64,000 nucleotides of DNA, taken from assembly GCA_902796855.1 (NCBI GenBank), contig CADBQN010000037.1, positions 1 to 64,000 of the forward strand, given 5' to 3'. Shown here in pieces: positions 1 to 64,000 of this stretch. Position 1 is the first letter of the stretch. Each line of letters begins with the position of its first letter. The notes under the pieces are model-generated. The model searched no databases. It was not told where the DNA came from and saw only the letters and a program-made list of their open reading frames with translations. The stretch is from an uncultured Bacillota bacterium. Its GTDB lineage: Bacteria; Bacillota; Dehalobacteriia; UBA7702. Made by a program: the position numbers and the translations under genes.

Positions 1-74
1 CCCAGGGCGGCGAGGGCGTGATAAAAGCACTGCGTTTCCCACCAGCTTCGCTTATAGAGCGCATAAAGATCCAT
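1..74 (-). CDS. Partial CDS, possible lipoate-protein ligase-like N-terminus
   Basis: Only the first 24 or so codons are inside the window. The start is ATG at 74-72, 4 bases beyond the stop of the upstream ferredoxin-like gene, with a GGTGA ribosome binding site. The peptide begins MDLYALYKRSWWETQCFYHA. The W-E-T-Q-x-x-Y-H-A-L-A pattern reminds me of the N-terminus of lipoate-protein ligase-like enzymes, and a lipoyl-carrier gene lies in the same operon. The family call rests on memory of a short motif and on context, so it is tentative. That the operon continues leftward is well supported by the spacing. Confidence 0.4.
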   Translation of the reverse strand, partial: MDLYALYKRSWWETQCFYHALAAL

Positions 75-78
75 CTCA

Positions 79-465
79 TCACCGTTCTTCCCTCTCCGCC
101 ATGGCGGCGGCTTCGGCCAGCAGCGTTTTCAGCGCCGCTTCCGGCGCGAAAACGAGCGGCGGCAGGCCCAGCGCTTCCCGATGCTCATTGATCCGCCCTT
201 CCTTTAAGGGGAAGCAATAGCCGTTTTCCAAAAGAAGGCGGATGCCGCCGCGCTTTGCTTCGGGGCGGAACCCGCGGCGATATCTGAGCTCCAGAAGGGG
301 AAGGGACTGCGGGCAGACGTCGGCGCAGACGCCGCAGCCGCTGCAGTACCACTTTCCCCCCCTGAGGCGCCCCTTTAAACGCGCCTCGGCGAAGGAAAGA
401 AAGCCCATTCGTGATAAAACACAGCGCTTTACGCATTTTCCGCAGCGGTCGCATTTTCCCGCCAT
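79..465 (-). CDS. HdrC-like two-[4Fe-4S] ferredoxin-type protein
   Basis: 128 residues. Two CxxCxxCxxxC sets are visible: C-D-R-C-G-K-C-V-K-R-C at residues 5-15, and C-S-G-C-G-V-C-A-D-V-C near residues 41-51, so it should bind two [4Fe-4S] clusters. This arrangement and size match HdrC-type subunits that pass electrons to HdrB. The gene starts 37 bases inside the HdrB-like gene upstream; the start is fixed because the first cysteine set begins at residue 5. The tight overlap implies translational coupling, and the two proteins probably form one HdrBC-type module. The substrate is unknown. Confidence 0.75.
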   Translation of the reverse strand: MAGKCDRCGKCVKRCVLSRMGFLSFAEARLKGRLRGGKWYCSGCGVCADVCPQSLPLLELRYRRGFRPEAKRGGIRLLLENGYCFPLKEGRINEHREALGLPPLVFAPEAALKTLLAEAAAMAEREER

Positions 466-1307
466 TGTCTCACCATCCTTTTCACTTTCGGGTGGCCGAC
501 GCCCAAATCCTCATCGTCCGCGCCCATGGCCAGCGCCAGCAACTGCGTAATGAAAACGCCGGGGAGCGGCGGCCCCTGGTCGTAGCGGCGGCGCTGACGG
601 TCGAGGAACAGCTGACAGTTGCCGCAGGAGGTGACGAGGCAGTCGGCGCCGGCGACGCGGAGCTCGTTAAAGCGCCGTTTTCCCAGGGCCGCGCCGACTT
701 CGGGAGCGGACTCGTACAGCCCGGCGCCGCAGCATTCGTACTCCGTTTCGTAGGAAAGCGGCGCCGCGCCGCAGAGCTCGCAGAGGCCGCGCCACGCTTT
801 GAGCCGGGCAGGGGCTTCCTCCCCGAAGAGACGGCGGGGACGAAAGGCGGAGCAGGGATGCACCACCCCGACCCGCCAGGGGACGGGACGGGCCACGGCG
901 TTTCTCACCGCCGCGGCTTCCCCGGCCAGAAAGGGAACGATGTGCTCCGCCGCTTCCCCGCCGCCACAGCCCAGGCCCAAGGGAGCCAAAAAAGCGTTGA
1001 TCTCCCGGCGATAGGCTCCGTCCTCCGCCAGCCGCGCCTTCACCCGGGCAAAGGCGTTATAGCAGCCGCCGCAGAGCGTGACCAGAGGTTTCCCCTCTCT
1101 CGCCGCCAGCGCCAGGTTATAGGCGGCCAGCCGGTCCTCGCCGATGCCGGCGCCTCTCAGATAGGAGCCGCAGCAGACCGCCTCCTTTAAAGGGGCGGCG
1201 CTGACGCCGAGACGGCCCAGGACGAAGACGGCGCTCTTTTCGTACTCCGGAAAGCGGTACGCGACGAGACAGCCGGGATATAACAGAACCTCGCGGGGGA
1301 ATCCCAT
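429..1307 (-). CDS. HdrB-like heterodisulfide reductase subunit (two CCG domains)
   Basis: 292 residues with the two cysteine-rich (CCG) domains of HdrB. The first has Y-P-G-C near residue 11, V-C-C-G-S near 44 and L-C-G-G-C near 79. The second has H-P-C-S near 151, E-C-C-G-A near 193 and S-C-G-N-C near 227. In HdrB these cysteines bind non-cubane [4Fe-4S] clusters that cleave a disulfide. Here they may act on a lipoyl disulfide, since the next gene upstream encodes a lipoyl carrier. It overlaps the HdrC-like gene downstream. No membrane segment is seen, so a cytoplasmic location is expected. Confidence 0.75.
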   Translation of the reverse strand: MGFPREVLLYPGCLVAYRFPEYEKSAVFVLGRLGVSAAPLKEAVCCGSYLRGAGIGEDRLAAYNLALAAREGKPLVTLCGGCYNAFARVKARLAEDGAYRREINAFLAPLGLGCGGGEAAEHIVPFLAGEAAAVRNAVARPVPWRVGVVHPCSAFRPRRLFGEEAPARLKAWRGLCELCGAAPLSYETEYECCGAGLYESAPEVGAALGKRRFNELRVAGADCLVTSCGNCQLFLDRQRRRYDQGPPLPGVFITQLLALAMGADDEDLGVGHPKVKRMVRQWRENATAAENA

Positions 1308-1342
1308 CTTTCGCCACCACCTTCCTGATAAATCTCAAATGT

Positions 1343-1777
1343 TCAGCCGCCGAGCTCCGCCAGCTTCCGCTGACGGGCGATTTCCTTTTCCAGCCAGCTC
1401 ATATACGCTTCGCCGCGGAGCAGCTGCTCCAGATCGGCGGGATCGGTCATTTTGATTTTTACCATCCAGCCCGCGCCGTAACAGTCGTCGTTGATGAGAT
1501 TGGGCTCAAACTCCAGTTCCTCGTTGACTTCCAATATCTCGCCGCTGACGAGGGCGTAGACCCGCCCCACCCATTTGCCGGATTCCACCGACATGAAGGG
1601 CTTTTCCCGGATGATCTTTTTGCCGGGATTCGGCGATTCCACATAGACGATCTCCCCGGCGGAATCCACGGCGAAGCTGGTAAAGCCCATCGTCACCACG
1701 TCGCCTTCGACTCTGCCCCAAAAATGATGTTTGTCATAGTACAACTCGTCGGGATAATTGTAATCCTCAAACCGCAT
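1343..1777 (-). CDS. GcvH-like lipoyl carrier protein
   Basis: 144 residues with the glycine-cleavage H-protein fold signature. The lipoylation loop reads V-E-S-G-K-W-V-G-R-V and is followed by the typical S-G-E-I-L-E-V-N-E strand, so the acceptor lysine is present. No glycine cleavage T or P genes are nearby. The gene sits between two HdrBC-type modules, as LbpA-type lipoate-binding proteins do in sulfur-oxidising Hdr-like (sHdr) clusters. I infer a role as a swinging lipoyl carrier for this redox operon rather than in glycine cleavage. A conventional GcvH function cannot be excluded. Confidence 0.8.
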   Translation of the reverse strand: MRFEDYNYPDELYYDKHHFWGRVEGDVVTMGFTSFAVDSAGEIVYVESPNPGKKIIREKPFMSVESGKWVGRVYALVSGEILEVNEELEFEPNLINDDCYGAGWMVKIKMTDPADLEQLLRGEAYMSWLEKEIARQRKLAELGG

Positions 1778-1801
1778 AACCGCGCCTCCTCTGTTTTTTC
1801 T

Positions 1802-2977
1802 TTACTGATTTGCCTCGTAAGCCGCCATGGAGCGATCCACCAGTTCCGTGATGTCCGCGAAGCGCAGACGGATCTTTTTCCGGCGGGCGTTCCCCTGGAG
1901 CGTGCGCTTGCACTGCTGGCACCCGGAAACGACGGTCTTCGCCGCCGTCGCCTCGGCCTCCCGCAGCCGCGCCTCGGCAATGACCTCGGTCAGGGCGGGG
2001 TCCACCGCCTCTAAGTTCCCGCCGCCGCCGCAGCAGGCGGCGTCACTGCCGGAACATTCCATTTCCACCAGTTCCAGACCGGGGATCTGGTTCAGCACGT
2101 AGCGGGGCTCCTCAAAAACGCCGCTGTTGCGCCCGAGGTCGCAGGGGTCGTGATACGTCACGCGCTCTTCCACGGGACCCAGCCGCAGGCGGTCCGCAGC
2201 GATTTCCCGGGCCAGCCACTGACTGGCGTGGAGCACCTCAAAGGGCGTTTCCCCGCCGAGAATTTCCGGGTAAAAGTCGCGCCAGGCGTGGAAGCAGGAA
2301 GGACAGGTCGTGACGACGGTCCTGACGCCCAGCTCCTTCGCGGCGGCGACATTGTGTTCCGCCTGTTTTCTGATCCGCTCCGGTTCCCCGGCGGCGGCCA
2401 GGGGAAAACCGCAGCAGGACTCGTTTTCACCCAACACGGTGAAATCCGCGCCGGACCGCGTCAGGATCCGGGTAAAGGCCTGGGGGATGCCGTAAATCTG
2501 GGGATAGAGTGCGCCGGAGCAGCCGGTGAAATAGAGGAGCTCCGCCTTTTGCCCCACCCGCTTTAAAACCGCTTCGTCGTCCATGGCCTCCAGCCACAGG
2601 CGGCGGTTCTCCGGGGCGTCCCCGGCGGTGTTGCCGGTCTCGTCGATGGCGGCGGCCAGGCGCCGCATGTTTTCGGGGCCCTTTTCCCCGGCGGCAATCC
2701 GTCGGCGCATTTCCAGCCAGACCGACACCGTGTCGATCCGGGCGGAACAGGTCTCACGGCACTGACCGCAGAGGGTACACTGGAATAGCCGCGCGATGTC
2801 CTTTTCCGTCAGCTTACCGTGAAAGGCCAGCTTGCGCGTGATTTCCATTTTTGCCCGGGGGGAGGCGGATTCCCAGCCGAGGCCTTCGTAAACGGGGCAG
2901 TCCACGCGGCAGTAGCCGCAGCGGGCGCAGACGAGGGCCTCCTTTTTCAGATTTTCAAATATCGGTTTCCCGCGCAT
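1802..2977 (-). CDS. Fused HdrC-HdrB-like (GlpC-type) iron-sulfur oxidoreductase
   Basis: 391 residues. The N-terminal part carries two [4Fe-4S] motifs, C-A-R-C-G-Y-C-R-V-D-C and C-T-L-C-G-Q-C-R-E-T-C. Two CCG domains follow: F-T-G-C, E-S-C-C-G-F-P and T-C-P-S-C, then Y-H-D-P-C-D-L-G-R, A-C-C-G-G-G-G-N and S-G-C-Q-Q-C. This is the layout of GlpC/LldE-GlcF-type proteins and of HdrC-HdrB fusions. The chosen ATG at 2977 has a GGAGG site and lies one base past the stop of the FAD protein gene, so the pair is probably a GlcD/GlcF-like complex. It is the second Hdr-type module in the operon. Confidence 0.75.
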   Translation of the reverse strand: MRGKPIFENLKKEALVCARCGYCRVDCPVYEGLGWESASPRAKMEITRKLAFHGKLTEKDIARLFQCTLCGQCRETCSARIDTVSVWLEMRRRIAAGEKGPENMRRLAAAIDETGNTAGDAPENRRLWLEAMDDEAVLKRVGQKAELLYFTGCSGALYPQIYGIPQAFTRILTRSGADFTVLGENESCCGFPLAAAGEPERIRKQAEHNVAAAKELGVRTVVTTCPSCFHAWRDFYPEILGGETPFEVLHASQWLAREIAADRLRLGPVEERVTYHDPCDLGRNSGVFEEPRYVLNQIPGLELVEMECSGSDAACCGGGGNLEAVDPALTEVIAEARLREAEATAAKTVVSGCQQCKRTLQGNARRKKIRLRFADITELVDRSMAAYEANQ

Positions 2978-2978
2978 G

Positions 2979-4418
2979 TCAACGCCTCCTTCCGATCCGC
3001 AGCACGCGGCTGCCGAGGTTCGCCGCGAAACAGGCCAGGCCAAAGAGGGCCGGCGGCATCAGCTTTGGCGGCCGATAGAATTTCCCCGGGTTCATCCGGT
3101 TCTCCGGATCCAGCCGTTCCTTCGCTTCCCGGGCCTCGGCGAGGGACGCCGGATCCCGGGAGCGTTTCAGATAAACGGTGTTCCAGACGCCGGTGCCGTA
3201 GGGCCGTCCGCCGCAGGCGATGGCGGCGTCGTTGATTTTTTTCGTTTTCGCCAGGTAAAACAGGTAGCGCAGCGTCTGCGATTCGTCGGCGTAATACTGC
3301 GCCATCACGTTGGCCTGCTGACCGCTCATCATGTGACCGTAGACGGACACGCGCTGACGGAGCTTTTTCACCCGGCCGTAAAAGTCGTTCAGCCGCGCCA
3401 TCGGCAGGATCACTTCCGCCGCCAGCAGCGTCGGGCCGTTTCGCTTGATCCGCAGGGAATAGAGACGCTCTTCCCATTCTTCCGCCGCCGTTTCGTCGGA
3501 GCAGAGGCGGACGCCGGTCTTCAGGCGGATCGTCTCGGCGTAGGCGCGGCAGGCGGCCATATCCGCCGCGGCGCCGCGGTAGGAGAGCGTCACCAAAAAG
3601 CCGCTGACCTCGGGGACTTCATACCCCATCCGCTTTTGAAAATCGAGGCAGGTGCGGTCGGCAAAATGACCGTTGAACGGCTTGACCGGGCCTTTTTCCG
3701 CCATGTCCATGATCTTTGCCGCGACGATGGCCGAGGGGGCCGCGAAGGAAACGTGATACGCCGCTTCCGCCAGGGGCACCACCTTAAAGGTGAGGCGGGT
3801 CACAATGGCGAGGGTGCCCTCCTTGCCCGCGAAGAGGGAGAGGGGCCGCGGGCCGGCGGCGTCGGCGTCAAATTCCTCACCGGAGGCCAAAATCACGTGG
3901 GCGGATTCCACCAGGTCGTGGAAACAGCCCCAGGCCATGCTGCCGATGCCCTGCCCCTCCATACTGAACCAGCCGCCCACCGTGGAGGAAACGGCGCTGC
4001 TGGGATAGGAGCAGAGGGTGAACCCCTCCCGGTTCAGGTCTTTTTCCAGCGCGCTCCAGGCGGTGCCGCACCAGACTTCGGCGACGCCCCGTTCCTTATC
4101 GAGGCGGATCAGGCCGCTGAGGCCGGTGAGATCCATCACCATGCCGCCGCTGACCGGCACCGCGTTCATATAGGCCGAAGTGCCCCCGGCCCGGGGCGTG
4201 ATGGCCATGTGATTGTCCCGGGCGTAGGCGACCAGCTGACGGACATCCTCCTCGCTTTGGGGGCGGGCCGCCAGCTCGGCGCCGACCCGGAACATCAGTT
4301 TCACCAGAAAACCGGGGAACGAGGCCATATCCCGGGTATAAAACGACGTTTCAAAGGGATCGTCGGTGACGCGGCCGTTCAGTTTTTCCTTTAAGAGATC
4401 AAAATTTTCCGCTGTCAT
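2979..4418 (-). CDS. FAD-linked oxidoreductase, GlcD / D-lactate dehydrogenase type
   Basis: 479 residues. The N-terminal PCMH-type FAD-binding domain shows A-R-P-Q-S-E-E-D-V near residue 50, T-P-R-A-G-G-T-S near 74 and Y-P-S-S-A-V-S-S-T-V-G-G near 138. A C-terminal FAD-oxidase cap follows. The C-terminus ends in L-D-P-E-N-R-M-N-P-G-K-F, the usual family signature. The family oxidises 2-hydroxyacids; the substrate here cannot be read from the sequence. It overlaps the upstream flavoprotein gene by the ATGA arrangement and is followed immediately by the GlpC-type partner. Together they would pass electrons from a hydroxyacid to the Hdr/lipoyl components. Confidence 0.75.
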   Translation of the reverse strand: MTAENFDLLKEKLNGRVTDDPFETSFYTRDMASFPGFLVKLMFRVGAELAARPQSEEDVRQLVAYARDNHMAITPRAGGTSAYMNAVPVSGGMVMDLTGLSGLIRLDKERGVAEVWCGTAWSALEKDLNREGFTLCSYPSSAVSSTVGGWFSMEGQGIGSMAWGCFHDLVESAHVILASGEEFDADAAGPRPLSLFAGKEGTLAIVTRLTFKVVPLAEAAYHVSFAAPSAIVAAKIMDMAEKGPVKPFNGHFADRTCLDFQKRMGYEVPEVSGFLVTLSYRGAAADMAACRAYAETIRLKTGVRLCSDETAAEEWEERLYSLRIKRNGPTLLAAEVILPMARLNDFYGRVKKLRQRVSVYGHMMSGQQANVMAQYYADESQTLRYLFYLAKTKKINDAAIACGGRPYGTGVWNTVYLKRSRDPASLAEAREAKERLDPENRMNPGKFYRPPKLMPPALFGLACFAANLGSRVLRIGRRR

Positions 4419-5719
4419 AGGGTCTCCTTTCTCTTTCTCCCGGGCGGGCGGAACTCCCGCAGATACGATGATAGCTGATGGGGAATGACGATGTTTCGGC
4501 GGATATCGCCGATATCGCCGGCGGCAGCGGGCAGCGCCGCGCCTTTTTCCATCAGCGCCAGCAGCGGCCCGGCGAATTCCAGCGTTCCCACCATCTGCGC
4601 GCCGACAAGGCGGTTCCGCCGCAGCAGCAGACGGGTATAGCCGCCGCCGGCAGACCGTTCCGCCACACGATACCGCCGCCCTTCCAGATCGTCTTCCGTC
4701 GCGCCAAAGGCCAGCACCGGCGTTTCGCCGACGTAGGTCAGCAGCACCGCCAAAGAACCGGGAAAGGGCTTACGCCGTCCCGCCGCGGCGAGACCGGCGG
4801 TCTCGCCCTGACGGGCGGCGGCTTCCCACAGCAGGTTCAGCACCGGCTTTTGGGTAAGCCGGTCCGTCGATTCGGTACAGTCCCCGGCGGCGTAGAAATC
4901 GGGGAGGTTCGTGGCCATGCAGTCATCGACGAGGATGCCGCCGGTCTCGCCCAAAGCGACGCCGGCGTCTGCGGCCAACTCGACCCGGGGACGGACCCCC
5001 ACGGCCCAAAGCACCAGGTCACAGGGGATCTTTTCGTGATTTGTCTCCGCGAAGGCGACTTTGCCTTCGCCCTTCACGGCGTTGACGCTCTCGCCGGTGA
5101 GGACGCGGATTCCGCGTTTTTCCACCTCGGCGGCGACCAGCGCCGCGGTATCCCGGTCGAGGGATTTCGGGATGACCCGATCCATCAGCTCCACCAACGT
5201 CACCCGTTCGCAGCCGCTTTCCTTCAGCGCCAGGGCGCCCTCGAGGCCGATGGCGCCGGAGCCGACGACCACGGCGGAAGAGGCCTTCTGCGCCAGCAGG
5301 CCGTCAACGTCGGCGACGGTCTTCATCACCCGGTTCCCCGGCAGGCCGATGCCCTCGATCCTCCGGGGCAGAATGGGAAAGCTGCCGGCGGCGTAGATCA
5401 GCCGGTCATAAGCGATGACGTGTTTTTCCGTCACGGCTTTTTTCTCCCCGTGGCGGATCTCCAGCACCTCTTCCCCGAAAAGGACGCCGACGCCGTCTTT
5501 TTCGTAATCCTCGGCGCGGCGGATGAAGATCTCCTCCCGGGGGATATGCCCGGCGAGATAATCCGGCAGGGCCCCGGCGGCGTAGGCGGGACAGGACTCG
5601 CCGCTGACGATGAGGATCCGCAGCGCAGGGTCTTCCCGGCGGGCCGCGGCGGCGGCGCGGATACCGGCGACGCCGTTGCCGATGATCAGCAGATCCGTTT
5701 CGCGATTCGGTTTTGCCAT
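4415..5719 (-). CDS. FAD/NAD(P)-binding pyridine-nucleotide-disulfide-type oxidoreductase
   Basis: 434 residues. The FAD-binding GxGxxG-type motif I-I-G-N-G-V-A-G near residue 17 is followed by an NAD-binding V-V-G-S-G-A-I-G-L-E-G motif near residue 155 and the second FAD motif Y-A-A-G-D-C. This is the NADH oxidase / CoA-disulfide reductase / nitrite reductase large-subunit-like family. No redox-active CxxxxC pair is seen, but a single cysteine lies near residue 42 (G-E-S-C-P-A-Y), the position used by NADH oxidases and CoA-disulfide reductases. I chose the ATG at 5719 for its AAGGTGAG site. It could link NAD(P)H to the iron-sulfur modules, taking the place HdrA has in sHdr clusters. Confidence 0.7.
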   Translation of the reverse strand: MAKPNRETDLLIIGNGVAGIRAAAAARREDPALRILIVSGESCPAYAAGALPDYLAGHIPREEIFIRRAEDYEKDGVGVLFGEEVLEIRHGEKKAVTEKHVIAYDRLIYAAGSFPILPRRIEGIGLPGNRVMKTVADVDGLLAQKASSAVVVGSGAIGLEGALALKESGCERVTLVELMDRVIPKSLDRDTAALVAAEVEKRGIRVLTGESVNAVKGEGKVAFAETNHEKIPCDLVLWAVGVRPRVELAADAGVALGETGGILVDDCMATNLPDFYAAGDCTESTDRLTQKPVLNLLWEAAARQGETAGLAAAGRRKPFPGSLAVLLTYVGETPVLAFGATEDDLEGRRYRVAERSAGGGYTRLLLRRNRLVGAQMVGTLEFAGPLLALMEKGAALPAAAGDIGDIRRNIVIPHQLSSYLREFRPPGRKRKETL

Positions 5720-5723
5720 GGTC

Positions 5724-6641
5724 TCACCTTCCTTTCCCAAGCAGTTCGCGGCCTTGGCGCGCCGCCTTGCGGGCGGATTCGGTCAGTTCCGTTTCCCGGC
5801 AGTTCGCGCCGGTCACGGCGTTATACAAAGCCAGGGCTTTCCTGAGCTTATCATCGATAAAATCATAGTTCTCCCAGGCGAGGCCGAGGAGGGAAAGGGC
5901 CGTTTTTTCCAGTTCCTCCCGGGAATCCGCGAAGGACAGAAGACGCCCGGCGCCGAGGTTCCGCTCACCGCCCGGGGAGAGATAACGGGCGGGACGCGCC
6001 GTCGTTTCCCCTGCGGGACAGTCCCCGCGGAATTCGGCGCAGAGGCGGAGGAACCGTTCGGGATCGGCGACGGGGATGCCGCCGTGGCCCGACACGACGA
6101 CGGCGGAGAGGTTCTTTTCCCGGAAGAGACCGGCGAAAAAAGCGTCGCCCAAAGGGAAATCGCCGTCTTCCGACAACGCGCCGTCGGCTTCGGTGACGAT
6201 GACGCGCTCACCGTCGGCGGTAAAGGAGCGAAGCTCCCGCAAAAAGTCCTCTTCCCTTCTCTTCCGCAGCGGCACGACGGAGACTTCCCCGTCCCGGATC
6301 AAAAGCGCCGCTTTTTTCGCGGCTTTTCCCGTGACGCAGAGATGCTCAAAACCGCTGTGCCGCAGATAGGCCCCGAAACGCCCCTCGGCCGCGGCCGCGG
6401 CGAACACGCCGCCGGACGCGCCGCACCAGGTCATGCCGGCGGAACCCGGCGCGCCGGTGCCGGTGACTTTGCCGGCGGAGACGGAAACAAAGGGACGCCC
6501 CTTTTCCAGCAGGCACAGGAAGAGCGGCGGCAGAAAGCCCCAGCCGCTTCGGGGGAACCCGTTTTCCTCGCCGCCGAGACTCAGCGTCTCGGCGCTTTCG
6601 GTATTCAGATCAACAAACAGGCATTTCGATACGTCGCGCAC
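5724..6641 (-). CDS. Short aldehyde:ferredoxin oxidoreductase-like protein (N-terminal domain only)
   Basis: 305 residues, about half the usual 600 of the AOR family. The first 120 residues follow the AOR N-terminal domain: G-K-V-T-G-T-G-A-P-G-S-A-G-M-T, then C-G-A-S-G-G-V-F and F-E-H-L-C-V-T-G-K-A. The remainder is divergent, and the CxxCxxxC motif that holds the [4Fe-4S] cluster beside the tungstopterin is absent. The reading frame is intact and in operon spacing, so it looks like a maintained short form rather than a random break. It may bind pterin poorly or not at all. The partner ferredoxin gene is directly upstream. Confidence 0.55.
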   Translation of the reverse strand: MRDVSKCLFVDLNTESAETLSLGGEENGFPRSGWGFLPPLFLCLLEKGRPFVSVSAGKVTGTGAPGSAGMTWCGASGGVFAAAAAEGRFGAYLRHSGFEHLCVTGKAAKKAALLIRDGEVSVVPLRKRREEDFLRELRSFTADGERVIVTEADGALSEDGDFPLGDAFFAGLFREKNLSAVVVSGHGGIPVADPERFLRLCAEFRGDCPAGETTARPARYLSPGGERNLGAGRLLSFADSREELEKTALSLLGLAWENYDFIDDKLRKALALYNAVTGANCRETELTESARKAARQGRELLGKGR

Positions 6642-6662
6642 GCGCCATCCCCTCCTTTGATG

Positions 6663-7127
6663 TCAGCGGTTCCCGCCGAACCGCTCCCGGGCATGACCTT
6701 CCCGGAAACGGCGGCTGATTTCGGCTTCCTCAAGATAGGCCAACGCTCCCGTCGGGCAGACTTTCACGCAGAGCGGGTCGCCCCCGCACAGATCGCAGGT
6801 GACGTAAACGTCACGGACGCTGTCGTACACCGGCGCGCCGAAGGGGCACATGACCTCACAGGCGCCGCAGGCGAAGCAGCCCTCCTCCCGGCGCGTCACG
6901 GCGCCGTCGGCGCCGCGGTCGACGACCCCTTTTAAGCAGGCGGTCACACAGACGGGATCGGCGCAGTGCTGGCAGTAGACGACGTTCAGACCGTCGGCGC
7001 CGGCATAACGCTCCACACGGATGGCGCTTTCGCCGGGGCGCACCTCCCCGGCGCGTTTCAGGGAGCACAGCGCCTGACAGACGCCGCAGCCGCCGCACTT
7101 GGATCGCTCGATCATCAGTTTTTTCAC
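6663..7127 (-). CDS. Four-cluster polyferredoxin (DmsB/HycB/AOR-partner type)
   Basis: 154 residues with four cysteine groups: C-G-G-C-G-V-C-Q-A-L-C, C-Q-H-C-A-D-P-V-C-V-T-A-C, C-F-A-C-G-A-C-E-V-M-C and C-D-L-C-G-G-D-P-L-C-V-K-V-C. They predict four [4Fe-4S] clusters. This is the electron-transfer subunit type of molybdo/tungstopterin enzymes (DmsB, HycB, AOR-associated ferredoxins). The start is GTG at 7127 with an AAGGTGAG site. It is the first gene of the redox operon and is followed 21 bases later by the AOR-like gene. Confidence 0.8.
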   Translation of the reverse strand: MKKLMIERSKCGGCGVCQALCSLKRAGEVRPGESAIRVERYAGADGLNVVYCQHCADPVCVTACLKGVVDRGADGAVTRREEGCFACGACEVMCPFGAPVYDSVRDVYVTCDLCGGDPLCVKVCPTGALAYLEEAEISRRFREGHARERFGGNR

Positions 7128-7481
7128 AAGGCCTCACCTTCCTCCCCCGGCCCCGCCAAAGCGCGGATCAGCCGTTGCCGGGGAGCGCCCGAAACGACCG
7201 CCCCCGCGCTGTTTGCCTTTGGAATATGCAAAAACGATACCAAAACGATGCCGGGGCGCAAAAAAAGAGGAAGCCCGCCGGGCTTCCCTTTGCCAAAGAG
7301 CCGTTTTTTTATCATGCGTTTTTCTTATCACCGGCCGCCGCGCCCCCGTTCCCCCGGCCGAAGCCTCGGCGGGATGTCCCACCGGGCGGCGGCGCGGAAC
7401 AAAAATGTCTCATTTGCCGGAAGCCGGGACAAATCTGTCTCATCAAATAAAATCCCTGTTCAAGATCGGTTCGACGCCGTT
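7128..7481. other. Intergenic region with leader of the redox operon
   Basis: 354 bases without a convincing gene. It holds the minus-strand terminator of the kinase-like gene near 7260-7288, then about 130 bases leading to the redox operon. I see no clear promoter there; a weak AT-rich stretch near 7220-7250 (TTTGCATATTC on the minus strand) is the best candidate. Confidence 0.4.
7260..7288 (-). terminator. Intrinsic terminator after the kinase-like gene
   Basis: On the minus strand a GGAAGCCC / GGGCTTCC stem (8 bp, 3-base loop) is followed by TCTTTTTTT. It should end the 7482-8138 transcript and separate it from the redox operon. Confidence 0.8.
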
Positions 7482-8138
7482 TCAGCGGCCCCGGTAACGG
7501 CGGCGGCGCAGCAGGAGCCGCGCCCGTTCCTCTTCCCGGACGGCATCGATTTTGCCCTCGTCGGGAACGCAGCCGGAAAAACGGCGGAACGACGCGATGA
7601 CCTCGGGGAAACGCCGTTCCGGCCGGGGAAAATCCCCGACATCGAGAAGGGAAACCGCCGCGAAGATCCGCCCCAGCGTCACCTCGGCCGGTTCCTCCAT
7701 GATGCCGTCCCAGTCGAGGAAGAAGAGCTCTTCCCCATGAACCAGGAGGTTCCTGGCGTTCACGTCGGGAGGAGAAAACAACGTCGTCGGCCCGCTCCCC
7801 GCCGCGGCGAGGCGGGAAACACCCTTTGCCAGCGGCAGCGGCCAGGGTCCGTCCGATTCAACGAGAGAGGTCAGCAGCGTCCCCGGGAGATACCGCCGCA
7901 GGAGCCAGCCGTCCCCGAGGACGACGGCGGCGGGAGCGGGAAGGCCCAGCTCCCGACAGCGCTCCAGGACGGAAAATTCCGTTTTCTCGCCGCCGTCGGG
8001 GAAGATCTTCAAAATATAGGTCTCATCACCGCCGGCGACGCGGTACACGTCGCCGCGGCGGCTGAAATAATGCTGTTTTACGGTCAATCGCCGCCCCGAT
8101 TTTGCCGCCGCCTCGTTCAGAATCCGTTCCGCAATCAT
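7482..8138 (-). CDS. Aminoglycoside phosphotransferase-like small kinase
   Basis: 218 residues with the end of an APH/choline-kinase fold. The catalytic-loop-like D-V-N-A-R-N-L-L-V lies near residue 125 and the metal-binding L-D-W-D near 140. The N-terminal lobe has Y-I-L-K-I-F with the expected ATP-contacting lysine near residue 44. At 218 residues it is shorter than typical APH enzymes and lacks the usual HxD histidine (the position reads P-D). The substrate is unknown. It is monocistronic and divergent from the ABC transporter operon. An antibiotic-modifying role is not implied. Confidence 0.6.
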   Translation of the reverse strand: MIAERILNEAAAKSGRRLTVKQHYFSRRGDVYRVAGGDETYILKIFPDGGEKTEFSVLERCRELGLPAPAAVVLGDGWLLRRYLPGTLLTSLVESDGPWPLPLAKGVSRLAAAGSGPTTLFSPPDVNARNLLVHGEELFFLDWDGIMEEPAEVTLGRIFAAVSLLDVGDFPRPERRFPEVIASFRRFSGCVPDEGKIDAVREEERARLLLRRRRYRGR

Positions 8139-8249
8139 CGTCCCACCTCCATAAAATCGTTCTTGAGCTGGTATTTTTTAAAACCGGTTCCGTTCTCGCT
8201 TTCAGTATGCCACAAAGGACGGAAAAAAGCAACAAACCGAAATCCGTAT

Positions 8250-8278
8250 TTGCCTTTTGAAAATCCCCGTGGTATAAT
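8250..8278 (+). promoter_or_regulatory. Sigma-70-type promoter of the transporter-mobA operon
   Basis: TTGCCT at 8250-8255 and TATAAT at 8273-8278 with a 17-base spacer. Transcription would start near 8285, about 250 bases before the first gene, leaving room for the structured leader. Confidence 0.75.
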
Positions 8279-8310
8279 GTGGAAAATTTCAACTGAGGGC
8301 AAATATTTAC

Positions 8311-8437
8311 ACTCTCCGAGTCGTTTTTCCTGTCTTGAAGAAAGTGGAAATCCGACCTGGGCGCGGTTCCCGCCGGGAGTCCGGGCCCACGGGGCGCGAA
8401 GGGAAACGTTCGCGCCTGCCATTTCGCAAAGGAGCGG
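8311..8437 (+). promoter_or_regulatory. Candidate molybdenum-cofactor (Moco) riboswitch aptamer
   Basis: The leader begins ACTCTCCGAGTCG and closes with GCCTGCC then AAAGGAGCGG, so that CTCC and GGAG can form the closing helix. Inner parts include a GGGAAACG element (8401-8408) inside a GCGCGAA/TTCGCGC hairpin. These elements match my memory of the Moco (MOCO_RNA_motif) consensus, and the genes downstream include mobA and a metal-oxyanion-type transporter. I cannot run a covariance search, so this is a context-supported call. A cobalamin aptamer was considered, but its B12 box is not seen. Confidence 0.5.
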
Positions 8438-8478
8438 TTTTTTTGACGTGCCGTCTTCGGCTGAATGATCGTATGTAT

Positions 8479-8511
8479 CGCGTCCTTTTTTGGGGGGAAC
8501 GCGGTTTTTTT
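8479..8511 (+). terminator. Leader terminator, likely expression platform
   Basis: CGCGTCC ... GGAACGCG stem followed by seven T, placed after the candidate aptamer and 25 bases before the first start codon. A terminator in this position is what a transcription-attenuating riboswitch needs. Confidence 0.7.
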
Positions 8512-8535
8512 GAGGTTTTGGGGAAGAGGTGGCTT

Positions 8536-9573
8536 ATGAGACCGGGAAATGAAACGGCGGGGTTCCTCCGCCGCCGGAAATACCTTTTGCTGGCGGCGCT
8601 GACGTTGGCCGCCGCCGCCGTCAGTCTGACGCTGGGCCGTTATCCCGCCGACGCCGCCGACGTCTTCACGGTGATGCGGCTCCGCCTCACCGGCGCGGAC
8701 CCCGGGGAATACGCCGCGCTCTCCGGCATCATCTTTGCCGTTCGGCTCCCGCGGGTCGCCGGGGCGCTGCTCATCGGCGCGGCGCTGGCCGTTTCCGGCG
8801 CGGCGTATCAGGGTGTTTTCAGGAATCCATTGGTCTCCTCCGACCTCTTGGGAGTCTCCGCCGGGGCGGGATTCGGCGCGGCCATGGCGATTTTGGCCTC
8901 GGCCAACATGATCACCGTCCACTTTGTCTCCTTCTTTTGCGGCCTCGGCGCCGTCGCCGCCAGCTATTTCATCAGCGCCCGCCTCAGCGGCGGCCTGAAA
9001 GAAGGAACCCTCGTGATGGTACTCGCCGGGATATTGGTCTCCACGGTGTTTCAGGCGCTGATCGCCTTTATTAAAACGGTGGCGGATCCCTTTAACAAGC
9101 TGCCGGCGATTACCTATTGGCTCATGGGCGGCTTATCCTCTCTCACCTCCGCCCAATTGAGCCTTATCGCGCCGCCGATCATCGTCGGCGCGCTCCCCCT
9201 GCTCCTGCTGCGCTGGAAGCTGAACCTGCTCACCCTCGGCGAGGAGGAATCCCTCGCGCTGGGGCTCCGCCCGGCGCTGGTGCGGACCGTCGCCGTCGTC
9301 TGCGCCACGCTGGTGACCGCCGCGGCGGTGAGCGTCAGCGGCATCATCGGCTGGATCGGTCTGGTCATTCCCCATCTGGTCCGGTCGCTGACGGGGCCGG
9401 ACTACCGGGATCTGATCCCGATGTCCCTCTTTTTGGGCGGCCTCTATCTGCTGGTCATCGACACCGTCGCCCGCACCGTTCTGACGATGGAGATTCCCTT
9501 GGGCATTCTCACCGCGCTCATCGGCGCGCCCTTCTTTGTTTATCTTCTGCGGCGCATGAAGGAGGCCTGGTAA
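8536..9573 (+). CDS. FecCD-family ABC transporter permease (probable molybdate/tungstate-type)
   Basis: 345 residues, strongly hydrophobic with about nine or ten membrane segments. FecCD landmarks are R-L-P-R-V-A-G-A-L-L-I-G-A-A-L-A-V-S-G near residue 73, F-R-N-P-L-V-S near 96 and G-W-I-G-L-V-I-P-H near 275. The ATG at 8536 has a GAAGAGGTGG site; longer in-frame starts would fall in the leader RNA. FecCD permeases usually import siderophores, haem, B12 or, in MolBCA-type systems, molybdate/tungstate. mobA in the same operon and the Moco-like leader favour the last. Confidence 0.8.
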   Translation: MRPGNETAGFLRRRKYLLLAALTLAAAAVSLTLGRYPADAADVFTVMRLRLTGADPGEYAALSGIIFAVRLPRVAGALLIGAALAVSGAAYQGVFRNPLVSSDLLGVSAGAGFGAAMAILASANMITVHFVSFFCGLGAVAASYFISARLSGGLKEGTLVMVLAGILVSTVFQALIAFIKTVADPFNKLPAITYWLMGGLSSLTSAQLSLIAPPIIVGALPLLLLRWKLNLLTLGEEESLALGLRPALVRTVAVVCATLVTAAAVSVSGIIGWIGLVIPHLVRSLTGPDYRDLIPMSLFLGGLYLLVIDTVARTVLTMEIPLGILTALIGAPFFVYLLRRMKEAW

Positions 9574-10361
9574 TGAATCTGACGCTGGAAAACGTCATCT
9601 ATCGCTACGAAACGGGGAACGAGGTGCTGAACGGCATCGACCTGACGCTGAGCGACGGCGAAATCCTCTGTCTCCTCGGACCCAACGGCAGCGGCAAGAC
9701 GACGCTGTTCAAGCTGATTTTGGGGCTGATGCCCCCTTCCGGCGGCCGGGTGACGCTGAACGGCAGGGACGTCACCGCCTATCCCCGGCGGGAACTGGGG
9801 AAGATCCTCGGCTACGTACCGCAGAACCACATCCCCGCCTTTCCCTACAGCGTTTTGGACATGGTCGTGATGGGCCGCAACGCCCACCTGGAGAACGGCC
9901 GCGCCCCGAAACAGAGGGATTACGACATCGCCCGCGGCGCCCTTGAGGACATGGGCATCGAGAGCCTGGCGGAAAAGAACTACATCCGCATCAGCGGCGG
10001 CGAACGGCAGCTGGTGCTCATCGCCAGAGCCCTGGCCCAGCAGGCGAAGATCCTCATTTTGGACGAACCCACCGGCAACCTCGATTTCGGCAATCAGGTC
10101 CGGGTGCTGCGGCAGATCCGCCGCCTGGCCAAAACGGGCATCGCCGTCCTGATGTCCTCTCACTTCCCCGGCGACGCCTTTCAGAACGCCAGCAGAGCGG
10201 CGCTTTTGAAGGATGGGAAAATCCGGGAAAGCGGCGCGCCGGAGGAGGTCATCACCGAAAAGAACCTAAAAGCGCTCTACGGCGTCGACGTCTCTGTCGC
10301 CGCCGCCCGGGACAGGGCGGGCAATCTGTACCGCGTCTGCGTACCGGCGCGGCGGGACTGA
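9573..10361 (+). CDS. ABC transporter ATP-binding protein (FecE family)
   Basis: 262 residues. Walker A G-P-N-G-S-G-K-T-T near residue 36, signature I-S-G-G-E-R-Q near 139 and Walker B I-L-I-L-D-E-P-T near 159 are intact. The start ATG overlaps the permease stop (TAATG), so translation is coupled. It energises the permease encoded just upstream. Substrate assignment follows the operon context only. Confidence 0.9.
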   Translation: MNLTLENVIYRYETGNEVLNGIDLTLSDGEILCLLGPNGSGKTTLFKLILGLMPPSGGRVTLNGRDVTAYPRRELGKILGYVPQNHIPAFPYSVLDMVVMGRNAHLENGRAPKQRDYDIARGALEDMGIESLAEKNYIRISGGERQLVLIARALAQQAKILILDEPTGNLDFGNQVRVLRQIRRLAKTGIAVLMSSHFPGDAFQNASRAALLKDGKIRESGAPEEVITEKNLKALYGVDVSVAAARDRAGNLYRVCVPARRD

Positions 10362-10461
10362 GCCTTTCTATATAAAACACTGCCAACCAGCTTTTTTTAT
10401 GACGCGGCCGCCGGGCGGAAAGCTCCGCCGCGCCGCGGCAAAACCCCAAAGGAGGTTCACC

Positions 10462-11529
10462 ATGAAAAAAATCATCACCTTGTTTCTCTGCCTGACCCTT
10501 TTGTTTTCTTTCTGCGCCTGCGGCGAGGAACCGGAACCCGCCGCGGATACGAGGACCGTCACGGACATGGCCGGAAGGGAAGTGGATATCCCGGCAGACG
10601 TCGAGACCGTCTTCGCCACCGGCGCCGTCGGCGGCGTGTTCATGTATACCCTGGCTCCGGATATGCTGGCGGCCTGGAACGGCGATCTCCGCGACAGCGA
10701 AAAGGCCTTCATCGACGAGGCTTATTGGGATCTGCCGGCGCTGGGCACCTGGAAGGGCACGAATTTCACCGGAAGCATGGAAGATCTCATCGCCCTGGAG
10801 CCCGATATCATCATCAGCATGGGCGACGTCACCGTGGACCACGCCTCGGAAGCCGATGAGATCGAATCGTTATGCGGGATTCCCGTGGTCATGGTCGACG
10901 GCGGACTCGGGAATTTGGATAAGGCCTACACCTTCCTCGGCGACATCCTGAACCGACAGGAGCGCGCCGAGGAGCTGGGGGCCTATTGCTCGGAAACGCT
11001 TGCCGCCGTGGAAGAAGCGGTGAAGACCGTCCCCGAGGAAGAGATCCGGACCGTCTATTACGGTGAGGGCGTCGACGGCCTGGAAACGGAAGTGCCCGGT
11101 TCCCTCAACGCCGAAGCCATCGCCGCCGCCGGCGGCGTCAACGTGGCGGAAACGGCGGAGACCGGCGTTTCCCGGATCAGCGTCTCCCTGGAACAGGTCG
11201 CCGCCTGGGATCCCGATGTCATCCTCCTCAGCGGTGACGGCGACACCGCTCACGAACTCTATCAGTACGTCCGCGCCAACGAAGGCTGGGCCACGGTGCC
11301 CGCCGCGGCCCGGGGCGACGTCTTTGAAATCCCTTACGGGCCCTACGACTGGATCAACCGTCCGCCCTCGGTGGCCCGGATCATCGGCGTGGAATGGCTG
11401 GCGCGGCTGCTGTATCCCGAAGCGTACCCCGTTGACCTGAACGAGCGCATCCGCCAGTATTACTCCCTCTTCTACCACCGTGACCTCACCGACGAGGAAA
11501 TCACGGCCCTGCTGGAATACGCGGGATAA
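10462..11529 (+). CDS. Periplasmic-binding-type lipoprotein of the ABC transporter
   Basis: 355 residues. A lipoprotein signal peptide (K-K-I-I-T-L-F-L-C ... F-C-A-C-G) is followed by the TroA/BtuF fold of class III binding proteins. V-T-D-M-A-G-R-E-V-D-I-P near residue 35 and L-E-P-D-I-I-I-S near residue 117 are typical. The ATG at 10462 has an AGGAGG site; the longer frame upstream lacks a signal peptide. It should capture the ligand outside the membrane for the FecCD/FecE pair. The 100-base gap before it contains no clear terminator. Confidence 0.85.
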   Translation: MKKIITLFLCLTLLFSFCACGEEPEPAADTRTVTDMAGREVDIPADVETVFATGAVGGVFMYTLAPDMLAAWNGDLRDSEKAFIDEAYWDLPALGTWKGTNFTGSMEDLIALEPDIIISMGDVTVDHASEADEIESLCGIPVVMVDGGLGNLDKAYTFLGDILNRQERAEELGAYCSETLAAVEEAVKTVPEEEIRTVYYGEGVDGLETEVPGSLNAEAIAAAGGVNVAETAETGVSRISVSLEQVAAWDPDVILLSGDGDTAHELYQYVRANEGWATVPAAARGDVFEIPYGPYDWINRPPSVARIIGVEWLARLLYPEAYPVDLNERIRQYYSLFYHRDLTDEEITALLEYAG

Positions 11530-11541
11530 GGAGGGAAAAGG

Positions 11542-12132
11542 ATGGAACTGACCGGCATCGTTTTAGGCGGCGGCAAGAGCCGGCGCATGGGCGGGGAAGA
11601 TAAGACGCTGCTGAAAATCAACGGCGAGACCTTGGTGGAACGCGCCGTTAAAGCGCTGCGGCCCTGGTGCGGCGATATCATCATCGCCTCCAACGCCGCC
11701 GCCAAATACCGCGTCGCTAACACCGTCGAGGTGATCGACTCCTGGCCGGACATCGGCCCCCTCGGCGGGATCCACGCGGGCCTCGCCGCCGCGGAACATG
11801 ACTTTGCCATGGTCGTCGCCGGGGATATGCCCTTCTTTTCCGGCCGTCTGACGGCGTGCCTGCTTCGCCGCAGAACGCCGGAAGCCCAGATCGTCATCGC
11901 AGACGGCGGCAGGGGGCCGGAGCCCCTCTGCGCCCTCTATGGCAGAACGTGCCTGCCGCTGATCGAGGAGATGGTCCGGCGGGGCGTTTACGCTCCCCGG
12001 GAGCTGCTGCGCGAAACAAAGCACGTCATCGTGACGAAGGAGGAACTTCGCCGGGATGACGTGCCGGAAAACATCTTTTTTAATCTGAACTCCGCCGAGG
12101 ACAAACGCCGCTGGCTCGGGGGGACGCTTTGA
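11542..12132 (+). CDS. mobA: Molybdenum cofactor guanylyltransferase MobA
   Basis: 196 residues. The N-terminal nucleotide-binding motif L-G-G-G-K-S-R-R-M-G-G-E-D-K is close to the MobA consensus. I-G-P-L-G-G-I-H-A-G-L and V-A-G-D-M-P-F follow in the right order. MobA transfers GMP from GTP to molybdopterin to make the guanine dinucleotide cofactor. It lies 12 bases after the binding-protein gene, which ties the transporter to molybdenum or tungsten supply. The redox operon nearby contains a relative of a tungstopterin enzyme. Confidence 0.85.
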   Translation: MELTGIVLGGGKSRRMGGEDKTLLKINGETLVERAVKALRPWCGDIIIASNAAAKYRVANTVEVIDSWPDIGPLGGIHAGLAAAEHDFAMVVAGDMPFFSGRLTACLLRRRTPEAQIVIADGGRGPEPLCALYGRTCLPLIEEMVRRGVYAPRELLRETKHVIVTKEELRRDDVPENIFFNLNSAEDKRRWLGGTL

Positions 12133-12138
12133 CGCGCC

Positions 12139-14445
12139 TCAGCCGCCGCTTTGCCGGAAAGTCGTGATCTCATAGCCGCCGCCGTCGCTGAAAACGGTGA
12201 CGGCGCCGTCGAGATCCGTGCGGTAGCAGGGAATCTTCCGCTCCCGCCAGTAGGAGACGACGTCGTCATCGGGGTGTCCGTAGTTGTTTTTGCCGACGCT
12301 GATGACGGCGGCCTCGGCGTCCACGGCTTCGTAGAAGGCGGGGTCGAAACTGTTTTTACTGCCGTGATGGGGAATTTTCAGAACGTCGGCGTCCAGGCCG
12401 GCGTTTTCTTTTGCCCCCGCGTCGAGGGCGGCGAGGCCGGAACCCTCGACGTCGCCGGTGAAGAGGACGGAAAAATCACCGTAGGTCAGCCGCGCCACCA
12501 GGGAAAGGTCGTTGTCCTCACCTTCGCTGTCCGCGTCGGGCCAGAGGATTTCCAGGCGGACACCGCCGCCAAGGTCGAGGACGTCGCCGCTTTTCACGGT
12601 GGCGACGGCGGCGTCTTCGCCTTCGGCGACGGCGATCTTATCGGCGAAGCGGCCCTCCGCCGCGGCGGGGAAGCAGAGGGCTTCCAGCTCGAAATCGGCG
12701 GCAAGATACGGCAGGGCGCCGCTGTGATCGTCGTCGTTGTGGGAGAGAAAGACCGTCTCAATGTCGTCGACGCCCCGGGAGAGCAGGAAGGGACGCAGCG
12801 TATAGTAGGTCTCGCCGCCGCCGCGGCGGTCGCAGGCGTCCATCAGATAGTCGGAGCCGTCGGGGGTGCGGATATAGATGGCGTCGCCCTCGCCCACGGA
12901 CAGAAAGGTCACTTCCAGCCCGCTGCCGCCGCCAAAGGACAGGGGCAGCGAAAACAGGACGAACACCGCCGTCATGGCGGCGAGGGAAAAGAAGCGCCGC
13001 TCCCGGACGGCGGGGAGAAAGACGATGAGGGCGACGGCGGCGTAAACGGCAAGGAGCCAGACGAGACCGAAATCGCCTTTATACAGATAGGCGAAGGGCA
13101 GACGGGCGCCGAGGGTCGCGACCGTCAGGATGAAACTGCCCAGCAGACCGCAGGGGATCAGCGCCAGCGCGCCCAGGACCGGCGCGACCAGGCAGAGGAT
13201 CAGCGCCGTGAAGCAGAGCGCCACCATGGCGCCGACGATCATACAGCAGAAGGAGCCGAGGAGCACGGCGACGAAACTGACGACGTGGAAGTAATAAGCC
13301 AGCATGGGGATCAGGCCGATCTGCGCCGCCAAAGTCACGAAAAGCGCGTCCCGACCGGGGAAAGACCACGGCACGCGCTGTTTCAGCCAGGGGACCAGAA
13401 TCAAAATAGAGAAGATCGCCAGGAAAGAGAGCTGGAAGCCGGGGCGCGTCAGCGTCAGCGGGTCCCAAAGCAGCAGCAGGATTGCCGCCAGACCGAGGCC
13501 GTTAAAGGCGTTCCGCTCCCGGCCGAGGAGGACGGCGCCGGCGACCATCAGGCACATCACCGCGGCCCGCACCACCGACGGGGAGAACCCCGTCATGGCG
13601 GCGTAGAGCAGGAGACAGACGGCGGTGAGCGCCGTTTTGCCCTTTGAACCGAGGCGGAGCAGGGCGCCGAGAGCGCCGAGGAACAGCGCGGCGTAACCGA
13701 CGTGCAGACCGGAAACGGCGAAACAGTGCCGGATGCCGCTTTGGGAGAGGACGCTGTTGACGCCGTGGCTGAGACCGGAGGTATCGCCGAAAAAGACGCC
13801 GCGGATCAGCGCCGCCTGTTCCTGCGGCAGATAGGAGAGGCTCCGCTCAAAACGGTGCTTGAGGGCGTAGGCCAGCCGCAGCAGCGGCTGACCGCCGCCC
13901 CGCTCAGCGACGGTGACACCGCCGCCGTACAGCGCGGAAAAGACGCCGTAAAGGCGGCTTTGGCGGTGATAGGTCTCAAAATCGAAACTGCCGGGGTTCA
14001 GCGTTTCCGAGGAGAGGAACGAGCCGTCGAGAACGAGGCGGTCCCCGTAACCGACGTCGGCGTCCTTTTCGGTGACGGCGATGACGTCCACGGGATGTAT
14101 CAGCGCTTCCCCGTCGACATCTTCCACGCGGAAGCGGAAGCGCAGGGAGCGTTCGCGGGGCGAAGGATCGTCGGCGACGCGGCCGCCGAGGGAGGCCGTT
14201 TCCAGGCCTGCGAAGGGATCGGCGGCCGTGATGGCCTCACGGAACTCCCCGTAGACGAAACCGAGGACGAGGACGGCCAAAGCCAAGGCGAACAGCGGCT
14301 TTTTGCCGAAACGGAGCAGACAGAACACGGCCGCGGCGGCGGGGAGACAGCCAACGGCGATGAGGAGCGGCGTAAGGTTGAACAGCAGACTCAGGGTCAG
14401 CGACGCCATCAGGGCGGCGGCGCTGACGAACAGCGGCGTTTTCAT
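12139..14445 (-). CDS. comEC: ComEC/Rec2 DNA-uptake channel protein
   Basis: 768 residues in the usual three parts: an N-terminal membrane and OB-like region, a central competence domain with many membrane segments (I-R-H-C-F-A-V-S-G-L-H-V near residue 240) and a C-terminal metallo-beta-lactamase-like domain (L-S-H-N-D-D-D-H-S-G and P-H-H-G-S-K-N-S). ComEC moves single-stranded DNA into the cytoplasm during natural transformation. It starts one base after the comEA stop and converges on mobA. Full length and intact. Confidence 0.95.
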   Translation of the reverse strand: MKTPLFVSAAALMASLTLSLLFNLTPLLIAVGCLPAAAAVFCLLRFGKKPLFALALAVLVLGFVYGEFREAITAADPFAGLETASLGGRVADDPSPRERSLRFRFRVEDVDGEALIHPVDVIAVTEKDADVGYGDRLVLDGSFLSSETLNPGSFDFETYHRQSRLYGVFSALYGGGVTVAERGGGQPLLRLAYALKHRFERSLSYLPQEQAALIRGVFFGDTSGLSHGVNSVLSQSGIRHCFAVSGLHVGYAALFLGALGALLRLGSKGKTALTAVCLLLYAAMTGFSPSVVRAAVMCLMVAGAVLLGRERNAFNGLGLAAILLLLWDPLTLTRPGFQLSFLAIFSILILVPWLKQRVPWSFPGRDALFVTLAAQIGLIPMLAYYFHVVSFVAVLLGSFCCMIVGAMVALCFTALILCLVAPVLGALALIPCGLLGSFILTVATLGARLPFAYLYKGDFGLVWLLAVYAAVALIVFLPAVRERRFFSLAAMTAVFVLFSLPLSFGGGSGLEVTFLSVGEGDAIYIRTPDGSDYLMDACDRRGGGETYYTLRPFLLSRGVDDIETVFLSHNDDDHSGALPYLAADFELEALCFPAAAEGRFADKIAVAEGEDAAVATVKSGDVLDLGGGVRLEILWPDADSEGEDNDLSLVARLTYGDFSVLFTGDVEGSGLAALDAGAKENAGLDADVLKIPHHGSKNSFDPAFYEAVDAEAAVISVGKNNYGHPDDDVVSYWRERKIPCYRTDLDGAVTVFSDGGGYEITTFRQSGG

Positions 14446-14446
14446 C

Positions 14447-14800
14447 CTATTTCACCGTCAGCGCCGCTTCGATCTCGCTTAGCTTCCCTTGGCCGACGAC
14501 GCCCCGGGCCGTGAGATCGGCGACGGAGGTGAAGGCGCCTTCCGCCTCGCGGCTGGCGACGATCTTTTCGGCGGTGACGGCGCCGATGCCCGGCACCGCC
14601 GCCAGTTCCTCCGCCGAAGCCGTGTTGAGGTCGACGGCAGCCTTTTCCGTCTCCGCGCCGCTTTCGCCGTCCGCGGCGTTCTCCTGATAGACAAAGCCCG
14701 TCGCTCTCAGGACGTGCTGACCGCAGAGGACGCCGCCGCCGAAGCAGACCGCGCCGAAAATCACCAGCGCCAGCAGGATCCATGTTTTCTTTTCGCTCAT
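14447..14800 (-). CDS. comEA: ComEA-like helix-hairpin-helix DNA-binding protein
   Basis: 117 residues: an N-terminal membrane anchor (about residues 7-30), a short acidic linker, then a double helix-hairpin-helix domain with D-L-N-T-A-S-A-E-E-L near residue 57 and V-P-G-I-G near 69. ComEA binds incoming double-stranded DNA at the cell surface and hands it to ComEC, encoded directly downstream. The gene lacks the SLBB domain of longer ComEA proteins. Its stop codon is TAG, one of only three amber stops I read in this window, which matters because the organism appears to decode UAG elsewhere. Confidence 0.85.
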   Translation of the reverse strand: MSEKKTWILLALVIFGAVCFGGGVLCGQHVLRATGFVYQENAADGESGAETEKAAVDLNTASAEELAAVPGIGAVTAEKIVASREAEGAFTSVADLTARGVVGQGKLSEIEAALTVK

Positions 14801-14874
14801 TATTTTCCCCTCATTTCCCGTTTTCGATTGACAACGCTCCGTTTGTCATTGTATAATAAATATTGCGTTAAAGC

Positions 14875-14949
14875 GGGCCTATAGCTCAGCGGCAGAGCCC
14901 CCGGCTCATAACCGGTTGGTCCTTGGTTCGATCCCAAGTGGGCCCACCA
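14875..14949 (+). tRNA. tRNA with CAU anticodon, probably tRNA-Ile2
   Basis: 75 bases with encoded CCA. The acceptor arms GGGCCTA/TGGGCCC pair with one G-U, the T arm is CTTGG-TTCGATC-CCAAG, and the anticodon loop is CTCATAA. The GGCTCATAACC context resembles the isoleucine tRNA read with lysidine rather than elongator methionine tRNA, but the modification cannot be seen. A C-T mismatch sits at the top of the anticodon stem (27-43). Introns and selenocysteine or pyrrolysine features are absent. Confidence 0.9.
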
Positions 14950-15009
14950 AAGGGCGGCGAGGGCCGAAAGGTCTTTAAAGATTCCGGCCTTCCCCGCCTG
15001 CCCGCGAAA

Positions 15010-15037
15010 CCGCGCCCGCCGACGGCGCGGTTTTTTT
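15010..15037 (+). terminator. Intrinsic terminator after the tRNA
   Basis: CCGCGCC / GGCGCGG stem with a 7-base loop followed by seven T. The T tract touches the stop codon of the convergent Crp/Fnr gene. Confidence 0.85.
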
Positions 15038-15728
15038 ATTTGAACAGCTCGTCGGGACGCTTGATGATAAAGTGGTTCTTCTCAAACTCGATGAGCCCTT
15101 CTCTCTTCATCCGCGACAGCTCCGCCGACAGCGCCGAACGGTCGGCGCCGAGGTAATCCGCCATTTCCTGGCGGTTGAAGGGGATCACAAAATCAACGCC
15201 GCCCTGATACTGAGCCTGTTCGTCCAAAAAGGAGCTGATTTTCCGGCGCAGGGAGTGCTGGGTGATGTGGCGGAACTTCCGCATCAGGCTTAGATTCGTC
15301 TGAGAAAAAATGGTGATGACGTTGAAGATCATCCGCTTGTGGATATCGCACAGCGTTTCGCAGCCCCAAAAGAGCCGCTCGGCGTCGATGAGGAGGACAT
15401 GGCTGTCCTCCGCCGCGACGATGCTGAGATTCTCGTAAAAATCGTCCATCAGCAAAGCCATGCCGAAGATCTCGTTTTGGCGGGCGTTCGTCAGGATCGA
15501 CCGGTTCCCTTCCAGATCGGTGCAGGCCATAAAGACGCTCCCCCGCAAAACGATGCCGAGGAGGCGCTTTTCCTCGTTTCGGCGGAGGATGGCGCAGTCC
15601 TTGGGGAAGAAATAGCCCCGGGCCGAAAGGCAGCCGAGGGCCTTTTCGATCTCGGCCGCGGTCAGCCCGGCAAAGAGCTGAACTTCGGCCATTTCCGCGG
15701 GTTCGATCTTTTCGGAAAAACGCTCCAT
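15036..15728 (-). CDS. Crp/Fnr-family transcriptional regulator
   Basis: 230 residues. The N-terminal cyclic-nucleotide-binding-like beta barrel (residues 18-125) is followed by a dimer helix and a C-terminal winged helix (F-N-R-Q-E-M-A-D-Y-L-G-A-D-R-S-A-L-S-A-E-L). No Fnr-type N-terminal cysteine cluster is present. Cysteines at about residues 33, 45, 69, 123 and 126 are scattered, so iron-sulfur sensing is not obvious; haem or redox sensing remains possible. It is divergent from the superoxide reductase gene, with a perfect palindrome between them. Confidence 0.8.
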   Translation of the reverse strand: MERFSEKIEPAEMAEVQLFAGLTAAEIEKALGCLSARGYFFPKDCAILRRNEEKRLLGIVLRGSVFMACTDLEGNRSILTNARQNEIFGMALLMDDFYENLSIVAAEDSHVLLIDAERLFWGCETLCDIHKRMIFNVITIFSQTNLSLMRKFRHITQHSLRRKISSFLDEQAQYQGGVDFVIPFNRQEMADYLGADRSALSAELSRMKREGLIEFEKNHFIIKRPDELFK

Positions 15729-15740
15729 TTTTTCTCCTTC

Positions 15741-15758
15741 CCGTTGTCATTACAACGG
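15741..15758. promoter_or_regulatory. Perfect palindrome, probable Crp/Fnr operator
   Basis: CCGTTGT-CATT-ACAACGG, 7-bp arms with a 4-base centre, the spacing of Fnr-type sites. Its centre (15749.5) is 41.5 bases before the predicted start of the superoxide reductase transcript, the standard class II activation position. It also lies 13-30 bases upstream of the regulator's own start codon. Confidence 0.7.
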
Positions 15759-15778
15759 ATTTTTTCCTTATTATACAC

Positions 15779-15784
15779 TATAAT
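15779..15784 (+). promoter_or_regulatory. -10 element of the superoxide reductase promoter
   Basis: TATAAT at 15779-15784, start expected near 15791. No good -35 hexamer is seen 17 bases upstream, which fits an activator-dependent promoter served by the palindrome at 15741-15758. Confidence 0.6.
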
Positions 15785-15810
15785 TAAGAAAAATCAACAG
15801 GAGGTGTTCT

Positions 15811-16185
15811 ATGAATCCCAAATTTTTTATCTGTAAACACTGCGGGAATGTCATAACCCATGCCTATGCCTCCGGAGCTACCGTCAGCTGCTGCGGAGAG
15901 GAAATGCTCGAATTGATTCCCAACACCGTGGATGCCGCCAAGGAAAAACACGTGCCCGTCATCGAAAAGATCGACTGCTGCACCGTGAAAGTCAAGGTCG
16001 GCGAAGCGGAACACCCGATGACGGAAAAGCACTACATCAGCTGGATCGCCCTGGATACCGGGAAGAACCTGCTGCTTCGTCAGCTGACGCCGTCGGACGC
16101 GCCGGAAGCCGTTTTTGCCGTTGCCGAAGGGGACGGGCTCACGGCCTACGCCTATTGTAATTTACATCAGCTTTGGAAAAACTAA
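15811..16185 (+). CDS. dfx: Desulfoferrodoxin (two-iron superoxide reductase)
   Basis: 124 residues. The N-terminal desulforedoxin domain has C-K-H-C-G-N and the adjacent pair S-C-C-G-E-E for centre I. The catalytic centre II is shown by K-H-V-P-V-I-E, E-K-H-Y-I-S-W and Y-C-N-L-H-Q-L-W, which supply four histidines and one cysteine. The enzyme reduces superoxide to peroxide without making oxygen. It has an AGGAGGTG site and heads a cluster with rubredoxin, a flavodiiron protein and a rubrerythrin fusion. Confidence 0.95.
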
Positions 16186-16222
16186 ACCATATTTCACCGA
16201 AACAGAAAGGAACCTGAGAAAC

Positions 16223-16384
16223 ATGCAAAAATACGTATGCGAAATCTGCGACTGCATCTATGACCCCGCCGTCGGCGATCCCGATAACGGCATCGAACCC
16301 GGCACCGCCTTTGAAGATCTTCCCGATGATTGGACCTGCCCCGACTGCGGCGCCGGCAAAGATTCCTTTGCCCCGATGGACTGA
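16223..16384 (+). CDS. Rubredoxin
   Basis: 53 residues, normal rubredoxin size. The iron ligands are C-E-I-C near residue 6 and C-P-D-C-G near residue 39. The first knuckle reads [10 protein letters not shown], so the usual C-G-Y after the second ligand is D-C, which places an extra cysteine next to the metal site. It should donate electrons to superoxide reductase and the flavodiiron protein encoded around it. The ATG at 16223 follows an AGAAAGGA site; longer in-frame starts run into the previous gene. Confidence 0.9.
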
Positions 16385-16420
16385 GCGGGAAGCGCTTCTC
16401 AACCGTAAGGGAGTAACAAC

Positions 16421-16660
16421 ATGGATAACAAAGTAGCCGTCGTCGGCATCATCCTTCGGGACGTTGCCGCCGTACCGGCGCTCAATGAAATTCTCAGCAG
16501 CTACGATCAGTACATCGTCGGCAGGATGGGTCTGCCCCACGTCAAGGATGATCTCCGCGTGATCAGCATCATCATCGACGCCCCCTCTGACGTCATCGCC
16601 TTTTTCACCGGAAAGATATCCCAGCTTGAGGGCGTGTCCTCCCAGGCGCTCTACGCCTGA
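16421..16660 (+). CDS. TM1266-like iron-only hydrogenase system regulator family protein
   Basis: 79 residues with the small ACT/NikR-C-like fold of the TM1266 family (V-A-V-V-G-I-I-L at the N-terminus, V-I-S-I-I-I-D-A-P in the middle). Members are named for their link to [FeFe]-hydrogenase maturation genes, but none are here; in this cluster it sits between rubredoxin and the flavodiiron protein. It has no DNA-binding segment of its own. The function is unproven and the family assignment is from memory of the pattern. Confidence 0.7.
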   Translation: MDNKVAVVGIILRDVAAVPALNEILSSYDQYIVGRMGLPHVKDDLRVISIIIDAPSDVIAFFTGKISQLEGVSSQALYA

Positions 16661-16724
16661 GCGGCGCGGCCTTAACGGATCGATGGAATTTCCTGCTTAC
16701 TCTCAAACCTCATAAAAACACTTC

Positions 16725-16751
16725 AGCGGTTGCGATGCCATTGCAACCGCT
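16725..16751. promoter_or_regulatory. Inverted repeat over the fprA promoter
   Basis: AGCGGTTGC-(9)-GCAACCGCT, 9-bp perfect arms. A TATAAT follows at 16761-16766, so the repeat covers the -35 region of the flavodiiron gene promoter. It could be an operator; a terminator is unlikely because no T tract follows. The half-site differs from the 15741 palindrome. Confidence 0.5.
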
Positions 16752-16787
16752 TGATGTGCGTATAATTCCAATTCTTATTCAGAAAGG

Positions 16788-18008
16788 ATGAACGTATACC
16801 CCATGAAATGCGTAAAAAAAGTTACCGATAACCTCTACTGGGTCGGCGCCAACGACCGCACCACCGAACGCTTTGAAAGCGTCTATCCCATCCCCGAAGG
16901 CGTCTCCTACAATGCCTATGTCCTCATCGACGGCGACAAGACCGTGCTCTTCGACACCGTTGATTTCGCTTTCTGCCGCCCGTTTTTGGAAAACGTCGCC
17001 GCGGTGCTCGACGGCAGAAAACTCGACTATATCGTCGTTAACCACATGGAACCGGACCACGCCGCTTCCTTTGAGTTCACCGCCAACGCCTACCCCGAAG
17101 CGACCATCGTCTGCAACGCCAAGATCCAGACGATGATGGGCCAATATTTCAACACCGACTTTACCGAACGGTTCCACACCGTGAAGGAAGGCGACACCCT
17201 CGCCCTCAACGACCACACTCTGACCTTTGTCATGGCGCCCCTCGTCCATTGGCCCGAAGTCATGATGACCTATGACATCACCAGCAAAACGCTGTTCTCC
17301 GCCGACGCCTTCGGCACCTTCGGCACTCTCAACGGCAAGCTCTTCAACGACGAGTTCGACTTTGACCGCGACCTCATCGATCACGCCCGCCGCTATTACT
17401 GCAACATCGTCGGCAAATACGGCAAACAGGTCCAGAACGTCCTGAAAAAGGCCGCGTCCATCGACATCCAGCGCATCTGCCCCCTCCACGGCCCGATCTG
17501 GCGGAGCGATCTCGGCTACTTCATCGAAAAGCACGACCTCTGGAGCAGCTATAAGGAAGAAAAGAAGGGCATCGTCATCATCTATACCTCGATGTACGGC
17601 GGCACCCAGAACATGGCTGAAATCTTCGCCGCCGGCCTCAACGACAGAGGCGTCACCGAAATCACGATGTACGACGCCGCGAAGACCCATCCTTCCTACC
17701 TCATCGCCGACATCTTCAAATACAGCCACTTCGCCATCGCCTGCCCGACCTACACCGGGGAAATCCATCCCCTCATCGAAACGCTGCTGATGGAAATGAA
17801 GCACCTCTCCGTCCAGAACAAGACCGCCGCGGTGATGGAAAACGGCAGCTGGGCCCCGGCCTCCGGCAAAAAGATCCGCGCCATGCTGGATGAAATGAAG
17901 AACATCAACGTCATCGACCCGACGGTCACCATCAAATCCACGATGAAAGACGCCCAGACCGCTGATATGGACGCGCTCCTCGACGCGATGGCCGCGTCGC
18001 TGAAATGA
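16788..18008 (+). CDS. fprA: Flavodiiron protein (FprA-type NO/O2 reductase)
   Basis: 406 residues. The metallo-beta-lactamase-like diiron domain has N-H-M-E-P-D-H-A-A-S (the HxExDH ligand motif). A C-terminal flavodoxin domain follows, with Y-T-S-M-Y-G-G-T-Q-N-M-A near residue 265 for FMN. The enzyme reduces oxygen to water or NO to N2O using electrons from rubredoxin. Two starts are possible: ATG at 16788, which touches the AGAAAGG site, or ATG at 16803, which is far from it. I give the longer one. It is followed by the flavin reductase fusion, a likely electron donor. Confidence 0.9.
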   Translation: MNVYPMKCVKKVTDNLYWVGANDRTTERFESVYPIPEGVSYNAYVLIDGDKTVLFDTVDFAFCRPFLENVAAVLDGRKLDYIVVNHMEPDHAASFEFTANAYPEATIVCNAKIQTMMGQYFNTDFTERFHTVKEGDTLALNDHTLTFVMAPLVHWPEVMMTYDITSKTLFSADAFGTFGTLNGKLFNDEFDFDRDLIDHARRYYCNIVGKYGKQVQNVLKKAASIDIQRICPLHGPIWRSDLGYFIEKHDLWSSYKEEKKGIVIIYTSMYGGTQNMAEIFAAGLNDRGVTEITMYDAAKTHPSYLIADIFKYSHFAIACPTYTGEIHPLIETLLMEMKHLSVQNKTAAVMENGSWAPASGKKIRAMLDEMKNINVIDPTVTIKSTMKDAQTADMDALLDAMAASLK

Positions 18009-18031
18009 GCGGGAACAGGAAGGAGGACACC

Positions 18032-19189
18032 ATGAATCCTACCGCGATGTTCCGCATCGGCTATGGCCTTTACGTCGTCACCGCCAAGGACGGCAAGGAC
18101 AACGGCTGCATCGTCAACACCTTTTCCCAGGTCACCTCGGAGCCGAACCGCGTGTCGCTGACGGTGAACAAACAAAATTATACCCATGACATGATCGCTT
18201 CCACCGGTCTTTTCAACGTCTCCATGCTGACGACGGCGACGCCCTTCTCCGTTTTTGAGCATTTCGGGTTTCAAACCGGCAGGGAAACCGACAAATTCGC
18301 CGATTTCACCAAAATCGGCAGAAGCGAAAACGGCCTGATCTACCTCACCCAATACACCAACGCTTACATCTCCGGCCGGGTGATCCAAAGCATTGACCTC
18401 GGCACCCACACGATGTTCATCGCCAACGTCACCGCCGCCGAAGTCCTCAACGACGAAACGTCGCTGACCTACGATTTTTACCAGAAATTTGTCAAGCCGA
18501 AACCGAAAAAGACAAAGAAAAAGGGGTGGCGCTGCCGGATCTGCGGCTACGTCTACGAAGGCGACGAGCTCCCGGCGGACTTTACCTGCCCGGTGTGCAA
18601 ACACGGCGCCGCCGACTTTGAGCCGATCCCCTCGGACGAACCGGCGGAAGACGCCGCCGACTTTGCCGGCAGCCGCACCGAAGCCAACCTGCAGGAGGCC
18701 TTTGCCGGGGAATCCCAGGCGAGGAATAAATACACATATTTCGCCGAGCGGGCCAGAACCGACGGCTTTGAGGAAATCGCCGCCATCTTTGAGGAAACGG
18801 CGCTGAACGAACGGGAGCACGCCAAGATCTGGTTCCGGCTCCTCCATCAGAACCGCGTTCCCGATACCGCCGAGAACCTCCGCGCCGCCGCCGCCGGGGA
18901 AAACGGCGAATGGACCGATATGTATCCCCGGATGGCCGAGGAAGCCAGAAAAGAGGGCTTCGACGACATCGCCGCTCTCTTTGAGCGGGTCGGCGCCATC
19001 GAGAAGGGCCACGAAGCCCGCTATAAGAAGCTCCTGGCCAAGGTGGAAGGGGAAACCGTTTTTGAAGAGGAAGCGGAAGTCACCTGGATCTGCCGGAACT
19101 GCGGCTATGAGGTAAAAGCCGCCGCCGCGCCGAAGGTCTGCCCCATCTGCAGCTACGGCCAGAGCTACTTTGAAAAAAAGATAAGATAA
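18032..19189 (+). CDS. Flavin reductase - rubredoxin - rubrerythrin fusion
   Basis: 385 residues with four parts. Residues 1-155 are a flavin reductase (flavoredoxin-like) domain. Residues 165-199 are a rubredoxin domain (C-R-I-C-G-Y ... C-P-V-C-K). Residues 210-345 are a rubrerythrin ferritin-like domain with E-S-Q-A-R and E-R-E-H diiron motifs, and residues 350-385 a second rubredoxin-like knuckle (C-R-N-C-G-Y ... C-P-I-C). The first two parts match the Hrb (flavin reductase-rubredoxin) that feeds FprA in Moorella; a fused rubrerythrin is unusual. It should shuttle NAD(P)H electrons to the flavodiiron protein and remove peroxide itself. Start ATG at 18032 with AGGAGG. Confidence 0.9.
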   Translation: MNPTAMFRIGYGLYVVTAKDGKDNGCIVNTFSQVTSEPNRVSLTVNKQNYTHDMIASTGLFNVSMLTTATPFSVFEHFGFQTGRETDKFADFTKIGRSENGLIYLTQYTNAYISGRVIQSIDLGTHTMFIANVTAAEVLNDETSLTYDFYQKFVKPKPKKTKKKGWRCRICGYVYEGDELPADFTCPVCKHGAADFEPIPSDEPAEDAADFAGSRTEANLQEAFAGESQARNKYTYFAERARTDGFEEIAAIFEETALNEREHAKIWFRLLHQNRVPDTAENLRAAAAGENGEWTDMYPRMAEEARKEGFDDIAALFERVGAIEKGHEARYKKLLAKVEGETVFEEEAEVTWICRNCGYEVKAAAAPKVCPICSYGQSYFEKKIR

Positions 19190-19205
19190 AACGCTGAAAC
19201 GCGGG

Positions 19206-19241
19206 AAAGCCCGGAACACACCGTTCCGGGCTTTGCTTTTG
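19206..19241 (+). terminator. Terminator of the oxidative-stress cluster
   Basis: AAAGCCCGGAAC / GTTCCGGGCTTT, a 12-bp perfect stem with a 5-base loop, then GCTTTTG. It lies between convergent genes and could work in both directions. Confidence 0.85.
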
Positions 19242-19252
19242 TAAAAACTTCG

Positions 19253-20551
19253 TCACTCTTCCCGCAGCGCCGCCAACGCCAGCCCCCAGCAGAGGAAGAG
19301 GAACGGGGCGGCGATGCAGACACGCAGACCGAAAAAGGCCTGGACACCATAGCCGAAGGCGCCGCTGCCCCAGATGACGGCAGCATTGTTTTGCCGATGT
19401 CTCACGACCAGCGCCAACGAAAGAACGAGGGCGGCAGCATAGGCCGAAAAGGCCAGCAGCCCCTCGCTGACGAGGATGTTCAGATACTCGTTGTGGGCGG
19501 CGTCGATGGCGGCGGTGTAGGTGACGTCCTTCGCCGCGTCGTAGCGCCGGAACTCCGCCGTCATCCGCTGACCCAGAGTGTCGCAGCCGCCGCCAAAGAG
19601 CGGGCGCTCCGGCACGAGGGCGGCGACGCTGCGCCAGATGAAGAGGCGCCCGGTGCCGAAACCGTCGTCCCACTCGCCCCGGGACAGGGCGTGGAGCTCA
19701 TGGAGGGTGCCGCCGCCGATGTCGAAACAGTAAATCCCGGCGATGGCGAGGAGCACCACGAGGAGCAGGACAAGAGCGAAGCGGCGGCGGTGGGCCGGAT
19801 TTCTCAGGATCACCGACGGCAGGAGCAGCAGCGTGCCGCCGAAAACGGCGGCGACGGCGGCGGCGACGCGGATCTTAAGCGTCACCGCCCAGACCATGAC
19901 GACGGGGATCAGCAAAAGAAAGCGGCTTTTCCCCTGCCCCCGCAGGAGAGCGGCGGTCAGCAGCGGCCCGGCCGCGGAAAGCACCGCCCCGGTGAGACCG
20001 GCGTTGCCGGCGGTGCCGATGAACTCGTAGCGGTACGCGTCGTTGCCGTCGTAGTAAGTGAGCCCCTCGGGATAGAAATGAAAGGGGTTCCCGCCCAGGA
20101 GCTGACTGAAGCAGACCAGGCAGAAGAGAACGACGGAAACGGCGAAAACAGCGATGAGACGGCGGGAAGGACGACCGAAAAGCGCCGCGCCGAAAAAGCA
20201 CAGTCCGTAGCAGGCAACGGTGAGCAGCCCCTCACGGCGGTGGAAGCCGAGGAGCGTTTGGGGAAAATACGGCGAAAGGCAGGCGCTGACGGCGGTGAAG
20301 AGCAGAAACAGCCCCATCAGCGCGAGGACGGCGGCGACGCCCCGGCCGACTTTCGGCCGCGTGCGGCGGCGGCAGAAAAGCGCCGTCAGACCGAAAGCGT
20401 AAGCGCCGCAGATCGCCAGGAAGAGCCCGTATTTAAAGGACGTGATCGACGTATAGCCGCCCTTTCCCACCGCCAGCAGATAGACGCTGAACAGAACGGC
20501 GATGAACAGCGACGTCAGCGCCGACGCCGACAGCGTTTTTCCCTTCTCCAT
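19253..20551 (-). CDS. O-antigen ligase-like (Wzy_C) membrane protein
   Basis: 432 residues with about ten to twelve membrane segments and one large outside loop in the C-terminal third containing G-T-G-R-L-F-I-W-R-S and H-N-E-Y-L-N-I-L. This is the O-antigen ligase/polymerase pattern (conserved R and H-N-E-Y-L). Such proteins join glycans to lipid or protein acceptors. No glycan gene cluster surrounds it, so the substrate is open. I chose ATG at 20551 (GGGGAGGGA site). A TATAAT lies at 20585-20580 on the minus strand. Confidence 0.75.
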   Translation of the reverse strand: MEKGKTLSASALTSLFIAVLFSVYLLAVGKGGYTSITSFKYGLFLAICGAYAFGLTALFCRRRTRPKVGRGVAAVLALMGLFLLFTAVSACLSPYFPQTLLGFHRREGLLTVACYGLCFFGAALFGRPSRRLIAVFAVSVVLFCLVCFSQLLGGNPFHFYPEGLTYYDGNDAYRYEFIGTAGNAGLTGAVLSAAGPLLTAALLRGQGKSRFLLLIPVVMVWAVTLKIRVAAAVAAVFGGTLLLLPSVILRNPAHRRRFALVLLLVVLLAIAGIYCFDIGGGTLHELHALSRGEWDDGFGTGRLFIWRSVAALVPERPLFGGGCDTLGQRMTAEFRRYDAAKDVTYTAAIDAAHNEYLNILVSEGLLAFSAYAAALVLSLALVVRHRQNNAAVIWGSGAFGYGVQAFFGLRVCIAAPFLFLCWGLALAALREE

Positions 20552-20714
20552 GGCGAATCCCTCCCCAAAGTTTTTTTCTATTATACCCCTTCGCCGAAAA
20601 AGGCGCAACACCGGTAAAAAATTCCTGCATAACGGCGGCAAAAACGGTCATCCTAAGGAAAAAGAAGGCCGCCGCGGAACGGCGGCGGCGAAAAACACCA
20701 AAGGAGAACGAACC

Positions 20715-21008
20715 ATGAAAAAGATCACAGCGATCCTGCTGATCCTCTGTCTGTGCCTTTCCTTTGCCGCCTGCGGCGACAACAGCGGCAGCGCCGCCGA
20801 CGCCGGAGACGACGCCGGGGACATCGTGGAAGACGTCACCGATACCGGCAAAGACGTTGTGGACGACACCGTCGACGCCGGCAAGGACGTCGCCGACGAA
20901 GCCGAAGACGCCGCCAAGGACGTCGGCGACGGTGTGAAGAACGCCGTTGAGGACGAAAAAGACATGGTGGACGACGCCGTGGACAGCGACACCGAAAACG
21001 ACCGCTGA
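20715..21008 (+). CDS. Small acidic repetitive lipoprotein
   Basis: 97 residues. A lipoprotein signal peptide ends in S-F-A-A-C-G. The mature part is almost only D, A, V, G, E, K and T, in imperfect repeats of the type D-x-G-K-D-V-x-D-x-x-x-D-A. It is predicted to be a surface-exposed acidic helix or disordered tether. No family recognised. The gene has its own AAGGAGA site and is followed by a terminator. Confidence 0.75.
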   Translation: MKKITAILLILCLCLSFAACGDNSGSAADAGDDAGDIVEDVTDTGKDVVDDTVDAGKDVADEAEDAAKDVGDGVKNAVEDEKDMVDDAVDSDTENDR

Positions 21009-21031
21009 AAAACAAGCGCAGAAACGAGCAG

Positions 21032-21067
21032 AAAGGCCATGCCCGCCCCGGCGGGAGCGGCCTTTTT
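21032..21067 (+). terminator. Intrinsic terminator after the acidic lipoprotein gene
   Basis: AAAGGCC ... GGCCTTT outer stem enclosing a GCCCGC/GCGGG inner stem, followed by a T tract. Confidence 0.8.
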
Positions 21068-21070
21068 CGT

Positions 21071-21099
21071 TTGACACGGCGGCGAAAATCATCTATAAT
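21071..21099 (+). promoter_or_regulatory. Consensus sigma-70 promoter
   Basis: TTGACA at 21071-21076 and TATAAT at 21094-21099, 17-base spacer, both hexamers perfect. Drives the 21143 gene. Confidence 0.85.
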
Positions 21100-21142
21100 T
21101 TGAGTGGAATCCGTTCCGAAAAACGAGGAGGAAGACCCGGCC

Positions 21143-21952
21143 ATGATGAACGATCCCCTGTTTCTGTGCCGCATGATGATGCGCCTGTATACCGTCGCCC
21201 CGGACGAAAACGGCGTCAGCCGCAGCCCGGCGCTGTGGGAAAGCTATCAGGAAATCGAGGAAGGGCTTTTCGCGGCCTTTCGGGCCGAGAACATCCGCCC
21301 CGTGCCGGTGCGGGTGCTTTCCGATTTCAACGGCACGATCCGTTCCGTACTGGAACTGGTGTTCTGCGCCGCGGAGCCAACGATCCCCATCCCCGAGGAG
21401 CTCTACCGCCTCTTTGGCGATTACGGCGTCAAAGGCTTTACCGCCCCGGCGGAGCCGCCGGTGATCCGCCTGGCCTATACGGGGCGCTGCTACGACTACG
21501 AGACGAAAACGCGGCTCATCACCGACGGCCTGCAGATCGGCTCTCTGGGGAAAATCGCCCTGGATTTCTACTCCCTGGACGAAATGACAAAGGCCGGCGT
21601 CTCCTGCCGCCTGACCCACGAGATCCTCCACGTCTTCGGCGTTTCCGAAGAGGAAATGGTCTACTATAAACCCAAAGCCTACCTCGGGCTCCTCGACCAC
21701 GTCAACCGCCTCAGCGATAAAGTCCTCGCCGCCGCCGAAGCGGCGCGGCCGGTCTTTGAGCGCTCGGCGGGGAGCATCGCCGCGGCGAACCCCCAATGGT
21801 TGGCGGCCCTGACCGACCTGGGCCAAAAGCTGAAGGACAGCGGCTATCCCGACGCGCCGGAGCGCGCCGCCAAAACAGCGCTGCGGCTGCCGGAGAACGT
21901 GATCGACGGCGGCACCGTCACCTACGCCGTCCGCGACGTCCTCTATATGTAG
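21143..21952 (+). CDS. Unknown protein with HExxH motif, putative zinc protease-like
   Basis: 269 residues, no signal peptide and no membrane segment. H-E-I-L-H at residues 159-163, preceded by hydrophobic and small residues (R-L-T), is a clear HExxH zinc-binding pattern. I see no obvious third ligand downstream, though glutamates near residues 169-171 are candidates. I recognise no family. It has a perfect promoter and a GAGGAGGAAG site at good spacing. The stop is TAG, one of three amber stops in the window; read-through would add only about ten residues. Confidence 0.6.
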   Translation: MMNDPLFLCRMMMRLYTVAPDENGVSRSPALWESYQEIEEGLFAAFRAENIRPVPVRVLSDFNGTIRSVLELVFCAAEPTIPIPEELYRLFGDYGVKGFTAPAEPPVIRLAYTGRCYDYETKTRLITDGLQIGSLGKIALDFYSLDEMTKAGVSCRLTHEILHVFGVSEEEMVYYKPKAYLGLLDHVNRLSDKVLAAAEAARPVFERSAGSIAAANPQWLAALTDLGQKLKDSGYPDAPERAAKTALRLPENVIDGGTVTYAVRDVLYM

Positions 21953-22041
21953 CGCCGCGCCGGCCTTCAACAAAAAAAAGAATAAACAAGCCTCCTTTCG
22001 CGAAAACTATAATTAAAGTTCAGCGTAAGGAGGCCTTTTTT

Positions 22042-22206
22042 ATGTTACACTGCAAGAACTGCGGCAGCGTCATCGTCCCGGGCAGGATCTACCTGTCCAG
22101 CGACGGGTTCTACTGTCACCGCTGCGCCGAGGGAGTCCGTTCGTATCTACCGCTCTCCTTCCCGGGGAAACGGCCGGAAGGGAGGAACGATCATGTCACG
22201 ATGTGA
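22042..22206 (+). CDS. Small zinc-ribbon protein
   Basis: 54 residues with C-K-N-C-G near residue 4 and C-H-R-C-A near 29, a two-knuckle zinc ribbon. TATAAT at 22008-22013 and GTAAGGAGG before the ATG support expression. It overlaps the next gene by 14 bases. Function unknown. Confidence 0.65.
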   Translation: MLHCKNCGSVIVPGRIYLSSDGFYCHRCAEGVRSYLPLSFPGKRPEGRNDHVTM

Positions 22207-22381
22207 GCACTGCGGCAGGACCGTCCGAAACAAAGAGGACGTCTACACCTACAAGGGGAAAGAGCTCTGCGAGGACTGCGCGGTGATGTTCCAGAACCGC
22301 GATTTCAGTTCCACCAAGATCATGGGCTGCGACGGCCCCGTCGGCCGGGCCATGCACAAAGCGGAGCAGTCCCTGAAATAA
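22193..22381 (+). CDS. Small zinc-finger (LIM-like) protein
   Basis: 62 residues with C-E-H-C-G near residue 4 and C-E-D-C-A near 29, the same spacing as the protein encoded just upstream, so the two look like a tandem pair from one duplication. It ends in a charged helix (M-H-K-A-E-Q-S-L-K). Overlapping start inside the upstream gene suggests coupled translation. Function unknown. Confidence 0.65.
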   Translation: MSRCEHCGRTVRNKEDVYTYKGKELCEDCAVMFQNRDFSSTKIMGCDGPVGRAMHKAEQSLK

Positions 22382-22415
22382 CCGCGAAAGCGGATGGGAG
22401 CACAATACTCCCACA

Positions 22416-22453
22416 AAGAACGCCGCCGGGAGCATTCCTCCGGCGGCGTTCTT
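22416..22453 (+). terminator. Strong intrinsic terminator, probably bidirectional
   Basis: AAGAACGCCGCCGG(GAG) / (CTC)CGGCGGCGTTCTT stem of about 16 bp with a 5-base loop. It lies between the zinc-finger pair and convergent paaK. Confidence 0.75.
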
Positions 22454-22469
22454 GCCTTCGTTCTTTATT

Positions 22470-23717
22470 TCAGACGAAGCGGCGGTCAAAGACGCGCTTC
22501 GATTTCTTTTCGCTCCGGGGCAGTTCGCCGAGGGCGACGGCTTCCGTCTCCACGGTGATGTTGATCCTCGTTTTAAACAACGTTTTCAGCTTGGCTTCCA
22601 GCGATTTGCGGCTTTCACCGGCGGGGAGGGACGTTTCCACCCGCACCTTCATGTGATCCTTGCCCTCCAGGTGGTCGATGAGGACCTGATACTCACTGGA
22701 GGCGTCGTCCAGTTCCTTTAAAATATCCTCGATCTGACCGGGGAAGATGTTGACGCCCTTGACCTTGACCATGTCGTCGGTGCGGCCGAGGATCGTGTCG
22801 ATGCGGGGATAGTCGCGGCCGCAGGGACAGGGCTCGTCGGCGGGGATGATCCGGGTGAGGTCGTGGGTGCGGTAGCGGATCAGCGGCGCGCCTTCCTTTT
22901 CCAGGGTAGTGATGACCAGCTCGCCGAGTTCCCCGTCGGGGAGCACCGCGCCGGTCTTCGGGTCGATGATCTCAAAATAGAGATAATCGTCAAAATAGTG
23001 CATGCCGGTCTCATATTCACAGTTCACGGCGATGCCGGGGCCGTAGATTTCCGTCAGGCCGTAGATATCGTAGAGCTCGATGCCCAGCTCGTCGGCGATG
23101 CGGCGGCGCATCTTCTCGCCCCAGCGTTCGGAACCGATGACGCCCTTTTTCAGTTTGATATGCTCCCGGATGCCGCGCTTCTCGATTTCCTCCGCCAGCA
23201 GCAGAGCGTAGGACGAAGTGGAGCAGAGCACGGTGGAGCCGAGATCCCGCATGAACTGGATCTGCTTTTCGGTGTTGCCGGGGCCCATCGGCACCGCCAT
23301 AGCGCCGAGGAGCTCCGCGCCAAGCTGAAAGCCGATGCCGGCGGTCCACAGACCGTATCCCGGCGTGATCTGGATGCGGTCTTCCCGGGTGATGCCGGCG
23401 ATTTCGTAACAGCGCTTGAAGAGGATCGCCCAGTCGTCGACATCCTTTTGGGTATAAGGGATGATGACCGGCGTCCCGGTGGTGCCGCTGGAAGAATGGA
23501 TACGGACGATCTCCGAATCCGTCACGGCGGAGAGCCCTAAGGGATAGGCGTCCCGGAGGTCGGCCTTTTCCGAAAAGGGCAGTTGCTCAAAATCCTCTTT
23601 GCCGCCGATGGCCTCGATGTCGAAGCCCTCCAATTTCTGAGCGTAGAAGCTCCCGGCCGCTTTGACGCGGCGGAGCTGTTTTTTGATTTTTTCTAACTGT
23701 GTCTGGGATAATTCCAT
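22470..23717 (-). CDS. paaK: Phenylacetate-CoA ligase family (aryl-acetate-CoA ligase)
   Basis: 415 residues. The ATP-binding loop S-S-S-G-T-T-G-T-P near residue 75, Y-G-L-T-E-I-Y-G-P near 220 and the C-terminal hinge and lysine region are in PaaK order. It activates phenylacetate or related arylacetates to CoA thioesters with ATP to AMP. It is the last gene of the T-box-controlled iorA-iorB-paaK operon, 6 bases after iorB. In that setting it should supply arylacetyl-CoA for reductive carboxylation, or run downstream of oxidation. Confidence 0.9.
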   Translation of the reverse strand: MELSQTQLEKIKKQLRRVKAAGSFYAQKLEGFDIEAIGGKEDFEQLPFSEKADLRDAYPLGLSAVTDSEIVRIHSSSGTTGTPVIIPYTQKDVDDWAILFKRCYEIAGITREDRIQITPGYGLWTAGIGFQLGAELLGAMAVPMGPGNTEKQIQFMRDLGSTVLCSTSSYALLLAEEIEKRGIREHIKLKKGVIGSERWGEKMRRRIADELGIELYDIYGLTEIYGPGIAVNCEYETGMHYFDDYLYFEIIDPKTGAVLPDGELGELVITTLEKEGAPLIRYRTHDLTRIIPADEPCPCGRDYPRIDTILGRTDDMVKVKGVNIFPGQIEDILKELDDASSEYQVLIDHLEGKDHMKVRVETSLPAGESRKSLEAKLKTLFKTRINITVETEAVALGELPRSEKKSKRVFDRRFV

Positions 23718-23723
23718 GATCTC

Positions 23724-24314
23724 TTATCTCTTTTCTGATAGGGTCTTCGCGCCGAGTTCCAGCGCTTTTTTGTTCATATCGAGAAACCGCGGCCTGATTT
23801 TTTTGGCCATGGCGGTTTCGATTTCACTGAGGGTCAGCCCCATTTCACCGCTTTCGGCGAGGGCGCCGAGGAGCGCCATGTTGACCACGCGGGGGGACCC
23901 GCAGACGGCGACAATGGCAGCGGTATCGAGGACGGCGGCTTTTTCCAGGTGCTCCCGCAGATAGGCCAGGATCGCCCCGCCGTCATAGGCGGTGCCGCCG
24001 AGGGAGGCGGTGACCGGAGCGACGGTCTCGGGACAGGTGATCACCGTGCCGCCTTCCTTTAAGTAACGAAGATTGCGGAGCACCTCGCCGGGCTCAAAAC
24101 CGAGGAGCACATCGGCGCCGCCGTTGGGGATCAGCGGCGAGGGCACCGACGCGCCGACGCGAACGTGGCTGACGACGGAACCGCCCCGCTGGGCCATGCC
24201 GATGGTTTCGGCGGTGCGGGCAAACAGCCCCTTTCCCATGGCGGCGGCGGCAATGATCCGGGAAGCGAGAACGGTGCCCTGACCGCCGACGCCGCAAAGC
24301 AGACAACTCTTCAT
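23724..24314 (-). CDS. iorB: Indolepyruvate:ferredoxin oxidoreductase beta subunit
   Basis: 196 residues. G-V-G-G-Q-G-T-V-L-A-S-R near residue 8 and M-A-Q-R-G-G-S-V-V-S-H near 40 are the gamma-domain signatures of 2-oxoacid:ferredoxin oxidoreductases. With IorA it interconverts aryl pyruvates and arylacetyl-CoA. The ATG at 24314 lies one base after the iorA stop; longer in-frame starts overlap the iorA ferredoxin domain and are rejected. Confidence 0.92.
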   Translation of the reverse strand: MKSCLLCGVGGQGTVLASRIIAAAAMGKGLFARTAETIGMAQRGGSVVSHVRVGASVPSPLIPNGGADVLLGFEPGEVLRNLRYLKEGGTVITCPETVAPVTASLGGTAYDGGAILAYLREHLEKAAVLDTAAIVAVCGSPRVVNMALLGALAESGEMGLTLSEIETAMAKKIRPRFLDMNKKALELGAKTLSEKR

Positions 24315-24315
24315 C

Positions 24316-26082
24316 TCACTGTTCCTCCTTCCCGATGCAGCCCTTGGGACAGACGCTTTGACAGAGGCCGCAGCCGACGCAAAGCGCCGGGTCGATGGCG
24401 GTCTTTTCCCCATTCTTCCGCAGAGCGGGACAGCCCAGCTGACGGATGCACTTGCCGCAGCCGACGCAGGTCTCCGCGTCCACCGCAAGGGGGGTTCCGC
24501 CTTTTTCCAGCGCGACGCAGGGAGAGCGGAAGATGATGGCGCGGACGCCCTCTTCCGCGGCGGCGGCCTTCACGGCATCTTCCGCGGCGGCCCGGTCAAA
24601 GGGATCCGCCGTCCGCACCGAGGCGACGCCGCAGCCTTTCAGCACCGACGCGATGTCGATGACCTGGGTCGGCTCGTTCATCACGGTAATACCGAGACCG
24701 GGATGGGGCTGGTGCCCCGTCATCGCCGTGGTGTGGTTGTCGAGAACGACAAGGATCAGATCGGCCTTGTTGTAGACGGCGTTGATGACGCCGGTGATCC
24801 CCGAGGCAAAGAAGGTGGAATCGCCGACAAAGGCAAAGGTCTGCCCCTCTTCCCCGGCGTGATACAGCCCCTGTGCCACGGTGATCCCGGCGCCCATGCA
24901 GAGGCAGGTATCCACCATATCGAGGGGCGCGGCGTTGCCTAAGGTGTAACAGCCGATGTCGCCGCAGAAGATCGCCTTTTTCCCCTTCATCGCCTGTTTC
25001 ACGGCGTAGAAGGAGGCACGGTGGGGGCATCCGGCGCAGAGCACCGGCGGCCGCGGCGGCAGGAACGGCGCGTCTTCATTGAAGGGCGGCGCCGCCTTGG
25101 CGGTACCGAGAATGCTCCCGACGATGTCGGCGCTGAGCTCCCCGGCGGCGGGGACGGTGCCGTCCCGTTTCCCAAAAAGGGGAACGGCGGGGCGGAGCAT
25201 GGTCAGGGCGTCCTCAATGACGGGATCGAGCTCCTCAAAGACATAGACTTTCTCAACACCGGCCAAAAATGACGCGGCCTTTTCCGCCGGGAAGGGATAG
25301 GGCGTGGCGACTTTGAAAACAGTGTAATCCTCTTCATGGCCGCGGATGGCGTCCATGACATAGGCAAAGCTGACACCGCCGCAGGCGATGCCGATTCTGC
25401 CGCCGCCGATGATCTCGTTGCGGCCGTATCCGGAAAACGTTTCGGCATAAGTCTTTTCCGCGGCGAAGAGCCGCTTTTTGCTCTCGAAGGAAAGCCGGGG
25501 GAAGATCACCCAGCGGGGATCCTTCTCAAAGCCGGGAGCACGCTCCGGCGCTTTCGGTTCCGGCACGTCCACCGAGGCGCAGGAGTGGCACACCCGGGTG
25601 GTGGAACGCAGGATCACCGGCACGCCCTCTTTTTCGGAGAAATCAAAAGCTTCCATGGTCATAGCGAAGGCCTCTTCCGGCGAGGAACAGTCGAAAACGG
25701 GGATCCGCGCGTAGCGGCCGAAATGGCGGGTATCCTGCTCCGTCTGGGAGGAGATCGGCCCGGGATCGTCGGCGACATAGACCACCATGCCGCCTTTCAC
25801 GCCGATGTAGTTGACGCACATCAGCGGGTCCGAAGCGACGTTCAGCCCCACCTGTTTCATCGTGACGAGGCTCCGCGCCCCGGCGTAGGCGGCGCCGGCG
25901 GCCACTTCCAGACCGGCCTTTTCGTTGACCGACCACTCCACGTGAACAAAACCGGGGTTCCGTTTGGCAATGGTCTCCAGCACCTCGGTGGAGGGCGTTC
26001 CCGGATAGCCGGAGACGACCCGCACACCGGCGGCGATGGCGCCCAGCGCCACGGCCTCGTTCCCCATGAGCAATTCAAGCAT
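24316..26082 (-). CDS. iorA: Indolepyruvate:ferredoxin oxidoreductase alpha subunit
   Basis: 588 residues. The N-terminal pyrimidine-binding domain begins M-G-N-E-A-V-A-L-G and has G-Y-P-G-T-P-S-T-E-V. The thiamine diphosphate domain shows G-D-I-G-C-Y-T-L-G and G-D-S-T-F-F-A-S-G-I ... L-D-N-H-T-T-A-M. Two [4Fe-4S] motifs sit at the C-terminus; in the first, C-V-G-C-G-K-C-I-R-Q-L-G-C, a two-residue insert precedes the last cysteine. The start at 26082 has a GGAGGAGAG site; the longer frame would read through the T-box. The gene is under T-box control, unlike the second iorA at 53257. Confidence 0.95.
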   Translation of the reverse strand: MLELLMGNEAVALGAIAAGVRVVSGYPGTPSTEVLETIAKRNPGFVHVEWSVNEKAGLEVAAGAAYAGARSLVTMKQVGLNVASDPLMCVNYIGVKGGMVVYVADDPGPISSQTEQDTRHFGRYARIPVFDCSSPEEAFAMTMEAFDFSEKEGVPVILRSTTRVCHSCASVDVPEPKAPERAPGFEKDPRWVIFPRLSFESKKRLFAAEKTYAETFSGYGRNEIIGGGRIGIACGGVSFAYVMDAIRGHEEDYTVFKVATPYPFPAEKAASFLAGVEKVYVFEELDPVIEDALTMLRPAVPLFGKRDGTVPAAGELSADIVGSILGTAKAAPPFNEDAPFLPPRPPVLCAGCPHRASFYAVKQAMKGKKAIFCGDIGCYTLGNAAPLDMVDTCLCMGAGITVAQGLYHAGEEGQTFAFVGDSTFFASGITGVINAVYNKADLILVVLDNHTTAMTGHQPHPGLGITVMNEPTQVIDIASVLKGCGVASVRTADPFDRAAAEDAVKAAAAEEGVRAIIFRSPCVALEKGGTPLAVDAETCVGCGKCIRQLGCPALRKNGEKTAIDPALCVGCGLCQSVCPKGCIGKEEQ

Positions 26083-26100
26083 AACTCTCTCTCCTCCAAA

Positions 26101-26379
26101 ATAAAAAAAGCCCCCGCGAACGCAAGGACAAAACAGCATAATTCTGCGGTGCCACCTTGATTGACCGCGAAGGCGGCCCCTCTCACCGCGGCGCATAAGC
26201 GCCGCCGCCGTTAACGCCGGCATACGTCCGGGGATACTCTCCCAAAGGGATTTGTCCCCGCCCCTCAGCGGTCCATATTCCACGCGCAGCCTGCCGGGGA
26301 GCTTCCACCGTCCTCCCCTCGCTCAGCGGCGCTTACGCGCTTTTCTCCGCTTCAGCGGTTTAGATTGTGTGTATCATTT
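26101..26379 (-). promoter_or_regulatory. T-box leader of iorA-iorB-paaK
   Basis: The minus strand carries AAGGTGGCACCGCA (the T-box/antiterminator bulge) near 26159-26145, followed by a GC-rich hairpin and CTTTTTTT at 26110-26104. Upstream is a Stem I-like region (26370-26260) with GAGGGGAGGA and GGTGGAAG. The likely specifier loop reads GGAATATGGACC. Counting from the conserved GAA gives UAU (Tyr); counting from the lower helix gives UGG (Trp). Either way the codon is aromatic. Uncharged tRNA would raise expression of the operon. Confidence 0.88.
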
Positions 26380-26408
26380 ATTGTACCATTGAAACGGAGC
26401 CGTGTCAA
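26380..26408 (-). promoter_or_regulatory. Sigma-70 promoter of the T-box leader
   Basis: Minus-strand TTGACA (26408-26403), 17-base spacer, TACAAT (26385-26380). Confidence 0.85.
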
Positions 26409-26872
26409 AGGTTTTTGAGCGAAAAGTCCGCAAAATCCGATTTTTTGGTCAGGGCCGAAAAAACCGACCGATGACCCCTACTGTCAAAAAGCGCATCAGC
26501 GTGGTGTTCCGGAACCTTGTTTATCCGTATATTGACACGGATTTTTGCTGATGACGTTAAAGAACGACAGGGCAACAGAAAGGTGAGGCAGCCGTTTTTT
26601 GCTCCCTTTGCGCTTACCTTTTTATCAAAGAACATTTTTCTTTTCAACATATTTCTTTCCGGGACGCGTGTTCCCGGGGGTCTTTCACATACCGCCAAAG
26701 GAAAGGGCTCCCCTCGGCGGATCAAAACGACCCTTCCGTTTTATTCAATAAGGCGCCGCGTCCTCTTTCATCCGTTTTCCTCCCGAGAGACTAAAAGGTT
26801 CCATATTCGGAAGGGGGACGGGAGGAACCCCGGCGATAAAACGTCAGCAGACCTCCGCGCGAAAAGAAGCGA
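26409..26872. other. Intergenic region without a supported gene
   Basis: About 460 bases between two divergent promoters. Open frames of 106 and 119 codons exist on opposite strands but have no ribosome binding sites, no family likeness and unusual composition, so I do not call them. No IS ends, tRNA or clear terminator seen. Confidence 0.5.
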
Positions 26873-26901
26873 TTGAAATCGCGTGCCGCCTATGGTAAAA
26901 T
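26873..26901 (+). promoter_or_regulatory. Promoter of the DUF3786 gene
   Basis: TTGAAA at 26873-26878, 17-base spacer, TAAAAT at 26896-26901. Transcription from about 26908 excludes the ATG at 26883-26892 and supports the GTG start at 26946. Confidence 0.65.
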
Positions 26902-26945
26902 TTTCCCAGAGGAACATTGATCCGAAAAAAGGAGCTGACCACAAC

Positions 26946-27599
26946 GTGAGCGAAAACGCCAAACAGAACAATTACGAAAAGACCCTGCTTCGGGCCGAAA
27001 AGGAATTTACCGCCTTCGATCAGGATGAGATCATCGCCGCCTCAAACCTCCGGGCCGACGACGACTACGTCTACGTGACCTTTTTCTACGCCCCCTACCG
27101 CGTCGACCGGAAGACCGGCCGTGTAGAGGCCATAGAGGCCGACGGCTCCTGCCGCCACGCCACCTTCAACGAGGGCATGTCGATTTTGGACGCCATCTGC
27201 GAACCGCCGCCCTTCCGCTGCCTCAGCGGCGATCTGGTGGACATCGGCTACTTCAACAACGTCAATTTCAACATGAACAAGAGCCACATCCGCTACTGCC
27301 AGTTCTTCCTCGATCATCAGCAGCGCTTTCAGGAAGTCTGCGCCGAGCTGGGAGCCAAGCCCTACGGCCGCTGCGACGTCGGCTTTCTCTTCGATCTCTT
27401 TGACTTCCTGCCCGTGGCGATCCAGCTTTGGGAGGGGGAAGAAGGAATCCCCCCGGCGATGCGCTTTCTCTGGGACCGCAACACCAAGGATTTCCTCCGC
27501 TTTGAGACGATGTTCTACGCCCTTGGCCATGTCCTGCGGACACTGACCATCGCCGTCGGTGGGGATGAAGTGGAAGAAGTACTGAACTACTGGGTCTGA
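26946..27599 (+). CDS. DUF3786-family protein
   Basis: 217 residues. F-Y-A-P-Y-R-V-D, C-R-H-A-T-F-N-E-G-M-S-I-L-D and the central F-D-L-F-D-F-L-P-V-A-I-Q-L-W-E match the DUF3786 pattern as I remember it. The family occurs in anaerobes, often near corrinoid or CO-dehydrogenase genes; its role is unknown. GTG start with AAGGAGCTG site, chosen because the promoter ends just before it. Soluble, cytoplasmic. Confidence 0.65.
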   Translation: MSENAKQNNYEKTLLRAEKEFTAFDQDEIIAASNLRADDDYVYVTFFYAPYRVDRKTGRVEAIEADGSCRHATFNEGMSILDAICEPPPFRCLSGDLVDIGYFNNVNFNMNKSHIRYCQFFLDHQQRFQEVCAELGAKPYGRCDVGFLFDLFDFLPVAIQLWEGEEGIPPAMRFLWDRNTKDFLRFETMFYALGHVLRTLTIAVGGDEVEEVLNYWV

Positions 27600-27619
27600 C
27601 CGGCCGCCGCGCCGCCCAA

Positions 27620-27645
27620 CCGCGCCCGCCGAAGGCGCGGTTTTT
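27620..27645 (+). terminator. Terminator of the DUF3786 gene
   Basis: CCGCGCC / GGCGCGG stem followed by TTTTT; nearly the same sequence as the terminator at 15010-15037. Confidence 0.85.
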
Positions 27646-27754
27646 CCTTTGGGGCGCTGTACTTTTCCGTTTTTGCGGACTTCGCCCCAAACCCTTGACT
27701 TTTTCACAGCCATGAGGTATGTTAAAAACACAAAGGAAAAAGGAGAGTGACCCG

Positions 27755-28723
27755 ATGAAGAGAATGGTGAACATGACGACCAGCTGCGATGACCTCGACC
27801 GCTTTGAAAAGCGCGAAGATATGCTGAATCTCATCGAAGGTTTTGACGGCGTGGAGCTGATGTACTTCGGCGAGGATGAGCGGGAGATCATCCCCCATGA
27901 GCGCATCATCGGCTACCACATGAGCTATTACCCCTATTGGTTCGATTTTTGGCGGGGCGATACGGAAGCCGTGCTGAAGGAATTCGACACCAAGGAAAAT
28001 TACGTCCGCTACTACGGCGGCGAGGACAAAGACGCCATCATCCGCCGCTTTAAAAAGGAAATGGCAAACGCCCACCGCTACGGCGCGGAATACGCCGTGT
28101 TCCACGTCTCCGACGCCACCATCGAGGAGTCCTTTACCTGGAACTACCGGCACGGCTCCGCCGAAGTGCTGGAAGCCACGGCGGAAATCCTCAACGAGGT
28201 CTTTCGGGACGAGGACGGTTCCGTCGCCCTGCTGATGGAGAACCTATGGCAGCCGGGGCTGACGATGACGGACCCCGCCATGACAAAGCTCCTGCTGGAC
28301 GCCGTGGATTACGAAAACAAAGGGATCATGCTGGATACCGGGCATCTGCTCCACACCAATCTGGAGCTCCGCACCGAGGAACAGGGCGTGGCCTACATCA
28401 ACGAAATGCTGGACCGCCACGGCGATCTGATCAAAAACATCCGCGGCATCCACCTGAACCAATCCCTCACCGGGGAATACTGCCAAAAGACCATCGCGAA
28501 CCCGCCGACCATGGGCAAGACCTTTGAGGAGCGCTACATCCAAATGTTCACCCACGCCTTTGCCGTGGATGGGCACCGCCCCTTCACCTGCCCCGGCGTG
28601 GATCGGCTCATTGAGCGGATCGCCCCGGAATACCTGACCTTTGAGTTCATCACCGACAACAACGAGCAGCACCGCGGTTTTCTCGCCGCCCAGAAGGAAG
28701 CGCTGAAGGACTTGAAACTGTAA
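27755..28723 (+). CDS. Xylose-isomerase-like TIM-barrel protein
   Basis: 322 residues. F-D-G-V-E-L-M-Y near residue 32, A-V-F-H-V-S-D-A near 116, L-L-M-E-N-L-W-Q-P-G near 162 and I-M-L-D-T-G-H-L-L near 193 match the sugar-phosphate isomerase / AP-endonuclease-2-like TIM-barrel family. Metal ligands of the family (E-N, D-T-G-H, H-L-N) are in place. Substrate unknown. Monocistronic with an AAAAAGGAG site and a terminator behind it. Confidence 0.7.
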   Translation: MKRMVNMTTSCDDLDRFEKREDMLNLIEGFDGVELMYFGEDEREIIPHERIIGYHMSYYPYWFDFWRGDTEAVLKEFDTKENYVRYYGGEDKDAIIRRFKKEMANAHRYGAEYAVFHVSDATIEESFTWNYRHGSAEVLEATAEILNEVFRDEDGSVALLMENLWQPGLTMTDPAMTKLLLDAVDYENKGIMLDTGHLLHTNLELRTEEQGVAYINEMLDRHGDLIKNIRGIHLNQSLTGEYCQKTIANPPTMGKTFEERYIQMFTHAFAVDGHRPFTCPGVDRLIERIAPEYLTFEFITDNNEQHRGFLAAQKEALKDLKL

Positions 28724-28731
28724 AAAAAGAT

Positions 28732-28787
28732 AAAAAAAGGACGCCCCAACGGTCTGTGCCAAGACCCGGCGGGACGCCCTTTTTTTC
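28732..28787 (+). terminator. Terminator between convergent genes
   Basis: A-rich run, then a long imperfect stem (AGGACGCCCC / GGGACGCCCT with two mismatches, and an inner GGTCT/AGACC), then seven T. The A and T runs at both ends suit termination in both directions. Confidence 0.7.
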
Positions 28788-28802
28788 TGTTCAGCGGTTA
28801 TT

Positions 28803-29456
28803 TTACTCAAATTCCGCGCGGTCATTCGCCGCGAAGTAGTTCACGGCCTCGATGATCAGATCCGCCGTGGGCCTCAGTCCCAGCCGCCCCGAATCGAGGA
28901 TCAGATCGAAGCTGCCGGCGCTCCCCCAGGTACGGTCGGTGTGGGCTTCGTAGTAGGCGGCGCGGATCTTGTCGGTGCGCCGGATCAGCTTTTTCGCCTC
29001 CGACGGCGAAATATCGTAGAGCCGCTCGGCCCGGGCCATCCGCTTTTCCATATCCGCCCGGATGAAAACGGAGAGCACGTCATCGCGGTCGCTCAGGACG
29101 TAATCGGCGCAGCGGCCGATGAGGACGCAGGGCCCTTCCTCGGCGAAGCGGCGGATCTCGGCGAACTGCGCTTCGGCGATGGAATCGTGGAGCGGCTGCA
29201 CGAGGGCGGGATCATAAGTATACCAGCCGTAGCCGTACTGATAGCCGGAGAAATTCCGCCACATGCTGTTGGAACGCTCATCATATTTTTCCACCAATTC
29301 TTTATCAACGTGGAGCTTTTCCGCGGTTTTATCGAGGATCGTCTTGTTATAGCAGGGAATCCCGAAATGATCGGCGACCATATGACCGATATCGGCGCCG
29401 CCGCTGCAGAATTCTCTGCCGATGGTGATGATTTTGGATTTGGACATCATTTCCAT
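28803..29456 (-). CDS. Cytidylate kinase-like family protein
   Basis: 217 residues. I-T-I-G-R-E-F-C-S-G-G-A-D-I-G near residue 9 is the G-R-(E/Q)-(F/Y)-GSGG P-loop variant of the cytidylate kinase-like family. V-L-I-G-R-C-A-D-Y near 114 and the R-R-T-D-K lid region near 180 follow. Members are common in anaerobic Bacillota; true CMP kinase activity is not established for them. Start ATG at 29456 with GGGAGG. Confidence 0.75.
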   Translation of the reverse strand: MEMMSKSKIITIGREFCSGGADIGHMVADHFGIPCYNKTILDKTAEKLHVDKELVEKYDERSNSMWRNFSGYQYGYGWYTYDPALVQPLHDSIAEAQFAEIRRFAEEGPCVLIGRCADYVLSDRDDVLSVFIRADMEKRMARAERLYDISPSEAKKLIRRTDKIRAAYYEAHTDRTWGSAGSFDLILDSGRLGLRPTADLIIEAVNYFAANDRAEFE

Positions 29457-29517
29457 GATCGCGCCTCCCGTCTTTTGATGATTCCATTGTACCACAAAAC
29501 GAAAACGGTTTCAAAAG

Positions 29518-29545
29518 AAAATCGGGCCGCGGCCCGATTTTCTTT
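29518..29545 (-). terminator. Terminator of the mazG-hup-rqcP unit
   Basis: GAAAATCGGGCC / GGCCCGATTTTC perfect palindrome with T tracts on both sides. It lies 2 bases past the rqcP stop and can act in both directions. Confidence 0.8.
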
Positions 29546-29547
29546 TC

Positions 29548-29823
29548 TTATAACTGTATTTCTTCTTCTTTGACGCGCCTGTCCTCCAGGACCTCATACA
29601 AAGTATCGGCCTCGGCGGCGCGGACAGTCTCCCGCAGCTCCGCCACGCGGATCTTCAGCCGGCGGCTGCCCATGGACACGGTGACGGTGTCCCCTACCTT
29701 CAGCTCCTTCCCGGCTTTGGCCGGGAGGTCGTTGACGAGGATCTTTCCCGCCTCGCAGATCTCTTTTGCCACGGTGCGCCGCTTGATGACGCGGCTCACC
29801 TTCAAAAACTTATCCAGTCGCAT
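29548..29823 (-). CDS. rqcP: S4-domain RNA-binding protein RqcP
   Basis: 91 residues, an S4 domain (M-R-L-D-K-F-L-K-V-S-R-V-I-K-R-R and G-K-I-L-V-N). RqcP (YabO) helps RqcH add C-terminal alanine tails on stalled ribosome subunits. The mazG-hup-rqcP order is the conserved Bacillota arrangement, which distinguishes it from HslR. Confidence 0.88.
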   Translation of the reverse strand: MRLDKFLKVSRVIKRRTVAKEICEAGKILVNDLPAKAGKELKVGDTVTVSMGSRRLKIRVAELRETVRAAEADTLYEVLEDRRVKEEEIQL

Positions 29824-29853
29824 CGGTCTTCCCTCTTCCTCACGGGGTCTTCC

Positions 29854-30126
29854 TCAGCGGAGCGCCTCTTTCAGATTCTTCCCGCAGCGAAAGACCACGG
29901 TCTTCCCGGCGGGGATCGTCAGCGCCTCGCCGGTGCGGGGGTCTCGGCCCCGGCGCGCCGCCCTTGACCGGGGCTCAAAAGCGCCAAAACCGATGAACCG
30001 CACCGTTTCCCCGGCGGCCAGCGCTGAGGTCAGCGTTTCGCCCAGGGCGATGAGGAACAGCTCCGTATCTTTTTTGGTCGCGCCGCGCCGCTTCGCGACG
30101 TCGGCGATGACTTCCTGTTTCGTCAT
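29854..30126 (-). CDS. hup: HU-family DNA-binding protein
   Basis: 90 residues, standard HU length. The DNA-binding arm region (V-R-F-I-G-F-G-A-F-E-P-R-S-R-A-A-R-R-G-R-D-P-R-T-G) and the closing V-V-F-R-C-G-K-N-L-K are typical. It bends and compacts DNA. Located between rqcP and mazG in conserved order. Confidence 0.95.
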   Translation of the reverse strand: MTKQEVIADVAKRRGATKKDTELFLIALGETLTSALAAGETVRFIGFGAFEPRSRAARRGRDPRTGEALTIPAGKTVVFRCGKNLKEALR

Positions 30127-30195
30127 AAAAAAACAGCCTCCTTTTTTAGCTTCCTTACAAAGTCTGCCCTGCGGAGGCTGTTCTTATGTATGGTC

Positions 30196-30999
30196 TTATT
30201 CTTCTTCCGCCTTGATTTCTTCCCAATAGCGGTCCATTTCCGCTAAACTCATGGCGGAGAGGTCTTTGCCGTCGGCGGCAATGCGGTCCTCCATGGCGTA
30301 AAAGCGGCGGCGGAATTTTTCGGTGCTCTCCCGGAGCGCCTCTTCGGCGTCGACCCGGAAAAAGCGGCTCCAGTTCACAACGGCAAAGAGCAGATCGCCG
30401 ATTTCATCCTGGACCGCGGCTTTGTCGCCTTTGGCGGCGGCCTCGCGGACCTCGCCGATCTCTTCCAGCACTTTTTCCTTTACCTCGTCGCTCTCGTCCC
30501 AGTCAAAGCCGACGTCGGCGGCTTTTTTCTGTACCTTTTCGGCGCGGTAGAGCGCCGGAAACGTGGCGGGGATGTCGAGGCGGCGGCTCACTTTGCCCTT
30601 GTCCTTTTTTTCCTCCTCCTTGATGGCGGCCCAGTTGACAAGCACCTCGTCGGAGGTGTCGCAGTGGATGTCGCCGAAAACGTGGGGATGGCGGCGCACC
30701 ATCTTCTCGCTGATGCCGTCGGCAACGTCGGCAAAATTAAACACGCCCCGTTCCCGGCCGATTTCGGCGTGGAAAACGACCTGGAGCAGCAAGTCGCCTA
30801 ATTCCTCGGCGAGATCGTCGTCATCCTCGCGGTCGATGGCGTCGATGACCTCATAGGATTCCTCGATGAGGTATTTTCTCAGGGAGACATGATCCTGCTC
30901 CTTATCCCAGGGGCAGCCGTTCTCCGAGCGGAGCTTCTCCATCACCGTGAGCAGACGGCTCATCGCCGACGTGTTTCGTTCCATTTCTTCTTTGGTCAT
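30196..30999 (-). CDS. mazG: Nucleoside triphosphate pyrophosphohydrolase MazG
   Basis: 267 residues. The first MazG domain shows C-P-W-D-K-E-Q-D-H near residue 29 and E-E-S-Y-E-V-I-D-A-I and E-E-L-G-D-L-L-L-Q metal-binding helices. A second copy (E-I-G-E-V-R-E-A and D-E-I-G-D-L-L-F-A) lies in the C-terminal half. The enzyme hydrolyses non-canonical or excess NTPs. It lies next to hup as in other Bacillota. Confidence 0.95.
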   Translation of the reverse strand: MTKEEMERNTSAMSRLLTVMEKLRSENGCPWDKEQDHVSLRKYLIEESYEVIDAIDREDDDDLAEELGDLLLQVVFHAEIGRERGVFNFADVADGISEKMVRRHPHVFGDIHCDTSDEVLVNWAAIKEEEKKDKGKVSRRLDIPATFPALYRAEKVQKKAADVGFDWDESDEVKEKVLEEIGEVREAAAKGDKAAVQDEIGDLLFAVVNWSRFFRVDAEEALRESTEKFRRRFYAMEDRIAADGKDLSAMSLAEMDRYWEEIKAEEE

Positions 31000-31021
31000 A
31001 TCGTTTTATTCCTTTTTTCTT

Positions 31022-32362
31022 CTATTCGTTTTCGTCCCCGTTCCGGGTCATCAGTTCCAGCAGCTCCTGATTTTGGACGCGGAGCTGCTGCATCTGATGG
31101 AGCCTGGTGAGGATCGTGGCGGCCTGGGCGCGGGTGGCGTTGTCCAGCGGCGAAAAAGCGCCGCCGCCGGTGCCGTTCATCACGCCTTTTTCCGTCACCG
31201 AGGCCACGGCTCCCTTCGCCCAGTGGTGGATATCGGCTTCGTCGGTGTAGCTGACCTGGGGCTGGTCGCCGACGTGGAAACCGATGAATTTCATGTAGTT
31301 GACGATCATCACCGCCGCCTGTTCCCTGGTAACGTAATCATCGGGGCCGAACCTGCCGCCGCCGTAGCCGGAAACGATGCCGTTCTCGGCGGCCCAGGCC
31401 ACGGCGTCGCTGTAATATTTGCCCAAAGCGACGTCGTCAAAGGGCGTTTCCTTCGCCGCGGGGATGCTCTCCCCGGACATACGGCAGAGCACCGTGGCGA
31501 ACATCGCCCGGGTCATCGGGTATTCGGGGCCGAATTTATCCTCGCTGAACCCCAGCATCAGACCGTTTTCCTTGACGTAGCAGATGTATTCATAGGCCCA
31601 GTGCTCCGAAAGCTTCGTTTCGTCGTAGGCGTAGGGATCCACCGGTTCCGGCGGACCGAGGTCGACGCCGTCGGCGGGAGCGTTCGTATAGGTGCGTCCG
31701 TCCGCCATTTCAATGCCCTTGCGGCGGAAGAGCTCGCTGACGGTGACAAAGGTATAGCCCTGGCTTTGCAGCTCGTCGATGGCGGCGACGGAGCCCTTCA
31801 CCGACGTGGGGTGGATATCGTGGACGAGAATGATGGAGCCTTCCCTGGCGGCGCTGACGATGTTCCGCTTCACGGTGGCGGCATCGCGGTATTTCCAGTC
31901 CAGTGGATCCACGGACCAAAGGATGATCTTGCGCCCGGCCATGCTCTTCTGAGAGGCGGAGATACTGCCGTAAGGCGGGCGGAGCATCAGTTTGCCGACA
32001 TCCTCACCGACGGCGCTGTCAATGGCGTTTTCCGTGGATTCCAGCTGATTGAAGAAAGCGCTCTGCCCCAGGGTGGTGAGTTTTGGGTGGTTCCAGGTGT
32101 GGTTGGCAAGCTGGTGGCCTTCTTCGTATTCCCGCTTCACCACGGCGGGATATTTCTGGACGCAGGTGCCGACGAGGAAGAACGTGGCTTTGACGTTGCG
32201 GACCGCTAAAGCGTCCAGGAGTTCGTTGGTATAGGCGCCGGGGCCGTCATCGTAGGTGATGGCGATGAGCTTCTCAGCGGCGGCGACGCTGCGCGGCGCT
32301 GCGGCGGTTCCGGTTAGAGCCAGCGCGGCCGCGAGTACGATTATGAGCAGTGTTTTTTTCAT
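31022..32362 (-). CDS. Polysaccharide deacetylase with three SLH domains
   Basis: 446 residues: signal peptide, NodB deacetylase domain (T-Y-D-D-G-P near residue 36, H-T-W-N-H for the zinc site, R-P-P-Y-G), then three S-layer homology repeats in the last 190 residues (A-Y-E-Y-I, Y-Y-S-D-A-V-A-W-A, A-K-G-A-V-A-S-V). The SLH repeats would anchor it to secondary cell-wall polymers, where it removes N-acetyl groups from peptidoglycan or glycan. The start ATG at 32362 has a GGAAAGGAAC site inside the preceding gene. The stop codon is TAG. Confidence 0.85.
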   Translation of the reverse strand: MKKTLLIIVLAAALALTGTAAAPRSVAAAEKLIAITYDDGPGAYTNELLDALAVRNVKATFFLVGTCVQKYPAVVKREYEEGHQLANHTWNHPKLTTLGQSAFFNQLESTENAIDSAVGEDVGKLMLRPPYGSISASQKSMAGRKIILWSVDPLDWKYRDAATVKRNIVSAAREGSIILVHDIHPTSVKGSVAAIDELQSQGYTFVTVSELFRRKGIEMADGRTYTNAPADGVDLGPPEPVDPYAYDETKLSEHWAYEYICYVKENGLMLGFSEDKFGPEYPMTRAMFATVLCRMSGESIPAAKETPFDDVALGKYYSDAVAWAAENGIVSGYGGGRFGPDDYVTREQAAVMIVNYMKFIGFHVGDQPQVSYTDEADIHHWAKGAVASVTEKGVMNGTGGGAFSPLDNATRAQAATILTRLHQMQQLRVQNQELLELMTRNGDENE

Positions 32363-33485
32363 TTGAACGTTCCTTTCCGGCGCGGACATCAAATCTTGAG
32401 CGGTTTCGGTTCCCGGCGGTCCGGGCGGCGGCAGCCGTGCCGTTCCTGCCGAGGTGACGGACAATCCCCACGGCGGAGACGATGATCACACAGCCGCAGA
32501 AAATCAGATAAGCCCAGGGAAAACCTTCTTCCTCATCGTTTTCCCCCGTTTTGGCGCTGTCTTTCGCCGTTTCCTCCGTCTTCGTCTGATCCTTCGTTTC
32601 CTCCGTATCGGCGCTGTCCGCGGCGGGAGCGGCGGCGCCGTTCTTCATCGCCGCCTGTTCTTCCGCGCTCAGCGGGCCGAGATCCACACCGTTATACTCG
32701 GCGTTCATATAAATCTTGCCGGCTTCCAGCGTTTCGCCCTTACGGCGGAAGAGCTCGCTGACGGTGACAAAGGTATAGCCCTCGTCCATCAGCTCATCGA
32801 GGGTGGCGACACAGCCGTCGACGGAGGTGTCGTAGAGATCGTGCATCAGGATGATGGCGCCGTCGGCGGCCTGGGCGCGGATCCGCGAGGCCACGGCGTC
32901 GGCGTTGCGCGATTTCCAGTCCAGCGTATCCACGGACCAGAGGATCAGCGGCACGTCCACGGCGGCGCAGACGGCTTCGTTGGCGCTGCCCCCGGGGGGA
33001 CGCAGCAGCGTTTTGCCGATGTCGGTGCCGATAACGTTGGAGATGGCCTCGTTGGTGCGGTTGACCTGGTCGTTGATCGTGGCGGCGTCACCGCCGGTGA
33101 GGGTGAAATGGGTATACGTGTGGTTGGCGATTTCGTGGCCTTCATCGTATTCCCTTTTGATCAGATCGCTGAATTCTTCAATCCGCTCACCGACAACGAA
33201 GAACGTGGCTTTGATGTTTCGGGCTTTCAGTTCGTCCAAAAGCTTTTCCGTATTGGCGCTGGGCCCGTCGTCAAAGGTCAGGGCCATGAGGCCGCCTTTG
33301 ATTTTCACCGAGGAGGTCTCCCCGGCGGCCTTCAGCTCCTGCGCCTTGGCGGCGGCGTTTTCCTTGCCCGCGGCGACGGTATCGGCGAAGGAGGTGCCTC
33401 CTTCCCCGGCGCCGAGAACGGGCAGGGCGTATATCATCAGCGAAACAGCGATCACGGACAGGATCGCGACGATTTTTCTTTTCAT
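32274..33485 (-). CDS. Membrane-anchored polysaccharide deacetylase
   Basis: 403 residues: signal/anchor, NodB domain (T-F-D-D-G-P near residue 70, H-T-Y-T-H, R-P-P-G-G), an acidic/threonine-rich linker and a C-terminal membrane segment (A-Y-L-I-F-C-G-C-V-I-I-V). It is paralogous to the deacetylase encoded next. The last 30 or so codons, rich in R and N, overlap the signal-peptide coding region of that gene by 89 bases in another frame, which is unusual and may reflect a lost stop codon or a small frameshift near the end. Confidence 0.85.
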   Translation of the reverse strand: MKRKIVAILSVIAVSLMIYALPVLGAGEGGTSFADTVAAGKENAAAKAQELKAAGETSSVKIKGGLMALTFDDGPSANTEKLLDELKARNIKATFFVVGERIEEFSDLIKREYDEGHEIANHTYTHFTLTGGDAATINDQVNRTNEAISNVIGTDIGKTLLRPPGGSANEAVCAAVDVPLILWSVDTLDWKSRNADAVASRIRAQAADGAIILMHDLYDTSVDGCVATLDELMDEGYTFVTVSELFRRKGETLEAGKIYMNAEYNGVDLGPLSAEEQAAMKNGAAAPAADSADTEETKDQTKTEETAKDSAKTGENDEEEGFPWAYLIFCGCVIIVSAVGIVRHLGRNGTAAAARTAGNRNRSRFDVRAGKERSNEKNTAHNRTRGRAGSNRNRRSAAQRRRR

Positions 33486-34504
33486 GATACCGGACTCTTT
33501 TTCTGTGCAGATTTCGGGCAGATCAGCCCGATGAGGAAGCCGTAGACCCCGTGGAAGGCACGGCGGTAGAGCGGCGTGGAGAACACGGCGACCAGGAGGA
33601 CGCAGAGGGAAAGAACAACGGCGTATTCCGCGCCGTGGGGCAGGGAGACAGCGGCAAAGAGCATGTCGCAGAGGATCAGGAAATAGGTGTGCGAAAGGTA
33701 GAGCGGCAGCGTATCGCCGCCGATATAGGCGAGGAAGTTCTTTTTCGCCGGCATGGCGGCAAGAACGAGGCCGCCGGTGAGCACCGCCATGGCAAGGGCG
33801 CCGTAATAGAGACCGAGGCCCAGCCAGACGCTGTCGAAGGACGCCATGTTCATGGTGTGCAGCAAAAGGCTCTTCGCGCCGCCGTAGGAGAGGATCCCCG
33901 CTTTCATCAGCATGACCGTGGCAGCGTAGATCGCCGCGAGGAGCGCGATTGCCAGAGGCCGCGGCAGACGCCGTACTTTGGCGACGTGCTCCGGTCCCGC
34001 GCAGTAGCCCAGCAGAAAGAAGAAGAGGAAACCGACGGTCTTATTGATCGCCAGCACCAGCTCAGCGTCGCTCAGAAACATGATCAGCGGCGAGACGAGA
34101 AAGGAGATCAGCAGAATATGCGGGATCCGGATCAGGTCTTTCAGGAACAGCCGCCAGAAAAACAGCGCCACGATGTACCAGATGGCGTAGCCGGGGTCGA
34201 GAAAATGGCGGATGTAGTGGACGCTGCCGTTGGTGAGATATTTGAAGATCACCCAGAAGACCTGGGCGACGACGTAGACGAGAAACAGGTTCCGAAACGC
34301 CGTTTCCCGGCACTTTTCGACATTCTTTGAGAAAAAGCCGGAAATAAAGATGAACAGCGGCATATGGAAATAGTAGATGAACACTACAAGGGACCGGGGG
34401 ATGAGATCCTGTTTCGCGATACAGCAGCCCAGCAGGTGACAGAGGACGACGGTAATGATCAGCAGGCCTTTTACGTTGTCATACAGATAATCTCGTTCCG
34501 ACAT
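33482..34504 (-). CDS. Acyltransferase family 3 membrane protein
   Basis: 340 residues with about ten membrane segments. The N-terminal D-N-V-K-G-L-L-I-I-T-V-V-L-C-H and F-H-M-P-L-F-I-F-I-S-G-F match the acyltransferase-3 (OafA / fucose acetylase-like) pattern with its catalytic histidine. It would O-acetylate a cell-surface sugar. It overlaps the deacetylase start by ATGA, so the three genes form a cell-wall modification operon. Confidence 0.8.
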   Translation of the reverse strand: MSERDYLYDNVKGLLIITVVLCHLLGCCIAKQDLIPRSLVVFIYYFHMPLFIFISGFFSKNVEKCRETAFRNLFLVYVVAQVFWVIFKYLTNGSVHYIRHFLDPGYAIWYIVALFFWRLFLKDLIRIPHILLISFLVSPLIMFLSDAELVLAINKTVGFLFFFLLGYCAGPEHVAKVRRLPRPLAIALLAAIYAATVMLMKAGILSYGGAKSLLLHTMNMASFDSVWLGLGLYYGALAMAVLTGGLVLAAMPAKKNFLAYIGGDTLPLYLSHTYFLILCDMLFAAVSLPHGAEYAVVLSLCVLLVAVFSTPLYRRAFHGVYGFLIGLICPKSAQKKSPVS

Positions 34505-34671
34505 AGCGACTCCTTGCGGCGGCGCGGCGTTCCCGCCGCGAAATAGGGATAGCCCTTCTTACCATTATATAAAAAACGGCACGTTTTTACAATTGATTTT
34601 ATCAATATTTAATAAAAAAAACAAAACGGATCCCGCGGGGCGGTTTCCACCGCGAAAGCCCCGGCGCGGCG

Positions 34672-35646
34672 TCAGCGAAGACCTTCGCCCCGAACGGGAG
34701 CCGCGGCGTCATGCTTCGCGAAGAACGACACCGTTTCCCCGAAGCAGAGATCGGGATCGGTATAGAAGCACTTGCCGTGGGCGGCGCCGCCGACAAAGAC
34801 CAGCTCCTTTTCGCCGCCGCTGGCGGCGTAGTTCCGCCGGGTCATCGCCGTGGGGACAAAATCATCGTCGAGACCGTGAAAGAACAGAACGGGATAACGG
34901 TTCTTCGGCAGCAGCGCCTCGGTGGTGGGAGCGTCGATATCGAAGCCGCAGCGGCGGCGGATGTGCTCCCGATACACCGCGGCGACGGTCTTTTCGCCAA
35001 AGCGGAGCCGCTTTTTGATGAGGTGCTCCATTTCCTCCCGGGCCCCGGTAAAGCCGCAGTCGGCGATAATACCACGCAGGGAAGCGGGGAGTTCCTCCAC
35101 GGAAGCCGCCCGAAGCACCGTCGTGCTCCCCATCGAAAGTCCCCAAAGGTACAGCGGCAGGCCGGGGAACTCCGCCGCCGCGGAAGCCGCCCAAAGGGCG
35201 CAGTCCTCCGCCTCTTTAATACCGTAGGTGATATAGTCGCCGCCGCTCTTGCCGTGGGCGCGCTCGTCGGCAAACAGCAGCGCGCAGCCCATTTCAAGCA
35301 GCGGCTTCACCAGCACGGCGAAGTCCTTCATCCAGGAGGAGCGCCAGCCGTGCATCAGAACGACAACCCGTTTCGGCTCCCGGGGAACGAACAGCTCCGC
35401 CCGGAGCAGCAGGCCGTCGCCGCTGCGGAGCGTCCGCCGCCGCCGGGGAAGGTCGTCGATTTCCCGTTCCAGCGCGGTGACGACGGGGCCGTAAACGTCG
35501 TCGCCCTGTTCCTTCGCGAGGAGCCGCCGGATCGGTCCGGGGATCCGCGGCGGTTCCCGGCAGACAGCCATTTCAAAAAAATAACGGTAGACCCACGCGG
35601 CGGCGATCCCGCCGGCGGCGGCGCCGGTCAAAAGCGCTTTTTTCAC
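34672..35646 (-). CDS. Alpha/beta hydrolase with N-terminal membrane anchor
   Basis: 324 residues. A hydrophobic N-terminus (residues 5-20) precedes an alpha/beta hydrolase domain with L-M-H-G-W near residue 98, nucleophile G-L-S-M-G-S near 165, and late D (G-L-D-D-D-F-V) and H (A-A-H-G-K) for the triad. Similar to serine aminopeptidase/esterase-like surface hydrolases. The start is taken as GTG at 35646, 8 bases after AGGAGG; the GTG at 35655 would overlap the site. Confidence 0.8.
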   Translation of the reverse strand: MKKALLTGAAAGGIAAAWVYRYFFEMAVCREPPRIPGPIRRLLAKEQGDDVYGPVVTALEREIDDLPRRRRTLRSGDGLLLRAELFVPREPKRVVVLMHGWRSSWMKDFAVLVKPLLEMGCALLFADERAHGKSGGDYITYGIKEAEDCALWAASAAAEFPGLPLYLWGLSMGSTTVLRAASVEELPASLRGIIADCGFTGAREEMEHLIKKRLRFGEKTVAAVYREHIRRRCGFDIDAPTTEALLPKNRYPVLFFHGLDDDFVPTAMTRRNYAASGGEKELVFVGGAAHGKCFYTDPDLCFGETVSFFAKHDAAAPVRGEGLR

Positions 35647-35746
35647 GGTCAGCACCTCCTTTTTCTCCTCTCAGTTTAGCACAGGGAAGCCGAAAAGAAA
35701 AGCGGCGATCGCTTCTTTCCGAAAGACTTCACCTTTTGGACACTTC

Positions 35747-35781
35747 AAAAAAAGGGGACGGTTCCAAAAAGGAACCGTCCC
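35747..35781 (-). terminator. Terminator of the ppdK operon
   Basis: Minus strand: GGGACGGTTCC / GGAACCGTCCC, 11-bp perfect stem, 5-base loop, then CTTTTTTT. Confidence 0.9.
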
Positions 35782-35796
35782 GCAGAAAACCGTTTC

Positions 35797-38448
35797 TTAT
35801 TCGCCGCGTTTTTCGCGAATGGCGGCCTGGGCGGCGGCCAGACGGGCGATGGGCACCCGGTAAGGCGAGCAGCTGACAAAGTCGAGGCCGAGGCGGTGGC
35901 AGAGATCGATGGAATCGGGGTCGCCGCCGTGTTCGCCGCAGATGCCGATGAGGAAGTCGGGCTTGACTTCTCTGGCGCCTTCAATGGCGATGTTCATCAG
36001 TTTGCCGACGCCCTTTTCATCCAGGGAGACGAAGGGGCTGATGGGCAGGACTTTCTGTTCCACATAGGAGTGGAGGAACTTCCCTTCGGCGTCGTCGCGG
36101 GAGAAGCCGAAAGTCGTCTGGGTCAGGTCGTTGGTGCCGAAGGAGAAGAAATCGGCTTCCACGGCGAGCTCATCGGTGGTGAGAGCGGCCCGGGGCACTT
36201 CGACCATGGTGCCGACGGTATAGGAGAACTTGACGTTTTCTCTCGCCATGATTTCTTTGGCGACTTCGTCGACGATGGCGCGGAGACGATGGAACTCATT
36301 GATATGCACGACGAGGGGAATTTCCACTTCGGGAACGACTTCCACGCCTTCCTTCGTCAGGTCGGCGCAGGCTTCAAAGACGGCTCTGGCCTGCATTTCG
36401 TAGATTTCCGGATAGGTGATGCCGAGGCGGCAGCCGCGGTGACCGAGCATCGGGTTGAATTCGGAGAGGGCGACGACTTTCTTCATCAGCTCTTCCTTTT
36501 CGGCGATGACGGCGGGGTCGCCGTTGGTGCATTTCAGCGTCGTGATTTCCACCAGGAGGTCTTCCTTGTTGGGGAGGAACTCATGGAGCGGCGGATCCAG
36601 GAAGCGGATGGTAACGGGGAAACCGGCCATGACTTTGAGGATACCGTAGAAATCACCTTTCTGCATCGGCAGGAGCTTCGCCAGAGCGGCTTTGCGGCCT
36701 TCCACGTCGTCGGCCATGATCATTTCCTGAACGGCGGGGAGACGGTCCACTTCCATGAACATATGCTCCGTTCTGGTGAGGCCAATGCCCTGGGCGCCGA
36801 AATCGCGGGCTTTCTGGGCGTCGGGCGGATTGTCGGCGTTGGCGCGGACGCCGAGGGTACGGACGTCGTCGGCCCAGCCGAGGTATTTTTCAAAATTGTC
36901 GTCCATGGCGGAGGAGGTCATCGGCACTTCACCGATGAAGATGCGGCCGGTGGCGCCGTCGATGGAGACGATGTCGTTTTCGGTGAGGGTTTCGCCGCCG
37001 ATGGTGACTTTCTTCCCTTCGGCGTCGATGTTCAGGGCTTCGGCGCCGCAGACGGCGGGAACGCCCATGCCCCGGGCCAGGACCGCCGCGTGGGAGGTCA
37101 TACCGCCGTGGCTCGTCAGGATCCCCTGAGCCTGCACCATGCCGTGAATGTCCTCGGGGGTGGTTTCGGTGCGGATCAGGATGACTTTTTCACCGGCTTT
37201 GCCCATTTCCTCGGCGGTGTCGGCGTCAAAGACGCATTTGCCGCAGGCGGCGCCGGGGGAGGCGGGGAGACCGCCGGCGACGGCTTCGATCTTCGCTTTC
37301 GGGTCGATGCCGGGGTGGAGCAGCTGGTTGATCTGGAGGGGATCGAGGCGCATCAGCGCTTCTTCCTTATCGATGAGGCCTTCTTCCACCATTTCAACGG
37401 CGGCGCGGACAGCGGCGGCAGCGGTGCGCTTGCCGTTTCTCGTCTGGAGCATAAAGAGCTTGCCGCGTTCAACGGTGAATTCCATATCCTGCATATCGCG
37501 GTAATGTTTTTCCAGGGTGGAGGCGATGTTCAGGAACTGCCCGTAGACTTCGGGCATATCCTGTTCCAGGCTGGCGATGGGCTGGGGAGTGCGGATCCCG
37601 GCGACGACGTCTTCGCCCTGGGCGTTGATGAGGTATTCGCCAAAGAGGCCCTTTTCGCCGGTGGCGGGATTGCGGGTAAAGGCCACGCCGGTGCCGCAGT
37701 CGTTGCCCATGTTCCCAAAGACCATGCACTGGACGTTGACGGCGGTGCCGAGGTCATCGGGGATCTTGTTGGCTTTGCGGTAATAGATGGCGCGGTCGGA
37801 ATTCCAGGAGCGGAACACGGCCATAACGGCTAAGAGAAGCTGTTTTTCCGGTTCCTGGGGGAATTCGTCGCCGGTGCCTTCTTTATAGATGGCTTTGTAG
37901 GTGTCGATGAGGCCGGCCAGAGCTTCGGCGGAGAGCTGATGGTCGTGCTGAACGCCTTCGGCGTCTCTCAGTTTGGCGAGAGCGTTTTCAAAGAGGGCGG
38001 CGTCCACGCCCATGGCCACGTCGCCGAACATCTGGATAAAGCGGCGGTAGCAGTCCAAAGCGAAGCGGCGGTTATCGGTGGCGGCGGCCATGCCTTCCAC
38101 CGTATCGTCATTGAGACCGAGATTCAAGATGGTGTCCATCATCCCGGGCATCGAGATCTTCGCGCCGGAACGGACGGAGACAAGAAGCGGGTTTTCTCTG
38201 TCGCCCAATTTTTTGCCGATGGTTTCTTCCACGACTTTGAGTTTTTCCTTCAGTTCCTCCTCAAGGCCGGCGGGAAGCTGCTCGTTCTGAACGTAGTATT
38301 CATTGCAGGCTTCGGTCGTAATGGTCAAACCGGGAGGTACCGGCAGGCCGATGTTGGTCATTTCGGCAAGGTTGGCGCCCTTCCCCCCTAAAAGTTCTCT
38401 CATCTCGCTGTTACCTTCGTTAAAAAGGTAAACATACTTCTTACTCAT
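35797..38448 (-). CDS. ppdK: Pyruvate, phosphate dikinase
   Basis: 883 residues, full length. N-terminal ATP-grasp-like domain (L-L-G-G-K-G-A-N-L-A-E-M near residue 21), phosphohistidine domain (G-G-M-T-S-H-A-A-V-L-A-R) and PEP/pyruvate barrel (F-G-T-N-D-L-T-Q-T-T-F-G) are in order. It interconverts pyruvate + ATP + Pi and PEP + AMP + PPi. It overlaps by 8 bases with ppsR, which encodes its regulator. Confidence 0.98.
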   Translation of the reverse strand: MSKKYVYLFNEGNSEMRELLGGKGANLAEMTNIGLPVPPGLTITTEACNEYYVQNEQLPAGLEEELKEKLKVVEETIGKKLGDRENPLLVSVRSGAKISMPGMMDTILNLGLNDDTVEGMAAATDNRRFALDCYRRFIQMFGDVAMGVDAALFENALAKLRDAEGVQHDHQLSAEALAGLIDTYKAIYKEGTGDEFPQEPEKQLLLAVMAVFRSWNSDRAIYYRKANKIPDDLGTAVNVQCMVFGNMGNDCGTGVAFTRNPATGEKGLFGEYLINAQGEDVVAGIRTPQPIASLEQDMPEVYGQFLNIASTLEKHYRDMQDMEFTVERGKLFMLQTRNGKRTAAAAVRAAVEMVEEGLIDKEEALMRLDPLQINQLLHPGIDPKAKIEAVAGGLPASPGAACGKCVFDADTAEEMGKAGEKVILIRTETTPEDIHGMVQAQGILTSHGGMTSHAAVLARGMGVPAVCGAEALNIDAEGKKVTIGGETLTENDIVSIDGATGRIFIGEVPMTSSAMDDNFEKYLGWADDVRTLGVRANADNPPDAQKARDFGAQGIGLTRTEHMFMEVDRLPAVQEMIMADDVEGRKAALAKLLPMQKGDFYGILKVMAGFPVTIRFLDPPLHEFLPNKEDLLVEITTLKCTNGDPAVIAEKEELMKKVVALSEFNPMLGHRGCRLGITYPEIYEMQARAVFEACADLTKEGVEVVPEVEIPLVVHINEFHRLRAIVDEVAKEIMARENVKFSYTVGTMVEVPRAALTTDELAVEADFFSFGTNDLTQTTFGFSRDDAEGKFLHSYVEQKVLPISPFVSLDEKGVGKLMNIAIEGAREVKPDFLIGICGEHGGDPDSIDLCHRLGLDFVSCSPYRVPIARLAAAQAAIREKRGE

Positions 38449-39256
38449 GAAGTGCCTCCTTATAGATTTCTAATATATTTCCTGCCGTTTCCTCCACCGC
38501 TTTGTTGGTGACATCCAGCACGCGGCAGCCGAGACGGCGGTAAACCTTGTTGGCGTAGTCCAGCTCTTCCAAAAGCCGGTTGGGGTCGGCGTAATTGGTG
38601 CCGCAGGCGGCGGCGCCCATGATCCTCAGCCGTTCGCTGCGGATCTCGTTCAAAACGCCGGGACGGATCGTCAGGCCGATGAGTTTTCGGCGGGGAAGCT
38701 CCGCAACAACCTGAGGCAAAGGGACCTCGGGGACGAGAGGCAGATTGGCCACGCGGAGACCCCGGTTGGCCAGATACATCGAGACCGGCGTTTTCGACGT
38801 CCGGGAGACGCCCAAAATCACCAGATCCGCCCCGCGAAAGCCGCGGGGGTCTTTGCCGTCGTCGTACTGAACGGCGAATTCCACGGCGGAAACGCGGTGG
38901 AAGTAATCCTCGTCGAGCTGACGGAGTTTGCCCACCTCATAGCCGGGAGCCAGGCGAAAGCCGGTGGCGATGGCGTCGATGCAGGGCGAGAGCACATCCA
39001 CGGCGGTGACGTCCCTTGCCGCGGTCTCCGCCCACATCACGCTCTTCAGATCCGGCGTGACCAGGGTATAGAAAATCACGGCTTTTTCCGCGGCGGCCTC
39101 GGCGACGATCTCGCCGATCCGGGCGGCGTCGTCGACCCGATGAAAGCGGCGCGTTTCCAGGGCGCCGTCGCTGAACTGCGACAGCGCTGCCTTGGCGACG
39201 ACTTCCGCCGTCTCGCCGATGGAGTCGGAAACAATGTATACGTAGTGATCAGCCAT
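38441..39256 (-). CDS. ppsR: PPDK regulatory protein (bifunctional kinase/pyrophosphorylase)
   Basis: 271 residues of the DUF299 family. V-S-D-S-I-G-E-T-A-E near residue 9 and the P-loop-like G-V-S-R-T-S-K-T-P near 153 are typical. It inactivates PPDK by ADP-dependent phosphorylation next to the catalytic histidine and reactivates it by phosphorolysis. I use ATG at 39256 (GAGGTG site); the longer frame lacks a good site. Confidence 0.93.
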   Translation of the reverse strand: MADHYVYIVSDSIGETAEVVAKAALSQFSDGALETRRFHRVDDAARIGEIVAEAAAEKAVIFYTLVTPDLKSVMWAETAARDVTAVDVLSPCIDAIATGFRLAPGYEVGKLRQLDEDYFHRVSAVEFAVQYDDGKDPRGFRGADLVILGVSRTSKTPVSMYLANRGLRVANLPLVPEVPLPQVVAELPRRKLIGLTIRPGVLNEIRSERLRIMGAAACGTNYADPNRLLEELDYANKVYRRLGCRVLDVTNKAVEETAGNILEIYKEALHE

Positions 39257-39576
39257 ATGCACCTCATTCACGTCAAAACGCGGCGGCGGCTCTCTCCAAA
39301 AGAAAAAAGACGGTAAAACTTCCGCGCCGGCGCGGACCCGCGCCGGAGACGAAGATTTTTTACCGAATTTCAGTTTCAATAGACCGCTTTCCCCGTACAC
39401 ATTTATTGTATACGATAAAAATCCCATGTCAAGGGATTTCCGCGAAATTGACGGAGTTTTTTTGTCTTTTTTCTGAAAATAAATGAAGAATTACCGCATT
39501 TTTGTTAATCGATTTATAAGATTTTTTTCATTGTTCTTTTATGGAACAAATCGGCGGCATATGGTATGATACAGAT

Positions 39577-39672
39577 AACCGGGAAAGTAAACGCACTGTT
39601 CCTTTCCTTCTCCTTTCTTTTTTCCCTTTCATAAAAGTTCCCCGCGCCGAACGGCACGGGGAACCTTTTTTT
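39577..39672 (+). ncRNA. Candidate small RNA
   Basis: TATGAT at 39565-39570 with a weak TGGAAC 17 bases upstream, then about 95 bases ending in GTTCCCCG / CGGGGAAC and TTTTTTT. The middle is a long pyrimidine run (39600-39628) that could pair with Shine-Dalgarno sequences. There is no open frame with a start site. Sequence-only evidence, so tentative. Confidence 0.3.
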
Positions 39673-39824
39673 ACCGACGCGGCAAAACGGGTCACGAAAG
39701 TTTTAAAAATGTTCCACCGAACGTCTATGGCTTTTTGCGGCAAATCGGGTTATTCTGTTAGTGGGTTATTTATATATATTTTGTTGTTTTACTTCTTCTC
39801 CGAAATAACAACAGGAACCCCGGA

Positions 39825-39853
39825 CCCCCGCGATTTCATTCGCGGGGGTTTTT
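39825..39853 (+). terminator. Orphan plus-strand terminator
   Basis: CCCCCGCG / CGCGGGGG with an 8-base loop and TTTTT. It faces the glyS stop; read on the minus strand it has no T tract, so it is not the glyS terminator. Confidence 0.6.
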
Positions 39854-39867
39854 GGTTTGACACGTCT

Positions 39868-41943
39868 TTATTTCGCCATAACGATCTGCGTGAAATCGGC
39901 GGCTTTCAGCATATCGTCGCTGATGGCTCTAAGCAGGCCGAGGCGGCTCGCTTTCAGCGCTTCGTCGTCGCACATCACCATGATGTCGGTGAGGAAAGCG
40001 TCGATGGGGGCGCGGAGAGCGGCAATGGCGGAAAAGGCCGCTTTGAAATCGTCCTTCGCCAAGGAGGCGGAAAGCTCTTCCTTAAAGCGCTTCCCGGCGG
40101 CGACCAGCTGCCGTTCGGCGTCTTCCGTCAGCAGACTTTCGTCAAAGACGGCGCTTTCGGCGTTCTTCGCCAGATTGTTGACGCGGGTGAAGCCCGCCAT
40201 CAGCGGCTCGAAATCAGCGTCGCCGCGGAAGGCTTCCAGCGCCTCGCCCTTGCGGCGGATGAGGCAAAAATCGTCGGGCGTATCGCTCATCACGGCGTTG
40301 ACGGTGTCATAGCTCAGTCCCTCGTCGCTGAGGACGTTGTTGAGCCGCTGGGCCATAAAGGCGTAGACCCGTTCTTTCGTTTCCTCTTTCGACTTTTTCG
40401 TTTCATAGCCGGCGGCGATCTGCGCGTAGGCCACGTCGACGAGGGCGCCGAAATCCAGCGTGAGGCCGCCGTTTAAGATAATCTGGGTGATGCCCATGGC
40501 CTGACGGCGCAGGGCGTAGGGGTCCTGGGAACCGGTAGGTTCCAGATCCATCGAAAAGAAACCGACGACACTGTCGATCTTGTCGGCGATGGAGACGATC
40601 ATCCCCAAAAGGCTTTCGGGGAGGTCGTCACCGGCGAACCGGGGCATATAGCTTTCGCGGATGCTCCGCCCCACTTCGACGTCTTCGCCCTGGGCGACGC
40701 TGTAATACTCGCCCATGATCCCCTGGAGCTCGGGGAATTCATAGACCATGTTGGAGACAAGGTCGGCCTTGGCCAGATACGCGCCGCGGCGGGCCTTTTC
40801 CTCATCGGCGCCGAGGTTCTTCGCCAGATACCCGGCGAGATCCACCATGCGTTCCACCTTTTCGTAGAGGGTGCCCATGGTGATGTGGAAGACGATGGGC
40901 TTCAGCCGTTCCACGTTGGAGCCGAGGTCAATCTTGAGATCCTCGTCATAAAAGAACTCGGCGTCGGCGAGACGGGCGCGGAGCACCTTTTCGTTGCCGG
41001 CGGTAACGATATCGATGTGACGGGGCAGACCGTTGCGGACGGTGACAAAGTGCGGGAGCAGATTGCCGTTCTCATCGGTCACGGGGAAATAACGCTGGTG
41101 CTCCTTCATCGGCGTGATGACGGCTTCCTTCGGGATGCGCAGGTATTTTTCCTCAAAGGAGCCCATCAGCGCCGTGGGATATTCCAAAAGGAAGACGACT
41201 TCGTCGAGGAGCTCCTCGTCCTTCTCAACGAGGACATGATGCTCCCGCTCGATGGCGGCGATCTGCTCTTTGATGACGGCGCGGCGTTCCTCGGGATCCA
41301 CCATCACGTAGTTCTCCCGCAGCTGATCCACGTAGGTGCCGGGATTTTCAATGACGACGTCGCCGCTGCCGTAGAAGCGGTGGCTCCGGGAGACGCGGCC
41401 GCTCTCCACATCGACGATGCGGACGGGAACAATCTCTTCGCCGAAGAGGGCGACGATCCAGTGAATGGGACGGATAAAACGCAGGTCGTGGTCGCTCCAG
41501 CGCATCGGTTTCGGGAATTTGAGGCTGAGCACCGTTTTCGCGAGGAGCTCCGGCAGAATCGCCATGGCGCTTTCGCCTTTTTCCTCTTTGACGGCAAAGA
41601 CGTATTCGCCGCCTTTCAGCGCCCGGATGGTGATGTCCTCGGCGCTGAGCCCCTTGGAGCGCAAAAACCCTTCCAACGCTCTGGTGGGGCTGCCCTCGGC
41701 GTCAAAGGCGGCTTTCCGGGCCGGCCCTTTGATCTCCTCTTTCAAATCCTTCTGCTGTTCGGCGAGACCGTCGACGAAGAGGGTCAGGCGGCGGGGCGTA
41801 CCCATGCCGCGGACGTTTTCAAAATCAAGGCGCGCTTCGGTCAGCGCTTTTTTCGCCGCTTCGACGAGGCCGCTGATGCTCCCGGCCATAAAACGGGCGG
41901 GAATCTCTTCCACGCCGATTTCAAATAAAAGATCTCTTGCCAT
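39868..41943 (-). CDS. glyS: Glycyl-tRNA synthetase beta subunit
   Basis: 691 residues, the usual length. N-terminal L-L-F-E-I-G-V-E-E-I-P-A-R and G-T-P-R-R-L near residue 47 are typical of the bacterial alpha2beta2 enzyme. The C-terminal anticodon-binding region is intact. It follows glyQ with a 1-base gap under the same T-box. Confidence 0.98.
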   Translation of the reverse strand: MARDLLFEIGVEEIPARFMAGSISGLVEAAKKALTEARLDFENVRGMGTPRRLTLFVDGLAEQQKDLKEEIKGPARKAAFDAEGSPTRALEGFLRSKGLSAEDITIRALKGGEYVFAVKEEKGESAMAILPELLAKTVLSLKFPKPMRWSDHDLRFIRPIHWIVALFGEEIVPVRIVDVESGRVSRSHRFYGSGDVVIENPGTYVDQLRENYVMVDPEERRAVIKEQIAAIEREHHVLVEKDEELLDEVVFLLEYPTALMGSFEEKYLRIPKEAVITPMKEHQRYFPVTDENGNLLPHFVTVRNGLPRHIDIVTAGNEKVLRARLADAEFFYDEDLKIDLGSNVERLKPIVFHITMGTLYEKVERMVDLAGYLAKNLGADEEKARRGAYLAKADLVSNMVYEFPELQGIMGEYYSVAQGEDVEVGRSIRESYMPRFAGDDLPESLLGMIVSIADKIDSVVGFFSMDLEPTGSQDPYALRRQAMGITQIILNGGLTLDFGALVDVAYAQIAAGYETKKSKEETKERVYAFMAQRLNNVLSDEGLSYDTVNAVMSDTPDDFCLIRRKGEALEAFRGDADFEPLMAGFTRVNNLAKNAESAVFDESLLTEDAERQLVAAGKRFKEELSASLAKDDFKAAFSAIAALRAPIDAFLTDIMVMCDDEALKASRLGLLRAISDDMLKAADFTQIVMAK

Positions 41944-41944
41944 C

Positions 41945-42862
41945 TTATTTTCCTCCTTTCAGCGGGGAAAGTCCCATCGCCGCGCGTTTCGCCTCGTCTT
42001 TGATCAGCGGATAACCGAGCCGTTCGCGCTGGGCGCAGTAGGCTTCGGCGGCGATCCGGGCCAGATTGCGGACGCGGAAAATGTAGTTCTGCCGTTCCGC
42101 CACGGAAATGGCGTTCCTGGCGTCGAGGAGATTAAAGGTGTGGGAGCATTTGAGGATATAATCATACCCCGGGAGCACCAGTCCCTTATCGAGGACGCGG
42201 GTGGCTTCCTTTTCGTACATATCGTAGAGCTTGAAGAGCATGTCGATATCGGCTTCCTCAAAGTTATAGTGGCTGTGTTCCACCTCGCCCTGATGATGGA
42301 CGTCGCCGTAGGTGATGCCGTCGACCCATTCGATGTCGTAGACGCTGTCCACCTTCTGAATGAACATGGCCAGCCGCTCGATGCCGTAGGTGATCTCCCC
42401 GGAGACGGGTTTACAGTCGATGCCGCCGAACTGCTGGAAGTAGGTGAACTGGGTCACTTCCATGCCGTCGAGCCAGACTTCCCAGCCGAGGCCCCAGGCG
42501 CCGAGGTTGGCGCTTTCCCAGTTGTCCTCCACAAGGCGGATATCGTGTTCGTCGGGGTCAATGCCGATGGCCTTGAGGCTGTCCATGTAGAGTTCCACGA
42601 TGTTTTCCGGCGACGGCTTTAAGATGACCTGATACTGATAGTAATGCTGGAGCCGGTTGGGGTTCTCGCCGTAGCGGCCGTCGGTGGGACGGCGGGACGG
42701 TTCCACATAGGCCACGTTCCACGGTTCCGGGCCCAAAGCGCGGAGCGCCGTAGCCGGGTTCATCGTCCCGGCGCCTTTTTCCATATCGTAGGGCTGCTGG
42801 ATGATGCAGCCCTGTTTCCCCCAGAACTCATTGAGGGTCAGGATGAGGTCTTGAAAATTCAT
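41945..42862 (-). CDS. glyQ: Glycyl-tRNA synthetase alpha subunit
   Basis: 305 residues. Begins M-N-F-Q-D-L-I and has [14 protein letters not shown] and [21 protein letters not shown], strongly conserved in GlyQ. Catalytic subunit that charges tRNA-Gly. ATG at 42862 with GAAGGAG; longer frame would enter the T-box leader. Confidence 0.98.
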
Positions 42863-42907
42863 TTTTTCACTCCTTCGGTTTTTAACTTTATCTGTGATCG
42901 GACGAAA

Positions 42908-43127
42908 TAAAAAAACTCCCCCGCCGCAAGGGACGGCCAAAGCCGCGGTTCCACCCTTTTTGACAGAAAAGTCCTCTCATGAGCCGTATAACGGCGGCAG
43001 GCCGGCGGTGATGAGACCGCTGCTCCGGGGCGCCTTCTCTCTCCACGCCGCCTCTCACCGCCGCGGCTCGCTTGTTTCGGAAAGATACTTGTTCCCTTCA
43101 TCGCGTTTCGTTTTCGTGTACCTATAT
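42908..43127 (-). promoter_or_regulatory. Glycine T-box leader of glyQS
   Basis: Minus strand: AGTA loop-E element near 43087, GAA-GGC specifier (glycine codon) near 43036-43031, T-box GGGTGGAACCGCGG near 42956-42943, then a GC-rich terminator hairpin and TTTTTTT at 42915-42909. The leader is compact. It raises glyQS expression when tRNA-Gly is uncharged. Confidence 0.92.
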
Positions 43128-43156
43128 AATGTATCAAATCGCCGCGCCGATGTCAA
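43128..43156 (-). promoter_or_regulatory. Promoter of glyQS
   Basis: TTGACA (43156-43151), 17-base spacer, TACATT (43133-43128) on the minus strand, directly before the T-box leader and inside the short recO-glyQ gap. Confidence 0.8.
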
Positions 43157-43194
43157 GTCCAACCTGTTGTTTTCCCGCGGCGGAACGGCGGCCG

Positions 43195-43923
43195 TCAGGG
43201 CCGCAGCTGTTTCAAAATATCCAGGGACTTCACCTTTTTCTCAAGGCTCGTCTCAATGAGCCGCCGCGTCACGGCGGCAAGGAGCTCCAGCGTCGCCTCA
43301 TCCACCTTTAAGCGGCGGACGAGACCGATCTCGGCGGAGACGAGGTATTTCAGGGCGAACAGCGCCTTGGGAGGGACCTCAAAACCGCCGCCGCAGCGGC
43401 CGCAGGTCAGCCCGGCGGCCCGGGGGCCGAAAAAGCCGTTCCGCAGCGGCGCGCCGCAGAGCGCGCAGGTGCCGAAATCCGGCGCGTAGCCCGAAAGCGT
43501 CAGCAGGCGGAGTTCAAAGAACCGCGCCAAAAGCGCCGGTTCCGTCGCCGAAAGCTCCTTTAAAGCGCCGTCCAGGAGGTCAAAGAGCGTCGGATCGGGC
43601 TGATCCTCGGGAACGAAGTCGTTGAGCAGCTCCAGAAAATAGGACATATAAAAGTAGCGGTCGGCGTTTTCCCGGTTGGCGGGATACGTCTCCTTCGCCT
43701 GGGCCGAAGCGATGGTGGGCAGCCCCCGGCCGCGCACCAGCTGCAGGTCGCACCTGTTGCCGAGCTGCAGGTGGCCCTTGAGTTTGCTCTTCGGCTTCCG
43801 CACCCCCCGGGCCACGGCGGAGAACTTCCCCTCTTCCCGGCCAAAGCAGGTAAAGATGCGGTTCCCCTCGCCGTAGCTGACGGCGCGGAGCAGGATGGCG
43901 TCGGCGGACAGATGTTTCTCCAT
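43195..43923 (-). CDS. recO: DNA repair protein RecO
   Basis: 242 residues. N-terminal OB fold (A-I-L-L-R-A-V-S-Y-G-E-G-N-R-I), then a helical domain with the zinc motif C-A-L-C-G ... C-G-R-C-G near residues 157-181. It loads RecA with RecR. Lies in the conserved era-recO-glyQ order, with mgtE inserted between era and recO. Confidence 0.95.
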   Translation of the reverse strand: MEKHLSADAILLRAVSYGEGNRIFTCFGREEGKFSAVARGVRKPKSKLKGHLQLGNRCDLQLVRGRGLPTIASAQAKETYPANRENADRYFYMSYFLELLNDFVPEDQPDPTLFDLLDGALKELSATEPALLARFFELRLLTLSGYAPDFGTCALCGAPLRNGFFGPRAAGLTCGRCGGGFEVPPKALFALKYLVSAEIGLVRRLKVDEATLELLAAVTRRLIETSLEKKVKSLDILKQLRP

Positions 43924-43936
43924 GGCGTCACGCTCC

Positions 43937-45307
43937 TCAGATAAGGTTCAGCAGCAGGGGCATAAAGGCCGAGGCCAGAACGGAATAGATCAGCAGGCCG
44001 ATGATGTCGATGCCGGTGCTGATGAAGGGCGCCGAGGCCACCGCCGGATCGATGCCGACGCGTTTCAGCGTCAGCGGCACAAAGGTGCCGATGAAGGCCG
44101 AAAGGAACATATTGCAGAGCAGCGTCACGCCGACGAGGAGGCTCAGCGCCGGGCTTTTGAGCCAGACATAGGCCACGACGCAGAGAACGACGGCGCAGCA
44201 GACGCCGGCGATAAGGCCGACGCAGGATTCTCTCAGAACATTGATGAAGATGCGGGAGGAATCGACCTGGCCCGTGGAGATCCCGCGCACCGTCACGGTG
44301 GAGCTCTGAGTACCGACGTTGCCGCCGAGCCCCAGCAGCAGCGGGATGAAATAGGCCAAAGCGACGACGGCCTCGAGGTCCGCCTCAATGTTGTTCATGA
44401 TGAGCCCCGAGACGAAGCCGCCGAACAGCGTCACCAGCAGCCAGGGCAGCCGCGCCCGGACAGCCTTGACGATCTTTTCGCCAAAGTGATCGTCCTCGTC
44501 GAGCTCATCCTCGCTGGAACCGGCCATACGCAGGACGTCCTCGGTGGTTTCTTCTTCGATGACGTCCAGGATGTCGTCGACGGTGATGATGCCGACGAGG
44601 CGGTGATCCTTGTCGGTGACGGGGATCGCCATGATGTCGTAGCGCGAGACCAGGGAAGCGACTTCTTCCTGGTCGGTATAGTCGGTGACGAACTTCACCC
44701 GGGTGTGCATGATGTGCTCAATGGTCCAGTTCGGCGGTGTGACGATGAGGTCTCTCAGCGACAGCACGCCGACGAGGACGCCGTCGTCATCGACGACGTA
44801 CACATAGTAGACCGTTTCCGCCGACGGCGCGTTCTCACGCAGGATGTTGATGGCCTCCTCGGCGGTGACGTTTTCGTTCAGCGCCACAAATTCCGTGGTC
44901 ATGATGGAACCGGCGGTATCTTCCGGGTAGACCATCAGTTCCCGGACGTCTTCGGCGTCTTCGTCCTCCATCATGTCGAGGAGGGCGTTCTGTTCGGTGG
45001 GTTCCAGTTCTCCGAGAATATCCGCGACATCGTCAAGATTCATCGAATCGAGAATCGCCGAGCCTTTGACCTCGCCGAGGGCGCTGAGGATTTCCGGCGC
45101 CAGGTCGGGATCGAGATAGGTCATGATCTCCCCGGTGATATCGGCGGGGAGGTATTTCAGGATCTTAATGACCGTATCCGTTTCCAGCTCCGACAGGAGC
45201 TCCCCGATATCAACGGGAGCCGAGGGCGCGAGAATGGCGGCAATCGCGGGATAATCACGGTTTTCCAGGAACGGAGAGATCCGTTCCATTTTTTCCTTGA
45301 TATCCAT
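43937..45307 (-). CDS. mgtE: Magnesium transporter MgtE
   Basis: 456 residues: N-terminal superhelical MgtE_N domain, two CBS domains (about residues 135-255; T-A-G-S-I-M-T-T-E-F and D-I-M-A-I-P-V-T-D) and five C-terminal membrane segments with L-G-L-G-G-N-V-G-T-Q-S-S-T. The cytoplasmic domains sense magnesium and gate the channel. Normal length. A leader with a small open frame and a hairpin precedes it. Confidence 0.96.
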   Translation of the reverse strand: MDIKEKMERISPFLENRDYPAIAAILAPSAPVDIGELLSELETDTVIKILKYLPADITGEIMTYLDPDLAPEILSALGEVKGSAILDSMNLDDVADILGELEPTEQNALLDMMEDEDAEDVRELMVYPEDTAGSIMTTEFVALNENVTAEEAINILRENAPSAETVYYVYVVDDDGVLVGVLSLRDLIVTPPNWTIEHIMHTRVKFVTDYTDQEEVASLVSRYDIMAIPVTDKDHRLVGIITVDDILDVIEEETTEDVLRMAGSSEDELDEDDHFGEKIVKAVRARLPWLLVTLFGGFVSGLIMNNIEADLEAVVALAYFIPLLLGLGGNVGTQSSTVTVRGISTGQVDSSRIFINVLRESCVGLIAGVCCAVVLCVVAYVWLKSPALSLLVGVTLLCNMFLSAFIGTFVPLTLKRVGIDPAVASAPFISTGIDIIGLLIYSVLASAFMPLLLNLI

Positions 45308-45324
45308 GATTCATTTCCTTTCCC

Positions 45325-45370
45325 CGAGGGAAACGAAATCGGAAAGCGGATTCAGCCGATGTTTCCCTCG
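45325..45370 (-). promoter_or_regulatory. Stable hairpin before the mgtE ribosome binding site
   Basis: CGAGGGAAAC / GTTTCCCTCG (10 bp) plus an inner ATCGG/CCGAT stem with a 3-base bulge. It ends just before the GGGGAAAGGAAA site of mgtE. No T tract. It does not match the M-box consensus I know. Confidence 0.6.
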
Positions 45371-45426
45371 TCTGTTTTGTTGTCTTTCAAAGATGCTTTT
45401 TCACGCCATCGAGGGACACCGTCCAT
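45352..45426 (-). CDS. Possible leader peptide of mgtE
   Basis: 24 codons starting ATG at 45426 after GGAAGTGAG, ending TGA in the loop of the hairpin at 45325-45370. The peptide begins M-D-G-V-P-R-W-R-E-K. Ribosome movement over it could change folding of the hairpin. No homology known; conservation would be the test. Confidence 0.3.
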   Translation of the reverse strand: MDGVPRWREKASLKDNKTDEGNIG

Positions 45427-45475
45427 GGTCTCACTTCCTTTCATGCCGGAGCTTTCTCCGGGAAAATAAAGCATA

Positions 45476-46384
45476 TCATTCGTCTAAGGTCTTTTTGTCA
45501 AAACCGAAATTGCGCAGGTAGATTTCCTTGTTGCGCCAGTCCTTTTTCACCTTGACCCACAGTTCCAGATAAAACTTGGAGCCGAGGGTCCGTTCCATCT
45601 CGATCCGGGCGGCGCGCCCGATCTTTTTCAGCATCGCGCCGTGCTTGCCGATGAGGATGCCCTTTTGGGACTCGCGCTCGGTGTAAATGACGGCGCTGGC
45701 GTAAACGGTGCCGTCGGGCCGTTCCCTCACTTCCAGCATTTCCACGGCGACGGCGTGGGGGATCTCGTCGCTCGTCGATTCCAGCACCTTCTCGCGGACG
45801 ATCTCCGCCATGATGGCCCGTTCCGGCTGGTCGGTCACCATGTCCTCCGGATAGTAGCAGGGGCCTTCCGGCAGGTAGGAGACGACCGTTTCCAAAAGCC
45901 GGTCCACATTATCCCTTTTCAGCGCCGAGACCGGCACGATCTCGGCAAAGGGAAAGCGCTCGCTGTATTCGGCGGTCAGCCGGAAGAGATCTTCCTTCTG
46001 CATCAGGTCGATCTTGTTCAGCAGCAGAAAAACAGGGACGTCCTTCGGCAGGGAGGAGATGATAAAGGCCTCCCCTTTGCCGTAGGGCTCGTGACCGTCG
46101 ACGATGTAGAAAATGACGTCCACGCCGCTGACGGCGCTTTTGGCCGCCTCGTTCATGAACTCGCCGAGTTTATGCTTGGGTTTGTGGATCCCCGGCGTGT
46201 CGATAAAGATCAGCTGGGCGCTGTCGGTGGTGTAAAAGCCGCGGATCTTGTTTTGGGTCGTCTGGGGCTTATCAGAGACGATGGCGATCTTCTGTTCAAG
46301 GATCGTGTTCATCAGCGTGCTCTTGCCGGCGTTGGGCCGGCCGATGATGGTGATGAACCCGGAGCGGAAGGGGGTCTTTGTCAT
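45476..46384 (-). CDS. era: GTPase Era
   Basis: 302 residues. G1 G-R-P-N-A-G-K-S-T near residue 15, D-T-P-G near 62, N-K-I-D near 124, and the C-terminal KH domain with I-L-I-G-K-H-G-A-M-L. It acts in 16S rRNA processing and 30S assembly. One base after the DUF3048 gene stop, in conserved position. Confidence 0.97.
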   Translation of the reverse strand: MTKTPFRSGFITIIGRPNAGKSTLMNTILEQKIAIVSDKPQTTQNKIRGFYTTDSAQLIFIDTPGIHKPKHKLGEFMNEAAKSAVSGVDVIFYIVDGHEPYGKGEAFIISSLPKDVPVFLLLNKIDLMQKEDLFRLTAEYSERFPFAEIVPVSALKRDNVDRLLETVVSYLPEGPCYYPEDMVTDQPERAIMAEIVREKVLESTSDEIPHAVAVEMLEVRERPDGTVYASAVIYTERESQKGILIGKHGAMLKKIGRAARIEMERTLGSKFYLELWVKVKKDWRNKEIYLRNFGFDKKTLDE

Positions 46385-46385
46385 A

Positions 46386-47429
46386 TCAGTCCTCGCCTCC
46401 GCCGCTCAGCGTGTATTCCGCCTTCCGGTCGGGAGAAATCACCTGGATGATCGTTCTCCCCGGCAGCAGTTTGACGGCGGAACCGTCCTCGGCGTCGTAG
46501 AAGGAGAAGCCGCGGCCGTTCTGCTGATCCCAGGTGATGGGAATGGCGCGGCCGTACTGCAGCAGGAGGCCCTCGCCGGCGTCGATGTCCATATCGAGGC
46601 GGCCCTCGCTGTCGATGACGGAACTGCTGACATAGAGCACGACGACATTGTCGGCGGTGACGGCCTCATCGAGGCCTTCATCCATGTGAAGGTGACCGTC
46701 GGAATAGCGCTGATACGTTTCGGCGCTCTCGTCCCATTCGTAGCGGACGGGCTTATAGCGGTAAGGGAGCGACAGCTCGCTGACGCCGCCGAAGGTGAGT
46801 TCATCGGCTTCCGCTTCCGTGAGGAAGGAGAAAGCGGGACAGTCGTCGAGGGAGACCGCGCCGTAGCCGCGCTTATCCGCGGCGGCGCGGAGGTCTTTAT
46901 ACGAGGTATAGAGATTGTGGGGCGCCTTGCGGCCGCCGACACGGCGGAACGGGCCGCTGAGACTGATTTCGTCGATGTCCTTGACCGGCGTGTTCTCAAT
47001 GACGTTATAGGCCTGCTCGCTGCCGCCGCAGTGGACCATGATCGCGTCGTAGCCGTTGACGACGTCATAGAAATAGTGGCGGGCGGAACGGACCGGGCCG
47101 ATGGAATCGGGCATGTGATGATAGAAGAACGCCATAAAACGGGTGATCCCGGCCTCTACCGGCACCTCAATGAGAAGATCGGCCTCGCCGATGGCGGTCT
47201 GCGGCTCCGAGTCGGGGCCGTTCTCGATGGAGACGATAAAGACGTAATCGCCGACGGAGGCGGGGGAATCGAGCCGTTCACCGTCGAGGGGACAGGTCAC
47301 GGACGCTTTTTCGCCGCTGTCAGGGACGTAGGAGGCGTCCTCCTCCCCTCCGCCGCCGCAGGCGGCAAAGGACATCAGCAGCAGCGCGGCGGTGACGCCG
47401 GTGAGACAAAGTTTCAGCCATTGTTTCAT
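46386..47429 (-). CDS. DUF3048-domain lipoprotein (YerB-like)
   Basis: 347 residues. Lipoprotein signal with S-F-A-A-C-G, then the DUF3048 pattern: V-S-I-E-N-G-P near residue 68, R-F-M-A-F-F, I-G-P-V-R-S-A-R near 110 and P-H-N-L-Y-T. The related YerB has no settled function. It takes the place that cdd holds between dgkA and era in Bacillus. ATG at 47429 chosen over longer frame because the signal peptide begins there. Confidence 0.85.
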   Translation of the reverse strand: MKQWLKLCLTGVTAALLLMSFAACGGGGEEDASYVPDSGEKASVTCPLDGERLDSPASVGDYVFIVSIENGPDSEPQTAIGEADLLIEVPVEAGITRFMAFFYHHMPDSIGPVRSARHYFYDVVNGYDAIMVHCGGSEQAYNVIENTPVKDIDEISLSGPFRRVGGRKAPHNLYTSYKDLRAAADKRGYGAVSLDDCPAFSFLTEAEADELTFGGVSELSLPYRYKPVRYEWDESAETYQRYSDGHLHMDEGLDEAVTADNVVVLYVSSSVIDSEGRLDMDIDAGEGLLLQYGRAIPITWDQQNGRGFSFYDAEDGSAVKLLPGRTIIQVISPDRKAEYTLSGGGED

Positions 47430-47454
47430 TTTTTCTCTCCCATCTTGAATAAAC

Positions 47455-47832
47455 TCATAAATTGATTTGAAGCAGTTCCGCCAGATGCGGAGCGAAGAGC
47501 AGCACGCCGATGACAACGGCGATGACGCAGACGATGAGGACGGCGCCGGCGGCGACGTCCTTGACGACGGCGGCCAGGGGATGATACTCCCGGGTGAACA
47601 GATCGACGAGATTCTCCAGGGCGGTGTTGATCATCTCGGCAAAGAGCACAAAGGCGACGAGCAGCGACAGAACCGCCAGTTCCGTCCCGGAAAGGCCGAG
47701 GACCGCGCCGAGAAGAAAGGCGGCGCAGCCCATGACGAGATGCACGCGGAAATTCCGCTCATGACGGAGACAGTGCAGAAGCCCGCGGCAGGCGTAGCCG
47801 AAACTCTCCCGAAAGGAGGACGCTTTTTTCAT
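47455..47832 (-). CDS. dgkA: Undecaprenol/diacylglycerol kinase
   Basis: 125 residues, three membrane segments. F-G-Y-A-C-R-G-L near residue 11, E-R-N-F-R-V-H near 25 and A-E-M-I-N-T-A-L-E near 65 with the catalytic glutamate, followed by V-K-D-V-A-A-G-A. In Gram-positive-type bacteria it phosphorylates undecaprenol. Overlaps ybeY by 4 bases. Confidence 0.95.
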   Translation of the reverse strand: MKKASSFRESFGYACRGLLHCLRHERNFRVHLVMGCAAFLLGAVLGLSGTELAVLSLLVAFVLFAEMINTALENLVDLFTREYHPLAAVVKDVAAGAVLIVCVIAVVIGVLLFAPHLAELLQINL

Positions 47833-48308
47833 CGCGTCACCCCCATGGCCGTCAGGCAGCGGTCGGCGGCGTCTTCCATCTCAAGGCGGTCCGCCTCCTC
47901 GATGTGGTCGTAACCGAGCAGGTGCAGAAAACCGTGAAGCGCCAGAAAGCAGATTTCCCGCTCAAAGCCGTGGCCGTACTCGGCGGCCTGAGCGGCGCAG
48001 CGCTCCGTCGAGATCAAAATATCCCCGAGGGACGGCCGCTCCATTCCGGGCAGCGGCGCGGGCAGAGCGGACCATTCGGCTCTCCCCGCCGTCATCGGGA
48101 AGGAGAGGACGTCGGTGGCGCGGTCAATCCCGCGGAACCGCCGGTTAAAGCGGCGGATCGTCGCGTCGTCGGTAAAACCGATGGTCACGGAGAAAAAGCC
48201 GGGCACCGCCTCGGTCTTGGCCGCGCGGCGCAGCACGGAGCCTGTTTTTTTCATCATCGCCGCGTCGGGAGCGAGCTCCCGACGGCGGGCGCGCATTTCA
48301 ATCCTCAT
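47829..48308 (-). CDS. ybeY: Endoribonuclease YbeY
   Basis: 159 residues. The zinc site H-G-F-L-H-L-L-G-Y-D-H near residue 125 is exact, with T-D-V-L-S-F-P near 65. It acts in rRNA maturation and ribosome quality control. Overlaps both neighbours in the conserved pgpH-ybeY-dgkA string. Confidence 0.97.
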   Translation of the reverse strand: MRIEMRARRRELAPDAAMMKKTGSVLRRAAKTEAVPGFFSVTIGFTDDATIRRFNRRFRGIDRATDVLSFPMTAGRAEWSALPAPLPGMERPSLGDILISTERCAAQAAEYGHGFEREICFLALHGFLHLLGYDHIEEADRLEMEDAADRCLTAMGVTR

Positions 48309-50554
48309 GATTCGATCCTCGCCGCTTCCTTTTCCTCGCCTTCCGCGCCTTTTTCCCGGTCATCATCATGGACGCCGTCCTTTTCCGCCATCTTCGACAC
48401 CATTTTGATACCGGATTTCTTGGCCAATGCTTTCAGGTCGGGGTAACGGATGCGGTGGTGGGTCATGCCGTCGTAGACGGCGACAAAGGCGTCCTGAATG
48501 ACGTGGAGATCACGGAAAGTCAGGTCGCATTCCTCGAACTGTCCCTCTTCCAGCTTATCGGTGATGAGCCCGTGGATCTTCGCCGCCATTTCCCGCTTGG
48601 ACATCGGCGGCATGCTCTGGAGCGCGGCCTGCACCGTATCGGCCATCATCACCAGGGCGCTTTCCCGCGTCTGCGGCTTCGGGAAGGGATAGGAAAACTC
48701 TTCCTCGGTGACGTCGTCGCCGTTCTCCTTGGCTTTGTGGTAGAAATACTTGACGACGCTGCTGCCGTGGTGTTCGGCAATGATGTTGACGACGACGTCG
48801 GGAAGGCCGTATTCCCGGGCCATTTCAACTCCGTCCTTCACGTGGGAGACGAGGATCAGCGTGGACATCGCCGGGGTCAGTTTATCGTGGGGGTTTGTCC
48901 CACCCTCCTGATTTTCGGTAAAGTAAGCGGGCCGCTCCAATTTGCCGATATCGTGATAGTACGAAGCCACCCGGGTCAGCAGCGGATCGGCGCCGATGGC
49001 GTCGGCGGCGGATTCCGCCAGGTTGGCCACGAGGATGCTGTGGTAATACGTCCCCGGCGCCTCGGCCATCAGCCGCTTGATCAGCGGGTGGCCCGTCGAG
49101 GAGAGTTCCATCAGTTTCATCGGCGTCGCCAGTTTCAGCGTGTTTTCCAAAAGGGGAATCGCCCCCAGGGCGATGAGGGAGGAGAGCAGGCCGCTGATGA
49201 AGCCCACGGCGCCGCCGATGAGAGCCGTCCGCGGCGACTGCTCACCGATGAGGGCGAGGACGAGAATCATCAGGAAATTGACGAGACCAAGGTACAGGCC
49301 GAAACTGACAAGCTGATAGCGCTCGCGGATGCGGCCGACGGTATAAAGGGTAAACAGCGAGGCCACCGCCGCCACAATCAGGTACAGCGGCTGGCTCAGC
49401 ACGAGGACGAACATCATCAGCCCGGCAAAGGTCGTGGTGATGAAGGCCACGCGCTGGTTCGTCAGGGTCGAAAAGATCATCGCCACCGCCGGCAGGGGCA
49501 GCAGGAAGCCGAGGACGCTGTGGAGCGTCCCCGTGGCCGAGGAGACCATCAGCATGATCCCCTGACAGAGCAGGAGAAAGACGATGATGACGAGGCCGAC
49601 CATGAGGATCCCTTCCCGCTCATAGGCGTAAAGGGGGAAATAGCGTTTGCAGTAGACGAAGAGGAGCAGATAGAGGAAGAAAACGTAGAGCAGCACGCCG
49701 AAGAAATAGGCAATGCCCTTCCCTTCCGTAAGCATCCCGGCTTTTTGCAGCGCTTCCAGCTGTTCCGCCGTGATTTCGGTGCCCTCGTCCACGATCTTTT
49801 CGCCGGAGCGCAGCGTCACTTCCTCGGGCTGGATCTCGGCGACGCGCTTCGCCGTGATCGCCGCCGTTTCTTCCTCATCAAGGATGTAGTTGGCCTCGAT
49901 GTCGAGGGTGCTGATGACGGCGTGGCCGACGACTTTTTCATCGTCGCTGTAATCGCTCTCGTCGATCCACTCGTTGAGCTCGGCGACGTAGTTTTCCAAA
50001 TCCGAGTCTTTGACGCCGTCAGCGTAGGAAGCGGAAAGATAGGAACGGACGGAAGCGGTGACGGTGGCGATGGCTTCCAGGGAGACGCTGTTCAGCGCCG
50101 ATTCATAGACGGCGGCGTCATCACCGTCGCCAAAAATGTCATGGTAGAGGGAAACGGCTTCCTCGGAGTCGTGATCCTCAATGGCTTTGATCTCGCTCAT
50201 ATCATTGAGGAACTGATCGAGAGCGTCGTTCAGCGCCTCCAGCTTCGTCTTGTCGAGGATATAGACGTCGTTGACGGCGGCCTCGACTTCGGCCACGGCC
50301 TTTTCGTAGGCGACGTCGCTGGTATAGGTGAACGTCGCCCCCTCATAGATCAGGGACTGGGAGGCGATGTCGCCGGCCTCATAGGAGCGGCTGGAACCAA
50401 CGGACGTCAGCAGCAGGATGACGGCGGAAAGGACGGCGAAACCGATCCAGTACCAAATCAGGTTCGTTTTCAGCAGTTTCTCCCGGACTTCCGCGGAGAA
50501 CAGGCTGCCGGCGGAAAAGAGCCGCCGGGATTTGCGGGTATTATTCTGTGCCAT
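48305..50554 (-). CDS. 7TM-HD phosphohydrolase (PgpH/YqfF family)
   Basis: 749 residues: membrane segment, large extracellular domain (residues 45-270), seven membrane segments (about 275-480), then a cytoplasmic HD domain (Y-H-D-I-G-K-L, N-P-H-D-K-L-T-P). PgpH proteins degrade cyclic di-AMP. The ATG at 50554 overlaps phoH by 14 bases; a second ATG at 50572 is possible. Confidence 0.92.
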   Translation of the reverse strand: MAQNNTRKSRRLFSAGSLFSAEVREKLLKTNLIWYWIGFAVLSAVILLLTSVGSSRSYEAGDIASQSLIYEGATFTYTSDVAYEKAVAEVEAAVNDVYILDKTKLEALNDALDQFLNDMSEIKAIEDHDSEEAVSLYHDIFGDGDDAAVYESALNSVSLEAIATVTASVRSYLSASYADGVKDSDLENYVAELNEWIDESDYSDDEKVVGHAVISTLDIEANYILDEEETAAITAKRVAEIQPEEVTLRSGEKIVDEGTEITAEQLEALQKAGMLTEGKGIAYFFGVLLYVFFLYLLLFVYCKRYFPLYAYEREGILMVGLVIIVFLLLCQGIMLMVSSATGTLHSVLGFLLPLPAVAMIFSTLTNQRVAFITTTFAGLMMFVLVLSQPLYLIVAAVASLFTLYTVGRIRERYQLVSFGLYLGLVNFLMILVLALIGEQSPRTALIGGAVGFISGLLSSLIALGAIPLLENTLKLATPMKLMELSSTGHPLIKRLMAEAPGTYYHSILVANLAESAADAIGADPLLTRVASYYHDIGKLERPAYFTENQEGGTNPHDKLTPAMSTLILVSHVKDGVEMAREYGLPDVVVNIIAEHHGSSVVKYFYHKAKENGDDVTEEEFSYPFPKPQTRESALVMMADTVQAALQSMPPMSKREMAAKIHGLITDKLEEGQFEECDLTFRDLHVIQDAFVAVYDGMTHHRIRYPDLKALAKKSGIKMVSKMAEKDGVHDDDREKGAEGEEKEAARIES

Positions 50555-51503
50555 GTCTTTCTGCCCTCTCATAGGCGTTGATGATTTTCTGCACCAGGGG
50601 ATGACGGACGACGTCCAGATGGGTCATATAGGCAAAGCCGATGCCGTCGACATCGCGGAGAATCCGTTCGGCGTGGACGAGGCCGCTCTTTTCCCCGGGG
50701 CCGAGATCCACCTGGGTGATGTCGCCGGTGACGACGGCCCTGGAGCCGAATCCGATGCGGGTGAGGAACATTTTCATCTGGGGGATCGTCGTGTTCTGCG
50801 CCTCGTCGAGGATGATGAAGGCGTCGTCCAGCGTGCGGCCGCGCATATACGCCAGGGGCGCGACCTCAATGACGCCCTTTTCCATCATCTTCCGGGCGGT
50901 ATCGCCGCCGAGGATGTCCGAGAGGCTGTCGTAGAGCGGGCGGAGGTAGGGATCGACCTTGTCCTGGAGGTCGCCGGGGAGAAAGCCGAGCTTTTCACCG
51001 GCCTCCACGGCGGGACGGGTCAGCAAAATGCGGCGGACTTCCTTCCGTTTCAGGGCCAGCACCGCCTCGACAACGGCGAGATACGTCTTGCCGGTGCCGG
51101 CGGGGCCCACGGCAAAGACGATGTCGTTTTCGCCGAGAAGGTCGATATAGCGCCGCTGCCCCAGCGTCCGCGCCTTGATCTTTTTGCCCCGGGGCGTCAC
51201 GTAGATGTTCCCCGTCAGCGACGGCGCGACGTTTTCGCCGCTTTCCGCAGCGGAGGCCAGGGCGTAGTTCAGCACCGTTTCGTTGATCTCGACCCCGGCG
51301 GAAGCCAGGGTTTTCAGATGAGCGAAGACCCTGGTGACGGTTTCCCGCTCCGCGTCGCCGCCTTTGATATGCACTTCATCGCCGCGAACGAGGATCTCGG
51401 CGTCGGTTTCCTTCTCGATCCGGAGGAGATTTTCGTCACAGCGGCCGAGAACGGCGGCACTCTCCTCGCCCAGGGACAGCACCGTTACATTTTTATTACT
51501 CAA
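50541..51503 (-). CDS. phoH: PhoH-like ATPase
   Basis: 320 residues. Walker A G-P-A-G-T-G-K-T near residue 128, Walker B F-I-I-L-D-E-A-Q near 231, and an N-terminal KH-like region. Often fused in function with YbeY in RNA metabolism. The start is TTG at 51503 with a GGGAG site; no ATG is available in frame nearby. It has its own promoter. Confidence 0.93.
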   Translation of the reverse strand: MSNKNVTVLSLGEESAAVLGRCDENLLRIEKETDAEILVRGDEVHIKGGDAERETVTRVFAHLKTLASAGVEINETVLNYALASAAESGENVAPSLTGNIYVTPRGKKIKARTLGQRRYIDLLGENDIVFAVGPAGTGKTYLAVVEAVLALKRKEVRRILLTRPAVEAGEKLGFLPGDLQDKVDPYLRPLYDSLSDILGGDTARKMMEKGVIEVAPLAYMRGRTLDDAFIILDEAQNTTIPQMKMFLTRIGFGSRAVVTGDITQVDLGPGEKSGLVHAERILRDVDGIGFAYMTHLDVVRHPLVQKIINAYERAERHGTE

Positions 51504-51543
51504 AAGGCATAATCTCCCAATGTAAAATACTTAAGTTACCGTT

Positions 51544-51572
51544 ATTATACTCCTTTTTTTTTCGGAGCACAA
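51544..51572 (-). promoter_or_regulatory. Promoter of the phoH-pgpH-ybeY operon
   Basis: TTGTGC (51572-51567), 17-base spacer, TATAAT (51549-51544) on the minus strand. Confidence 0.7.
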
Positions 51573-51581
51573 CCCTTTTTC

Positions 51582-51625
51582 AAAAAACGCCGAAAAACGG
51601 GGAAGCGGCCGCTCCCCTTTCGGCG
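51582..51625 (-). terminator. Terminator after yqfD
   Basis: CGCCGAAAGGGGAG / CTTCCCCGTTTTTCGGCG long stem followed by TTTTTT on the minus strand, 6 bases past the yqfD stop. It separates yqfCD from the phoH operon. Confidence 0.85.
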
Positions 51626-51630
51626 CGTCC

Positions 51631-52806
51631 TCAGCGTTCCCCGGCGGTCATGGCGATGTCCTCCTCCGTTTCCAGCGTCACGGCGACGCCGACGGCGCCG
51701 GGAACGTCCCGGAGGACGCGGCGCTGACGGCCGACGATGACGGCGTTTTCCGGGATCTCCCGCTCCGCCAGGTTCCCGGCCTTCTTTTCGGCGGCGGCGA
51801 GGGCCCGTTCCTCCTTTCGGCGGGAGAGCCGCGGCGCGGAGCGCCGGTACGACACCGCCTCCACCGTCCAGCCAAAGAGGGAAAGCCGCCGCGTCCCGGT
51901 GACAAAATCGTCAAAATCGTTGCCTGGCCCCTCAAAGAGGATCACCTCGGCGCCGTCCTTTTCCGCCCGGACGCTGCCGGTCACCGCGCCGCCGGGGGAG
52001 CCGCTGACGGCGGCGAGGCTGACATAGGCGACCCCCTCGTACCAGACGGCGGCGGTGACGACGCCTTTGGCGGCGGTATCAACGAAGACCGGTTCCCGCC
52101 CCTCCTCCTCGTAGACGACGTGACCGGAGATGAGGACGTCGCCTTTGCGCACCGTCTGCCCCACCGCCGCCCGGCCCTGCCCCCGAAGGACGAGGAGCTG
52201 TTTAATGACGCCGTCCTTGGCGGCGACGACGTCATCGCCGCCGGGCCCGGTCTCGGCCTCGGTTCTGGCGGCGACATGGAGCTTTAAGGCAACGCCGCCG
52301 GTCTCCACCTCGGCCCAGGAGAGATCGGGGCAGCGGCGCAGCAGGGAATGGGCGATCTCCCTGCCGTCCACGGCGGATTTGAGCACCGGCGTTTTCAGCC
52401 CCGCTTCCCGCGCCGCCGCGGCGATTTCCCTTTTCTCCCCGGCGGAGAGGCCGCCGCCGTCGTCGACGATCTCCGTCCGCCAGGAGACGGAGGAGACAAA
52501 GAGCAGGGCGACGAGGATCAGGCCGAGGGTGACCCAGACCGGTAACCGGCGGCGCAGATACCGGGGGAAAAGGACGGCGCCGCCGAAAGCGACAACACGC
52601 GGATGGACGTTTTCCGACGCGGCGGCGGCGCGGAGCAGAGGGAGATCCGCCGCGGCGACGCGGAAGCGGACGCCGTCCTTTTCCTTCCGCGCGGCGGCAA
52701 CGGAAACGCCGGCGGCGGCGAGACGGCGCAGAAAGGATTCGCCCCCGCCGCTTTCGCAGGGAAGGAACACCTCGGCGCTGCCGCCGCGCTCTCCGGGGAT
52801 CCTCAT
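51631..52806 (-). CDS. yqfD: Sporulation protein YqfD
   Basis: 391 residues: N-terminal soluble part, one membrane segment (about residues 88-105, V-W-V-T-L-G-L-I-L-V-A-L-L-F-V), then a long extracytoplasmic domain with D-D-G-G-G-L-S-A-G and W-A-E-V-E near residue 165. YqfD is needed in the mother cell during sporulation. Recognised mainly by the yqfC-yqfD-phoH order; sequence is divergent and R/A-rich. Confidence 0.8.
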   Translation of the reverse strand: MRIPGERGGSAEVFLPCESGGGESFLRRLAAAGVSVAAARKEKDGVRFRVAAADLPLLRAAAASENVHPRVVAFGGAVLFPRYLRRRLPVWVTLGLILVALLFVSSVSWRTEIVDDGGGLSAGEKREIAAAAREAGLKTPVLKSAVDGREIAHSLLRRCPDLSWAEVETGGVALKLHVAARTEAETGPGGDDVVAAKDGVIKQLLVLRGQGRAAVGQTVRKGDVLISGHVVYEEEGREPVFVDTAAKGVVTAAVWYEGVAYVSLAAVSGSPGGAVTGSVRAEKDGAEVILFEGPGNDFDDFVTGTRRLSLFGWTVEAVSYRRSAPRLSRRKEERALAAAEKKAGNLAEREIPENAVIVGRQRRVLRDVPGAVGVAVTLETEEDIAMTAGER

Positions 52807-53093
52807 CGTTCCATCCCCCCTTCCGCCGGGAAGCGGACGCTGTCGACGCGGCCCTCCACGGCGAGGTCCCTTTCGGTGAGGACCGCGAGGACGAGGCCGC
52901 CGCCGCTGACGACGATTTCCCCGACGCCGCTGGCGATCCGCACCTCCTCACCGCTGAAACGGCGGACGCCGCCGTGGTTCTCCACGCGCAGACCGTTCCG
53001 GCCGGTGACGACGATCCGCGGCACCCCGGCGGCGAGCTCCCCGGGGAGATCCAGGGCGGACGTGACAAAACGGCTCAGCTGTTCTCTGTTCAA
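52803..53093 (-). CDS. yqfC: Sporulation protein YqfC (YabP/YqfC family)
   Basis: 96 residues with the small beta-strand YabP/YqfC pattern (R-I-V-V-T-G-R-N-G-L-R-V-E-N-H-G-G-V and I-A-S-G-V-G-E-I-V-V-S-G-G-G). TTG start at 53093 after GGAGGG; the longer frame has no site. Overlaps yqfD by 4 bases. Presence of yqfCD suggests an endospore former or recent descendant. Confidence 0.78.
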   Translation of the reverse strand: MNREQLSRFVTSALDLPGELAAGVPRIVVTGRNGLRVENHGGVRRFSGEEVRIASGVGEIVVSGGGLVLAVLTERDLAVEGRVDSVRFPAEGGMER

Positions 53094-53144
53094 GGAAATC
53101 CCTCCGCTCTTTCGTTCCCGGACCGGCGGCCCGGGAAAAATGTC

Positions 53145-53173
53145 TTCAAAAAAGGAACCATATGTGGTATAAT
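53145..53173 (+). promoter_or_regulatory. Promoter of the second iorAB operon
   Basis: TTCAAA at 53145-53150, 17-base spacer, TATAAT at 53168-53173. The 80-base leader has no T-box sequence. Confidence 0.65.
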
Positions 53174-53256
53174 GAATTATTATCCGGCCCACCGGCCGGG
53201 AAAGCGACAAATCGGTTCTACGCCATAAATAATACTATTAAAAAGAGGAACGTCCT

Positions 53257-54996
53257 ATGAAACAACTGATGACAGGCAATGAAGCCATCGCCTTAGGCGC
53301 CTGGGAAGCCGGTGTCCGCGTCGTGGCGGCCTATCCCGGCACGCCCTCGACGGAGATCACGGAAAACGCCGCCAAATACGACGAGATCTACGCCGAATGG
53401 GCCCCCAACGAAAAGGTCGCCATGGAAGTCGCCATCGGCGCCGCCCTCAGCGGCGGCCGCGCCATGGCCTGCATGAAGCATGTCGGCGTCAACGTCGCCA
53501 TGGACCCCCTGATGACCGTGGCCTTTTCCGGCGTCAAAGGCGGTCTCGTGCTGATCACCGCCGACGACCCCGGGATGCACAGCTCCCAGAACGAGCAGGA
53601 CAACCGCCGTCTCGGCCGCTTCGCCAAGATCCCCGTGCTGGAACCTTCCGATTCCGAGGAGTGCCGCGATTTCATCAAGGCCGCCTTTGAGATCAGCGAA
53701 GCGTTCGATACCCCGGTGATGCTGCGGCTCACCACCCGGGTGGCGCACTCCCAGTCCCTCCTCGAAAAGGGGCTGCGGGTGGAAAAGGAACTCCCTCCCT
53801 ACGAACGGGATCCCCAAAAATACGTCATGGTCCCGGCCAACGCCCGGCCCCGCCACGTCATCGCCGAGGAGCGGCTTTTAAAGCTGGCGGCGATGAGCGA
53901 CGAATCGCCGCTGAACCGCGCCGAGATCAACGATAAAAAAATCGGCGTCATCTGCGCCGGGATCGTCTATCAGTACGTCAGGGAAGCCCTGCCCGAAGCC
54001 TCGGTGCTGAAGATCGGCCTCTCCAACCCCCTGCCCAAAAAGATGATCCGCGCCTTCGCCGCCGAAGTCGAAAAACTCTATGTCATTGAGGAACTCGACG
54101 ACGTCATGGAAGAACAGATCCGCGGCATGGGCCTGGACGTCACCGGCAAGGACGTCTTTCCCCTCGTCGGCGAGATCTTCCCCGAGACCATCCGGGAAAA
54201 ACTCCTTGGCGAAAAAAAGGAAATCGCCTATCGGTACGACGGCGACATCGTCGTCCGGCCGCCGGTCCTCTGCGCCGGCTGTCCCCACCGCGGCACCTTC
54301 CACGTGCTGAAAAAGGCCAAAGTCAATGTTTTGGGCGACATCGGCTGCTACACCCTGGGGGCCCAGCCGCCGCTGGCCGCCATCGACACCACCATCTGCA
54401 TGGGCGCCGGCGTCGGCATGGCGCTGGGCATGGAAAAAGTCCGGGGAAAAGATTTCTCCAAAGAGACCGTCGCCGTCATCGGCGATTCCACCTTTATGCA
54501 TTCGGGCATCACCGGCCTCGTCGACGTTTTCTACAACAAGGGCTGCACCACGACGATCGTTCTCGACAACCACATCACCGCCATGACCGGCCATCAGCAA
54601 AACCCCCTCACCGGTTTCACCGTCAAGGGCGAGCCCACCAACGCGGTGGATCTGGAAGCGCTGATCCGCGGCATCGGCATCCGCCGTGTCACCGTCGTGG
54701 ATCCCTTTGACGTCAAGGGCTTTGCCAAAGTCCTCAAAGAAGAGCTGGCCGCCGAGGAACCCTCGGTCATCATCGCCCGCCGCCCCTGCGAACTGCTGCT
54801 CAAAGGCGAAAAGGACAGCTACTACATCGAGGCCGAACGCTGCCTCCGCTGCGGCAAGTGCCTGAAGATCGGCTGCCCCGCCATTGAGAAAACGGCGAGC
54901 AAGGTCCCGATCATTCACGGCGATCAATGCGTCGGCTGCGGCCTCTGCCAGAACGTCTGCGGCAACGACGGCGTCATCCGAAAGGAAGGTGAATGA
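53257..54996 (+). CDS. iorA: Indolepyruvate:ferredoxin oxidoreductase alpha subunit (second copy)
   Basis: 579 residues. M-T-G-N-E-A-I-A-L-G at the start, A-Y-P-G-T-P-S-T-E-I near residue 27, G-D-I-G-C-Y-T-L-G-A-Q-P-P near 363, G-D-S-T-F-M-H-S-G-I-T-G and the two C-terminal [4Fe-4S] motifs (C-L-R-C-G-K-C ... C-V-G-C-G-L-C-Q-N-V-C) are all in place. It is a clear paralogue of the 24316-26082 protein but lacks T-box control, so I infer a catabolic role in aromatic amino acid oxidation. Confidence 0.95.
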   Translation: MKQLMTGNEAIALGAWEAGVRVVAAYPGTPSTEITENAAKYDEIYAEWAPNEKVAMEVAIGAALSGGRAMACMKHVGVNVAMDPLMTVAFSGVKGGLVLITADDPGMHSSQNEQDNRRLGRFAKIPVLEPSDSEECRDFIKAAFEISEAFDTPVMLRLTTRVAHSQSLLEKGLRVEKELPPYERDPQKYVMVPANARPRHVIAEERLLKLAAMSDESPLNRAEINDKKIGVICAGIVYQYVREALPEASVLKIGLSNPLPKKMIRAFAAEVEKLYVIEELDDVMEEQIRGMGLDVTGKDVFPLVGEIFPETIREKLLGEKKEIAYRYDGDIVVRPPVLCAGCPHRGTFHVLKKAKVNVLGDIGCYTLGAQPPLAAIDTTICMGAGVGMALGMEKVRGKDFSKETVAVIGDSTFMHSGITGLVDVFYNKGCTTTIVLDNHITAMTGHQQNPLTGFTVKGEPTNAVDLEALIRGIGIRRVTVVDPFDVKGFAKVLKEELAAEEPSVIIARRPCELLLKGEKDSYYIEAERCLRCGKCLKIGCPAIEKTASKVPIIHGDQCVGCGLCQNVCGNDGVIRKEGE

Positions 54997-54997
54997 G

Positions 54998-55573
54998 ATG
55001 AGCGTAAAAAACATCCTCATCGCCGGCGTCGGCGGTCAAGGCACCGTCCTCACGGCAAAAGTCCTCTCCCGCCTGCTGATCCGGAAGGGGTACGATATCA
55101 AGGTTTCCGAAATCCACGGCATGTCCCAGCGCGGCGGCAGCGTCGTCACCCAGGTGCGCTACGGCGAAAAGGTCTTCTCCCCGATCATCGCGCCGGCGAC
55201 CGCCGACGTGATTCTGGCCTTTGAGAAATTAGAGGCCGTCCGCGCCCTGCCCTACCTGAAAGAGGGCGGCGCCGTCATCGTCAACGAGCGGGAGATCAAC
55301 CCGATGCCCGTCGTCATGGGCAAGGCCAAATACCCGGCGGATCTCGAGTCGTTCTTAAACTGCTGCGGCGCCGAAGCGTACATTTTCGACGCCTACATCC
55401 AGGCCGTTGCCGCCGGGAACCCCAAATGCCTCAACATGGTGATGCTCGGCGCCTGGGCGAAAAAGGCCGGCTTCGACCCGGAAGAATGCCTCGCCGTCAT
55501 CGAAGAGAACGTGCCGCCGAAATTCCTGGAAGTCAACAAAAAAGGCTTTATGAGAGGGTACGATGTCTTCTAA
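54998..55573 (+). CDS. iorB: Indolepyruvate:ferredoxin oxidoreductase beta subunit (second copy)
   Basis: 191 residues. A-G-V-G-G-Q-G-T-V-L-T-A-K near residue 9 and H-G-M-S-Q-R-G-G-S-V-V-T-Q near 40. ATG at 54998 follows the iorA stop by one base with AAGGAAGGTG before it. Partner of the preceding gene. Confidence 0.93.
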   Translation: MSVKNILIAGVGGQGTVLTAKVLSRLLIRKGYDIKVSEIHGMSQRGGSVVTQVRYGEKVFSPIIAPATADVILAFEKLEAVRALPYLKEGGAVIVNEREINPMPVVMGKAKYPADLESFLNCCGAEAYIFDAYIQAVAAGNPKCLNMVMLGAWAKKAGFDPEECLAVIEENVPPKFLEVNKKGFMRGYDVF

Positions 55574-55832
55574 GAAGCTCTACGCCCCCTTCGTCGACGG
55601 CAAACGGTTCCTCTGCTCCCGCTGTTTTTCCAAACTGAATCCCATCGAAAAATACGGCTCCGACGAGACGGGGCTCTGGTTCATCGCCTCCTGTGCCGGC
55701 TGCGGCGCGAAAATGCGCTGGTACCGTCGGGCCGACGGCAACGTGGACACGCCGGACGAGGAACAGAGCGAGGAAAACGCCTTTTCCTTCCATATCGAGA
55801 ACGGCGAAGTGCTGATGACAACAGAAGAATGA
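55563..55832 (+). CDS. Small zinc-ribbon-like protein downstream of iorB
   Basis: 89 residues with C-S-R-C near residue 18 and C-A-G-C-G near 44, suggesting one zinc ribbon, and an acidic C-terminus. It overlaps iorB by 11 bases and ends at a terminator, so it belongs to the iorAB operon. I recognise no family. Confidence 0.6.
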   Translation: MSSKKLYAPFVDGKRFLCSRCFSKLNPIEKYGSDETGLWFIASCAGCGAKMRWYRRADGNVDTPDEEQSEENAFSFHIENGEVLMTTEE

Positions 55833-55833
55833 C

Positions 55834-55868
55834 AAAAACCACCGGTTTTACCGGTGGTTTTGCTTTTT
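55834..55868 (+). terminator. Terminator of the second iorAB operon
   Basis: AAAACCACCGGT / ACCGGTGGTTTT, 12-bp perfect stem, 3-base loop, then GCTTTTT. Confidence 0.9.
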
Positions 55869-55929
55869 CCGCGGCGCTTCCTTAGACACAAAAAAACAGG
55901 AGACATAAATCACATCCCCGCTCAAAACA

Positions 55930-55973
55930 TTGGGAACGGTTCCTCTTGACCTATCATTCGGAACCGTTCCCAA
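55930..55973. repeat. Perfect 14-bp inverted repeat
   Basis: TTGGGAACGGTTCC-(16)-GGAACCGTTCCCAA. It lies 5 bases beyond the stop of the small membrane protein and near the point where base composition turns AT-rich. Neither side has a clear T tract, so a terminator is uncertain. Its core is shared with the stem at 35755-35781. Confidence 0.6.
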
Positions 55974-55978
55974 CGCTC

Positions 55979-56365
55979 TTAATTATCTTTTTTTAAAACC
56001 TGTACAAGTTTCAACAAAAAACTAAAAAACAGGATAAAAACACAGGGATAACCGGGAAAGAAAGGATGGAAGACCATAAAAGCGCCGCCCATTTCCTCCC
56101 AGAAGATACCGTAAGGCAAGGAAAAAAAGATTAAACAGACGCAGGGGATCATCAGCGCGATCCACATTTTTCCGGTGTACTCCGATGTAAAAAGGAAATA
56201 GAGAAATGCGGACACAAAAAGATAATAGAAAAACAATCCCCAATACGCCGGGCTCGCCCAGGAAGGCGCCGCAGTGAAATGGGCGAAACCCGAGACCCAA
56301 TGACCCAGCCATAACAAAAGGATCGGCGCTGAAATCGTAACAACGAATGCCGCTTTTTTTCGCAT
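55979..56365 (-). CDS. Small membrane protein, unknown
   Basis: 128 residues with four predicted membrane segments (about residues 6-22, 40-60, 68-90, 105-122). No family recognised. Start ATG at 56365 with GGGAGTGAG; an in-frame ATG at 56389 is possible. AT-richer than the genes to its left. First gene inside the methylamine island, not obviously tied to it. Confidence 0.55.
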   Translation of the reverse strand: MRKKAAFVVTISAPILLLWLGHWVSGFAHFTAAPSWASPAYWGLFFYYLFVSAFLYFLFTSEYTGKMWIALMIPCVCLIFFSLPYGIFWEEMGGAFMVFHPFFPGYPCVFILFFSFLLKLVQVLKKDN

Positions 56366-56389
56366 CAATCTCACTCCCATCATTTTCAC

Positions 56390-56586
56390 TTACATCAAAA
56401 AGACATTTCCTCCGCTGACCGCGGATGAGTCGCTTAAGTTATATTATATAAAAAAATTAACATAAATCCATTAAAACCGCAGAGAAAATGGTTGATAAAT
56501 TTAATCATCACGTATGGTGAAATTTTTCATCGGTATTGAGTTTTGCGTTAAGTGTATAATTTTGCGATAAAAAAAGTTATTATACA
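56390..56586. promoter_or_regulatory. AT-rich gap with inverted repeat
   Basis: A TATAAT (minus, near 56450) probably serves the small membrane protein. TGTATAAT-(18)-ATTATACA at 56553-56586 lies directly behind the stop of the sigma-54 regulator; it could be a weak terminator or operator. Confidence 0.35.
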
Positions 56587-57972
56587 TCAAATATTATGTT
56601 TTTTCTTTAACTGTATTACGGTACTTTGTGCGATGTCCAATGCTTTTGCCACCTCGTAAGAGGATTTATATTTATGATACGCATTGATCAGTAATTGTTT
56701 TTCCAGTTCGGCTTTAGCTTTTTTCAGCGGGATGATATCGGAGCAGTGCACTGTAGTTTCGGTTTTTGCTTCGGGGGAAATCAGCACGGAAAGTGCTTCT
56801 CCCGTCAGTTCCGTTCCGTCCTCACTTATCCAAAGCCGTTCCAGGATGTGTTCCAATTCACGGATATTACCGGGCCATTCGTAACATAAGAGATGAGATA
56901 ATATATCTGCCCGAAATGTTTTGCGTCCGTTGTATTTTTTGTTATAACGATTCAGGAAAAACAGGGCCAGGAGATAAATATCGTTGCCCCAGGTGCGAAG
57001 AGGCGGTACGGTGATGGGGAAGACATTAAGACGATAATAAAGGTCTTCGCGGAAAGTGCCTTCCTTGCACATGGTTTCCAGGTCGCGGTGGGTCGCCGTA
57101 ACGATACGGGTATTTATGGGGATCTTTTTGTGACCGCCTACTCGGGTGATGGTTTTTTCCTGAATAAAATCAAGGAGCTTCACCTGAACCGAAAGGGGCA
57201 GTTCCCCGATTTCATCCAAAAATAGGGTTCCGTTGTCGGCAAGTTCCACTTTCCCCACTTTGCCACCTTTTGCGGCGCCGGTAAAGGCGCCTTCTTCATA
57301 GCCGAACAGCTCCGACTCAAATAGATTTTCCGGGATCATTCCGCAGTTGATCTTGATAAAAGGGCCGCTGCTGTTTTTGCCGAGTTTATGAACCAGCTTG
57401 GCGATATCGGTTTTTCCTGTGCCTGTTTCGCCTCGGATCAGGATGCTAATATCCAAGGGTGCTACTTTTGATAATTCCGTGATGATATGATCATAAACTT
57501 TGCCGGAAAGGAATATATCATCGGAGTTGATATATTCCTCCTTCATCCGTGAAAGCAATTTGATCTCTTGCTGCAGATGGAGATTCTCACGGATCAAACT
57601 GTTGCTCAATTCGTTTAATTCGGCAGAGTTTTGCGCGGTGGTGATCACATATTCGATTTCACCTTTTTCGTTGAAGATCGGACTGCTGATAGAAACGAGA
57701 TTTTCTCCTCCGCTTGATTTTAAAACCACTTTACATGTTTTTTTCTCTTTCAGCACTTTCAATGTGGCGCTGTCGGAAATGGTGCCGTCGTTAACGATGT
57801 CGCAGACATTTCGTCCGATGATATTTTGATCGGTTCTTCCGGTGAGAAATTTTGAGATGGGATTCATGTAAAGAATGGTACCTTTTTGGTCGGTAACAAA
57901 AATCTCAAAGATACAATTTTCCACCATTTTTTCAAAAAAGTCTGTGGGGAGAGAGTTTTCCGAGTGGTTCAT
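56587..57972 (-). CDS. PAS-containing sigma-54-dependent activator
   Basis: 461 residues. PAS domain (about residues 10-115), then an AAA+ domain with Walker A G-E-T-G-T-G-K-T near residue 182, the sigma-54 contact G-A-F-T-G-A and Walker B L-F-L-D-E-I-G, and a C-terminal Fis/TyrR-like helix-turn-helix (Y-E-V-A-K-A-L-D-I-A-Q-S-T-V). The PAS domain could bind a small ligand such as an amine. It is about as close to the 61620 regulator as a paralogue can be over the AAA+ and HTH parts. ATG at 57972 chosen for spacing to AAAAGG. Confidence 0.9.
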   Translation of the reverse strand: MNHSENSLPTDFFEKMVENCIFEIFVTDQKGTILYMNPISKFLTGRTDQNIIGRNVCDIVNDGTISDSATLKVLKEKKTCKVVLKSSGGENLVSISSPIFNEKGEIEYVITTAQNSAELNELSNSLIRENLHLQQEIKLLSRMKEEYINSDDIFLSGKVYDHIITELSKVAPLDISILIRGETGTGKTDIAKLVHKLGKNSSGPFIKINCGMIPENLFESELFGYEEGAFTGAAKGGKVGKVELADNGTLFLDEIGELPLSVQVKLLDFIQEKTITRVGGHKKIPINTRIVTATHRDLETMCKEGTFREDLYYRLNVFPITVPPLRTWGNDIYLLALFFLNRYNKKYNGRKTFRADILSHLLCYEWPGNIRELEHILERLWISEDGTELTGEALSVLISPEAKTETTVHCSDIIPLKKAKAELEKQLLINAYHKYKSSYEVAKALDIAQSTVIQLKKKHNI

Positions 57973-58046
57973 ATCAATCATCCTTTTCTGGGTCTTATCT
58001 CATTTTTAAGGTCACTGCTTAATATACTTGTTAAATTAATTATATC

Positions 58047-58103
58047 ACAAAAACATGAATTCCGGAAGGAACTGTTCGGGGGTATCCTTCCGGTGATTCA
58101 TGT
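58047..58103 (-). terminator. Terminator of the mtbB-mtbC-permease unit
   Basis: Long stem (CCGGAAGGA/TCCTTCCGG plus ACATGAAT/ATTCATGT) followed by TTTTTG on the minus strand, 50 bases past the permease stop. Confidence 0.75.
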
Positions 58104-58156
58104 TTTATTTAAGAAGCGTGAAAACGCTGCTTAGTATGGAGAGGATGAGCCGTTCT

Positions 58157-59077
58157 TTATTTTGCGACGGCTTCTGGCTGTGTTTTGGCTTTTCTTGCGC
58201 TGCGGAACATGGTGATCGATGTGATGACAAGAACACCGGAAACCATCCATTTAATGGCATCAAGAGGAATCGACGTAATGATAAACAATCCGATGAGAAC
58301 ACCTACTGTGCCGGCCAGGCTGACGGCAATGATTGTTTTGATATCATAGAGAGGTTTGCCGGTTTTCTTATATTCACGAACAAAGCGATAGCTGGCAAAA
58401 GGCTGCATGATCGCGGCGGATCCCATAAAGAGGGGATAAGCTACCAAAGGGCTCAACCCGAGAAGGAATACGGTGGCCATCATAGGGGCATACATCCCGA
58501 TCCCGATTGTCATAAGAGAACCGAGTATGAAAGCCACTACGCCTAGAACAGCCAGTTTCCAGCCAAAGAGACCTGTTGCCTCGCCGCCGCCGGGCATCAA
58601 GCCGAGCTGACGGGCAACAATGATGGCGGCAACGATGATGAGAGCCACTCCCATGGCATACCGAATGGCATTGATATTCAGTTTAGAAACAATGCCTGCA
58701 CCGATAAAACCGCCCAAACCGCAGCAGGCGGCACTGACGATCAAGGTGATCGGAGCTACTTCAATGGTCGTGATGGTCCCCAGATTCATAACGATCAACG
58801 TAAATAAAGTGCAGGTGTTGAGTGTTCCCGGAATGAGATTATCGGGAACGGCTTTGGTAAATTTAAACCATGCGGTTAATGTAGCAAAAGAGCCGATTCC
58901 CATAAAATCAAAGAACTGTGTTACAAGACCCGCAAGGCTCAAGTTGATCCAGCCTTTCTTTTCTTTTAGCGGTTCCCGGAGTTCTTTTTTCTTGAAAACA
59001 TCGGTAAAAAGATAGGCGAGGACTGCGCCGTTAACCAAAACAACAACAGCGAGAAAGATAATTGCTAATGTATCCAT
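58157..59077 (-). CDS. TauE/SafE-family membrane permease
   Basis: 306 residues with about eight membrane segments and a short cytoplasmic loop after the first. G-F-I-G-A-G-I-V near residue 125 and F-I-L-G-S-L-M-T-I-G-I-G near 185 fit the TauE/SafE (DUF81) family, which moves organosulfonates, sulfite and other small anions. It is 232 bases after mtbC with no good promoter of its own, so it may be cotranscribed. Whether it carries a methylamine, another substrate or a product is unknown; it is not one of the usual methylamine permeases. Confidence 0.7.
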   Translation of the reverse strand: MDTLAIIFLAVVVLVNGAVLAYLFTDVFKKKELREPLKEKKGWINLSLAGLVTQFFDFMGIGSFATLTAWFKFTKAVPDNLIPGTLNTCTLFTLIVMNLGTITTIEVAPITLIVSAACCGLGGFIGAGIVSKLNINAIRYAMGVALIIVAAIIVARQLGLMPGGGEATGLFGWKLAVLGVVAFILGSLMTIGIGMYAPMMATVFLLGLSPLVAYPLFMGSAAIMQPFASYRFVREYKKTGKPLYDIKTIIAVSLAGTVGVLIGLFIITSIPLDAIKWMVSGVLVITSITMFRSARKAKTQPEAVAK

Positions 59078-59309
59078 GTGAAACTCCTTTTCTCAGCCGG
59101 AATCGGAATATGACAAAAAACGAAAGGTACCGCGATGCAAAACGAATTGTCGTGATATTCCGTTAAAATAGTTTAGGCCGCGGCAGATTCAGAGAGTCGG
59201 CTGTCGCGGCCCGGGAAAAAGCAGTGAGAGAAATAATTTAAAGAAATATGTGAACCGAGGAGGATCCCGGCGGTAATTATGGCGCTTACCGCCGGTCAAA
59301 AAAGTGATC
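59078..59309 (-). other. mtbC-permease intergenic region with two hairpins
   Basis: 232 bases. CCGGCGGTAA/TTACCGCCGG (59267-59295) and GGCCGCGGCAG/CTGTCGCGGCC (59176-59211) can form stems. Neither has a T tract, so I read them as RNA-stabilising or partial-termination structures that would give more mtbC than permease. No sigma-54 or sigma-70 promoter seen. Confidence 0.45.
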
Positions 59310-59954
59310 TTAGCTTAAAAGTTCCAATGCTTTTTCAACTGCTTCCGCGGCGTCTTCACCGTAGGCGTCGGCACCGATGCGCTTTGCGAAACGTTCGGTG
59401 ACGGGCGCGCCGCCAATCATTGTTTTAAAGCGATCCTTTAATCCTCTTTCTTTGAGGATGTTTTCGAGTTTCTGGCATTCAGCCATGGTGGTGGTCAACA
59501 GAGCGGAAGTACCGATGAGCTGTGCGTCATGTTCCACCGCGGCATCAACGATTTTTTCCGCGGCAACGTCACGGCCGATATCGATCACTTCAATACCCTG
59601 GGTTTTGATAAGGGAAGCAACGATACCTTTACCGATGTCATGTACGTCACCCTGTACAGTAGCAAGGATCATAACGCCCTTCTTTTCCTGAGCGGCGCCG
59701 GATTTTGCCATTTCAGCATTGAGTACATCGGATACTTTCTGCATTACATCAGCGGCGAGCATCAGTTCGGGAAGGAATACGCGGCCTTTACCGAAGAGGT
59801 CACCAACTTCGCGGATACCTGCGGAGAAGCCTTCGGAGAGAACTTCTACCGCGCAACCTTCCGCAATAGCGTTGTTCATCACTTCAAGAGCAACTTTTTC
59901 ATCATATTTGACCATGGAATCGATGGCTTGTTTGATCAATGTTTCTTTGGACAT
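59310..59954 (-). CDS. mtbC: Methylamine corrinoid protein
   Basis: 214 residues. N-terminal helical cap (about residues 1-85) and B12-binding domain with G-D-V-H-D-I-G-K-G near residue 102 (cobalt-ligand histidine), S-A-L-L-T-T-T near 151 and G-G-A-P-V near 179. It carries the methyl group from the amine methyltransferase to the next acceptor. Located 39 bases after mtbB. The family includes MtmC, MtbC and MttC; mtbC is chosen from the neighbour. The usual acceptor enzyme (MtbA type) is not in the window. Confidence 0.92.
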   Translation of the reverse strand: MSKETLIKQAIDSMVKYDEKVALEVMNNAIAEGCAVEVLSEGFSAGIREVGDLFGKGRVFLPELMLAADVMQKVSDVLNAEMAKSGAAQEKKGVMILATVQGDVHDIGKGIVASLIKTQGIEVIDIGRDVAAEKIVDAAVEHDAQLIGTSALLTTTMAECQKLENILKERGLKDRFKTMIGGAPVTERFAKRIGADAYGEDAAEAVEKALELLS

Positions 59955-59993
59955 ATTATTTCCTCCAAATGATTGAGTATAATTAGATTGGGA

Positions 59994-61382
59994 TCAAAGA
60001 AGGCCTGCTTCTTTTTTGAATTTGGTTACACTGTTGATGGGAACGTCAAGAATATCGGCAATGCGGAATTTTGTCTGAATGCCAAGGCCTGCGTCCGGTC
60101 TTACCTGAACCGTACCGATGTTAAGTTCTTCCCTGAGTTCTTTCATTTCGGCACAGTCTGCAAGATAACTTACAGGACAGTTCAATTTATCCGCGACATA
60201 TTTTTTTGCGTCGTCGATTTTATAACCTTGAAGCTGCATACGGAAAACGAGGTCGCCGGCAGTTCTTATGCCGCCCATACCCGCGCATGCTTCATGGGTG
60301 AGACCCTGACCGAAGGTGTCTCCACCGCCTACCTACAATCCGTCAACACCGGCGATTTCGACCAGAGCCTTATCCACACGGGAAACCGCATCGGCAGAAG
60401 GAATGAGGGAAAGCGGGATCGCGCCAACGCCCATGCCTACATTGGCATGAACAGGGATCTTCGCGACTTTTACGGTTTCTTTGGCAAAGGTTACCACACG
60501 GGCAAGATTCCATGCGAGGGATTTGGAGCTGTTGGTATTTACCGCCATACCAAAGATGGATACCCCGGCTCTTTCTGCCATTTTTACCTGCTGATGGGGA
60601 TAAAGGCCGGCAATGATCTCATCGTCAAATTTTAATTCGCCGTGCATACCGATGTTGAATTCACCTGCCATACCGACTTCAAAACCGGTGGTGGGGTATT
60701 TTTCTCGCAGGATGCGAACGGCTTCGAGGGATGCTTTTACATCAGCGTCGCCGGATGCGCCAACGGTATCGAAGTTGATGCCGTCTGCGCCGGACTCGAT
60801 CATGCCCGAGGCAACGTAAACGATATCGCTAATAGCGTGTTCGATTGCTTCTTCCTGAGCTTCCCTTGCTTCTGTGATCTTACCTGCGGGGAGAAGTTCT
60901 GCCCAGTTATCACAAGGACCATCGGGTTTGGTATAGAGCCCCATATTGGGCATCGCACCGTAAAGCAAAGGCAAAGTGGTCAATAATTGAGCCTGTTCCA
61001 TTGCCTGGCGTTCTTCGGCTGCAATGGCTTTTAAGGGTTTGTAACTGTAGTCCACATGGCAAAGTTCAAAACTGTCGGAAGCGAGAGCGCGTTCTTGTGT
61101 AATGATGGCCTGCAGACGATCCATGGGGATACCGTTGCGGATGCTGAGTTTCAAGGTACCCGCGTCATAGGAAAGAACAATCTCTTTTCCCGGTTCCACG
61201 GATACGATCTTTTGGGGGCTAGCAATGATTTCATAGAGATAATCCATTTCATCCTGAGTCATTGCGGGGATCTGAGCGCGTTCTGCCGCGTCCTGAGTAC
61301 CGGCTTCGATATCGGCACGGATCTCGGCTTCGGTCATTTCTGCTACAAAGTTGTCGCCGTAGCGAGTGAGAATTTCAGACAT
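59994..61382 (-). CDS. mtbB: Dimethylamine:corrinoid methyltransferase with in-frame UAG (pyrrolysine)
   Basis: 462 residues if UAG at codon 350 is read. The first 349 residues match MtbB: F-Y/L-Y-G-A-M-P-N-M-G-L-Y near residue 140, G-A-D-G-I-N-F-D-T near 200, G-M-A-G-E near 233 and G-L-Y-P-H-Q-Q near 257. The UAG follows I-A-G-V-D-G-L. The same frame continues V-G-G-G-D-T-F-G-Q-G-L, then G-I-R-T-A-G-D-L-V and R-E-E-L, as in archaeal MtbB after its pyrrolysine. The enzyme moves a methyl group from dimethylamine to MtbC. Start ATG with GGAGG; stop TGA. Confidence 0.95.
60297..60326 (-). promoter_or_regulatory. Hairpin just after the mtbB UAG (PYLIS-like)
   Basis: Starting 7 bases after UAG, GGT-G-GAGAC can pair with GTCTC-ACC (8 bp, one bulge), with an inner ACC-TTC-GGT stem. 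Its place resembles the PYLIS structures described in archaeal mtmB. Known PYLIS effects are modest, so its role here is open. Confidence 0.4.
60333..60335 (-). other. In-frame UAG codon, probable pyrrolysine, mtbB codon 350
   Basis: Plus strand reads CTA at these bases. Both flanks are in one frame and both are MtbB-like. In methanogen MtbB a UAG occupies the matching site after G-V-D-G. Confidence 0.92.
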
Positions 61383-61423
61383 TGAGCATATCCTCCTTCA
61401 TTTTTTCTTTTGATATTATTTAT

Positions 61424-61440
61424 AGCAATTACCGTGCCAA
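61424..61440 (-). promoter_or_regulatory. Sigma-54 (-24/-12) promoter of mtbB
   Basis: Minus strand TTGGCACG-GTAA-TTGCT: TGGCAC at 61439-61434 and TTGC at 61428-61425, matching TGGCAC-N5-TTGC exactly. Transcription would start near 61413, 31 bases before the mtbB ATG. Confidence 0.92.
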
Positions 61441-61456
61441 AAAATAATCGCAAATA

Positions 61457-61480
61457 AATCACCTGCTTGATGCGGTGATT
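61457..61480 (-). promoter_or_regulatory. Inverted repeat upstream of the sigma-54 promoter
   Basis: AATCACC-(10)-GGTGATT, centred about 55 bases before the predicted start. Possible binding site for an activator or bending protein. Confidence 0.4.
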
Positions 61481-61504
61481 GCTGAGGAAGTTATCGATGT
61501 AAAA

Positions 61505-61541
61505 AAATTAAGCAATGAAAAAATGATCATTGCTTAATTTT
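61505..61541 (-). terminator. Terminator of the downstream sigma-54 regulator gene
   Basis: AAAATTAAGCAATGA / TCATTGCTTAATTTT, about 14 bp, with T tracts at the 3' end on the minus strand. It isolates mtbB from read-through of the 61620 gene. Confidence 0.8.
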
Positions 61542-61580
61542 TGGATTTGTATGGATCACTTAAGTCCCTACTAAACGGGG

Positions 61581-61619
61581 ATCAAAAAAATGATTGGCGA
61601 TAATCAAAAAAATGATTGG
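61581..61619 (-). repeat. Tandem 17-bp repeats, candidate activator sites
   Basis: ATCAAAAAAATGATTGG occurs at 61581-61597 and 61603-61619, 22 bases apart (two helical turns). Each copy is itself an ATCA/TGAT inverted repeat. They lie 170-205 bases before the mtbB start point, a usual distance for sigma-54 enhancers, and right behind the regulator stop codon. Confidence 0.55.
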
Positions 61620-62558
61620 TCATAAATTATGCTTTTTCTTTAGTTTGATCACGGTGCTTTGGTCAATGCCGAGGGCTCGTGCCACCTCATAGGAGGAGTT
61701 GTATTGACTGTATGCTTTGGTAAGCAGCTGTTTCTCGATTTCTGCTTTAGCCTCTTTCAGAGGTACGATCTCGGAGCAGACGATGCTGTTCCCTACTTCC
61801 TCTTTTTTGCTCAGAAGTTTGGTGAGATCGGAACCTGTGATTTCGTTTGTATCTTTATAAATATACAGTCGCTCGATGATATGTTCCATTTCTCGGATGT
61901 TGCCGGGCCAATCGTGTTGTTTCAGAGGTACCACAACATCTTTGCTGAAGGTTTTTGTCTTTTCGTATTTCTTATTATATTGGTAGAGAAAGAATTGAGC
62001 CAAATGGAGAATATCGTCGCCCCAGTTTCGAAGAGGTGGTACGGTGATGGGGAATACATCCAATCGGTAGTAAAGGTCCTGACGGAAGGTTCCTTCTTCG
62101 CTCATGGCGCGGAGGTCTCGGTGGGTTGCTGCCACGATACGGGTATTGATCGGGATCTTTTTGTGACCGCCCACTCGTGTGATGGTTTTTTCCTGGATGA
62201 AATCCAGCAGTTTTACCTGAACGGGGAGGGGGAGTTCACCGATTTCATCGAGGAACAGCGTTCCGCCGTCGGCCATTTCGATTTTCCCTTTTTTCCCGGA
62301 ACGGCTGGCGCCGGTAAAGGATCCGGCCTCATATCCGAAGAATTCCGATTCCAGCAAATGCTCGGGGATCATGGCGCAGTTGATTTTTACCATGGGTTTA
62401 TCGCTGCGGGCGCTGAGCTTATGAATAAGATCGGCGGCAACCTCTTTCCCCGTACCGCTTTCCCCGTCGATCAATACCGTGGCGTCTGTCGGCGCCACTT
62501 TCTCAATATTTCGTTCCGCCTCGCGCATCGCGGGGCATCCTCTTTCCCCGGCAATCAA
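61620..62558 (-). CDS. Sigma-54-dependent activator lacking a sensor domain
   Basis: 312 residues. AAA+ domain with G-E-S-G-T-G-K-E near residue 32, G-S-F-T-G-A-S and L-F-L-D-E-I-G, and a C-terminal helix-turn-helix (Y-E-V-A-R-A-L-G-I-D-Q-S-T-V) nearly the same as in the 56587 regulator. The PAS part of that protein is missing; the frame closes at a stop only 40 bases upstream. The start is uncertain (TTG at 62558, or ATG about 10 codons later). Either a PspF-like stand-alone activator or a 5'-truncated gene at the island edge. Confidence 0.8.
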   Translation of the reverse strand: MIAGERGCPAMREAERNIEKVAPTDATVLIDGESGTGKEVAADLIHKLSARSDKPMVKINCAMIPEHLLESEFFGYEAGSFTGASRSGKKGKIEMADGGTLFLDEIGELPLPVQVKLLDFIQEKTITRVGGHKKIPINTRIVAATHRDLRAMSEEGTFRQDLYYRLDVFPITVPPLRNWGDDILHLAQFFLYQYNKKYEKTKTFSKDVVVPLKQHDWPGNIREMEHIIERLYIYKDTNEITGSDLTKLLSKKEEVGNSIVCSEIVPLKEAKAEIEKQLLTKAYSQYNSSYEVARALGIDQSTVIKLKKKHNL

Positions 62559-62589
62559 AATTTTGCCGTACCGATCCGCGGACCTCCTT

Positions 62590-63132
62590 TTAAAAGGTCA
62601 GCTCGGCGTCAATGAGGCGGCAGTAAAGCTGATCGTCCTCCATATAGGTATCGAAAACGCCGGTCACGGTGATCTCACTGTCAATGGCGGGGTAATCGTC
62701 GGGGTAGCTGTGATCTCCCTCCCAGACGAACTCGATGCCCTGGGCGCAGCAGGCGGTGGCGTCGGCGATGAGGCAGGCGAAATAATTCTGGCTTTCCCCC
62801 TCATACACCTGGAACGTCCCGGCCATTTTCACCGATTTGCCGAGATAGGAATCGGGGTCGTTGACCATATCGAAGACCTGGGAATAGACCATCGTGGCGT
62901 TGAGCTCCGTCAGGTCGATGTCATAGCTGCCGCTGTCCGTCCCGGCATCGCCGGAGGAAGCGGCGTTCCCGCCGCCGTTTTCGTCACCGCCGCCGTTCTC
63001 CGCTTCGTCCATGATATCGGAGACCGTCGGCGAAGTGCTGTTATCGCCGCGGCTCGCGGCGGAATCGCCGCCGCAGCCGACGAAAAAGACAACAAGACAC
63101 AGCGACAAAAGAATCAAAACTGTTTTTTTCAT
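62590..63132 (-). CDS. Lipoprotein in the metal ABC transporter operon
   Basis: 180 residues. Lipoprotein signal with F-F-V-G-C-G-G, a low-complexity G/D/S/N linker to about residue 72, then a compact domain (Y-L-G-K-S-V-K-M-A-G-T-F, A-C-L-I-A-D-A-T-A-C-C, I-T-V-T-G-V-F) that looks like a small OB-type beta fold with three cysteines. It overlaps the permease gene by ATGA, so it probably works with that transporter, perhaps as a metal-handling accessory protein. Confidence 0.65.
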   Translation of the reverse strand: MKKTVLILLSLCLVVFFVGCGGDSAASRGDNSTSPTVSDIMDEAENGGGDENGGGNAASSGDAGTDSGSYDIDLTELNATMVYSQVFDMVNDPDSYLGKSVKMAGTFQVYEGESQNYFACLIADATACCAQGIEFVWEGDHSYPDDYPAIDSEITVTGVFDTYMEDDQLYCRLIDAELTF

Positions 63133-63983
63133 GATCTGACACCTCCGGGAATCATACCGATCAGATAGCAGAGAGCGAACACGACGATGTCCACGGCGAC
63201 GATGGTGGAGCCGACGGGCGTACCGCCGACGATGGAAACAACCATCCCCAGCAGGGAACAGGCCACCGAAAGCACGGCGGAACAGATCGTCACCGAGCGG
63301 AAGCTCTTGAAGAGCCGCATCGCCGAAAGCGCCGGGAAGATCACCAGCGCCGAAATGAGCAGGGAACCGACGAGGTTCATGGCCAGAACGATGATGACGG
63401 CGATGATGACGGCGATCAGCAGGTTATAGCCGTTGGCCTTTGTCCCCGCGGCTCTGGCGAAATCCTCGTCAAAGGTAACGGCGAAGATCTTGTTGTAAAA
63501 GAGAATGAACACGGCGACAACGATGACGGAGAGGATGATGCAGAGCCACACCACCGGCAGGGTCAGCGTCAGGATCGACGTGGAACCGAACAGCGTGGAA
63601 CAGACGTCGCCGGAGATGTTGGCGGATTTGGAGAACAGGTTCATCAGCAGATAGCCGATGGCCAGGGAGCCGACGGAGATCATGGCGATGGCGGCGTCCC
63701 CCTTGATCTTCGCGTTCTGCCCGGTGCGCAGCAGCAGCACGGCGCAGGCCACGGTAATCACCAGCACCAGCGGCATTTCGTTGCTCATGTCGAGGATCGT
63801 CGCCACGGCCAGCGCGCCGAAGGCCACGTGGGAGAGACCGTCGCCGATGAAGGAGAACCGTTTCAGCACCAGCGTCACGCCGAGGAGCGAGGAGCAGAGG
63901 GCGATGAGCACACCGACGATGAGGGCGTAGCGGACGAAGGGATATTGAAAATAGAGAAAGAGCTTTTCCCAAAGGGCGTCCAT
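63129..63983 (-). CDS. Zinc/manganese-type ABC transporter permease (ZnuB/MntB family)
   Basis: 284 residues with about nine membrane segments of the ABC-3 permease family. V-L-K-R-F-S-F-I-G-D-G-L-S-H-V-A-F-G near residue 40 and G-S-L-L-I-S-A-L-V-I-F-P-A-L-S-A near 212 are diagnostic. Imports zinc, manganese or iron. The specific metal cannot be read from the sequence. Start overlaps the preceding stop (TGATG). Confidence 0.9.
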   Translation of the reverse strand: MDALWEKLFLYFQYPFVRYALIVGVLIALCSSLLGVTLVLKRFSFIGDGLSHVAFGALAVATILDMSNEMPLVLVITVACAVLLLRTGQNAKIKGDAAIAMISVGSLAIGYLLMNLFSKSANISGDVCSTLFGSTSILTLTLPVVWLCIILSVIVVAVFILFYNKIFAVTFDEDFARAAGTKANGYNLLIAVIIAVIIVLAMNLVGSLLISALVIFPALSAMRLFKSFRSVTICSAVLSVACSLLGMVVSIVGGTPVGSTIVAVDIVVFALCYLIGMIPGGVRS

Positions 63984-64000
63984 CAGCGATCCCCTCCTTT
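63983..64000 (-). CDS. Partial: end of the upstream gene, probably the transporter ATPase
   Basis: Only K-G-G-D-R and TGA are in the window. The TGATG overlap with the permease gene is typical of an ATPase-permease pair. Too short to identify by sequence. Confidence 0.35.
   Translation of the reverse strand, partial: KGGDR

Follow-up and report, generated by a model that had tools for sequence, protein, structure and literature searches.

An in-frame amber codon, probably read as pyrrolysine, in a dimethylamine methyltransferase gene of an uncultured Dehalobacteriia bacterium

The window analysed here is a stretch of 64,000 nucleotides (C37:1-64000) from a 2.11 Mb draft genome of 84 contigs estimated to be 98.4% complete. 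It very probably carries a functional bacterial mtbB gene in which an internal UAG is translated as pyrrolysine, the enzyme passing the methyl group of dimethylamine towards acetyl-CoA under sigma-54 control. Pyrrolysine at residue 350, the dimethylamine substrate, the methyl flow and the induction of the gene are what we infer from sequence comparison, and the interpretation offered in an earlier note on this DNA, that the TAG is read as pyrrolysine, is supported. Bacterial mtbB genes with a pyrrolysine codon have already been reported from ‘Candidatus Formimonas warabiya’ DCMF (PMC6778437) and from marine Deltaproteobacteria (PMC8318568), so that the gene is one more case of a known type; of greater interest is the pattern at the level of the lineage.

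The window mtbB gene and its surroundings

The gene (Table 1) encodes 462 residues and ends in TGA (59996-59994). An intact frame and the family matches bear out the earlier description of an mtbB with TAG at codon 350 and a terminal TGA, to which the strand (minus, 61382 to 59994) has to be added. Read through, the protein matches PF09505 (Dimeth_Pyl) over residues 4-457 with a score far above the cut-off of 25 bits, and exceeds the equivalog cut-off of TIGR02368 (dimeth_PyL, 369 bits). Its single in-frame amber codon falls at the conserved DG(L/F)-O-(V/I)GxGD site, the archaeal family being compared via profiles only. Gene calling with translation table 11 reproduced the split anticipated in the earlier note, giving two open reading frames of 349 and 94 residues, the second from an ATG with its first base at 60278. 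In an AlphaFold2 model (pLDDT 84; weak at about residues 354-363) residue 350 lies on strand 348-352, and Pyl202 of MtmB is also on a barrel strand (PMC9842639). A Foldseek search with the model returned generic TIM barrels only, and a sequence search found no solved MtbB-like protein. The Rfam PYLIS_2 match that begins at the TAG is a putative element and largely reflects conservation of the coding sequence; because of this overlap we did not count it as evidence for pyrrolysine insertion.

The gene at 59310-59954 encodes a methylamine-type corrinoid protein. Its MtbC label denotes the best match (201 bits, below the curated cut-off of 350); the matches to TIGR02370 and NF041607 (MtbC) both fall under the curated thresholds. 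The pairing of mtbB with mtbC is seen again at most mtbB loci examined, and homologues of the TauE/SafE-like permease adjoin other mtbB or mttB genes (C44, C53, G001). The activator gene at 61620-62558 (minus strand) encodes no N-terminal sensor domain and is either truncated or PspF-like.

Stop-codon and promoter statistics for this genome come from 685 kb (32%) and a simple, crude codon-usage gene caller. In these 685 kb the pattern TGGCAYN5TTGC occurs at 17 sites, including position 61439 before the window mtbB, and the background of the strict -24/-12 pattern is 0.0035 per 300 nt. About 12 of the 17 sites directly precede methyltransferase, corrinoid-protein or BCCT-transporter-like genes, these downstream genes having been identified partly by eye from N-termini and known loci. 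The 16 other sites lie on C53, C44, C51, C52, C17, C63, C22, C36 and C12 and are concentrated at methylamine and betaine operons; a classical RpoN box is encoded on C12. This distribution points to a predicted sigma-54 regulon mostly devoted to methylamine use. No -24/-12 site was found within 300 nt of pylSc, pylB or pylT, and the pyl genes may therefore lie outside that regulon.

Table 1. Features of the window and of the pyl cassette on contig C5 of the same genome
Feature	Position	Strand	Basis
Sigma-54 activator with PAS sensor domain	56587..57981	-	PF00158, PF13426
TauE/SafE-like permease, candidate methylamine transporter	58157..59077	-	PF01925
mtbC-like corrinoid protein, 214 aa	59310..59954	-	PF02310/PF02607 B12-binding domains, synteny
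mtbB, dimethylamine:corrinoid methyltransferase, via TAG read-through	59994..61382	-	PF09505 605 bits, TIGR02368 482 bits
Rfam PYLIS_2 (mtbB) match, putative element	60236..60335	-	40.3 bits, gathering 36, E 4.9e-7
Internal amber TAG (codon 350) in context VDGL-O-VGGGD, putative pyrrolysine	60333..60335	-	column common to five sister MtbB and relatives
Shine-Dalgarno AGGAGG ahead of mtbB ATG	61392..61397	-	sequence
-24/-12 (sigma-54 type) promoter TGGCACGGTAATTGCT, first base 57 nt upstream of mtbB start codon	61424..61439	-	pattern match
Sigma-54 activator, AAA+ and HTH only, directly upstream of mtbB promoter	61620..62558	-	PF00158, PF18024
pylSc	C5 7259-8170		320 bits (cut-off 178)
pylD	C5 8259-9071		205 bits, above NCBIfam cut-off
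tRNA-Pyl, CUA anticodon	C5 10254-10326		fold, match to relatives' tRNA-Pyl
pylB	C5 10398-11468		458 bits, above NCBIfam cut-off
pylC	C5 11465-12634		371 bits, above NCBIfam cut-off
Methyl-THF:corrinoid methyltransferase-like gene	C5 12718-13530
pylSn	C5 13547-13924		131 bits (cut-off 51)

Pyrrolysine cassette and TAG-bearing methyltransferases

The earlier note had held that the absence of pylS and pylT from the genome would speak against pyrrolysine, and had proposed a search for pylT, pylSn/pylSc and pylBCD; all are present on contig C5, where, together with a methyl-THF:corrinoid methyltransferase-like gene, they lie within 6.7 kb. The tRNA-Pyl resembles that of relatives, with a 7-bp acceptor stem, a 6-bp anticodon stem, one base between the acceptor and D stems, a 4-nt D loop, a CTCTAAA anticodon loop, a 3-nt variable region and an encoded CCA. 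The cassette and the window mtbB are on different contigs of the draft genome, and the combination is repeated in three relatives. RF1 is kept (above cut-off), and the second release factor is RF2-like. The closest named pylSc, 90% identical, belongs to the MAG RUG11176, in which we take ‘RUG’ to stand for rumen uncultured genome. Between pylD and pylT a stretch (cgctccatcggtttcaccgattctaagccttgatcgtctcc...) occurs in two near-identical copies (L003:9100-9520, L003 being contig C5), and a T-box leader (RF00230, 108.8 bits) is found on contig C2 (L004:7326-7546, minus strand).

In the predicted scheme PylB, PylC and PylD make pyrrolysine from lysine, the split synthetase PylSc+PylSn loads it onto tRNA-Pyl(CUA), and this tRNA reads the UAG at codon 350. 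The pyrrolysine, on its TIM-barrel strand, would activate dimethylamine, and the methyl group would pass to the corrinoid bound by MtbC, the product of the adjacent gene, from there to tetrahydrofolate by a methyl-THF:corrinoid methyltransferase-like enzyme such as the one encoded within the pyl cluster, and from methyl-THF to acetyl-CoA via acetyl-CoA synthase; the pyrrolysine chemistry is that of Methanosarcina MtmB and MttB (PMC9842639). The route from dimethylamine through MtbB(Pyl), MtbC and methyl-THF to acetyl-CoA is likely because the genome contains an acetyl-CoA synthase gene (CdhC/AcsB, acsB). Within the class AcsAB is confined to Dehalobacteriales and UBA7702 (PMC10327494), and since the window genome belongs to a different order from DCMF, UBA7702 is its likely order. 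Transcription of mtbB would start at the sigma-54 promoter under the flanking activator, which is probably methylamine-responsive.

The sixteen Pyl METHYLTRANSFERASES of the genome comprise six MtbB and ten MttB, each with one TAG at the Pyl site of its family, which in the six MtbB is one common alignment column. A codon-usage search of the 685 kb for TAG-ended reading frames running on into coding sequence recovered exactly these 16 genes as TAG-interrupted, which argues against chance, and found no Pyl proteins other than MtbB and MttB in the sequence scanned. Three further long coding-like continuations past a TAG, all on C19 (one starting MSFIELFL...), were set aside and appear to be neighbouring genes that share the frame. 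All 16 genes are truncated at the TAG by standard annotation, and the methylamine metabolism of the lineage is thus easily overlooked.

The same genome encodes eight MttB-superfamily proteins and one MtmB-family protein that are free of TAG. The MtmB-family protein (G000:C44:12667-14034, plus strand; L031:1540-2877; 212-223 bits to PF05369) has a tryptophan aligned to Pyl202 of Methanosarcina barkeri MtmB, its gene has a corrinoid protein gene and a methyl-THF methyltransferase-like gene as neighbours, and it may have a role akin to that of MtqB, an MtmB homologue without Pyl (PMC13044021).

Conservation of the amber site and alternative readings

Among 43 genomes of the class, MtbB and PylSn occur in the identical eight, and all four sampled genomes of the window genome's order are positive. 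The 23 MtbB genes of the class that cover the site have a TAG there without exception, one each. Between the window mtbB and the copy on C53 (81% identical), dN/dS is 0.071 before the TAG and 0.078 after it, rough values given synonymous sites near saturation; purifying selection is equal on either side of the TAG. Five residues downstream of the TAG and ahead of the following ATG (G352, G354, D355, G358 and H363) are invariant in 15 proteins. A sequencing error or nonsense pseudogene, to which the draft state of the assembly lends some colour, was rejected on the site conservation and dN/dS and has a negligible probability: the TAG recurs in the genome's remaining MtbB genes and in seven other genomes, and there is no decay downstream of it. 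The earlier note, too, had called a sequencing error unlikely. A truncated 349-residue product may be made too, because RF1 is retained. That the UAG is a leaky stop and this fragment the main product, with or without reinitiation at the ATG at 60278, would accord with the presence of RF1, with the roughly 4% of genes that still end in TAG and with the two frames given by table-11 callers, but is very unlikely given that the stretch from the TAG to the following ATG holds some of the most conserved codons of the family, that selection is alike on both sides and that every class copy covering the site retains the TAG. Reinitiation as the source of the sole product was rejected on the invariant residues between TAG and ATG.

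That some other suppressor tRNA inserts a standard amino acid at the UAG is highly improbable: the tRNA scan covered about a third of the genome, which leaves this reading some room, but the 685 kb scanned contain no CUA tRNA other than tRNA-Pyl, read-through TAG codons are not spread across other genes, and MtbB is found only alongside pyl genes. The more substantial doubt concerns the substrate. The mutual identity of the six MtbB, 53-81% and mostly 53-60%, suggests that not all of them use dimethylamine. It is conceivable, if on the whole unlikely, that the TAG encodes pyrrolysine but that the natural substrate of the window paralogue is another methylated amine, the six copies having diverged in specificity or regulation. 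Several of them stand in separate operons with sigma-54 promoters of their own, and non-Pyl relatives of MttB and MtmB have known or suspected changes of substrate (PMC13044021, PMC9768040). Dimethylamine is nevertheless favoured by the score of the window copy, far above the dimethylamine equivalog cut-off, and by the pairing of most MtbB copies with MtbC-like genes.

Relation to known systems and amber scarcity in the order

The window gene resembles Methanosarcina mtbB in its full-length PF09505 and TIGR02368 matches, its single in-frame amber codon and the adjacent corrinoid protein gene, and differs in its bacterial host, split synthetase and sigma-54 promoter; no coenzyme M route is expected in this host, the methyl group presumably going to tetrahydrofolate and acetyl-CoA instead. 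DCMF and Dehalobacterium formicoaceticum belong to the same GTDB class and share with the window genome an mtbB with TAG and split pylSc/pylSn (PMC6778437, PMC9768040). For DCMF, 23 Pyl methyltransferases have been reported (PMC6778437, PMC9768040), and Pyl-MttB proteins were detected in its proteome (PMC9768040). These two organisms, however, represent another order and have genomes of 6.4 and 3.8 Mb, in which TAG serves as an ordinary stop codon (21% and 14% in samples). The window genome packs its 16 Pyl genes into 2.1 Mb and seldom uses TAG as a stop. Further bacterial Pyl kits that serve a trimethylamine methyltransferase are those of Bilophila wadsworthia (PMC7593587), which unlike the window genome lacks mtbB, and of Acetohalobium arabaticum, whose cassette is reported to be induced by TMA (as cited in PMC9723677). 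The statement in the earlier note that bacterial users of pyrrolysine are few is dated, more than 200 split-type (PylSn+PylSc) sequences having been catalogued (PMC11363022). The main text of a 2023 comparative genomic study of the class contains 0 occurrences of pyrrolysine or methylamine (PMC10327494). Here a small-genome Bacillota lineage, apparently rumen-associated, invests heavily in Pyl methyltransferases. Should the closest genome, the RUG MAG, be a guide to habitat, the lineage would rival methylotrophic methanogens for rumen methylamines, turning them into acetate instead of methane.

In the order of the window genome 35 of 793 genes (4.4%) terminate in TAG once the Pyl codons are removed (21 of 544 in the genome itself), compared with 40 of 207 (19.3%) among relatives in the other, Pyl-positive family (f2) and 55 of 325 (16.9%) in Pyl-negative members of the class, a sample that excludes G031, G009 and G008 (Fisher p 6.7e-11 and 4.6e-11, respectively, for a comparison in which genes are non-independent, the order is one lineage and GC differs). 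The ratio TAG/(TAG+TGA), which partly controls for GC, is 0.08 in the order vs 0.42-0.44 in class relatives. Contigs of the genome without methyltransferase genes have 3.3% TAG terminators, G003 of the same order has 9.7% in a small sample, and Emergencia-like Pyl bacteria have 16%. Archaeal users of pyrrolysine hold UAG low (<6%) whereas Pyl bacteria do not (PMC9723677, PMC3941956), and the ordinary amber frequency of about 20% described for the latter (PMC3941956, PMC9723677) is not encountered in this order, which seems to avoid TAG outside Pyl genes and in this is unusual for a bacterium.

We tentatively propose, as a serious possibility rather than the favoured conclusion, that the order is partway through a reassignment of UAG from stop to pyrrolysine, as in methanogenic archaea, with amber terminators largely purged genome-wide and RF1 kept. 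Frequent availability of charged tRNA-Pyl could have made amber terminators costly and so driven such a purge. If true, this partial reassignment would be the first bacterial case in the literature consulted, and would contradict the view that bacteria handle pyrrolysine through regulation alone; in the scarcity of amber stops there is a bacterial parallel, open to test, to the archaeal way of coping with an ambiguous UAG. One mttB gene (G000:C51:14192-15670, plus strand) uses TAG both as its Pyl codon and as its terminator, where read-through would add about 30 residues up to a TAA, with another TAG within.
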